From the IMG/VR virus record IMGVR_UViG_3300040801_002129, positions 1-30,936 of that record: 30,936 nucleotides of DNA. One strand, written 5' to 3'. The position numbers and the translations under genes were made by a program. The stretch is from a virus. Below are positions 1 through 30,936 of this stretch, piece after piece. The number at the start of each line of letters is the position of its first letter. Position 1 is the stretch's first letter. The notes beneath the pieces are model-generated. The model made no database searches and was not told the DNA's origin. It saw only the letters and a program-made list of their open reading frames with translations.

Positions 1-690
1 GCTAGTTCAATTGATCCCGCAAACCAAAACCTTGATGGCACATTCACGTTCGATGAGATCGCGCTATACACCGACGGAGCTCCGCTGACGCCTACGGCGG
101 GCGTTTGGCGCATCGACATGGGTGCACCATCAACACAGAATTCTGATACAGCAACAAGCCTCGCGGTCGGTAACTATGCATTCCAGATTCAGGTGGATGG
201 CAGCAGTACTACAGAAACGCTTGTAGTTGCAGTTCCGACAGCAAATCCTACGTTTGGTGATCTTGCAGAAGGGATCAACTCTGGGAGTTGGTTGGTAAAT
301 GTTTCACCAGCCACATCTACAGTAATGCCTGGTGGATCGACTGTGTCCATCACCGATCTGAATGGAAACTATCCATCAATCATTGGAGCCAACACATTCG
401 GCTTTCTGCAGTTTACCAGTCCTTCCTCAGGCGCCGGATCTAGTGTGGTGATTGGACCATCGCCTGGCATCTTTCCTGATCTATTTGCGTCGATCTTCCC
501 GTTGGTCAACATTGGTGATCCAGGTGCAATCGACGGCGTAGCTGCTGGATCACAGAACGATCCCCTAAACGCCGATCAAGAAGCAGCACGCCTGCTAACG
601 CATGTTGTATTCTCCCCTGTGCAGAAGACCGCAGATCGCACATTACGGATCACCTACACTCTCACAATCGCTGTAGCGCGCACGCAATAA
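1..690 (+). CDS. Virion structural protein, C-terminal part (5' end outside window)
   Basis: The frame is open through the left edge, so this is the C-terminal 229 residues of a longer protein; the ATG at 118 is internal. The visible part starts with a segment reading FDEIALYTDG, a pattern common in phage tail-fibre and baseplate proteins. It is rich in Ser, Thr, Gly, Pro and Asn with few charges, and ends in a beta-strand-like segment (LRITYTLTIAVART) typical of phage virion beta-structures. There are no catalytic motifs. It is one of the few plus-strand genes and is followed at once by a strong hairpin. Assignment as a tail or baseplate component is inference from composition and motif style; the exact gene is not recognised. 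Confidence 0.6.
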   Translation, partial: ASSIDPANQNLDGTFTFDEIALYTDGAPLTPTAGVWRIDMGAPSTQNSDTATSLAVGNYAFQIQVDGSSTTETLVVAVPTANPTFGDLAEGINSGSWLVNVSPATSTVMPGGSTVSITDLNGNYPSIIGANTFGFLQFTSPSSGAGSSVVIGPSPGIFPDLFASIFPLVNIGDPGAIDGVAAGSQNDPLNADQEAARLLTHVVFSPVQKTADRTLRITYTLTIAVARTQ

Positions 691-710
691 AAAGGGGGCC
701 GAAGCCCCCT
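687..710 (-). terminator. Intrinsic terminator between convergent genes
   Basis: A perfect 7-bp stem (AGGGGGC / GCCCCCT) closes a tetraloop. Read on the minus strand the loop is the very stable TTCG and the stem is followed by TTTTTATTG, a textbook rho-independent terminator for the gene ending at 737. On the plus strand it follows the stop codon of the virion gene directly, but the downstream tract (CTCTCC) is poor in U, so it is probably weaker in that direction. Confidence 0.88.
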
Positions 711-736
711 CTCCTAACCACCCGTTGTCGGTGCTC

Positions 737-1141
737 TTACTGAGCATCCTCTGCTGGTGCGGCCGGGGCTTTCATCTGGACAACGCCTGCGCGAGCGAGT
801 CCCATACGACCAGCACGTGGGTCAGTGATTTTGCCGTCTGGAGTGATGACTTTGACGAGCTGGTGGAAGTACGTCAGAGCGTTCATGCCATTACCCAGTG
901 TGTGGTTACTCATCAGGTCCCACAGTTCCATTGTAGCAGCGTGACGGCTTGTGATTAGCTTAAAGATGCGCTGCTTATCGATGTTGTCGAGTGGGTTGAG
1001 CTCGATATACATGAGGTTACCGAACTCATCCTCTTTCATGATAGCACACTCACGCATTTCACCGGGAGACAGTTCTACCCACTTAACGTGATGATCAAAC
1101 TCGCGGCTCTTTGCAACTCGAATCTGGTATTGTTCAGACAT
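737..1141 (-). CDS. Conserved hypothetical T4-superfamily-type protein
   Basis: 134 residues, soluble, mixed alpha/beta, with an Ala/Pro-rich C-terminal tail. I chose the ATG at 1141 (protein begins MSEQYQIRV) because TTGGAGG lies just upstream; a longer frame starts at 1180 but would place the ribosome-binding site inside the gene. A central block (LNPLDNIDKQRIFKL, then ELWDLMSNHTLGNGMNALTYFHQLVK) looks strongly conserved, and I believe similar proteins occur in T4-like marine phages, but I cannot name a function. A TCTAAATA late-promoter motif lies 41 nt upstream of the start, so late expression is likely. Confidence 0.75.
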   Translation of the reverse strand: MSEQYQIRVAKSREFDHHVKWVELSPGEMRECAIMKEDEFGNLMYIELNPLDNIDKQRIFKLITSRHAATMELWDLMSNHTLGNGMNALTYFHQLVKVITPDGKITDPRAGRMGLARAGVVQMKAPAAPAEDAQ

Positions 1142-1181
1142 TTTGTGTTTCCTCCAAGGGTGGTTAGTCTTGAGATGCAAT

Positions 1182-1189
1182 TATTTAGA
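1182..1189 (-). promoter_or_regulatory. T4-type late promoter (TCTAAATA), minus strand
   Basis: TCTAAATA read on the minus strand, followed by a leader of about 35-40 nt that carries a GGAGG ribosome-binding site and leads into the gene starting at 1141. It matches the T4 late promoter TATAAATA at 7 of 8 positions. It is divergent from the motif at 1268; between them lies a short inverted repeat, CCCCT...AGGGG (1191-1206), of unknown role. Confidence 0.6.
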
Positions 1190-1267
1190 TCCCCTTGAGC
1201 GAGGGGTTACCTGCAAATAATGCAGCCTGGGGCCCAAACAAAAACCCTGGAATAATACCCATTAAGG

Positions 1268-1275
1268 TCTAAATA
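1268..1275 (+). promoter_or_regulatory. T4-type late promoter (TCTAAATA), plus strand
   Basis: TCTAAATA on the plus strand, 25 nt before the ATG at 1301, with AAGGAGG (1289-1295) between. The octamer is identical to the divergent minus-strand copy at 1182-1189. The arrangement predicts a short, well-formed leader for the membrane protein gene. Confidence 0.6.
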
Positions 1276-1300
1276 ACAATGCTATAGCAAGGAGGCTAAC

Positions 1301-1720
1301 ATGGCGTGGAACAACATTGATACGTGGCGCAAGGGTCATATGGCGGTTGCAGAACTAGTAGACGCGTGGCGAGTGGTTCCACGTCTAATTGCCGCCGGCT
1401 ATGCGTATATGTGTTGGAAAGTTGTGGTGTGGTATATGAATCTGGAACCGCACATGATTGAAGGGTGCGACCCAGCGGTATTGGGCGAGCGCTGTCTAGC
1501 GGTCACGCCTTCAACGCAGCATGCTGCGTTGGTGACTGCAGTTGTAGGCATCGCAGCAGCTGTATTTGGTCTGTACGCAAACTCAGGAAAGAAGTGGAAC
1601 GGATTTACGTACTGGAACAAGAGCGATACAGGCTCCGTTAGTCCGCCGCCGGGTATCCAGGCACCGGCCGCGGCGCAGGGCGCCGAACGCGTAGAGGAAT
1701 CCCAAGTGCCACGTCCATAA
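1301..1720 (+). CDS. Two-helix membrane protein (holin-like candidate)
   Basis: 139 residues, started by ATG with a strong AAGGAGG 5 nt upstream and a late promoter before that. Two hydrophobic segments are visible, about residues 27-47 (PRLIAAGYAYMCWKVVVWYM) and 75-93 (HAALVTAVVGIAAAVFGLYA), separated by an acidic and Cys-containing loop. The C-terminal 35 residues are Pro/Ala-rich and polar. Size, two membrane segments and late promoter would suit a holin, but no family signature proves it and no lysis gene is adjacent (the SleB hydrolase is 6 kb away). The last 83 bp overlap the 3' end of the opposite-strand gene ending at 1638. Confidence 0.7.
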   Translation: MAWNNIDTWRKGHMAVAELVDAWRVVPRLIAAGYAYMCWKVVVWYMNLEPHMIEGCDPAVLGERCLAVTPSTQHAALVTAVVGIAAAVFGLYANSGKKWNGFTYWNKSDTGSVSPPPGIQAPAAAQGAERVEESQVPRP

Positions 1721-1916
1721 TTTCTTCGATCGGATAGCGGCACTTCAACATCTCACCCGTCGATGTATTGATGGCGTAGTCAGCGTATTGTAGGAGCTGG
1801 TAATACCGATCTTCGGGGTCAATGGGAGGGACGTACGGAAGCACGTCCCTGGCAATATAAAGAACTAGCACATGCCCTAGTCTATTTTCGAAACGGCGCT
1901 TTTCGTATTCTTTCAT
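1638..1916 (-). CDS. Hypothetical protein coupled to RNase H gene
   Basis: 92 residues of unknown function. The start codon overlaps the stop of the RNase H gene as ATGA, indicating translational coupling. The first 65 residues are charged and look globular (VLYIARDVLPYV, YYQLLQYADYAINTSTGEM); the last 25 are Pro/Arg/Ala-rich (RVRRPAPRPVPGYPAAD). That tail is encoded antisense to the Pro/Ala-rich tail of the membrane protein at 1301-1720, an 83-bp convergent overlap without a terminator between the genes. The low-complexity tail may simply be read-through into the opposite gene. Confidence 0.7.
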   Translation of the reverse strand: MKEYEKRRFENRLGHVLVLYIARDVLPYVPPIDPEDRYYQLLQYADYAINTSTGEMLKCRYPIEEIMDVALGIPLRVRRPAPRPVPGYPAAD

Positions 1917-2857
1917 CGGCTCAACATCGGTACAAAGTTGTCAATGCTTTCTTTAATCTTCCTCAGCTCATACTTACCGAGGAAGCGCAAGAAATGGAAG
2001 TGGCTGTACTTGCCAGGATCTGCCATCTCTTTTTCGATTACACCACAAATCAGTTCCCGGATTTCCTCTGGCTGAGCGCGAAGATCCATCAGTAGCCTAT
2101 TCTCTTCAAACAGATCCTTGACTCGGAACTCACGGAATTCAGGTGTGTCGGGAATGCCAACTGTCCATGTTTCCTGCATGAGGTTAGCGTGTTCGTAAGG
2201 CTCGGTGTATGCTTTGCGGATTCGTGTCTTGCGGATTCTCGGCAAAGCGCTCATTACATTGTCCCCGGCGTCTCCACGAAGGCACTTTTGGAACATGAAG
2301 AAGTCAACATCACCATCGTACTCTTCTTCGAGTAGAGGGCGCCGACTTTTCCCTGTCGCCGGATCAATCAGGTCAATGTTTTCGTTTCGTAGAAGCTGAA
2401 TGAAGTCTTGGTCAGCACTTACGATTGTGATCCTGTTGTCGTCACCGTATGCGTCGACGAACCCACCAACAAGATCGTCAGCTTCAAGTAGAGCAGCGCC
2501 AAGACATACTACCGCAGACTGCTCACGCATCAGATCTTCAAACTCATTGAGGAGCTTGAGAAATTCTCGATACTTTGCCTGCTGCGCTGGGGACATGTCC
2601 TTACGCCGGTTACCTTTGTATGGTCTACCGGAGATGCACAGATCTGGGTCGTTGGTATACGCTTTGCGCCAGGAGCTCCGATCGAACGTCATGACGACTT
2701 TGTTGGGGTTGTATTCGCGGAAGTATTTGTTGAGCATGGTCAGCGCTTGATGGTGCGCCAACCCTGCAATCGTTTCTTCGTCTTCGCTTTTGTTAGCAAA
2801 GAAGGTCCTGTGTAGCAGGTTCGAGATATCAAACACCAGATAGTGATTCACCGTCAT
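1913..2857 (-). CDS. rnh: RNase H / 5'-3' flap exonuclease, T4 Rnh-like
   Basis: About 314 residues, close to T4 RNase H (305). It belongs to the FEN/5'-nuclease family, which removes RNA primers and flaps from the lagging strand. Visible family features are an N-terminal acidic metal site (LVFDISNLLHR), VVMTFD, an acidic pair in LLEADDLVG, ITIVSADQDFIQLL and a helix-hairpin region GDAGDNV. The start is uncertain: ATG at 2857 abuts AAGAGG directly, while GTG at 2851 has better spacing; both lie inside the end of the upstream gene (stop at 2829). It sits downstream of the clamp gene, whose product stimulates this enzyme class. The next gene overlaps it by ATGA. Confidence 0.87.
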   Translation of the reverse strand: MTVNHYLVFDISNLLHRTFFANKSEDEETIAGLAHHQALTMLNKYFREYNPNKVVMTFDRSSWRKAYTNDPDLCISGRPYKGNRRKDMSPAQQAKYREFLKLLNEFEDLMREQSAVVCLGAALLEADDLVGGFVDAYGDDNRITIVSADQDFIQLLRNENIDLIDPATGKSRRPLLEEEYDGDVDFFMFQKCLRGDAGDNVMSALPRIRKTRIRKAYTEPYEHANLMQETWTVGIPDTPEFREFRVKDLFEENRLLMDLRAQPEEIRELICGVIEKEMADPGKYSHFHFLRFLGKYELRKIKESIDNFVPMLSR

Positions 2858-3338
2858 CCTCTTGTACTGTAATTTCGTCGAAGTCGGGATCCTGAACGGC
2901 GTATTGCTGCGCCATGTCTTCTGCGACAACCTGCATCGTCATCAGAAGGTATTTCTGAATCATCTGTTGCTCGTCAACGCCGGTGTACCCCGCGGCTCTT
3001 AGCTTCTTGATGAACGCCTTGTTCCAGTCGAGACGAACTTCAATCCCTTTCTCGGGATCCTCTTCCACCCCCAACCATTTAACCCATGGCGTCGGACTAT
3101 CTGCATACACCTCGCGCTCAGGATCCACCACACGAACTGGTTGAGGGGGCAAATTCTCAATATGCTCTTCAACGCGTTGTTCAACTTTCTCTTGAATACT
3201 GCCTTCGTATTCTTCGATAGTCCGAGACAGCATTGTTCGCAGCTTCTGCTGATCACTATAGAGCTTCCAAAAAGCGAGTGCAACAACTACTGCTACTGCG
3301 ATTGTGATTAGATGAGTTAGATTGAGTGTGATTTCCAT
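2829..3338 (-). CDS. Membrane-anchored coiled-coil protein, unknown
   Basis: 169 residues. A single hydrophobic segment near the N terminus (about residues 8-25, LTHLITIAVAVVVALAFW) is followed by a charged probable coiled coil (about 28-62) and a soluble domain (WVKWLGVEEDP... LLMTMQVVAEDM). The topology looks like a type II anchor with the bulk in the cytoplasm or periplasm. The gene lies 1 nt beyond the clamp stop, with AGTAGGA as ribosome-binding site, and its 3' end overlaps the RNase H start, so it is co-translated with replication genes. Function not recognised. Confidence 0.75.
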   Translation of the reverse strand: MEITLNLTHLITIAVAVVVALAFWKLYSDQQKLRTMLSRTIEEYEGSIQEKVEQRVEEHIENLPPQPVRVVDPEREVYADSPTPWVKWLGVEEDPEKGIEVRLDWNKAFIKKLRAAGYTGVDEQQMIQKYLLMTMQVVAEDMAQQYAVQDPDFDEITVQEDDGESLSGV

Positions 3339-3339
3339 A

Positions 3340-4041
3340 TTATCCTACTTGAGGGATGACGAAGAGATTGATACCGTTCATCTCTAGGTTCAGAATTCCC
3401 TTCTGACCGACAGCAAATGTTCCTCCGGCATTCTCACGAAAGAGAGGTAGAACAATCTTTAGGGGATAGTTGTGAACAAAATCGGTCGTACCGCCGTTCA
3501 GAGATTCTACGGTTGCTTCGTAAGTATGTGTGAACTTGTCATTATTTACGTCGTACATTTCGAAGGAGACCCCATTAGCGTTGCTAATGATGCGCACAGA
3601 GTCTGCACCCATTGCCGCTTGTCCCTTCTGCAGTAGTACTACCGCATCAGCATCGAGAGGTACCAAGCACGCCATCTCGTCCTTAGTTGATTTTGGGGCT
3701 TTAATCTGCTCTGGGTTCGGGCAGCGGAAATCAACCTTGACGCCCTTGGCAGTGATCAGCAGTGTTTTAGCCCATCCATTTTCGTCGTCCAGCGTAGCTG
3801 TGACTTCAAAGTTGTCTTGTCCCTTGGCTAGCTCAAGGCGGGATTGTAATACGCCGATTCGACTAATACCGATGGAATTGAACGGTAGCTCATCGTCCAG
3901 CGCATGATTAATGATGACGGTTTTTTTGTCGTCCATTGCGCGGATCAGGCCTTGCTCGATGATTACATCATCGATACCGACCTGCCGTGCTGTTGCCATC
4001 ACGTTCTCCATAAACGATACGAAGGTGTGGTCTAGTTTCAT
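3340..4041 (-). CDS. 45: DNA polymerase sliding clamp, T4 gp45-like
   Basis: 233 residues (T4 gp45 is 228). The protein forms the ring that tethers gp43 to DNA, and in T4 it also activates late promoters through gp55 and gp33. The overall pattern is clamp-like: two alpha/beta repeats with many alternating strands, and a C-terminal strand ending INLFVIPQVG. Start: AAGGGAG lies 8 nt before the ATG, which overlaps the upstream stop as ATGA. In T4 the clamp-loader genes 44 and 62 and regA lie between 45 and 43; here only a DUF488 gene and a 77-residue unknown lie there. Identification rests on whole-sequence resemblance and context. Confidence 0.88.
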   Translation of the reverse strand: MKLDHTFVSFMENVMATARQVGIDDVIIEQGLIRAMDDKKTVIINHALDDELPFNSIGISRIGVLQSRLELAKGQDNFEVTATLDDENGWAKTLLITAKGVKVDFRCPNPEQIKAPKSTKDEMACLVPLDADAVVLLQKGQAAMGADSVRIISNANGVSFEMYDVNNDKFTHTYEATVESLNGGTTDFVHNYPLKIVLPLFRENAGGTFAVGQKGILNLEMNGINLFVIPQVG

Positions 4042-4271
4042 TGGTTGTCTCCCTTGAGTTCTGGCGATGTGCCTTCCTGGCGTTCGTGAAGAGGTACAAG
4101 ATCATCCACCTCGAGCTCCACTAGACCTCTATTCTGTTGATTGAACACATCCTCAACCAGCTTCGCGCGCTGGTCGCGGTTGAACGTGAAGATATTTGCT
4201 TTGTCGTTGATAACGCAACTGTCGCGTGCAATCTGCACCAACATCATTGCTTGTAGGTTTGAAAGTCGCAT
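4038..4271 (-). CDS. Small hypothetical protein upstream of clamp
   Basis: 77 residues, predicted mainly helical, starting MRLSNLQAMMLVQIARDS, with an acidic polar tail. AGGAG lies 9 nt before the ATG and the 3' end overlaps the clamp start by ATGA. Short proteins with a similar N terminus occur, as I recall, in other T4-like phages, but no function is known to me. Translational coupling to the clamp suggests expression with the replication genes. Confidence 0.72.
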   Translation of the reverse strand: MRLSNLQAMMLVQIARDSCVINDKANIFTFNRDQRAKLVEDVFNQQNRGLVELEVDDLVPLHERQEGTSPELKGDNQ

Positions 4272-4283
4272 TAATTGATACTC

Positions 4284-4694
4284 CTAGAATTCAAGTAGCG
4301 ATACAACATGGTCTTCGTGACGCCGTTGTGCAAGTTCTTTTTCGTTCATCCATTCTACCACGCGAACCCCCTCCACCTGGTTCAACCACTCTGCTACAAT
4401 ATGGCGGTGGCAGAACTCTGTGGGCGATTCATAACACAATAGAAACGCACCCTCCGGCAAAGCATCGGCGACCTCCTTAGGATCTAACTTTGTAGCTGCC
4501 AGTTCCTCGAGGTATTGCTCGCGGTACTGCGCCGGGGTCATCCCACCTTCTTTGTAAGCCCCGAGCAAAGCCCATGAGGGTGCAAGTGCAGGAATTCTAT
4601 CACCGGTGTACCACCGCGGCGGCCCGGCACTGATAGCGAAGGCGTTTTCTGAACCGCCGTTTCGTGCGTAGTTAGATGTATAGATGGTTTTCAT
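4284..4694 (-). CDS. DUF488 family protein
   Basis: 136 residues. The family signature is clear in the second half: LLCYESPTEFCHRHIVAEWL, matching the L-C-[YF]-E...CHR core of DUF488, whose biochemical role is not firmly established. The N terminus (IYTSNYAR, then ISAGPPRWY) fits the family as found in phages. ATG overlaps the polymerase stop as TAATG, with GGAG upstream, so it is translated with gene 43. The C terminus ends VVSLLEF, resembling the polymerase C terminus (VDDLLEF), which may be a clamp-binding peptide (inference). Confidence 0.87.
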   Translation of the reverse strand: MKTIYTSNYARNGGSENAFAISAGPPRWYTGDRIPALAPSWALLGAYKEGGMTPAQYREQYLEELAATKLDPKEVADALPEGAFLLCYESPTEFCHRHIVAEWLNQVEGVRVVEWMNEKELAQRRHEDHVVSLLEF

Positions 4695-7330
4695 TAGAAC
4701 TCCAAAAGGTCATCTACCAGCAGTGATTGAGCCGAGGGGACACCGTAACCGATTGCTGTGATGATGTTCTTCAGCGGGTTATCAACCAAACGCTCAACGT
4801 GCATTTCGCGATTGATTGGATAGTTATCCAGGAACCACTTCGGTACGAAGTCCGCATCGGTAGGCAACGCGATGCTCTTGTAACGACCAATCGGTCTAGC
4901 CAGATAGAACACTCGAATTTTCATACCTGACGTGATTGGCATGCTGTCGTGATCATTGTACTGCTTGAGACACTCGTTGTAGTGAATAGCAGCGGCTACG
5001 TGTCCGGGAAGTCGCTGGCCGTCGCCATACACTTGCATCTTCGCGGTGTATTCTTCGATTCCTTTGATTCCTTTGGGGATGCCGATTGCTACGATATCGT
5101 CGGTTGTGCGGATGTACGTCTTGAAGTCGACGATGTCTCTTGCGATGTCGTCCCAACTTTCGCCTTTGAGTAGACGACCGACGAACTCATTAAGCACCTT
5201 AGAGATTGCCACTGGCAATGTGGTCTTTTTGGTATCGAGGCCCATTACCTTCAGCTTGTCGACGGCTTTGCCTTCATCGTCAACCACCCGCAGAATGTAT
5301 CGCTTCTTCTGCACGAAGATACCGCGCGACGCGACGACCTCACGGCCAGCTGCAATGATGTCGTCGAACCCATCTGTACACAAGAAATTCTCTCTCATGA
5401 ACCGCTGAAAGGACCTATTAGCGAACTCGCCGACTGCATCAGCGATCGCGATTGCTTCTTCCTGGTTTTGAGCATAGGTCCTAAAGTAGGCGGAGTCCGT
5501 ATCGCCGTAGACAACACAGACATCGTCTGTGTATCCTTTGTGTTCCTTGCCATTAGAGTCGAGCTCGGTTTTGTTTGGCAGCGTATACTGACCGTTCAGC
5601 GCTTCACACGCAGTGGCGCACATATGTTGCAGAATGCAACGGCCAGTTGCTGTTGTACTCTCACCCATTCGCTTGTCGTTATACCGGAAGTAAGCGTTTG
5701 TGAGTGCACCGTAGTAGCTGTTCAGCTTGATCTTGTAGACGTACTGCAGGCGGTCGTAGTATGCCTCTTTTTCTGCATCACCCTCGCCGCGAGCTGTTTT
5801 CATCAGAGCCTTGTATTCGTTCCGCTTCGCGTACCATGTTTCAAGAATCGTTGGGATGATTCCTTTCTCGTTCTGATCAAACACGGTACCGTATCCACTT
5901 ATAGCCCAACGCTTCTCTATGAAGTAGTCGCGCCACTCATCAGCTGTTTTGGTGTCCTGCGTGAAGTCTTCATACTGGAACGTTAGAGACACCATCGATC
6001 CCTTTGCAATCTCAGCATGAGCTTTGGTCGCTTGCAGAAACTGCCCGACAATCTTTTCGGGGCTGATGTTCAGAGAACGGATCGCCGACGGGTAAAGGGA
6101 GTTGATGTCGATTGATCCAATCCACTCGTGCATCCCGATGTTCGGAATCAGCACACACGCGCCTTCGATACCACCGTCGGTGTCTTCGATGGTGTTGTCT
6201 GGCACACGCTGGTTGAGTTCGTGAATACAGAAAGCGTTGGTTGCCAGTTCAGCGAGCTTAATCGTCCCCGTGACGTGAGGCATCAGGCCCGTCGAGATGT
6301 GATACATCTCGTTCGCGAGCTGCACGTAAGCAAGCTTGTCCTCGAAGCCATTCAGGACCTCTGTATCTCGAACGTTGTATCGAGCAAAGTGGGGTAGATC
6401 GTCTGCGTAGAGCTTTTCGAGAGTCCCATCGTATTCTAACTTACGTAGGTCGGGCAGGACTTCTTCGGAGATTGATTCGAGTTTGTACGACGGTCTTTCT
6501 GCTACCTCATACTTTTTGAACAGCTGCATGTAGTCCACGCTAATTCTACCTTGCGGATCGAGCAGCAGTTGTTCCACGTTGAAGATCTCGACGGTACGCC
6601 ACCGCGGTGCCGTTGCTTCAGGAAACGAAAGCATTCTGAAGTACTTGTCGCCAAGCACCGTCTCAAGGCGCTTGCCGATGTACGGAATATCGAAGAGATC
6701 ACTGTTCCAGCCGCACATCACGTCTGTGTCTTCAATCTCATCTAGAAGCGTTAACAGAAGCTCAACCTCACCACTGCAGATAACCACATCCTCGACAGCT
6801 AGTGACTCGGGTAGGGGTTCTACCTCGTTCATCGCATCGTACAGTTCTTGGGACGTGATTCCCTTGAATTTCGGGGATGGCGTGAGCAGCAGGATTGTTT
6901 GGTTTTTCCACCGGTGGTGTATAGCGACTGAGTTGATCTCTGCGTATGGGTTTTTCACCGAGCTAAACCCAATGGCCGATTTGTAGTCAACCTCGATATC
7001 GAGGAACGTAACATTCAGCTGCGGAGCGGGCGCTTGGTAGTACGTCTCACAAAGTACTTTGAGATCTGGTGGGATGTCTGACTCAAACATCGGGACGCGT
7101 GCCGCTTCAAAGCTCGCACGCGCTTGTTGCATTTCTGATGACGATGTGAAATCGTGACGAACGAGCTTATCGCCAAAGATACTCGTATAACCAGGAGTAC
7201 CCTTTCCATCGCCAGTATCGGGGGTGAAGAAATAGTAAGGGGCAGGGTAGGTAACAACCTCCCTGCCATTCTCACCGCGCTCCCATACGATCACCTCGTC
7301 GCGCATGCGTTGCGCAGAGATGTACGACAT
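4694..7330 (-). CDS. 43: DNA polymerase, family B, T4 gp43-like
   Basis: 878 residues (T4 gp43 is 898). This is the replicative polymerase with 3'-5' proofreading. Exo I is FLDIEVDY with D111/E113 (T4 D112/E114), Exo II is GWNSDLFDIPY near 207-217 and Exo III is YNVRDTEVL near 318-325. Polymerase motif A is SIDINSLYPSAI with D408 (also D408 in T4), motif B is KLNSYYGALTNA near 535-546, and motif C is YGDTDS with D610/D612. All catalytic acids are present, and the gene is continuous with no intron or intein. It ends VDDLLEF, in the position where T4-type polymerases carry a clamp-binding peptide. Start overlaps the dsbA stop (TAATG). Confidence 0.98.
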   Translation of the reverse strand: MSYISAQRMRDEVIVWERGENGREVVTYPAPYYFFTPDTGDGKGTPGYTSIFGDKLVRHDFTSSSEMQQARASFEAARVPMFESDIPPDLKVLCETYYQAPAPQLNVTFLDIEVDYKSAIGFSSVKNPYAEINSVAIHHRWKNQTILLLTPSPKFKGITSQELYDAMNEVEPLPESLAVEDVVICSGEVELLLTLLDEIEDTDVMCGWNSDLFDIPYIGKRLETVLGDKYFRMLSFPEATAPRWRTVEIFNVEQLLLDPQGRISVDYMQLFKKYEVAERPSYKLESISEEVLPDLRKLEYDGTLEKLYADDLPHFARYNVRDTEVLNGFEDKLAYVQLANEMYHISTGLMPHVTGTIKLAELATNAFCIHELNQRVPDNTIEDTDGGIEGACVLIPNIGMHEWIGSIDINSLYPSAIRSLNISPEKIVGQFLQATKAHAEIAKGSMVSLTFQYEDFTQDTKTADEWRDYFIEKRWAISGYGTVFDQNEKGIIPTILETWYAKRNEYKALMKTARGEGDAEKEAYYDRLQYVYKIKLNSYYGALTNAYFRYNDKRMGESTTATGRCILQHMCATACEALNGQYTLPNKTELDSNGKEHKGYTDDVCVVYGDTDSAYFRTYAQNQEEAIAIADAVGEFANRSFQRFMRENFLCTDGFDDIIAAGREVVASRGIFVQKKRYILRVVDDEGKAVDKLKVMGLDTKKTTLPVAISKVLNEFVGRLLKGESWDDIARDIVDFKTYIRTTDDIVAIGIPKGIKGIEEYTAKMQVYGDGQRLPGHVAAAIHYNECLKQYNDHDSMPITSGMKIRVFYLARPIGRYKSIALPTDADFVPKWFLDNYPINREMHVERLVDNPLKNIITAIGYGVPSAQSLLVDDLLEF

Positions 7331-7617
7331 TAGGCTGCCTCGTTGTTGCCGCGGAACGATGCATCAGCCATAGACTCATACAGCTGCGCGAACTCCTCAT
7401 TCTCTTGCTGGAGTGTTGCAAACTCTTGCTTGTACATCGTGCGAACGAGTTTGTTCACGATCTTCTTCGGAATACCAAAGGTATCAGCGATCGCTTCGTT
7501 GTGATCTTTGAGAGCTTCCTTCTTCATGTCGATTTCTTGCTGGATATGAGTTCCATCAACAACGGCCGCTTTCAATTCAGCCAGTTTGCGTGGATCAGAT
7601 GGGATGTTGTCGGACAT
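7330..7617 (-). CDS. dsbA: DsbA-like double-stranded DNA-binding protein
   Basis: 95 residues (T4 DsbA is 89). The second half (FGIPKKIVNKLVRTMYK, then EEFAQLYESM) resembles the conserved C-terminal half of T4 DsbA, and length and overall helical, charged character agree. T4 DsbA binds double-stranded DNA and has been linked to late promoter regions. Here it is translationally coupled to DNA polymerase through TAATG, unlike T4, where it lies near gene 33 and rnh. Its GGAGAAG ribosome-binding site is complementary to a CTTCTCC upstream, suggesting translational control. A gp33-like coactivator is the main alternative. Confidence 0.72.
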   Translation of the reverse strand: MSDNIPSDPRKLAELKAAVVDGTHIQQEIDMKKEALKDHNEAIADTFGIPKKIVNKLVRTMYKQEFATLQQENEEFAQLYESMADASFRGNNEAA

Positions 7618-7623
7618 TGAGAC

Positions 7624-7652
7624 CTTCTCCTTCTTGTTGTTATACGGAGAAG
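7624..7652 (-). promoter_or_regulatory. Hairpin masking the dsbA ribosome-binding site
   Basis: On the minus-strand transcript CTTCTCC (7652-7646) is perfectly complementary to GGAGAAG (7630-7624), with a 15-nt loop. GGAGAAG is the ribosome-binding site, 6 nt before the dsbA ATG at 7617. Folding would block initiation on dsbA and, through coupling, lower translation of gene 43. T4 polymerase represses its own mRNA by binding a hairpin at its operator; this hairpin is at a comparable place for the dsbA-43 pair, but any binding protein is inference. Confidence 0.55.
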
Positions 7653-7673
7653 CATAATGATACCGGATTGGGT

Positions 7674-8297
7674 TTACAACGAGGACGCGTAGAATATATG
7701 ATCATCAACTACAGCAACGCGCTGGAACCTACGAGCCCACTCGGGCGGATCGATCCAGTTAGCGCGATAGTGATCAGCACCATACGTGAAATCGACAATT
7801 CGCGATTCGGGGTCAGTCAGCACCGATGCGATAGCTTGCGCTCTAGCGAAAGCTTGTTGATCGGTTGGGTAGTCGGATCGACCATCGCAGAACCAAGAGA
7901 ATTGGCACATATTGCGAACTGGGAGACCGTTAGCGTGCCAGTGCAGCGTTTGCTGCACAACACCACAGATGTCATTTGGGAATCGATCATCCGCAACACG
8001 CTTGATAGTCACAATGCCAACAGCTAGTTGCCCTCGAGTTGATTGACCCCGCGCTTCGTGGTAAATGTTGATGGCTAGACACCGCCGCTCTTCGGGGGTG
8101 ACGTTTGCGATAGTCGGTACCAGCTGTGAGGCATGCTCTTCGAACTCACTGCGGGTTGTATCATACCTACTAACGCGATCGATCGAAGTGTGCGTAGGGA
8201 GATCTACAGTACGAACGACCGTATCAGGGATGGTTCCGATTCTGATGAAGACGAGTCCGACGGTGAACAGGATAGCATGTACGGTATTGAGCCGCAT
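7674..8297 (-). CDS. SleB-type cell wall hydrolase (endolysin)
   Basis: 207 residues. Residues about 70-205 form a Hydrolase_2 (SleB-like) domain: CLAINIYHEARGQ with the probable catalytic Glu81, QLAVGIVTIKRVADDRFP, CQFSWFCDG and FTYGADHYRA ... W, all characteristic of this peptidoglycan lytic transglycosylase family. Residues about 7-23 are hydrophobic (HAILFTVGLVFIRIGTI) and may act as a signal or signal-anchor-release segment, allowing export without a holin. The start at 8297 has AAGGGAG upstream. A sigma70-like promoter (8331-8359) lies ahead, so its expression may not depend solely on late transcription. Probable lysis enzyme. Confidence 0.88.
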   Translation of the reverse strand: MRLNTVHAILFTVGLVFIRIGTIPDTVVRTVDLPTHTSIDRVSRYDTTRSEFEEHASQLVPTIANVTPEERRCLAINIYHEARGQSTRGQLAVGIVTIKRVADDRFPNDICGVVQQTLHWHANGLPVRNMCQFSWFCDGRSDYPTDQQAFARAQAIASVLTDPESRIVDFTYGADHYRANWIDPPEWARRFQRVAVVDDHIFYASSL

Positions 8298-8330
8298 TTC
8301 ATACTCCCTTCATTATACCCAATTGACGCC

Positions 8331-8359
8331 ATTATACACGGCTAGTGTGAGGTGATCAA
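8331..8359 (-). promoter_or_regulatory. Sigma70-like promoter before the cell wall hydrolase
   Basis: Minus strand: TTGATC (8359-8354), a 17-nt spacer and a perfect TATAAT (8336-8331). The -35 box overlaps the stop codon of the upstream oxygenase-like gene. A second TATAAT at 8317-8312 lacks a good -35. The same TTGATC with a 17-nt spacer recurs at 22346-22374. Confidence 0.55.
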
Positions 8360-8979
8360 CTCATGTACGGCTTAAGCCAGGCGCGAAAATCCCCTGGGAA
8401 ATCGGTGGGTTGGTATAGAAAAGGCTCCGTAGCAGCGATATGGAACCTGATTTGGAAGAGCTCTCCGGCTAGAACGGGTGCAGTTCTGTGGAGGAAATGT
8501 GGATCGCTGGGAAAGACTACCAACGTCCCACGCTCCGGTTGGAAGCCAAATCCGTGTTGTGCAAATTCTAGCTTACCGCCCATCACCTCGAAATTGGGGT
8601 CAAACGGTGGCTGAGATTGGTGATCCATCATGAACGCAACGCATGTCAGATCGCGGTCGCGCACACGAACCCACTTCTTTCGGAGATATTCGCTGTTCCC
8701 ACACTTCCAATCATCTTTCCCTTCCTCCACGTGCCACTCAAATACTGGACGTTCGGTACCTCGGTATTCGATGTTATAGTGGTCTTCGATCTCTTCGATG
8801 TAGGGTTCAAACCGTTCGAACACACCTTTCTCGTGCTTGGCACTATGACGGATAGATGTGATGGGATCGCCCTGTGGGTCAGTATCAGGGACCGTAACGT
8901 CCAAATCGGCGATAATTTGCTCGCACATAAGCGGCGAGAGGAAGTTGCGAAATACTAGGAACGGGGATTTTGGTGTCAT
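8356..8979 (-). CDS. 2OG-Fe(II) oxygenase-like protein
   Basis: 207 residues. The C-terminal half has the double-stranded beta-helix pattern of phage 2OG-Fe(II) oxygenases: DLTCVAFMMD, FEVMGGKLEFAQHGFGF, RGTLVVFPSDPHFLHR and FQIRFHI. Candidate iron ligands are His83/Glu85 (HVE, an HxE variant of HxD) and His164; Arg178 may bind 2-oxoglutarate. Members of this phage group sometimes lack a full ligand set, so activity cannot be assumed. Substrate unknown. The start overlaps the stop of the preceding gene (TAATG), placing it in the operon behind the protease-fold protein. Confidence 0.75.
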   Translation of the reverse strand: MTPKSPFLVFRNFLSPLMCEQIIADLDVTVPDTDPQGDPITSIRHSAKHEKGVFERFEPYIEEIEDHYNIEYRGTERPVFEWHVEEGKDDWKCGNSEYLRKKWVRVRDRDLTCVAFMMDHQSQPPFDPNFEVMGGKLEFAQHGFGFQPERGTLVVFPSDPHFLHRTAPVLAGELFQIRFHIAATEPFLYQPTDFPGDFRAWLKPYMS

Positions 8980-9971
8980 TAGTAATCGACGTCGTTGAGG
9001 CGCTCAACAGCTTCAGTTTGCAGCACCCGAACAAGTTCTTTTAGAGTTAGGTTCGAGTTCTCGAAGATTGTAAACAACTGCGCAGCGGCTTCCTTATCGA
9101 CGCCTGGCTCCTCATGTTCAAAGATGACTTCTTCTTGTGCCAGCTCTTCGGAGAGCTGTTGGATTGCGATGTCGGCGAGCTCTTCTTCCGTGCACTCTTC
9201 CTTGATGATGTTTGGATCGATGATGAAGTTACCCGCCTCCAGAGCATTTTGACCGATCAAGAAGGGGTGATCCATGTGATCGCGGTCATTGAGGTTGACC
9301 TTAACATCTTTCAGCATCTTATCGGCAATCTTGATGTTCAGCGACACTACGGGGCGGTACACTGTTTCTTCTGATGATGGGATACGCACCGCCTGCTGAT
9401 CGACTAGAGGTAGAGTGAATCGATTGTCCGACAGATCGGGGTTCATAAAGCTGACGCGACGCGCTTCTCTGTCTACTTGGATGTCCTCAGCGTGCATCGA
9501 GCAGATTGATGCGCCGGTATCTACTTTACCGGTCATTTCCTTGCCGGTTGGTAGGTCAACGACCATTACTTTAACGATATCAGGAATGATGCGATCGTCG
9601 TCGATTTGGCTCATCCCTTCCATCGTGCTACGCATACCTCCAAAACGCGCAGAAGACATCAGCCTAACGTCATTCGGAACAATGTGCATGTTGTTTGTGT
9701 TCGCGCGCCAGATGAATACCAGCCAGTTCGCCATGTTCTTGTCCTTGGCGCTCTGCACGTTTTGAGGCTGCTTGCGAACGGTGTAGATCATCAGACCTGG
9801 GTTGTTCTTTTCTAGCATTGCCTGCATGCTGTGCTCGGAGCTGCGCAGGAACACGAACTGCACGCCATCGATTGTTAACAGATCGACGCCGTCTTGCCCT
9901 TGATCGGTGAAGTGAACCTGACCGCCTTTGAATTCTTGCTCGAGAGCACTTAGGTTTGCGTACTTTTTCAT
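8979..9971 (-). CDS. Retropepsin-like (RimK-associated protease fold) protein
   Basis: 330 residues. A central segment (about 133-252) matches the retropepsin-like family of putative ATP-dependent zinc proteases associated with RimK (DUF785 type): GKVDTGASICSMHA with the catalytic-type D151-T152-G153, then V-x-F, YRPVVSLNIKIA, NLNDRDHMDHPFLIGQNAL and FIIDP. An unrelated N-terminal region of about 130 residues precedes it and an acidic helical tail follows. The fold assignment is well supported; substrate and zinc or ATP dependence are not. The start overlaps the nuclease stop (ATGA) with AAGGG upstream and a late-promoter motif 31 nt before the ATG, inside the nuclease gene. Confidence 0.8.
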   Translation of the reverse strand: MKKYANLSALEQEFKGGQVHFTDQGQDGVDLLTIDGVQFVFLRSSEHSMQAMLEKNNPGLMIYTVRKQPQNVQSAKDKNMANWLVFIWRANTNNMHIVPNDVRLMSSARFGGMRSTMEGMSQIDDDRIIPDIVKVMVVDLPTGKEMTGKVDTGASICSMHAEDIQVDREARRVSFMNPDLSDNRFTLPLVDQQAVRIPSSEETVYRPVVSLNIKIADKMLKDVKVNLNDRDHMDHPFLIGQNALEAGNFIIDPNIIKEECTEEELADIAIQQLSEELAQEEVIFEHEEPGVDKEAAAQLFTIFENSNLTLKELVRVLQTEAVERLNDVDY

Positions 9972-10651
9972 GTATTGCGACCCTTCATATCGTCGTAGAA
10001 GGTATTTATGCGGTCTAACAGGGGCCCAACGTAATCATCAATCTTTCTACGATACACCATTGGCATCATGCCCTTTTCAACGGCAATGACGACCGCAATA
10101 TCCTCAATCGGTTCATCGAACAGTTCGAAATACATAATCGCGTACGCCGTGCACTGCAAGAAATAGTCTTGCACCATACTTTCGTCTTTGTTGTTGTTCG
10201 AAGTCTTGAAGTCGATTACTGACAGCGTTCCGTCATACTCGCCGATGCAGTCGACCGTACCGGCAAGGCGTAACTGCTCGCTGTACATGAACAGTTCTTG
10301 TGCTCGAATATTGTTGATTTTGTTCAGACGGACCTTAATCTGATTGAACAGCCGCGCGTGCTCAGCCTTATAACCCTTAGTTGGGTTTTTGTCGTTCATC
10401 AAGTACTTTTCTGCCATCTCATGAACGGCAGTGCCGCGCTGCGCGCATCTCTTTTGCTCGCGATCAGCTTTTGCATCGCCCAGCATGTTGCGCCAGTTTT
10501 CTAGCCACGGCTTGTCACCGTGACCGAGTACTGTAGTGATCGAAGGATAGGCTTCGCCGTTAGGACAACGATACCAGCGCTGAGAACCGCGCTGCTCTCG
10601 CTCAATGGGGCCTAGGTCGTAAGGTGTTCCAAGAGTTGTAAACCGTGACAT
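9968..10651 (-). CDS. PD-(D/E)XK nuclease, RecB/Cas4-like
   Basis: 227 residues. Visible in order are PSITTVLG near 36-43 (typical of phage RecB-like exonucleases), a helix with RGTAVHEMAE (His77) near 72-81, the Glu125/Asp134 region (SEQLRLAGTVDCIG) and the core VIDFKTS with Asp147 and Lys149, followed by a helix with Q166 (YFLQCTAYA). All nuclease-core residues of the RecB/Cas4 type are present; the four Cys of Cas4 iron-sulfur proteins are not obvious. Similar exonucleases are widespread in T4-like marine phages. No ribosome-binding site precedes the ATG; instead a late promoter motif ends 5 nt before it, predicting a leaderless late mRNA. Confidence 0.87.
   Translation of the reverse strand: MSRFTTLGTPYDLGPIEREQRGSQRWYRCPNGEAYPSITTVLGHGDKPWLENWRNMLGDAKADREQKRCAQRGTAVHEMAEKYLMNDKNPTKGYKAEHARLFNQIKVRLNKINNIRAQELFMYSEQLRLAGTVDCIGEYDGTLSVIDFKTSNNNKDESMVQDYFLQCTAYAIMYFELFDEPIEDIAVVIAVEKGMMPMVYRRKIDDYVGPLLDRINTFYDDMKGRNT
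10003..10010 (-). promoter_or_regulatory. Late promoter motif CATAAATA inside nuclease gene
   Basis: Minus-strand CATAAATACC within the last codons of the nuclease gene, 31 nt before the ATG at 9971, with AAGGG between. It could give a separate late transcript for the retropepsin-like gene. Because it also encodes R-I-N-T of the nuclease, chance cannot be excluded. Confidence 0.4.
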
Positions 10652-10656
10652 AACGG

Positions 10657-10664
10657 TATTTACT
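10657..10664 (-). promoter_or_regulatory. Late promoter AGTAAATA, 5 nt before nuclease ATG
   Basis: Minus-strand AGTAAATA, then CCGTT, then ATG at 10651. There is no ribosome-binding site between promoter and start. With T4 geometry (TATAAATA at -13 to -6) the first transcribed base would be the A of AUG. It is one of four promoters in the window with exactly this 5-nt spacing. Confidence 0.65.
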
Positions 10665-10693
10665 CTACCTTAACCCGCAGGTTAAGGGAACAG

Positions 10694-11047
10694 TTAATTG
10701 CCAGAAAGTCGCTTATTTAGCTTAGATACAAGTTTGGAGCTGGCGGTGCGCTTAGTGATGCGAGCTTTGCGGCGAATCACGCCACCCTTGGTTCGCATGA
10801 CCTTGCGCCCCTGGCGCTTCTTCTTGGGGTCGGCCCGCGTCATGCATAGCTTGGGGTCTGAAACAACCTTGCCTTCTTTTGGGCCAGAAGTACAACGATA
10901 CATCTTCTTAACCTGCTTACCAGTGCGCTTGTATGCACGCTTAGCAGCCTCTTCGATGATCTCTTCATTCTCACCTACGTACACAATCTCGCAGTCGACA
11001 CACTCGTCTTCCTGAATAATGCCATAGATCTCTTTGAGCAGGCTCAT
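10694..11047 (-). CDS. Basic Cys-motif protein with LxE leader (putative internal head protein)
   Basis: 117 residues, paralogue of the next upstream gene. It begins MSLLKEIYGII, an acidic helix with CVDC (C16, C19), then YRCTSGPKEGKVVSDPKLC (C52, C68), then about 45 residues very rich in Lys and Arg with no acidic stretch. The four Cys could bind one zinc; the basic tail should bind nucleic acid. The N-terminal L-x-E site (LLKE/I) fits cleavage by a T4 gp21-type prohead protease, which would release a basic protein into the head, as for T4 internal proteins. AAGGA precedes the ATG. Packaging is inference; the family itself is not named. Confidence 0.78.
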   Translation of the reverse strand: MSLLKEIYGIIQEDECVDCEIVYVGENEEIIEEAAKRAYKRTGKQVKKMYRCTSGPKEGKVVSDPKLCMTRADPKKKRQGRKVMRTKGGVIRRKARITKRTASSKLVSKLNKRLSGN

Positions 11048-11057
11048 GGTGTTTCCT

Positions 11058-11453
11058 TTACTTTACCGTTTTTGGCTTACGCGACTGGCTCTGACGCTTT
11101 AGGCGCTTATTCGCCTTACGAACCATGCGCGACGTGTTGGTCTTCAGGGAGATTTTTGACTTGCGAATACGCAGTCCCTTGTGTTCGGCAGCGATCTTTC
11201 GACCGGCGAGTACACGTGCCATGGATTTGCGCTTTACGCACGTTTTGGGATCGGCAACTAGGCGACCTTTCTTTTCGCCAGCAGCACAGCGGAACTTGCG
11301 AGTCATCTTCTTTCCTTCACGGCGGAAAGCAGAGATCGCCCGCTCGTTGAGGATCTCATCGTTCTCGTCTACGTGTACCCATTCTCCTTCGATCAGGCAC
11401 TCGTCGCAATCTTCATCGCGAATTAGTTCATACAGTTCTGCTAGCAAACTCAT
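11058..11453 (-). CDS. Basic Cys-motif protein, paralogue, with LxE leader
   Basis: 131 residues. I chose ATG 11453 (MSLLAELYELI) because a longer frame from 11504 would run deep into the upstream gene and because the paralogue starts at the same place. Shared features are the LLxE leader, CDEC (C16, C19), FRCAAGEKKGRLVADPKTC (C56, C72; same 16-residue spacing as in the paralogue) and a long Lys/Arg tail (KKANKRLKR style). GGGAG lies upstream. LLAE/L resembles the cleavage site of T4 gp23 (L-A-E before Ile). A tandem duplication with diverged tails is likely; proposed role is DNA-associated internal head protein (inference). Confidence 0.78.
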   Translation of the reverse strand: MSLLAELYELIRDEDCDECLIEGEWVHVDENDEILNERAISAFRREGKKMTRKFRCAAGEKKGRLVADPKTCVKRKSMARVLAGRKIAAEHKGLRIRKSKISLKTNTSRMVRKANKRLKRQSQSRKPKTVK

Positions 11454-11454
11454 G

Positions 11455-11721
11455 TTATGCTCGTGCTCCCACTTCCTGGCGAGACCCACCTGCACTCGTG
11501 ACACGATCTACCGCGGTCTTTTTCATTTGCTCTATGCGCTTCTGCTCGGGGTCACGTCGCACCGCTTGGCGGTAGAGCCTTTGAAATTCTGCAGGATTGG
11601 TTCTCAGCAAATTCGTTTTTGACTTCAGCTGAGGTGTTCGTTCAACGAAGTCTTGATCAATAGACATGTTCTCTGTCTCTGCTTGCTCAAGCAAGTACTC
11701 TTTGAATGTGATGTTAGCCAT
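11455..11721 (-). CDS. Small basic protein with capsid-targeting-like leader
   Basis: 88 residues, hydrophilic and net basic after the first 20. The N terminus MANITFKEYLLEQAE resembles the T4 internal-protein capsid-targeting sequences (type MKTYQEFIAEA), with LLE/Q as candidate prohead-protease site. The rest is charged helix (AEFQRLYRQAVRRDPEQK) without recognised domain. The ATG overlaps the upstream stop by one base (TAATG), and 1 nt separates its stop from the next ATG, so it is the middle of a tight four-gene block. Function otherwise unknown. Confidence 0.75.
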   Translation of the reverse strand: MANITFKEYLLEQAETENMSIDQDFVERTPQLKSKTNLLRTNPAEFQRLYRQAVRRDPEQKRIEQMKKTAVDRVTSAGGSRQEVGARA

Positions 11722-12761
11722 TATTTGTTACCCAAGTATTTGAACAAGTAGCGTAGAAAGTCTTGCGGGTCCATCTTGCCGTCCCCGTCGCCATCTACTT
11801 TACCAAAGACGTTCACCTTACCGCCTTCGAGATCTTCCTCCTGCTCGACGCCGTCCATACCAGCGGAGTTGTCCGCTGCTATATCGTGCTTCCAGCGAGC
11901 TAGTTGCGCGAGGCGCTTAGCCTCTTTATCGCCTTCCTTCTTGTTTTTATAGTACGCTTCCATGTCAAGAATTTGCTCTTCTTGACGAACCTTGGCCATT
12001 GCAGCTTCGCGTTCAGCCTCGGCCTTCTTTGCCTCCGCTTCGGCTTCTTTTGCCGACGCTTCGGCTGCAGCTGCATCTTGCTGAGATTTGAGTAGGTCGA
12101 TTACTTGCGACAGCATCGACATTTGGTCGAATTCGTCTCCGCCTTCTTCGTCGGCCTCCATATCAAGGTCTTCGTCGTCGAGGTCGCCTTCTTCAGCGCT
12201 CAGATCACCTTCCTCGTTGCCCTCGGCATCGTCTAGCGTCTCTTCGTTTGCAGCGGTCGCGTCTTCCTCTTCGTCTTCTTCAATCTCAGGCCAAACCACA
12301 TCAACAATTGTAAAGCGATCGCGAAGTTTGAAAAGGACCTCTGCAATCTCCATCGACGACATATCTGTCTCGGATTCTTCTTCGTCGTCGCCGTGTAGCA
12401 TGTGCGACAGTGCTGTTTCGAAGTCATCGGCTTCCTCAGAGGCAACACGAACGCGAACAACGTTACCGTTTTCGTCCTCGAGCCCGAACATCTTTGTATC
12501 TTCTAGATGCTTAGCCTTCTTGTCGGCAGCCTGCATCTTCGACTTGACAGCCTCGGCGTCAAATGTTTGGTCGGCCTCAGCAACGACCGTCATCGTCATG
12601 AAGTTGCCAACCGGCTTCAGACGACTGCGAATTTCCATCTCTCGCTTCAGGCCTTTCTTAGAAGCCTTGGCACCGAGTACGCTACGGAAGCCTGCAATAG
12701 CACCAGCTGTCGTGGCGCCACCTGCAGCCATCTCGGAGATTACTTCTTTGAGTAGTGACAT
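11721..12761 (-). CDS. Acidic EF-hand protein with LxE leader (putative core/scaffold-like protein)
   Basis: 346 residues. Order: leader MSLLKEVISEMAAGG; Ala/Gly-rich then basic region to about 55; mixed domain with FMTMTVVAEAD and VVRVRVASEE; a region 125-215 extremely rich in Asp and Glu; a long Ala/Glu/Lys coiled coil (about 220-265) and a C-terminal EF-hand loop at 323-334 (DGDGDGKMDPQD) followed by FLRYLFKYL. The loop has acidic residues at positions 1, 3, 5, 9 and 12. Acidic coiled-coil proteins with protease sites are typical of prohead scaffolds, but T4 gp22 identity is not claimed. It has a late promoter 32 nt upstream and AGGACGG before the ATG. Confidence 0.8.
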   Translation of the reverse strand: MSLLKEVISEMAAGGATTAGAIAGFRSVLGAKASKKGLKREMEIRSRLKPVGNFMTMTVVAEADQTFDAEAVKSKMQAADKKAKHLEDTKMFGLEDENGNVVRVRVASEEADDFETALSHMLHGDDEEESETDMSSMEIAEVLFKLRDRFTIVDVVWPEIEEDEEEDATAANEETLDDAEGNEEGDLSAEEGDLDDEDLDMEADEEGGDEFDQMSMLSQVIDLLKSQQDAAAAEASAKEAEAEAKKAEAEREAAMAKVRQEEQILDMEAYYKNKKEGDKEAKRLAQLARWKHDIAADNSAGMDGVEQEEDLEGGKVNVFGKVDGDGDGKMDPQDFLRYLFKYLGNK

Positions 12762-12792
12762 TAAGACCGTCCTATCGATAGTGAATCGATGG

Positions 12793-12800
12793 TATTTATT
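12793..12800 (-). promoter_or_regulatory. Late promoter AATAAATA for the four-gene LxE block
   Basis: Minus-strand AATAAATACC, 31 nt before the ATG at 12761. It lies just past a strong terminator, so the block starts a new transcription unit. The predicted leader contains two ATCGAT copies (12774-12779 and 12785-12790) that can pair as a short hairpin before the ribosome-binding site. Confidence 0.65.
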
Positions 12801-12820
12801 CTGGTGGGCAGGTGGGCAAC

Positions 12821-12850
12821 AAAAAAACCCGGACAGCGCTGCCCGGGTTT
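12821..12850 (-). terminator. Intrinsic terminator ending the helicase operon
   Basis: Minus strand: AAACCCGGGCAG pairs with CTGTCCGGGTTT (one G-U pair) and is followed by an unbroken run of T (positions 827 to 821 of the 12 kb block, i.e. 12827-12821). It lies 22 nt after the stop at 12873 and just before the late promoter at 12793-12800, separating the two operons. Confidence 0.9.
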
Positions 12851-12872
12851 CGTGTGGTAGAACGGAACTCTA

Positions 12873-13175
12873 TTAGAGAATTTCGGTCTGATCAGGTTTG
12901 AAAGTTCGCCACTTCGGATCTAGTTGAATTCCTTTCGAGTGGTCTAGCCAATCTTCAAACGAGAAAGCAGTTCGCATGTGCTGTTTGAGATATGCTGCAT
13001 ACTCTGTGTAGTGATCACCTAGACTTTCACGAAGAGGTTGTGGAACGCTTGTAACGTCCAGTGCCTTGATGTTTGACGGAACGACAGTGGGAATCACCAC
13101 ACGTTCCGTCACTTCATCATCTTTCGTGTACCGAATAGTAGCGACTTCACCTACCTTCAGTTTACTCTGCGTCAT
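12873..13175 (-). CDS. Conserved phage protein, WYL_2/Sm-like type
   Basis: 100 residues. The N-terminal 45 form a small beta-barrel-like pattern (VATIRYTKDDEVTERVVIPT, then NIKALDVTSV) and the C-terminal half ends FSFEDWLDHSKG ... KWRTFKPDQTEIL. This arrangement matches, from memory, a short T4-superfamily protein family described as WYL_2/Sm-like; function unknown. It overlaps the end of the upstream gene by 14 nt and ends right before a strong terminator. No obvious ribosome-binding site, suggesting translation by coupling. Confidence 0.75.
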   Translation of the reverse strand: MTQSKLKVGEVATIRYTKDDEVTERVVIPTVVPSNIKALDVTSVPQPLRESLGDHYTEYAAYLKQHMRTAFSFEDWLDHSKGIQLDPKWRTFKPDQTEIL

Positions 13176-13467
13176 CAGCAGGAATGTCCAGTACTGCAGC
13201 GCCTTCGTCGTTAGCCACTGGAACGGCCTCAGCCGCGGCCGCCTCTGCTGCAGCTACCTCACGGACACCAGCCTGAACCTGGCCAGCAAGCTGTCGGCAT
13301 GCAGCATCGAGCTGTGCAAAGCTTTTCTGGGCTGCTGCTCGATCGGCGACCCAGACGTCGTAGGTTGCGATCAGAGCCCGGAGCTGATCCGGCAGTTCAT
13401 CTACGACGTAGGCGACGTCGTCTACCAGTACTTCGCGTGGCTTGGTTGCCTGTGCTTCTTCGTTCAT
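13162..13467 (-). CDS. Small acidic hypothetical protein with Ala-rich coiled coil
   Basis: 101 residues. It starts with AAGGAG upstream. After VLVDDVAYVVDELPDQLRAL it has a helical segment (FAQLDAACRQLAGQVQAG) and an Ala/Glu/Val-rich tail ending in acidic residues. Short phage proteins with this 'bind-own-value/decide' style beta-hairpin followed by a coiled coil are common near replication genes, but I cannot name a function. It overlaps the next gene and lies 56 nt past the helicase stop. Confidence 0.7.
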   Translation of the reverse strand: MNEEAQATKPREVLVDDVAYVVDELPDQLRALIATYDVWVADRAAAQKSFAQLDAACRQLAGQVQAGVREVAAAEAAAAEAVPVANDEGAAVLDIPADDAE

Positions 13468-13513
13468 TATACTTCTCCTTAAGGGTTATGTGTTATGGAT
13501 CTGTTGATGTGTT

Positions 13514-13525
13514 TGACGCGCGTCA
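13514..13525. repeat. 12-bp perfect palindrome over helicase stop codon
   Basis: TGACGCGCGTCA is a perfect 6+6 palindrome with no spacer. Its right-hand TCA is the complement of the helicase TGA stop. No U tract follows, so it is not a normal terminator; it could be a binding site for a dimeric protein or chance. Confidence 0.4.
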
Positions 13526-14881
13526 GTCTATATCGAACAGATCGTCCAGCGTGTCGATTGGATCTCGACCTGACTGTGTACCCGCTATATATGACGCTTC
13601 ATCAGCGCCCATCGTTGGGGGTCTGGTAGGATCGCTTCTAGACGGTAGCGTTACCGCTTGCACGCTTGGTGAGTCCGCATCTACCACACGGATATTTGCC
13701 TGCCACTTGAGAGTGACCATTTTACCAACACCATCACTAGTTCTGGTTTTGACAAACTGGAATCGGCATTCTCCTGCCGCTTTCATCGCTTCAGTTGCGA
13801 TGATAGATATCCAGGTGTCAGAGGTGTTGATCTTACTGATACCACCAGCGACGTGACTTTGACGAATTCTCGTCTCGTCGACAGCACCACGGTTCTGCTG
13901 GGAAGCAGTTGCAACGGCGATGTTGTAGTCGTTACCGATATCACGGAGCTGTTCAGCAGCTCTCTTATCTTTCTCGAAGACGTTGTCCGCAGACACCTTT
14001 TCGTTAGATCCCATGATGTCGAGATAGTCGACAATCAGAATGTCAGGGATGTAGCCCTTCTTGAGCTCGTATTCCTTCAGATAAGCACGAATGTCACGTG
14101 CAGTTGTTCCTGAATTCATACGCTTGATAGTGATGTTCGCAGCGGTTTCTGCTTTTCGCTCAACCGATTGAATAATCTTTTCCTTGTTGTATTTCCACGT
14201 GGCGGTCGGCACACCGGAAATCATCGTATCGTATCGCTGAGACACGAGATCCTCTGACAGCTCCAGAGAGATGTACAGAACGCGTCGGCCCATCTCAGCT
14301 TGGTTGAGACCATAGTTCGCCAGGATGACGGATTTACCGACACCTGAGTTGGCCGAGAACACGAGAAGTTCTTTCCGCGCGTGACCACCAAATAGTAGTT
14401 CGTCGACCTCCTTCCATCCAGTAGATAGACGTGCTCCGGTCTTCTCTTGGCGTTCAAGTCGCTCACGAACATCTTCGAAATAGTCGAGGCCGATATCACG
14501 GTTCAACGAAATTGTTAGGGCGTCTCGGATTGTGGTCTCAACGGCTCCGTAGTTACCTTCTGCGACTAGCTTTGGTGCACCAAGGATCGCCCGCTCCAGC
14601 GCTGAATACTTGCAGAATTCTTCGATCTCGTCGGCAACGTATTCAATCTGGTCATGCGTGACCTGTTGCTCTTTGAGTTCGACGGATGTTTCTGCTGCGA
14701 TCTGATCTGGCGAGGGGAGTGAGTTGTACTCGTCGTAGTAGTCTTTGAGGAACCGTACGGCTTTGCGGAACTCAGGATCAAAGTACTCCGGTTCCACAAT
14801 CGATGCACACATGGCGAAGGTGTCGGGTGATGCAACGAGGAATTCGATTAGTAGTTGTTGTTTCTTTGTGCTTATTTCCAT
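13523..14881 (-). CDS. 41: Replicative DNA helicase, DnaB/T4 gp41-like
   Basis: 452 residues (T4 gp41 is 475). It is the hexameric 5'-3' helicase of the primosome. The N-terminal DnaB-like domain spans about 1-130; the RecA-type core begins near RLSTGWKEVDELLFGG. Walker A is SANSGVGKS at 176-184, Walker B is ILIVDYLDIM near residue 290, and the DnaB motif ASQQNRGAVDETRIRQSHVAG near 325-345 includes sensor residues. All catalytic motifs are intact. AAGGAGG precedes the ATG. The C-terminal end LDDLFDID is acidic-hydrophobic. Primase gp61, its partner, is encoded 14 kb away on the same strand. Confidence 0.96.
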   Translation of the reverse strand: MEISTKKQQLLIEFLVASPDTFAMCASIVEPEYFDPEFRKAVRFLKDYYDEYNSLPSPDQIAAETSVELKEQQVTHDQIEYVADEIEEFCKYSALERAILGAPKLVAEGNYGAVETTIRDALTISLNRDIGLDYFEDVRERLERQEKTGARLSTGWKEVDELLFGGHARKELLVFSANSGVGKSVILANYGLNQAEMGRRVLYISLELSEDLVSQRYDTMISGVPTATWKYNKEKIIQSVERKAETAANITIKRMNSGTTARDIRAYLKEYELKKGYIPDILIVDYLDIMGSNEKVSADNVFEKDKRAAEQLRDIGNDYNIAVATASQQNRGAVDETRIRQSHVAGGISKINTSDTWISIIATEAMKAAGECRFQFVKTRTSDGVGKMVTLKWQANIRVVDADSPSVQAVTLPSRSDPTRPPTMGADEASYIAGTQSGRDPIDTLDDLFDID

Positions 14882-14925
14882 TCTTCTCTTTTCCTCCTTC
14901 TAGTGGGAGGTTTGGGTAGTAGTTG

Positions 14926-15870
14926 TTATACGATAAAGACTGGAGGATACACATCCTCAACAATGGTCTCAACTGCAAACAATTCAAACCCAGCCACAAC
15001 GAAAGAGGTGATGGCCTGATCAGCTCCAATTCCCGTAGGGTCCAGGATCTGTCGGGTAATCCTATCAGCGTTAGCAAACGGTGGCAGGGAGAGAAGGATC
15101 AGCATATCTTCTGTGGGACTGCTGAAGTAGAATGACGAGTTGTCTGATACGCCAGGAGTATTGGGTAGATCGCCTAGATCAATAGTACGCACTTCATACT
15201 CGAGTCCGTTGACTACAATCGTGTCAGCGCTGTTCCACGGGGACACAGATGCTGGGAACGCATCTGCCGTGTATGCCGTGGGAAACTCCACGCCGAGTTC
15301 CACGTATGTAATTTCAACAGGAGCCGTCGGTGGTGTTGGAACGGTGTGGTCGATTAGCGTCGCAACCGTTAGCACGTTGTTGGTAGAAATCTGAATACGA
15401 TCTGGTTCACCAATGGTGGTGCTTGTTGGTTGAAGCCTATTCGTCGTCCTTGCGATGAACTGAGCAATACCAGATTCGGGACGCGAGAAGTTCAATCGCA
15501 TCGTGTTAGAGTTGATGATCTCAACTTCAAAATCATCTGAATCCAGCTCCAGTCGTTGACTGGTTCCTGGTCGATCAACAGCAACCTGCACAACGGGGTT
15601 AGTATTCAGGTTGTGAGTTACGAGCCACGATGTCGATACAATTGTTTGTGTGTAGTCGAAAAGCACATTCCTTGGCTGCCTATTGGCGATTCCAGGAATG
15701 CGCTCAACGATTGCTGGGGTTCTTGCATCTTGCAAGCGATTTGTTTGAACCAACCGCCCAGAGCATCCCTCGGTAATCGTACACGCACCAATAGTCGTAA
15801 CCCCTCGCTGGTTTTCAGCGAGTTGGATCAAGCGATTACAACCATTGCATCTGTATACGATTACGGCCAT
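14926..15870 (-). CDS. Putative virion-type protein with N-terminal zinc ribbon
   Basis: 314 residues. The N terminus has four Cys in a zinc-ribbon pattern (YRCNGCNRLIQL, then ACTITEGCSGRL). The rest is beta-rich, Thr/Asn/Pro-rich and low in charge, with SWLVTHNLNTNPVVQVAVD, a motif style of phage fibre and virion proteins, plus strand-rich repeats to the C terminus. I infer a structural or tail-associated protein rather than an enzyme; this is odd next to the helicase gene. Start overlaps the upstream stop (TAATG). It is possibly carried by the late promoter at 16189-16196. Confidence 0.7.
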   Translation of the reverse strand: MAVIVYRCNGCNRLIQLAENQRGVTTIGACTITEGCSGRLVQTNRLQDARTPAIVERIPGIANRQPRNVLFDYTQTIVSTSWLVTHNLNTNPVVQVAVDRPGTSQRLELDSDDFEVEIINSNTMRLNFSRPESGIAQFIARTTNRLQPTSTTIGEPDRIQISTNNVLTVATLIDHTVPTPPTAPVEITYVELGVEFPTAYTADAFPASVSPWNSADTIVVNGLEYEVRTIDLGDLPNTPGVSDNSSFYFSSPTEDMLILLSLPPFANADRITRQILDPTGIGADQAITSFVVAGFELFAVETIVEDVYPPVFIV

Positions 15871-16172
15871 TACAGTTGGATCTTACTTGTGTCTAGATCA
15901 ATGCCAGTAACGTTTTTCAAATACGCATTCTCGGCGTCGTTGTTTGCCTTTGCAGCCATGACAATGCAAGCGCGGTTAAGACTAACCGTGTCAGTATCGG
16001 TTGCTGTGAGCATTGCTGGTACAAATCCAAGCTGAACGCCATTGGGACCAGGCTGCGCAACGATTGCCATCGGATCCTTGATTACCATCTCGTGCTCCAG
16101 TTGCTCAACGCACCGAGCAACCACCTCTTCTCCGGAAGCGAGCTTGAACGTCATGATTTCATTTTGTGCCAT
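15870..16172 (-). CDS. Small beta-barrel (Sm-like) hypothetical protein
   Basis: 100 residues. The start is ATG 16172 (MAQNEIMTFKL), preceded by CGGAGAAA; a longer frame from 16205 would overlap the promoter. The pattern FKLASGEEVVARCVEQ ... MVIKDPMAIVAQ ... QLGFVPAML ... ACIVMAAKANNDAENAYLKNVTGI resembles small Sm-like barrel proteins common in T4-like marine phages ('GE[DE]' turn, 'KDPM' strand). Function unknown; an RNA-binding role would be speculation. A late promoter ends 17 nt before the ATG, giving a very short leader with a ribosome-binding site. Confidence 0.75.
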   Translation of the reverse strand: MAQNEIMTFKLASGEEVVARCVEQLEHEMVIKDPMAIVAQPGPNGVQLGFVPAMLTATDTDTVSLNRACIVMAAKANNDAENAYLKNVTGIDLDTSKIQL

Positions 16173-16188
16173 GTGTTTCTCCGTATTG

Positions 16189-16196
16189 TATTTACA
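16189..16196 (-). promoter_or_regulatory. Late promoter TGTAAATA overlapping upstream stop codon
   Basis: Minus-strand TGTAAATACAATACGGAG leads to the ATG at 16172. Its TAA is the stop codon of the membrane-protein gene ending at 16192. The predicted start falls just ahead of the GGAG ribosome-binding site. Confidence 0.6.
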
Positions 16197-16440
16197 GACG
16201 GGCATATATCCCGTAGGTGTTGACAGCCATATAGTAGAGTTGAAGCACCACCAGCGCTGTTTCGTGCATTTTCATCCCTGCGTACAGCCAGCAGATAGTA
16301 CCGGTGGTGTACAGGGCAAATGGCCATACCTCAAGTGCGGTCTGTGGTGATACAGCCACTACAGTCGCCGCTATCATTAGCGATATAGTACCGAGCCACT
16401 TAACCCAGGTGATGTGCTTTGGTAGTGTGGTATTGTTCAA
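16192..16440 (-). CDS. Small multi-pass membrane protein, TTG start
   Basis: 82 residues with three hydrophobic segments (about 13-30, 39-55 and 60-80). The C-terminal part, LYTTGTICWLYAGMKMHET ... YYMAVNTYGIYARL, recalls small PQ-loop/PnuC-type transporter repeats, but it is too short for a complete transporter and this is only a resemblance. The only sensible start is TTG at 16440, which overlaps the upstream stop as TTGA, a variant of the ATGA coupling used elsewhere here. The stop codon lies inside the next late promoter. Confidence 0.62.
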   Translation of the reverse strand: MNNTTLPKHITWVKWLGTISLMIAATVVAVSPQTALEVWPFALYTTGTICWLYAGMKMHETALVVLQLYYMAVNTYGIYARL

Positions 16441-16643
16441 TTCTTAGCGTATTGAGGTAGGACTGGTATCTTAACCCGCTCACCCGATCGGCGCACAACC
16501 TCGTTGTTCTCAATCAGGTAATAGATCCTTGCAAGCTCAATTTCCTCTGCTGTCATTTGATTATCGTTGTACAGCTTGATTACACCGTACACAGTCTCAC
16601 CAGCTCTAAATTGGTGATCCACAGTGTCATAGTGCTTGGGCAT
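16437..16643 (-). CDS. Small hypothetical protein
   Basis: 68 residues, soluble. AAGGGAG precedes the ATG. The N-terminal half has strand-like GETVYGVIKLYND, followed by a helix AEEIELARIYYLIENNE and a short basic end (RRSGERVKIPVLPQY). No family recognised. It couples by TTGA to the membrane protein that follows and stands 3 nt after the stop at 16647. Confidence 0.65.
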   Translation of the reverse strand: MPKHYDTVDHQFRAGETVYGVIKLYNDNQMTAEEIELARIYYLIENNEVVRRSGERVKIPVLPQYAKN

Positions 16644-16646
16644 ATT

Positions 16647-17219
16647 CTAACTCCCTTGGATTAATGACAACAATTCATCGTAGTCGGGGAATGCCGACTG
16701 ACGAACTGCATAGTAAGCGGGGGTGTTATATATGATGATCTCAGCTCCGTGCTCAATACCTTCATCTAGGCGCTCTGAGCAATATGTGAACTTCAATAGA
16801 TCCTGGAAGGTCTGCTCGGCTGCATCGCTGCTGAGGTTGTCGAAGATCGATTCATACACGGTTCTAAATTCGTGACTGGAGTTTGCCACCTCTTTAGAAT
16901 ACAGATATTTGAACCCATTGACGGGAAACACATAAAAGGGTTCGTATCCGTCGAGCGCTTCCTCTAGTACACCACTTGCAAATACAGCGCGCTGACGCAA
17001 ATAGCCGAATTGATCGTCGAACGCTTCGTTGAAGGTTTCTACGAATTCTGAGGAGTGCTTACGTTTCCTCACCTTCACCCGATGAACATCGGAATAGTGT
17101 TCAGGTAGATTCTTAAACAGTGGGAGACCGTTAGCCCCCTCGATAAAGGAGCTAACGTGGTCTCCAACAGTTCGTAGAGCTGCGTGTTCTTGTGGGTTGA
17201 GTAACTGTCTGAGTTGCAT
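16647..17219 (-). CDS. Unknown late protein (possible ADP-ribosyltransferase-like fold)
   Basis: 190 residues from ATG 17219 (MQLRQLLNPQEH). A longer frame begins at 17246, but a late promoter ends 5 nt before 17219, so I prefer the shorter start; no ribosome-binding site is seen. Segments GLPLFKNLPEHY, KVRKRKHSSEFVETFNEAFDD, FGYLRQRAVFAS, FYVFPVNGFKYLYSKEV and EIIIYN resemble a group of phage proteins in which a first Arg/Lys strand, a helix with 'R.. .F.T' and a 'P.. .Y.WS' strand suggest an ADP-ribosyltransferase-like fold. The key ExE motif is not obvious, so enzyme activity is doubtful. Confidence 0.7.
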   Translation of the reverse strand: MQLRQLLNPQEHAALRTVGDHVSSFIEGANGLPLFKNLPEHYSDVHRVKVRKRKHSSEFVETFNEAFDDQFGYLRQRAVFASGVLEEALDGYEPFYVFPVNGFKYLYSKEVANSSHEFRTVYESIFDNLSSDAAEQTFQDLLKFTYCSERLDEGIEHGAEIIIYNTPAYYAVRQSAFPDYDELLSLIQGS

Positions 17220-17224
17220 AGGCG

Positions 17225-17232
17225 TATTTAGG
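17225..17232 (-). promoter_or_regulatory. Late promoter CCTAAATA, 5 nt before ATG
   Basis: Minus-strand CCTAAATA, then CGCCT, then ATG at 17219, identical in spacing to the promoters at 10657, 21393 and 24121. There is no ribosome-binding site. It decides the start of the 190-residue protein. Confidence 0.62.
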
Positions 17233-17242
17233 CCTATGATTC

Positions 17243-17491
17243 TCACCCATTAAATTCAGCAGCTTCCTCTTCCATCAGCTTGATTAGGTCATTCGCACGC
17301 TGAATGACCTTTGGCAGCATGTACGGGGGGCATTGGTCCATTTCGTGGATTAGGTATGCGAAGTCGCATTGAAACTCATACAACTTCGATCCCTTCACGG
17401 CACGGGATCTTGGTCCAAAGGGTTCTGACGCCTTCTCAAAGGCGCGTCGGAGGTAATCCAGCACTTGACGCTGGTCGATTTCTTTTGCCAT
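17243..17491 (-). CDS. Small helical hypothetical protein
   Basis: 82 residues, mostly helical and charged (VLDYLRRAFEKASEPF, FAYLIHEMDQCPPY, VIQRANDLIKLMEEEAAEF). AAGG lies about 10 nt before the ATG. No motif recognised. Its stop lies just ahead of the late promoter at 17225-17232. The 86-nt gap on its upstream side (17492-17577) holds only an inverted repeat CGCTAA/TTAGCG (17525-17541). Confidence 0.62.
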   Translation of the reverse strand: MAKEIDQRQVLDYLRRAFEKASEPFGPRSRAVKGSKLYEFQCDFAYLIHEMDQCPPYMLPKVIQRANDLIKLMEEEAAEFNG

Positions 17492-17524
17492 TGTTCTAGA
17501 ACCTTACTGGCAGATTGTAGACAA

Positions 17525-17541
17525 CGCTAACGTAATTAGCG
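17525..17541. repeat. Short inverted repeat in intergenic gap
   Basis: CGCTAA (17525-17530) and TTAGCG (17536-17541) form a perfect 6-bp stem with a 5-nt loop in the only gap between the genes ending at 17578 and starting at 17491. No U tract follows on either strand; a weak terminator, processing site or protein site are all possible. Confidence 0.35.
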
Positions 17542-17577
17542 CACCCGGGAACTAGCTTACTTATAGTCAGTCAGAGA

Positions 17578-17778
17578 TCAACGGTGTTCTTTAGGGGGAA
17601 TTACTTTGACCGCATTTGTTGGTCTAATCTCGCGCTCAAGGTCTTTGATGATCCCCATGGCCAGCTGATATAACCGTTGCGATACAAGTTGTTCAACATG
17701 AGGCTCAACGTCCTCCACCATCGTTACGAGGTGAAACTCTAGGTATTCCAGTAGTGCTTTCTTTTCAGCAGCTCTCAT
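17578..17778 (-). CDS. Small helical hypothetical protein divergent from nrdA
   Basis: 66 residues from ATG 17778 (MRAAEKKALLEYLEF), chosen because AAGGG lies 8 nt upstream; a longer frame runs back to 18093 but lies opposite nrdA and is not credible. The protein is almost wholly helical and amphipathic (VEDVEPHVEQLVSQRLYQLAM, IKDLEREI), ending in a basic tail. The late promoter at 17816-17823 gives a 37-nt leader. No function recognised. Confidence 0.62.
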   Translation of the reverse strand: MRAAEKKALLEYLEFHLVTMVEDVEPHVEQLVSQRLYQLAMGIIKDLEREIRPTNAVKVIPPKEHR

Positions 17779-17789
17779 GCCAGCAACCC

Positions 17790-17819
17790 TTGACTCTAAG
17801 TACGCGGTTCTAGGATATT
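17790..17819 (+). promoter_or_regulatory. Sigma70-like promoter for the nrd module
   Basis: TTGACT (17790-17795; 5 of 6 matches to TTGACA), an 18-nt spacer and GATATT (17814-17819; 4 of 6 matches). This would give early transcription of nrdA and nrdB by host polymerase before the late motif at 17842 is used. Confidence 0.42.
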
Positions 17820-17823
17820 TAGC
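17816..17823 (-). promoter_or_regulatory. Late promoter GCTAAATA (minus)
   Basis: Minus-strand GCTAAATATCC, 37 nt before the ATG at 17778, with AAGGG near the ATG. It overlaps the -10 of the plus-strand sigma70-like promoter, so the two transcription modes may exclude each other. Confidence 0.5.
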
Positions 17824-17841
17824 TATTGACGAATTGAAGGT

Positions 17842-17849
17842 ACTAAATA
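17842..17849 (+). promoter_or_regulatory. Late promoter ACTAAATA (plus)
   Basis: ACTAAATAACC lies 119 nt before nrdA, back to back with the minus-strand copy at 17816-17823. The long leader (about 110 nt, 17855-17968) contains a GC-rich segment but no other gene or clear riboswitch. Confidence 0.5.
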
Positions 17850-17968
17850 ACCCTACGCTTCCACCGCCCTGTGAAGACGTAACCAGAAAATACCTTGCAT
17901 CGACCGGACACGGAGGTCTGGTGGGTGACCCATACGCTTTCAAAAATAAGAACAACAAGGAGAAGTAC

Positions 17969-20263
17969 ATGACAGCTGACCTCCCTATCGTCACAAAACG
18001 TGACGGCAGTAAGGAACCTCTCGACATTGAAAAGATCCACCAAGTCCTATTCTGGGCTACTGAGGGGATCACCGGAGTTTCAGTCTCCGACATCGAAATG
18101 AAGGCTAAGATCCAATTCTACGACGGCATCGCCACGCGTGATATCCATGGGATGCTAGTTCAAGCCGCGGCCGATCTGATCGACGAAAACAACACAAATT
18201 ACCAATACGTTGCAGCGCGTCTCATGCTGTTCAACCTTCGGAAGGAAGTGCTTGGCCAGTTTGACCCAATTCCACTTCGCACGTTCGTTGAGCTCAACGT
18301 TAGTCGTGGTTTGTACGACGCTGCAATCTTTGACTACTACAACGACGAAGACTTCAAGAAGCTAGAAAAGATCGTTAAGCACGATCGTGATATGAACTTC
18401 ACGTATGCCGCTATGAAGCAATTGCAAGGCAAATATCTCATGCAGCAGCGAAATACGGGGAAGATTTACGAAACGCCGCAGTATGCATACATCATGATTG
18501 CCGCAACGATGTTTGCTACGTATCCTGAAGAAACACGCATGCGATACGTCAAGGACTTTTACAATCAGGTTTCTCTTGGCGACAGCACACTACCAACTCC
18601 CATCATGGCTGGTGTTCGTACCCCCGATCGTCAGTATTCGTCGTGTGTGTTGATTGAGACGGATGACAGCCTTGATAGCATCATCGCGACGGCTGGCTCA
18701 ATCGTTAAGTACATCTCCAACAAGGCTGGTATCGGCATCGGTGCTGGTCGCATTCGTGCAGAGGGTTCCCAGATTCGCAATGGTCAATCTGTTCATACGG
18801 GCGTCACGCCGTTCTTCCGCTTTTTCCAGTCAGCCGTAAAAAGCTGTTCACAGGGCGGAGTTCGCGGAGGAGCGGCGACGCTTTACGTCCCTCTTTGGCA
18901 TGCTGAAATTGAGGACATCCTTGTTCTGAAGAACAACAAGGGCACGGAGGACAACCGCGTTCGCCGTCTTGACTACGGCATCCAGCTGAACAAGCTGATG
19001 TACGCTAGGTTCATCAAGGGTGGACACATCACACTTTTCTCACCACACGATGTGCCTGATTTGTACGAGGCGTTCTTCGAAGACCAAGAGGAATTCGAGC
19101 GTCTGTATGTCAAGTACGAAAACGACCGCAAGACGCCGAAGACAAAGGTACCTGCTAGTACCCTGTTCGCTAGTTTGATGACGGAACGAGCTGAGACGGG
19201 TCGCATCTATACGATGAACGTCGACCATGCCAACACTCACAGTTCATTCACGGTTCCTATCCGTATGTCGAACCTATGCTGTGAGATTGACCTACCGACT
19301 AAGCCTCTGAAGAGTCTTGATGATCCTGATGGAGAGATCTCGCTGTGCACCCTATCGGCAATCAATCTCGGTACGATCAACCTTAACAACCTCGAGGATA
19401 TTGAGCGCCGCTGCGACTTGATTGTTCGCTCCCTTGACCAGTTGATCGATTATCAAGACTACCCGGTTGTTGCTGCAGAGAAATCAACCAAAGCACGTCG
19501 CCCGCTAGGGGTTGGGGTGGTCAATTACGCGTATTACCTCGCAAAGAACGGGTACAAGTATTCAGACCCGGGGGCGCTACGCTTCACACATGAAACATTC
19601 GAGGCCCTGTCGTACTACCTAATCAAGGCATCGGTTGAGCTTGCAAAAGAAAAGGGTAGATGCGAGTGGTTCCACGAAACCAAGTATGCGCAGGGACTAC
19701 TCCCGATCGACACCTACAAAAAGGATGTAGACACGCTGTGCGATTCAACACTGAACCTTGACTGGGATACTCTCAGGGCGGAAATTGCTGAGCATGGCAT
19801 GCGTAACAGTACGCTGATGGCCATCATGCCAGCAGAAACGTCCGCGCAAATTGTCAACGCGACAAACGGTATCGAACCGCCACGCGGCATCGTAACGGTC
19901 AAGGGCAGTAAGAATGCAAACGCACCACAGGTAGTTCCTGAGCCCGTTAAGCTTCGGAACAAGTACGAGTTCCAGTTCGATATGCCATCGAACGATGGGT
20001 ACATCAAGCTAACGTGCATTATGCAGAAGTTTATGGATCAAGGTATTTCTGTAAACACTTACTACCAGCCATCGCGGTACCCCGACAAAAAGGTACCTAT
20101 GTCCGAAATGCAGGGTGATCTCCTTACGATGTACAAATATGGTGTTAAGCAGGCATACTATCACAACACAGATGACAACTCATCGGACGGTGCAGATGAA
20201 GAGCCAACGCCGCTAGCAGATCTGAACCCCGAAGATGAAGAATGCCCATCTTGCGTACTATAA
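17969..20263 (+). CDS. nrdA: Ribonucleotide reductase class Ia, alpha subunit
   Basis: 764 residues (E. coli NrdA 761). It reduces NDPs to dNDPs. The start is ATG 17969 (MTADLPIVTKRDGS) with AAGGAG 8 nt upstream; an open frame extends back to 17777 but lacks a ribosome-binding site. The N-terminal ATP cone is present (VTKRDGSKEPLDIEKIHQVL), so dATP control is probable. Active-site Cys are in SSCVLIETD, NLCCEIDLP and SLCTLSAINLG; the MPAETSAQIVNATNG loop follows. The C terminus ends CPSCVL, the redox-active Cys pair reduced by a thioredoxin-type donor. The gene is intact, with no intron or intein, and is on the opposite strand to the replication genes. Confidence 0.98.
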   Translation: MTADLPIVTKRDGSKEPLDIEKIHQVLFWATEGITGVSVSDIEMKAKIQFYDGIATRDIHGMLVQAAADLIDENNTNYQYVAARLMLFNLRKEVLGQFDPIPLRTFVELNVSRGLYDAAIFDYYNDEDFKKLEKIVKHDRDMNFTYAAMKQLQGKYLMQQRNTGKIYETPQYAYIMIAATMFATYPEETRMRYVKDFYNQVSLGDSTLPTPIMAGVRTPDRQYSSCVLIETDDSLDSIIATAGSIVKYISNKAGIGIGAGRIRAEGSQIRNGQSVHTGVTPFFRFFQSAVKSCSQGGVRGGAATLYVPLWHAEIEDILVLKNNKGTEDNRVRRLDYGIQLNKLMYARFIKGGHITLFSPHDVPDLYEAFFEDQEEFERLYVKYENDRKTPKTKVPASTLFASLMTERAETGRIYTMNVDHANTHSSFTVPIRMSNLCCEIDLPTKPLKSLDDPDGEISLCTLSAINLGTINLNNLEDIERRCDLIVRSLDQLIDYQDYPVVAAEKSTKARRPLGVGVVNYAYYLAKNGYKYSDPGALRFTHETFEALSYYLIKASVELAKEKGRCEWFHETKYAQGLLPIDTYKKDVDTLCDSTLNLDWDTLRAEIAEHGMRNSTLMAIMPAETSAQIVNATNGIEPPRGIVTVKGSKNANAPQVVPEPVKLRNKYEFQFDMPSNDGYIKLTCIMQKFMDQGISVNTYYQPSRYPDKKVPMSEMQGDLLTMYKYGVKQAYYHNTDDNSSDGADEEPTPLADLNPEDEECPSCVL

Positions 20264-20272
20264 GGAACAACA

Positions 20273-21397
20273 ATGAGCGTATTTTCTACAGAGAAAACAG
20301 ATTTCACACGAGAGGCGATGTTTTTCGGCGCTGAGCCGAACATCGCCCGCTACGATGTTCAGAAGTATCCAATCTTCGAAGAGCTGACGGAGACGCAGCT
20401 ACAGCAGTTCTGGCTTCCACCGGAGCATGACATCTCCAAGGACGCTCGTGATTTCAAGCGTCTCTCCGACCACGAGAAGCATTGCTTTCTCTCAAATCTC
20501 AAGTACCAGATCCTCTTAGATTCTGTGCAAGGGCGCTCTCCATCGATTGCGTTCCTGCCTTTTGTGTCGATTCCAGAGCTGGAAGTGTGCATCCAGGCGT
20601 GGGCATTCTTCGAGACCATCCATAGTCGTTCGTATACGTACATTATCAAGAATGTTGTTCCGAATCCGTCAGACGTATACGACGTGATTCTTGATGACGA
20701 GAACATCGTTGCCCGCGCTAGCGTGGTAACGCGGCACTACGACGAGTTTATCGAATACGGGAACTTGTACAAGATTCTTGGTTTCGGTGAGCACACCATC
20801 AACGGCAAGAAAGTCAGCATCACAAGTCGCGAACTAAAGCGCAAGCTGTACATGGCTCTGATTTCCGTATACATTCTAGAAGGGATCCGTTTCTACGTTT
20901 CCTTTGCATGCTCTTTCGCGTTTGCCCAGCAGGACAAGATGGAAGGCAATGCTAAGCAGATCGGCTTCATTGCACGCGACGAAGCACAGCATTTCGCTAT
21001 TACCACCAACATCATTCGAATCTACCAACAAAAAGAGAATGACAAAGAGATGCTGGAAGTGATGGCAGAGTGTGAACCTGCTGTATACGAGCTGTTCGAG
21101 AATGCTGTGATGCAGGAGAAAGAGTGGGCTCAGTACCTGTTCAAAGACGGCTCGATGATCGGTCTCAATGCAGAGCTCCTGTCACAATACGTCGAATGGA
21201 TGGCCAATAAGCGTATGCGGGGTATTGGTCTGAAGGGACCTTACAACCAACCTACTAATCCGCTCTCGTGGGTACAGTCGTGGTTGAACGGTAAGAAAAA
21301 GCAGGTTGCGCCGCAGGAAACAGAAATTCCCATGTACCTAGTGGGTGCTGTAGCGAATGATGTGAAAGAGGGCGCGTTTGAAAACTTCGAGTTGTAA
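20273..21397 (+). CDS. nrdB: Ribonucleotide reductase class Ia, beta subunit
   Basis: 374 residues (E. coli NrdB 375). It carries the diiron-tyrosyl radical centre. Metal ligands are D83, E114, H117, E203, E237 and H240, with radical Tyr121 in ETIHSRSY, all within one residue of the E. coli numbers (D84, E115, H118, Y122, E204, E238, H241). Nine bases separate it from nrdA and AAGGA precedes the ATG. The C terminus is acidic and ends GAFENFEL, the usual site for binding NrdA. Its TAA stop is the first triplet of the late promoter core of the next gene. Confidence 0.98.
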   Translation: MSVFSTEKTDFTREAMFFGAEPNIARYDVQKYPIFEELTETQLQQFWLPPEHDISKDARDFKRLSDHEKHCFLSNLKYQILLDSVQGRSPSIAFLPFVSIPELEVCIQAWAFFETIHSRSYTYIIKNVVPNPSDVYDVILDDENIVARASVVTRHYDEFIEYGNLYKILGFGEHTINGKKVSITSRELKRKLYMALISVYILEGIRFYVSFACSFAFAQQDKMEGNAKQIGFIARDEAQHFAITTNIIRIYQQKENDKEMLEVMAECEPAVYELFENAVMQEKEWAQYLFKDGSMIGLNAELLSQYVEWMANKRMRGIGLKGPYNQPTNPLSWVQSWLNGKKKQVAPQETEIPMYLVGAVANDVKEGAFENFEL

Positions 21398-21400
21398 ATA
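21393..21400 (+). promoter_or_regulatory. Late promoter TGTAAATA, 5 nt before ATG and over nrdB stop
   Basis: TGTAAATA, then CACGC, then ATG at 21406. The TAA in the core is the nrdB stop codon. No ribosome-binding site stands between; leaderless initiation is predicted. Confidence 0.62.
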
Positions 21401-21405
21401 CACGC

Positions 21406-21903
21406 ATGCTTCTCAACGAGCTTTTCAGCCCTGGCTCCGCAAAGAAAACTTGGAAACGCGTTAAAACTTCTCCGCGTTTCCAAGTTTACGCGTTCCCTGT
21501 CATCATTAACGGGAAAGATTCCAAGTACTATGTTACTTTTGATGGCAACCTAACGGTTGGTGAAGTTAGATTGCTTGGTATTGACGATTGGAAAGAGCAC
21601 AGTATTTGGCAGATTGTATTTGGTCTTGAGATCGGCGGCGACGAGGATTCCTATCGCGAAGACATCTTTAATACTGGCGGTCAACATATTAAAGTGTTTG
21701 CATCTGTAATCGATATTGTTCGTGACTTTGTAAAGAGAAAGCAGCCCGATATCTTGTTCTTCACAGCTGAGGAACCGTCACGCGTAAAGCTGTATAATCG
21801 CTTAGCGAAGCAGTTAGCGAAGATGATGGGTGGCAAAGTTGTGAAAGATAGCTATCGCGGAACGGCCTACGTAGTGTATAGCGCTAAAGGACTGGAGATA
21901 TAA
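21406..21903 (+). CDS. Unknown phage protein, paralogue A, LLxE leader
   Basis: 165 residues. It starts MLLNELF. A beta-rich domain (FQVYAFPVIINGKDSKYYVTF, WQIVFGLEIGG) is followed by a conserved C-terminal block: FASVIDIVRDFVKRKQPD ... LFFTAEEPSRVKLYNRLAKQL. This block is found in many T4-like phage proteins without a function known to me and is shared with the next gene. LLNE/L fits a prohead-protease site. It is read from a late promoter with the ATG at the predicted +1. Confidence 0.78.
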   Translation: MLLNELFSPGSAKKTWKRVKTSPRFQVYAFPVIINGKDSKYYVTFDGNLTVGEVRLLGIDDWKEHSIWQIVFGLEIGGDEDSYREDIFNTGGQHIKVFASVIDIVRDFVKRKQPDILFFTAEEPSRVKLYNRLAKQLAKMMGGKVVKDSYRGTAYVVYSAKGLEI

Positions 21904-21910
21904 CATTCTA

Positions 21911-22333
21911 ATGCTCCTTAACGAACTTTTCCAAGCCGATAGTAAGCGAATACTCAAGTGGAGATATGACGAAGACCACGTCAATGAAGTAATAGCTTCA
22001 TTTGAGACTGCTGACGGTAAGCATGCTTATTCGCTAGCAATGGATGGTAACCCTGAAGGGCAATGGTGGGTGTCATTCGCGCACCTTGATGAAGATGGAG
22101 AACATTCCACAGATATCGTTCCTGTTGGGAGCAACGCCGTATCGGTGTTTGCAACTGTTCACGCCATCATCAGAGAGGTGTTGCGTAGGAAGCCTGTAAA
22201 AACTCTCGTGTTTAGTGCCAAGGAACCATCTCGTGTTAAGCTATACCGTAGAATGGTTAAGCAACTTACGTCGAATTTCGAGACAAAGAAAATCGGTGCC
22301 AACACATACTTCAAAGTTCGTGTAGCAGATTAA
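21911..22333 (+). CDS. Unknown phage protein, paralogue B, LLxE leader
   Basis: 140 residues. It begins MLLNELF like its neighbour and shares FATVHAIIREVLRRKPVK ... LVFSAKEPSRVKLYRRMVKQL, so the pair arose by tandem duplication. The middle differs (WRYDEDHVNEVIASFETADG, WWVSFAHLDEDGEHS). It starts 7 nt after the first gene's stop; GGAG is 13 nt away, a weak site, so re-initiation is likely. No late promoter of its own was seen. Function unknown. Confidence 0.75.
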   Translation: MLLNELFQADSKRILKWRYDEDHVNEVIASFETADGKHAYSLAMDGNPEGQWWVSFAHLDEDGEHSTDIVPVGSNAVSVFATVHAIIREVLRRKPVKTLVFSAKEPSRVKLYRRMVKQLTSNFETKKIGANTYFKVRVAD

Positions 22334-22345
22334 GCTCAAACGTCG

Positions 22346-22374
22346 TTGATCCCCCTTCAGTTGTGGTGTAGTAT
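22346..22374 (+). promoter_or_regulatory. Sigma70-like promoter before deoxyribonucleotidase
   Basis: TTGATC (22346-22351), a 17-nt spacer and TAGTAT (22369-22374), followed by AAGAGG and ATG at 22405. The -35 box and spacer length are the same as at 8331-8359. Confidence 0.42.
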
Positions 22375-22404
22375 AAAAGTATAACCCTTTAAGAGGATAC
22401 TACA

Positions 22405-22917
22405 ATGAAACTACACGAGGTCGCCACCCCCGAGTATGTTCTGTACGTAGACCTGGATGGCGTCCTAGCCGATCTAACAACCTACGTTGAGGACCTTCTT
22501 GGAATTACCATCAAGACGCAGTCAGATGGTAACTGGCACAATGACGATGAGATCTGGGATGAGATCCGTAAACGGGACGGCGAACCGAATTTCCAAAACC
22601 TCCAACCGTTGTCAGATGCAATGGAACTTTGGAACTTCCTGAAGCCGTACAAGCCGCACATCCTGACTGCAACCGGTCATCCGGAAGAAGCGAACGCGAA
22701 GAAAAAGCGCGAGTGGGTCAAGCGACACCTGTCGGGATATGGTGAGGTGCACACTGTACCAAAGAGCAAGCTCAAGGCACAGTTTGCAGCACCCAATCAC
22801 ATCCTAATCGACGATCGCACCAAGTCGACCCGTCCGTGGAAGCAGGCGGGTGGCATTGCGATTCTGCACAAGAGTGCAGCTAAGACGATCGCGAAGCTCA
22901 AAGAACTAGGCTTCTAA
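22405..22917 (+). CDS. 5'(3')-deoxyribonucleotidase-like HAD phosphatase
   Basis: 170 residues. HAD motif I is VLYVDLDGVLADL with nucleophile D16 and D18; PHILTATGHP gives motif II (T), a Lys-rich segment near VPKSKLK gives motif III, and HILIDDRTKSTRPWKQAGG gives motif IV acids. The small cap and 'DLDGVLAD' type fit dNMP 5'-nucleotidases of phages, which recycle or degrade host nucleotides. The N terminus MKLHEVATP is an extra leader before the fold and has an L-x-E pattern (LHE/V). AAGAGG precedes the ATG. The last 12 bases overlap the convergent gene ending at 22906. Confidence 0.86.
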   Translation: MKLHEVATPEYVLYVDLDGVLADLTTYVEDLLGITIKTQSDGNWHNDDEIWDEIRKRDGEPNFQNLQPLSDAMELWNFLKPYKPHILTATGHPEEANAKKKREWVKRHLSGYGEVHTVPKSKLKAQFAAPNHILIDDRTKSTRPWKQAGGIAILHKSAAKTIAKLKELGF

Positions 22918-23439
22918 TTCGTCGTCTTCGTCTTCGTCGTGGCGGGTTTCAAACGCGAGCGTGTCTCCGTGAAGAATCTCGCCATGACGGACAAGATAGA
23001 TAGCAAGTCCTTCAACGTCATCGACGTTCTCCATAATCCCTCGTTCTTGTAGAACGGACAGCCACTCATCGAAGATTAGATCGCCAGTTTCCTGGGACAG
23101 CACAGTGCATGCGTAATCGTTAGCGGTCGCGTGCCAGTCGTAAGTGTAGATAAACGTGCGCCCCTCGTCGAGGCGAGGATCGCCGTCTTGTACGTACGTG
23201 ACGGTAGTAGTCATCGCCTCGTTGCTGATGGCTTCCTCGCTCAGAGGCGCGATATACGAGCGCACCGCAGCGCATACGACCATCTGTTGGGCAAAATCTA
23301 GGTCGCGATAGAAATTGTTTTCAAGGAGAGCCGCATGTGGTGAAGGGTATCCGTTGTACAGAGGACCCTCACTGCCTTCACACACCTCAATCGAACCTCC
23401 AAACGTTCTGTAGATTACCTCAATGGGGTTAGTAGACAT
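22906..23439 (-). CDS. Hypothetical protein with acidic tail
   Basis: 177 residues, soluble. It reads VIYRTFGGSIEVCEGSEGPLYNG, a helical middle (DFAQQMVVCAAVRSYIAPL), strand-rich FIYTYDWHATANDYACTVL and LAIYLVRHGEILHG, and finishes with an Asp/Glu-rich tail. No family recognised. It starts with TAATG overlap to the preceding gene, and its 3' end meets the nucleotidase gene tail to tail with 12 bp overlap and no terminator. Confidence 0.68.
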   Translation of the reverse strand: MSTNPIEVIYRTFGGSIEVCEGSEGPLYNGYPSPHAALLENNFYRDLDFAQQMVVCAAVRSYIAPLSEEAISNEAMTTTVTYVQDGDPRLDEGRTFIYTYDWHATANDYACTVLSQETGDLIFDEWLSVLQERGIMENVDDVEGLAIYLVRHGEILHGDTLAFETRHDEDEDDELEA

Positions 23440-23711
23440 TACGCTCCTCGCAGCAAGCCTACAGCTCGCGGTAGTAGGCTGATGATTTTATCAAGTGCAG
23501 CTTCAACCATGGCTGCGGTTTTCACGTCCTGCGCTGCAACACTCATGCGCTTGGTTTCGATTGTGTCTTCAACCAGTTCCTGAAACTCGTCGATAGTCAT
23601 TTCGCCGCGTTCTACAGCGGCCGCTGATGAGATCACTAAGTGAGCAGTTTGCGCAACGTAGTGATTTGGGTCAGTTAGAAATGGTCGTAGTTCTTCTTTG
23701 AGCAGATCCAT
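23439..23711 (-). CDS. Small helical hypothetical protein
   Basis: 90 residues, all helical: MDLLKEELRPFLTD at the start, then AHLVISSAAAVERGEMTIDEFQELVEDTIE, and a C-terminal hydrophobic helix IISLLPRAVGLL. GAGG precedes the ATG at a good distance. It lies 2 nt after the lipoprotein stop, so it is in the same late operon. Its DLLKEE start resembles the LLxE leaders elsewhere but is embedded in a continuous acidic helix, so I do not count it among them. Confidence 0.66.
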   Translation of the reverse strand: MDLLKEELRPFLTDPNHYVAQTAHLVISSAAAVERGEMTIDEFQELVEDTIETKRMSVAAQDVKTAAMVEAALDKIISLLPRAVGLLRGA

Positions 23712-23713
23712 GA

Positions 23714-24115
23714 TTATTTCCTCAATTTGGAGTTAGCTGCCTCAATCCCAATTTTAGCTTGCGCGACCATAACGTCGATCTTCGTTTCACAGTAAACCCG
23801 TGACGGTGTACCGTCGAGGTACCGATCGCGCAATTGAACCGAGTTGTTGTGCAGCTCGTCCACTATGCTAATCGTTGCCTCGTTGTTGGGACGGTATGTT
23901 ACATAGTTCAACTGAAAGTGCAGGAGACGTTCGAGAGAATCAGCTGCTCTAGCCATTACGGATGGTTCGGGGTGCTGGCATAGATCTCGAGCTTGCTCAG
24001 CTGCTGTAATGAATTGCACGAAATTGGCGTATTCGGCCACATCAAACTTAGAACTGCTCAGATTTGCACAGCCCGACAACAGTGCAATTGTAAGGACTAG
24101 CGCTACAATTCTCAT
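23714..24115 (-). CDS. Putative lipoprotein, late gene
   Basis: 133 residues from ATG 24115. A type II signal peptide is clear: M-R, a hydrophobic stretch IVALVLTIAL and lipobox LSGC, with lipidated Cys16. The mature part is helical with two further Cys (LCQHPE and VYCETK) that could form a disulfide in the periplasm. The start is fixed by the lipoprotein signal and by a TATAAATA promoter ending 5 nt before the ATG; a longer frame to 24190 is not credible. Phage lipoproteins may be outer spanins or exclusion proteins; the length is unusual for a spanin and the partner is not seen. Confidence 0.8.
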   Translation of the reverse strand: MRIVALVLTIALLSGCANLSSSKFDVAEYANFVQFITAAEQARDLCQHPEPSVMARAADSLERLLHFQLNYVTYRPNNEATISIVDELHNNSVQLRDRYLDGTPSRVYCETKIDVMVAQAKIGIEAANSKLRK

Positions 24116-24120
24116 GACCG

Positions 24121-24128
24121 TATTTATA
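24121..24128 (-). promoter_or_regulatory. Perfect T4 late promoter TATAAATA, 5 nt before lipoprotein ATG
   Basis: Minus-strand TATAAATA, an exact match to the T4 late consensus, followed by CGGTC and the ATG at 24115. The TAA is the stop codon of the upstream gene ending at 24124. There is no ribosome-binding site; leaderless mRNA predicted. Confidence 0.75.
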
Positions 24129-24411
24129 CCAGTTTGGATCGATCGGCGTTTCGGTAGAAATCTTGCTCCATAGCGTCCCACTCCTGACATTGTTTGATAT
24201 ACTCGATTAGGATCTTTTTGCCAAACTGCTCTTCAAGTAGCATGGCAATCATCTTGTCCCTCGCGACGGCGAAGAAAGACCGCCCTCCTCTCAACACATT
24301 CCGACGATACGCCGTTCGTAGGTTGTCAGTGTCCATTGCCGTATACTCAGTCCATTGCGCTGAGATTTTGACGAACGGGTGGATATTAGGGTCAGTTTGG
24401 TCGATACCCAT
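24124..24411 (-). CDS. Hypothetical protein after topoisomerase medium subunit
   Basis: 95 residues, basic and helical, reading WTEYTAMDTDNLRTAYRRNVLRGGRSFFAVARDK then MLLEEQFGKKILIEYIKQCQEW. The start lies inside the end of the topoisomerase gene (20-nt overlap), with AAGAGG upstream. No family recognised. Its stop codon TAA is part of the next late promoter, so the two genes are fused at the regulatory level. Confidence 0.68.
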   Translation of the reverse strand: MGIDQTDPNIHPFVKISAQWTEYTAMDTDNLRTAYRRNVLRGGRSFFAVARDKMIAMLLEEQFGKKILIEYIKQCQEWDAMEQDFYRNADRSKLV

Positions 24412-25753
24412 CTTTCTGGTACCTCTTCATAATTTCTTGCAGCTCTTCAGCATACACAAGTTTGCGTTCGTTTTCATCGTTCAGCAGTTGTTGGTATCGT
24501 GCCTCTCGCTCCAAGGCGCCGGCAAGTTTCGCTTCTGTCTTTTCCTTTTCCTCGATGGTGAAGCGGTACACGGGGAAGTTGGCAATGTAGTCTGTGTTGA
24601 CGATTCCAATCTTCGACAGAAACTCGATCAGCTCGGCTCGTGCTTTAATCGTTACTGCTTTCGCACCGACCTTCTTCTCGATTGCAAGAAGAATATCCCG
24701 ATATCGTTGAATCTCTTCTTGTACTTCGGCAAGGCGCTTTTCGTAACGAGTGTAGTACCACTGGAGGCGCCACTCCGTGAACGAACGGATCACTTCAACG
24801 GCGGTACTGGTACTCACAGTCTCACCATCGAGATCAATATACGTGAGATTCTCGTTTTCCTTCGCGATCATTTTAAGCATCGCGAGAAGACGACCATCAG
24901 TAAGCGCCTTGAGGTCGGAACGTTTGAACTTGATGATAATATCGATCACATCCTTCGAGTTGTCTTCGTAGTCAACAATCTTACCCTGCTCGATGAGCTT
25001 GTCGAGGTGCTCGACATACTTTTCGTGTGACGACCCGAAAGGCAGCGCTGTGACCTGAACGGTGGTAGTATTCACTCGCTCAAGTTTGCCTTGAAAGATA
25101 AACGAGTTCGCTTCAGCCACTACGCCCTTAGCGTTGAGTGGCGTAAATTCAGGTGTAACGTTTCGAGGCAGCCGACCACCATCTAGGACACTAAGTTGAA
25201 CGTTAATGATGTCTCTGAGACTGCGTGGTAGGATGTTTGTCGCAAACCCAACCGCAATGCCAGATGTTGGGTTCAGGATGATGGTCGGCACAAGTGGAAG
25301 AAAGTGTACGGGCTCTTGTAGCGTCCCATCGTAGTTCTCTTGCATCGGCACGAGGTCGATGTCGGCAAACATCACATCTTTTGTGAACTCAGATACCTTG
25401 ACACTGGTGTATCGTGCTGCACCATACGCTGATGGATTCAACAGAGTACCGAATGCACCCTGACCTTCGAACAGAGGAATGTTGTTGCCATATGGCGCCG
25501 CAAGTGTGTTGATAGCACCCTCTGGTGGAGCGTGGGGGTGCAACGGCAACGCCTTACCAGCGAGGGTTGCAGTCTTGTATTTGTGGCCATCGCGCGCCAT
25601 CCACAACACGCGTCTTGCCGCGGCTTTGAGACCATCAGCAAGGAGTGGGATTGCACGCGATTGGAGCACGTACAAGGAGTACGCACGTCGCTGCCCATCA
25701 ACGTACGTCGAGTCCTTTGTATTAGGATTGGTGGTAGTAGCGCGGCGTGTCAA
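24392..25753 (-). CDS. 52: DNA topoisomerase II medium subunit, T4 gp52-like
   Basis: 453 residues (T4 gp52 442). It is the DNA-cleaving and rejoining subunit, equivalent to the N-terminal half of GyrA. Visible motifs are SRAIPLLADGLKAAARRVLW, PLFEGQGAFGTLLNPSAYGAARYTSV with catalytic Arg114-Tyr115 (T4 Tyr116), and PTIILNPTSGIAVGFATNILPR. A coiled-coil C-terminal segment (EKRLAEVQEEIQRYRDIL, REARYQQLLNDENER) follows as in T4. The only good start is TTG at 25753, with GGAG 8 nt upstream, within the end of the phosphoesterase gene. It works with the gp39-like subunit encoded upstream. Confidence 0.93.
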   Translation of the reverse strand: MTRRATTTNPNTKDSTYVDGQRRAYSLYVLQSRAIPLLADGLKAAARRVLWMARDGHKYKTATLAGKALPLHPHAPPEGAINTLAAPYGNNIPLFEGQGAFGTLLNPSAYGAARYTSVKVSEFTKDVMFADIDLVPMQENYDGTLQEPVHFLPLVPTIILNPTSGIAVGFATNILPRSLRDIINVQLSVLDGGRLPRNVTPEFTPLNAKGVVAEANSFIFQGKLERVNTTTVQVTALPFGSSHEKYVEHLDKLIEQGKIVDYEDNSKDVIDIIIKFKRSDLKALTDGRLLAMLKMIAKENENLTYIDLDGETVSTSTAVEVIRSFTEWRLQWYYTRYEKRLAEVQEEIQRYRDILLAIEKKVGAKAVTIKARAELIEFLSKIGIVNTDYIANFPVYRFTIEEKEKTEAKLAGALEREARYQQLLNDENERKLVYAEELQEIMKRYQKDGYRPN

Positions 25754-26504
25754 TGCTGATTCTCCGACTCTCGGCCATGTTGATCAGATCAATCAATCTT
25801 ACCGGGGTATAATCCCACATTTCAACGTTCACGTTGATGTAATTGGGTTGTTTGGTTGGTTGTCGTGATACGTGCTCATGACCGTGTATGTTGAAAACCG
25901 TTGGCGGCAGATCGGGGTATGGGTAGTGTGACAAAAAGAACTGAAGCATCCCATCTTCAAATGCGATGTGCGGCACCTCGAAGTACGACGTCACGCACAC
26001 ATGGTCAAACGCCAGAGGGCGCAACCCATTCTTGTGAATGTCGTGGTTCCCAACAACCAGGATCTTACGATCGCCATTCATTCGCTCGAGAATAGCGTTA
26101 GCTCTATCGGTTGGGAGGAATGCAAAGTCGCCAACACAGATCCATGTGGCATCTGGAGGAACTACGGCATTGTGCCTACGGATTAATTCTTCCTGCATCT
26201 CATCGAGATCTGCAAACGGTCGCTCGCTGTAGTTAATGATGTTCTTATGACCAAAGTGATGATCGCTGGACACCCATGTGTCCCCGTATGTAAACGGGTA
26301 ATCGCAGTCTTCGTCTGCGGAATGACCAAAATCCTGCAGACACAGCACAGGCCTGTTTTCGTGAATCCGTTTCCACGTCTCAGGCTTTCGAACACGATAT
26401 CCGGCTTTACCTTTGTACTCGAGAAACGTTTCGCTTGTTAGCCACAGCATGAATGTTTCGTCGAACAGTTCACCAAGTAGTCTGTACGTCGGTATTTCGT
26501 TCAT
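25722..26504 (-). CDS. Calcineurin-like metallophosphoesterase
   Basis: 260 residues. The catalytic fold begins after an 76-residue N-terminal extension: VSSDHHFGHKNII (D81, H83), ICVGDFAFL, VVGNHD, LSHYPY and NIHGHEH, the five metal-binding blocks of the family in order. The 'HxxFGHxNI' form is typical of the phage and bacterial branch whose substrates (phosphoesters, cyclic nucleotides or nucleic acid ends) vary. The extension contains YRLLGELFDE. Its start overlaps the previous stop (TAATG). It lies between the two topoisomerase subunits, which suggests a DNA or nucleotide role but does not prove it. Confidence 0.88.
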   Translation of the reverse strand: MNEIPTYRLLGELFDETFMLWLTSETFLEYKGKAGYRVRKPETWKRIHENRPVLCLQDFGHSADEDCDYPFTYGDTWVSSDHHFGHKNIINYSERPFADLDEMQEELIRRHNAVVPPDATWICVGDFAFLPTDRANAILERMNGDRKILVVGNHDIHKNGLRPLAFDHVCVTSYFEVPHIAFEDGMLQFFLSHYPYPDLPPTVFNIHGHEHVSRQPTKQPNYINVNVEMWDYTPVRLIDLINMAESRRISIDTPRYYHQS

Positions 26505-26662
26505 TACTTGGAGACTCGGTAAATTGTACGACCTGTTGTCAAGTCATGCTTCGTCCACACGCGATCGAACAAGACCAGATAGCGGTCTTGTGTAACCTTG
26601 AACCACACGAACGTTTCCGTCCATGTGGTATCTACAGTCTTCTCATTCAGTTTGAATTTCAT
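26504..26662 (-). CDS. Small hypothetical protein between topoisomerase and phosphoesterase genes
   Basis: 52 residues from ATG 26662 (MKFKLNEKTVDTTW), chosen because GAGGAG lies 6 nt upstream; the longer frame to 26701 has no such site. It is strand-rich with several Trp (WTETFVWFKVTQDRYLVLF, then RVWTKHDLTTGRTIY), suggesting a small beta-barrel. It overlaps the end of the topoisomerase large subunit by 20 nt. No function recognised. Confidence 0.66.
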   Translation of the reverse strand: MKFKLNEKTVDTTWTETFVWFKVTQDRYLVLFDRVWTKHDLTTGRTIYRVSK

Positions 26663-28553
26663 CCAATTCTCCTCTAAGCCAATCGCGACGGACTTCTGCA
26701 TCCTTTCCGAAAAGGATCTCTAGTGTTTGCTTCATGTTTCCGTCATCAACGATTGGTATCAAACTATTTGTTGATCCTTCAAGGATCATTTCCCAGTCCT
26801 GGCGCTCCATGCTACCAAGACCTTTGTAATACTGTACTTCCCAACCTTTATACTTAGACTTTTGAGCTTCATAGTCGGCTCGAGTCGAGAAGTGTACGCG
26901 GCGCTTGCCTTTAACCAAACACACGTTTGGTGCAACTAGTCGATGAATCACGGGGCGGTTCGGATCCAGCAGCTCTGGCCAGAATTGAAAGAAGAGGTTG
27001 ATCAGCAACGTGAAGATATCATCACCATCGTAGTCAGAGTCAGTTGCAATCACGACTTTGCCATAACGCAAGTCGGCGGGATGCGCCCTCACCCCTGGCG
27101 TTAGCCCGATCGCTGCAAGTAGGTTAGTTACCTTACCCATCTGCAGTACCTGTGCAACCGTAGCGCCGTATACGTTGTTGATCTTACCCGTGAGAGGGAA
27201 GGTTGCGGTTGTTTGGGGCTGTCTCACTTCGGTGATCATGCTAGCAGCTGACAATCCTTCTGTAATCAGAATCTGACACCTAGAGCGGTCCTTGCCGGTT
27301 GCATCAATCAGTCCCGGAATCTTCTTACGGGTTTGCTTCTGGTGCTCCCTGACAGCTTTGCGGTTCGCACGAGCGTGAACGCGATCTACGGCACGCTCGA
27401 GCACAGCATCGAGCCACGGCTTGTTCTTTCGTGCAAACGCCTTCCACTGATCGCTGACCATTTTAGCCATCTGTACACGGAGCGATGGTCCCGTCATCCG
27501 TGTCTTAGACTGTGCATCGTACTCAGGGTTTGAAATCTTGATATCGCCAAAGATCAGTACGTTCTGGCGGATATCGTTTTTCGTCAGCTCAACTTTGTGT
27601 TTCTTTGCTGCTGGTTGCAGCGTTTGAATCACCGAATCGTAGAATGCGTTGAGGAACTGTGTGTTGCACGAGCCGCCATCGAAAAGCAGACTACTGTTCA
27701 CCCACGTGAATACACGTTCGTCGAGGTTTTCGTGCACCCCGAACACAACATAGAAAGACATCTTGACCTTTCCGTCGTCGAACTCAAACGGGAAGTATGT
27801 TCCTTCCTTAGCTGTCATGCTCCTTACGACATCTTCAAGACCGCGCTTGAACTTGTATTTGCTGTCGTTGTAGTGAACCGTCAGGCCCGGATTGGTGAAC
27901 GCGAGCTCAATAGCTCTGTTGTGCATTAGTCGAGGATCAACCGCCACATCCTCGAATACCTCTTCGTCAAGGGTAAATGATACGGTTGTTCCTGTGGTCT
28001 TGGCAGCAGATCGTTTGATTGTAGGCTTACCTACCTCGGCAGCTCCGTTTGTGAATGTCTGGGTGTATCGTTTCTTGTCGCGTTGAATTTCAACAACGAA
28101 CTCACTACTACAGAAGTTCGTGCACGCGCTTCCAACGCCATTCTGGCCGATGACACCAGCTTCTTTGTCGTTTCCGAAGTTCCGACCAGCGCGTAGGCTA
28201 CCAAGAGCCACTTCCGGTGTGTACAATCCACTTTCGTGCTTGTCAATGGGAATACCGCGACCGTTGTCAGAAATGCTGTACCATCCGGTCAGGGGACTTG
28301 CACCGATCTTGAGCACTTTGTCGGGGTTGTCTGTTTGCGCGAATTCGTCGATGGAGTTGTCGATGATCTCACCTACGGCCTTGAATACCGCTGGAACAAA
28401 TTGCAGCGGTCTAACCTCAAACTTCCCATTGAGGAAAAGAGGTACTTCATATTCTGTGAGATGCATGTTGCCGAGGTAGATCTGCGTTCGGAGACGAACG
28501 TGATCGCGGTCTGTCAAGACTTCGATGTCTTTTCCGGTATATGCTTTAGTCAT
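26643..28553 (-). CDS. 39: DNA topoisomerase II large subunit, gp39 with gp60 fused
   Basis: 636 residues, equal in extent to T4 gp39 plus gp60. The ATPase part has GEIIDNSIDEF (Glu62, Asn66), SISDNGRGIPID and GQNGVGSACTNF (GHKL boxes), followed by a transducer with a conserved Lys-containing loop near LRVQMAKMV. The TOPRIM part has ILITEGLSAASMI and VIATDSDYDGDDIF, then PVIHRLVAPNV and WEVQYYKGLGSM. T4 splits this protein and uses a 50-nt translational bypass in gene 60; here the frame is continuous with no bypass. It overlaps the SprT-like gene by 8 nt. Confidence 0.95.
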   Translation of the reverse strand: MTKAYTGKDIEVLTDRDHVRLRTQIYLGNMHLTEYEVPLFLNGKFEVRPLQFVPAVFKAVGEIIDNSIDEFAQTDNPDKVLKIGASPLTGWYSISDNGRGIPIDKHESGLYTPEVALGSLRAGRNFGNDKEAGVIGQNGVGSACTNFCSSEFVVEIQRDKKRYTQTFTNGAAEVGKPTIKRSAAKTTGTTVSFTLDEEVFEDVAVDPRLMHNRAIELAFTNPGLTVHYNDSKYKFKRGLEDVVRSMTAKEGTYFPFEFDDGKVKMSFYVVFGVHENLDERVFTWVNSSLLFDGGSCNTQFLNAFYDSVIQTLQPAAKKHKVELTKNDIRQNVLIFGDIKISNPEYDAQSKTRMTGPSLRVQMAKMVSDQWKAFARKNKPWLDAVLERAVDRVHARANRKAVREHQKQTRKKIPGLIDATGKDRSRCQILITEGLSAASMITEVRQPQTTATFPLTGKINNVYGATVAQVLQMGKVTNLLAAIGLTPGVRAHPADLRYGKVVIATDSDYDGDDIFTLLINLFFQFWPELLDPNRPVIHRLVAPNVCLVKGKRRVHFSTRADYEAQKSKYKGWEVQYYKGLGSMERQDWEMILEGSTNSLIPIVDDGNMKQTLEILFGKDAEVRRDWLRGELDEIQTE

Positions 28554-28956
28554 CTGGTGTGTATGTTCTCTTCAAAGTTAGACCCGCTTGTTGGAATACC
28601 CCAACGAAAGAGTAGAAGTATTTTCCGTGCACCGCGCAATCGTCAGGACGGTAGATCGCTTGATGCATGTGCACCATCTCATGTGCTAGCACATTGACAA
28701 ACAGCTCAAGGCTGGTTTCAAGCTCCACCTGATGCAACCCAACAATATGCTTGTACTTTCGCCCGAATACCTGATGTTGATACCACCCAAGGTATTCGCC
28801 GCGACGATACAGCTTGAGTTTGCATGGTGGAAGCAACATACAATCAAACAGTGCGACGCTGAGATCGATCCACCAATGATAGACAAACTCAGGCGTTATG
28901 TCAATCTCATGCAACCCCTCTTCTTCGATAATCCTTGCGAGTTGGTTTCTTGTCAT
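28546..28956 (-). CDS. SprT-like zinc metalloprotease
   Basis: 136 residues from ATG 28956 (MTRNQLARIIEEEGL); a start at 28986 would add 10 residues and neither has a strong ribosome-binding site. The zincin motif is FVNVLAHEMVHMHQ (His92, Glu93, His96), followed by HGKYFYSFVGVFQQAGL, where a third ligand His usually lies. Short phage SprT-like proteins resemble Spartan/SprT proteases, which digest DNA-protein crosslinks; next to topoisomerase, whose covalent complex is such a crosslink, this is suggestive but inferential. It overlaps primase by 50 nt. Confidence 0.82.
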   Translation of the reverse strand: MTRNQLARIIEEEGLHEIDITPEFVYHWWIDLSVALFDCMLLPPCKLKLYRRGEYLGWYQHQVFGRKYKHIVGLHQVELETSLELFVNVLAHEMVHMHQAIYRPDDCAVHGKYFYSFVGVFQQAGLTLKRTYTPDD

Positions 28957-29983
28957 GGCAGTACAGACTCGTTTGTAGTTTGGCATCTAAGCCATTTGTT
29001 GTGTTCTGTACAATGGAGGTAAGAACGTATAGCTTCCCGTAAGTCTCGACCCCTTCGCCGATATCCTTAGCTTGACCAATATCTGGGAATGCAACCGACC
29101 AACCGTAGCTGATAGCTTGCAGTGCTCCCTTCTCGCCAGCGACTCGGTCCGGAATATAAACCTTTTCGCGGGGCGATCGGTTCAACCAGTATGCCTGCAC
29201 CTCGGATATTTCGTTCCCGAGAATAGCAACACCATCAATTAACATCGCGTCAAAAATACCTTCAACGATGTATAGTGGTTGGTCTGTATTTTCGAAGAGC
29301 TTGTCGAACCCGAATAGAACTTTATTCTTTGCGGCACTTGGGCTCTCGTACTTCTTGGTCTTCTTTTCGGTCATGTCGCGACCTGTGTAAAATATCAGCT
29401 TTCCGTCCTTAAACACAGGGATAATCACACGCCCTACCCATTTCTGCGCTTGGTTGAGTAGCGTCTTGTGAACTTCTTTGGGCTGTCCGCTGAGATCGGG
29501 TATGCCCGTCGACAGCATGAACGGGTAACCGTTCGCATCGATACCTCGCTCCTCGAGGTACAACCTCGCCACTTCTGACCACGTATCATCGTTTAGCTCG
29601 TAGAAATGTGATGGCATTGGTAGCTCGTCAGGTTCACGTGAAACAGGCTTTTCGGTGCGCTTGTCGGTTTGGGGCCTATTGCCGAGTAAACTGAATCGAG
29701 CTCGGTTGATTTCATCTTCGGGCACGCCGAATGCGAGAAGAATTTGCTCGAAGTTATCAGAGAATGATTTCTGAGCGTCGGGGTTGAAAGAGGCCTTTGC
29801 ACCGCAGTTAAAGCAATGATATCCAGCACCTCCGTTCTCAAACCGAAAGGCTGCCCGAGGTCCTTTCCTACCGTGGTCGTTGCAGACTTTGCAGAGTATT
29901 GGATACCAACCCTGTGCTGACGGGTTAGGGGGAAGCGGGATGTGAGAGCGAATTACTTGTTCGAGAGATACATCTTGCATCAT
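28907..29983 (-). CDS. 61: DNA primase, T4 gp61-like
   Basis: About 358 residues (T4 gp61 342). It makes RNA primers for the lagging strand with gp41. An N-terminal zinc ribbon has C31, C34, C57 and C60 (CKVCNDHG ... YHCFNCG). The RNA polymerase/TOPRIM core has RVIIPVFKDGKLIFYTGRD, LYIVEGIFDAM (catalytic Glu) and VYIPDRVAGEKG. A TTG three bases upstream could also be the start; I use the ATG at 29983 (MMQDVSLEQVI). No strong ribosome-binding site is seen and the gene follows the ClpP stop by 12 nt. Third TOPRIM acid is DR rather than DxD, which is worth comparing with T4. Confidence 0.9.
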   Translation of the reverse strand: MMQDVSLEQVIRSHIPLPPNPSAQGWYPILCKVCNDHGRKGPRAAFRFENGGAGYHCFNCGAKASFNPDAQKSFSDNFEQILLAFGVPEDEINRARFSLLGNRPQTDKRTEKPVSREPDELPMPSHFYELNDDTWSEVARLYLEERGIDANGYPFMLSTGIPDLSGQPKEVHKTLLNQAQKWVGRVIIPVFKDGKLIFYTGRDMTEKKTKKYESPSAAKNKVLFGFDKLFENTDQPLYIVEGIFDAMLIDGVAILGNEISEVQAYWLNRSPREKVYIPDRVAGEKGALQAISYGWSVAFPDIGQAKDIGEGVETYGKLYVLTSIVQNTTNGLDAKLQTSLYCHDKKPTRKDYRRRGVA

Positions 29984-29995
29984 CAAACAATACTA

Positions 29996-30634
29996 TCACT
30001 TCTTAGGTTCAGACAACTCCTCAGCTTTCGCTGCCTCTTCGGTGTTTCTTTTCTCGTAGTATTCCTGTACTTTCTCAAGGCGATCGCGAATCTCTTCGTG
30101 CATTAGGTACAGATCGCCACCTTCCTTAATCTTCTTGATCTCACTCTTGGAGAGGAACGGTGTGCAGATAGTATCCATCAGTCGACTGTACCAACGCTCG
30201 GACGCATCAAGAGCAGCCTTTTGTTCGTGCCCCTTGCCCACAACAGCGCCAGAGTAATTATGGAACATCAGCATGCTGTGCTGGTATGCGTACATCTGGT
30301 GACCAGCTAAGAAGATCAGCGACCCCATTGAGCACACTTCGCCTTCGGCGTGTGTGCAAACCAGTGCTTCGGTATTCTCAATTGCTGTAATGATCTGAAC
30401 GCCAGTAGATACAACACCACCGGGGGTATTCAGATGAATGTGCACTACATCGTTTTGCGATGCGGACCTGATTTCGTGAACCATTTCACAGTAATGCTCA
30501 GGCTCCTCAATCAATCCCGAGATGTAGAAATGGAGCTGACGTAGCGAGATACTATCTGTGTAAGCTCCATATGGTTTACGATCGCCGGGCACTAGCAGAG
30601 GAAGTGCTTGATCCTCTGTCTGTTTATTGGGCAT
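29996..30634 (-). CDS. ClpP-like serine protease
   Basis: 212 residues (E. coli ClpP 207). It has the ClpP/crotonase-type fold: HIHLNTPGGVVSTGVQII (oxyanion loop), EGEVCSMGSLIFLAG with nucleophile Ser102, MLMFHNYSG with His125 and GGDLYLMHEE with Asp174, spacing His to Asp of 49 as in ClpP. The C-terminal tail is Lys/Glu-rich. Phage ClpP-like proteins in T4-like phages may be prohead proteases or host-proteolysis modulators; here it sits at the head of a DNA-replication operon, not next to capsid genes. AAGGATAT precedes the ATG. Confidence 0.85.
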   Translation of the reverse strand: MPNKQTEDQALPLLVPGDRKPYGAYTDSISLRQLHFYISGLIEEPEHYCEMVHEIRSASQNDVVHIHLNTPGGVVSTGVQIITAIENTEALVCTHAEGEVCSMGSLIFLAGHQMYAYQHSMLMFHNYSGAVVGKGHEQKAALDASERWYSRLMDTICTPFLSKSEIKKIKEGGDLYLMHEEIRDRLEKVQEYYEKRNTEEAAKAEELSEPKK

Positions 30635-30643
30635 GGGATATCC

Positions 30644-30784
30644 TTATTTCGAATCGTTTACTTGATTAACGACATCTTTTGCTGCACTAGAGAACTTATT
30701 CTGCACCCATTTCGCCCAGAACGGTTGAGGAATGTTCCAGCCAACGAACGCGCCAACAGCAACCCAGAATAGTGCATCCATCAT
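30644..30784 (-). CDS. Small single-pass membrane protein
   Basis: 46 residues from ATG 30784, with AAGGAGG 8 nt upstream and late promoter 30 nt upstream. A hydrophobic segment MDALFWVAVGAFVGWNIPQPFW (about 2-22) is followed by a basic amphipathic part (FSSAAKDVVNQVND). It may insert in the inner membrane. Small membrane peptides of this kind can be lysis-control or host-modifying factors; function unknown. It is separated by 9 nt from the ClpP gene, suggesting one late transcript for both. Confidence 0.68.
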   Translation of the reverse strand: MMDALFWVAVGAFVGWNIPQPFWAKWVQNKFSSAAKDVVNQVNDSK

Positions 30785-30813
30785 TGTGCGTACCTCCTTG
30801 TGTGTGGTGTGTG

Positions 30814-30821
30814 TATTTATG
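30814..30821 (-). promoter_or_regulatory. Late promoter CATAAATA before small membrane protein
   Basis: Minus-strand CATAAATACACACACCACAC leads through a TG-rich stretch to AAGGAGG and the ATG at 30784. It lies 9 nt past the stop of the beta-propeller-like gene. Confidence 0.6.
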
Positions 30822-30830
30822 CTAGTCGGA

Positions 30831-30936
30831 TCAACGCGTAAACTGAACGATCTTAGAGTCGTTTTCGTTATTGCCGTCCCTATCGGCAACGTACATGTTA
30901 TCCAAGTTGGGGCTGAACGATACGCCCACGGCCCTA
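30831..30936 (-). CDS. C-terminal end of virion beta-propeller-like protein (partial)
   Basis: The frame enters from the right edge and ends at TGA (30833-30831). The 34 visible residues read like one propeller blade: AVGVSFSPNLDNMYVADRDG, then NNENDSKIVQFTR. The 'SFSPN..MYVAD' pattern is typical of NHL/SGL-type repeats in phage tail or fibre proteins. Too short to name the gene; its 5' part lies outside the window. Confidence 0.62.
   Translation of the reverse strand, partial: RAVGVSFSPNLDNMYVADRDGNNENDSKIVQFTR

Follow-up and report, generated by a model that had tools for sequence, protein, structure and literature searches.

The locus studied here raises the question of whether four tandem genes with look-alike N-termini, lying among the replication genes of a phage, encode head precursors that are trimmed by a prohead protease. 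They are carried on the minus strand of a 30,936-base virus fragment (IMG/VR record IMGVR_UViG_3300040801_002129), hereafter the window, and are tightly packed at 12761-11721, 11721-11455, 11453-11058 and 11047-10694. Their products, of 346, 88, 131 and 117 aa in operon order, begin with MSLLKEV (gene 1), MANITFKEYLLEQ (gene 2), MSLLAEL (gene 3) and MSLLKEI (gene 4). Gene 3 is read from the ATG at 11453, for which the ORF list gives a longer GTG start. A sequence-only reading had taken these leaders as the mark of an unrecognised late set of gp21-type protease substrates.

The family B DNA polymerase of the fragment is nearest to that of the Xanthomonas jumbo phage XacN1 (44% identity), followed by the Stenotrophomonas phages CM1 and RAS14 (43%) and, at ~30%, by the more distant jumbo phages Phosso and SCTP-2 and the RaK2/121Q group. 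Replication and nucleotide metabolism predominate in its gene content, and no portal, protease or capsid genes were seen on these 31 kb. As one part of an explanation that we consider likely as a whole, the source is a T4-superfamily jumbo phage related to XacN1. Single-protein tblastn searches against named phages found almost nothing, so that profiles were needed to find homologues. The gene 1 profile identified 66 loci in viral contigs, making this a widespread lineage. We found no confident match for genes 1, 3 and 4 in Pfam, PHROGs or PDB, nor for gene 2 in Pfam or PHROGs, and no published description of these families in the open-access literature.

The four genes form a transcription unit of their own, as had been claimed. 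An intrinsic terminator (12824..12851, minus strand), made of a 12-pair stem and a T run, divides them from an upstream operon on the same strand that comprises a gp41-type helicase gene and then two small genes. A T4-type late promoter element of the TATAAATA type, AATAAATACC (12791..12800, minus strand; also written AATAAATAC), lies 38 nt upstream of the ATG of gene 1. The cassette is followed by genes for an exonuclease, for a retropepsin-like protein with PF05618 and for a 2OG-oxygenase-like protein. In the viral loci L001 to L004 a helicase gene is again succeeded by two small genes, an acidic gene, a small gene and an exonuclease gene, and many of the 66 loci largely keep this order.

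Only two genes of the window have ATAAATA upstream, against 0.1 expected, and among 39 distinct regions upstream of gene 1 homologues 38 have the motif in the corresponding position (~0.012 expected per region), the single exception having one mismatch. In XacN1 it precedes 43 genes (2.2 expected), which by their coordinates include those for the tail sheath and the gene 1 homologue as well as a gp22-like gene next to the capsid gene. This conservation, together with the late-gene pattern of XacN1, argues that the cassette is very probably expressed late despite sitting among replication genes.

Concerning the leaders, an L-x-E triplet taken alone was rejected as evidence, as [LI]-x-E occurs in ~11% of 12-residue stretches in proteins of these phages. 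When the alignments were searched for [L/I]-x-E near the N-terminus, with V accepted at the first position, a site was found in 39/39 members of the gene 1 family, in 29/29 members (two with corrected starts) of the basic family to which genes 3 and 4 belong, and in most relatives of gene 2. The four leaders of the window are not independent, since the products of genes 3 and 4 are 41% identical.

Gene 1 (11721..12761, minus strand) encodes a protein of pI 4.3 and net charge -48, predicted to consist of a disordered N-arm, a small alpha/beta domain (~69-156), an acidic linker and a 90-residue helix (211-300). It had been described as an acidic EF-hand protein; the acidity stands, but the EF-hand does not, the loop-like segment near the C-terminus (11745..11810, minus strand; PF00036, E 0.0013) scoring 18.5 bits against a Pfam cut-off of 25.4 and not being conserved in the family. 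The cut first suggested, MSLLKE/V (a slash marks the cut), must also be abandoned: L-x-E at residues 4-6 is present in 7/39 homologues, near background, and reads LKD in the nearest relative, L001. The conserved site is [LIVM]-x-E (phi-x-E in what follows) at residue 10, VISE/MAAGGATTAGAIAGFRS, and lies at a fixed distance ahead of a GATxAGxIA motif in 39/39 homologues, with I, L, V and M at P3 in 14, 13, 11 and 1 of them, respectively. The leaders range from 6 to 19 residues, and no neighbouring position has phi-x-E in more than 3/39 sequences; for seven sequences, where the search pattern missed or misplaced the site, it was placed by eye. The predicted propeptide is MSLLKEVISE (12732..12761, minus strand), and the mature protein would start with the N-arm encoded at 12681..12731. 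For the XacN1 homologue, ORF347, the predicted mature start is TAGGGATGAG at residue 9, behind MTKQKLNE, and for RAS14 it is TAGAGAIGTG.

This junction resembles that of the major capsid protein (MCP). A 23-position HMM trained on gene 1 family junctions alone was searched against the predicted proteomes of four near-complete relatives (XacN1, G006, G007 and G010), the window and L001. Beyond gene 1 it retrieved the MCP of each of these four relatives (in ascending order, E 6e-7, 9e-7, 3e-6 and 2e-3), and no other unrelated protein of the six proteomes fell below E 5, the next match being at E 5.1. The HMM aligned the MCPs at their predicted pro/mature junction, at the end of the pro-region, as in LIAE/SAAAGSTAAHDIAGFRK of G006; the XacN1 MCP is predicted to start at TASAGAIQAN. 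Independently, the full-length gene 1 profile makes contact with the MCP of XacN1, with frames of MCP size in CBB and Munch, and with small proteins encoded at the syntenic position of RaK2-like phages. The junction phi-x-E/(S/T/M)AAxGxxxAxxIAGFR is thus common to gene 1 and to the T4 gp23-type MCPs of near-complete relatives; the likeness covers ~20 residues, and the rest of gene 1 is not capsid-like in sequence or predicted secondary structure. In T4, gp23 loses a 65-residue propeptide (PMC5694885), which ends in LTE/AEIGG. By automatic alignment the T4 site does not fall column for column on the predicted jumbo-phage MCP sites because the arms differ in length, so that the T4 and jumbo-phage sites are equivalent only by presumption.

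The 88-aa product of gene 2 (11455..11721, minus strand) has a leader of another type. Its predicted leader MANITFKEYLLE (11686..11721, minus strand) contains TFKEYLLE, which resembles the ~10-aa T4 capsid-targeting sequence, CTS (MKTYQEFIAE in IPII/IPIII); the leaders of genes 1, 3 and 4 differ from it in type. The proposed cut at E12 finds support in nearly all relatives that share the core motif, where F-x-x-(Y/F)-(L/V) is followed by phi-x-E, a pattern that IPII and IPIII of T4 match too; in one relative, L043, phi-x-E is absent at the expected place. In eight loci this joint is internal, behind an extra N-terminal domain of ~90 residues or more, and L061 and L080 encode a single chain in which the gene-2 protein is joined to the basic one, each joint bearing a site. 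Retention of the joint in fusions is expected of a processing site and not needed for a mere leader, which argues for processing. The loci whose second gene is such an N-terminally extended counterpart are L003, L038, L049, L052, L062, L073, L074 and L080.

Genes 3 (11058..11453, minus strand) and 4 (10694..11047, minus strand) encode paralogous proteins of 131 and 117 aa. The cassette had been said to encode three basic proteins, which holds for these two (net +18 and +17) and not for the mildly basic gene 2 product (net +3). The initially favoured cut at E6 gives way in both to conserved sites at E37 and E33, each where an acidic leader meets a strongly basic body. The predicted propeptides are one of 37 aa and net -13 for gene 3 (junction DEILNE/RAISAFRR; 11343..11453, minus strand) and one of 33 aa and net -10 for gene 4 (junction NEEIIEE/AAKRAYKR; 10949..11047, minus strand); the trimmed proteins would have a pI of ~12, with bodies of net +27 to +31. 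An AlphaFold model of gene 4 is of low confidence up to about residue 30 and places the first strand of the fold at residue 35.

Members of this family share the core RC-x2-G-x-x-x-G-(R/K)-x-V-x2-P-x2-C. In 27/29 of them the body directly follows the last phi-x-E ahead of the core; the starts of the remaining two were called too late, and their upstream frames read FIEE and ALEE, giving 29/29 after correction. Bodies measure 83-101 aa (net +24 to +33), and leaders, 14-205 aa long, are acidic (net -4 to -13), fusions apart. Many leaders begin like MKVDELLYD, which, by way of speculation, might be a first, uncut targeting segment ahead of the true site; replacing the cleavage Glu by Asp in T4 permits targeting and blocks cutting (PMC9026906). 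XacN1 and RAS14 have no member of the basic family, which is therefore dispensable. A fold search with the basic protein matched no solved structure, and in a viral library it gave one match alone (E 6e-5), to a 108-aa protein that by its length is probably SCTP-2 gene 12.

How does this cassette compare with known head proteins? T4 IPI, IPII, IPIII and Alt are likewise small head proteins with phi-x-E leaders of ~10 aa, basic bodies and the character of a poorly conserved accessory set. However, the acidic leaders of genes 3 and 4 are long, with the cut placed where the body begins, the junction of gene 1 is MCP-like and not of the internal protein type, and profiles of the gene 1 and basic families found nothing in T4, so that homology to IPI, IPII or IPIII is not indicated. 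The T4 core proteins gp22, gp67 and gp68 are acidic and helical like gene 1 and are cut after Glu by gp21, gp22 and gp67 ending as multiple fragments (PMC9026906). The cassette families differ from them in having only one conserved site each, homology was not detected, and in XacN1 the gp22-like gene is a different one, next to the MCP gene. Inner-body and ejection proteins of the jumbo phages phiKZ and SPN3US include several inner head proteins processed after Glu, some with long propeptides (PMC5694885), but SPN3US uses an AxE motif and propeptides mostly of >100 aa; here homology was compared via family libraries only. In the RaK2-like phages, 121Q gene 22 and CBB_293 share with gene 1 the leader, the GATSAG(A/G)IAS motif and the position after the helicase, but are of ~50 aa and lack the rest of gene 1. 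The processing system is already known from T4 and phiKZ-type phages; what is new is a non-capsid protein with an MCP-like junction, and the design of an acidic leader on a basic body. RaK2 itself (JQ513383.1) has at ~120.7 kb (L159:1501) a 51-aa gene with a gene-1-type N-terminus, MKKTINENASSGSTSSGSIAS, that is missing from its annotation.

A gp21-type protease is absent from the 31-kb fragment itself and is proposed for the source phage from its relatives. Peptidase S77 (PF03420) is encoded between the portal and capsid genes in XacN1 (ORF297), and is present in all eight other searched records of at least 190 kb, namely RAS14, SCTP-2 and six IMG/VR relatives. The window offers another candidate, the retropepsin-like aspartic protease gene two genes downstream of the cassette (8979-9971, minus strand), which has a PF05618 match at E 2.3e-13, a DTGA motif and a late-type CATAAATACC upstream, and which is conserved beside the cassette in many, not all, relatives, including L001, L003 and L004. 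Its product was rejected as the processing enzyme because it does not co-occur with gene 1: XacN1, RAS14, G009 and G010 lack PF05618, yet all have a gene 1 with the same junction, as well as S77 (the G009 start was called too late, and the junction is found just ahead of it). Cutting after Glu also fits gp21 (PMC9026906). It is thus very improbable that the leaders are cut by the aspartic protease, and the S77 protease is likely the processing enzyme. Further S77-like matches beyond the main protease occur in G007 and G008, and G006, G007 and G010 encode diverged second MCP-like proteins.

Other explanations dispense with processing, or give it another outcome. Given their place between the gp41-type helicase and the exonuclease, conserved across relatives, the four proteins could be intracellular accessories of replication or recombination, the basic ones binding replicating DNA. 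We regard this as quite improbable, given the terminator and late promoter of the cassette and the MCP-like junction of gene 1. Moreover, gene 1 sits beside head and tail genes in XacN1 and RAS14, ORF347 of XacN1 adjoining the head completion gene and lying near a structural protein gene. The helicase-exonuclease interval of CBB encodes four proteins (CBB_292, 294, 298 and 299) that were detected in virions by mass spectrometry (PMC5259590); these are syntenic, not homologous, to the four proteins of the cassette. CBB_293, which has the gene-1-type N-terminus, is not among the virion-detected proteins listed for CBB (PMC5259590). Several genes of the same interval are annotated as structural in 121Q and PBECO4. 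SCTP-2 provides no firm link to the CBB virion proteins, since its gene 7 shows no similarity to 121Q gene 28 and its gene 8 only weak similarity to 121Q gene 27.

It is also improbable, if slightly less so, that the L-x-E triplets arose by chance and that another purpose, such as an amphipathic docking helix, keeps the N-termini conserved without their being cut. The high background of the motif and its lack of conservation at residues 4-6 fit such a coincidence, as does the short N-terminal helix predicted in the models of both gene 1 and gene 4. Against it, phi-x-E is kept at one place in 39/39 gene 1 homologues despite leaders of variable length, the MCP has the same junction, every fusion joint has a site, and charge and fold boundaries coincide with the site. 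A less remote reading, though still a doubtful one, would make the four proteins a sacrificial scaffold or core like T4 gp22, gp67 and gp68, cut by S77, mostly destroyed and lost before packaging, and neither kept nor injected. The acidity and 90-residue helix of gene 1 recall T4 core proteins, of which gp22 and gp67 are broken into several pieces by gp21 (PMC9026906). In each family of the cassette, however, a single conserved junction precedes a long body that is conserved and has no repeated conserved sites, the very basic bodies suit retention with DNA, and in XacN1 a separate gp22-like acidic gene (ORF275) lies directly beside the MCP gene.

We therefore return to the idea of prohead substrates, which is strongly supported by the invariance of phi-x-E, the MCP junction, S77 in the large relatives, the late promoters and the sites at fusion joints. 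In our judgement the cassette is likely to encode late T4-like head-precursor proteins that enter the prohead and are there trimmed after [L/I/V]-x-E by the S77 protease, much as the sequence-only reading had proposed. From these sequences we infer the cleavage, recruitment, packaging or retention, DNA binding and individual roles as follows. The four proteins would be made late and recruited to the prohead through their N-terminal helices, where S77 would cut after phi-x-E alongside capsid protein processing, and the leaders would depart. Gene 1 would lose 10 residues and expose an N-arm nearly equal to the one on the mature capsid protein; the best reading makes it a putative inner-capsid or core protein that uses the cleavage and docking segment of the capsid protein. 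Gene 2 would bring a T4-type capsid-targeting leader. The acidic leaders of genes 3 and 4 may partly neutralise their very basic bodies, and leader removal would free DNA-binding internal proteins in time for genome packaging. More tentatively, a single cleavage code could couple shell expansion, the anchoring of an inner protein whose MCP-like arm docks in the same site of the shell, and DNA condensation through removal of acidic leaders, a possibility to which we would give less than even chances.

Much jumbo-phage head protein is without assignment, and three unannotated families here gain residue-exact predicted mature N-termini that can be checked by ordinary virion proteomics. The gene 1 junction suggests that a segment of the shell protein was reused on an inner protein. 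Packaged proteins could also be predicted from sequence, by the combination of a late promoter with a phi-x-E joint. In four near-complete relatives, CTS-like N-termini are found in 12.9% of late-promoter genes versus 6.1% of others (p 3e-4), and the two classes do not differ in any of four control windows inside the proteins (p 0.44-0.78), the gene starts coming from a simple caller of our own, some of them wrong. A strict regular expression for the T4 CTS run over the proteomes gave a modest excess in G006 (11/592 vs 7/2033, p 5e-4) and a weak one elsewhere.

Several other genes have starts of this kind. On the plus strand of the window, 21406-21903, 21911-22333 and 22405-22917 correspond to two MLLNELF genes and a HAD-like MKLHEVATPE gene, all with CTS-like starts, and in L001 an MLLNELF gene lies directly behind a TATAAATA. 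The genes G010:C1:241029-241664 and G006:C1:326595-327233 encode similar proteins with different leaders and a near-identical predicted mature start (MKRFIQYLQE/APLPEDWD and MKIKELLKE/APLPDDWD), and probably represent another packaged protein. Finally, at 24128 on the minus strand of the window, TATAAATAC stands immediately ahead of a short ORF, MRIVALVLTIALLSGC, whose lipoprotein-like product may be a late lysis protein.
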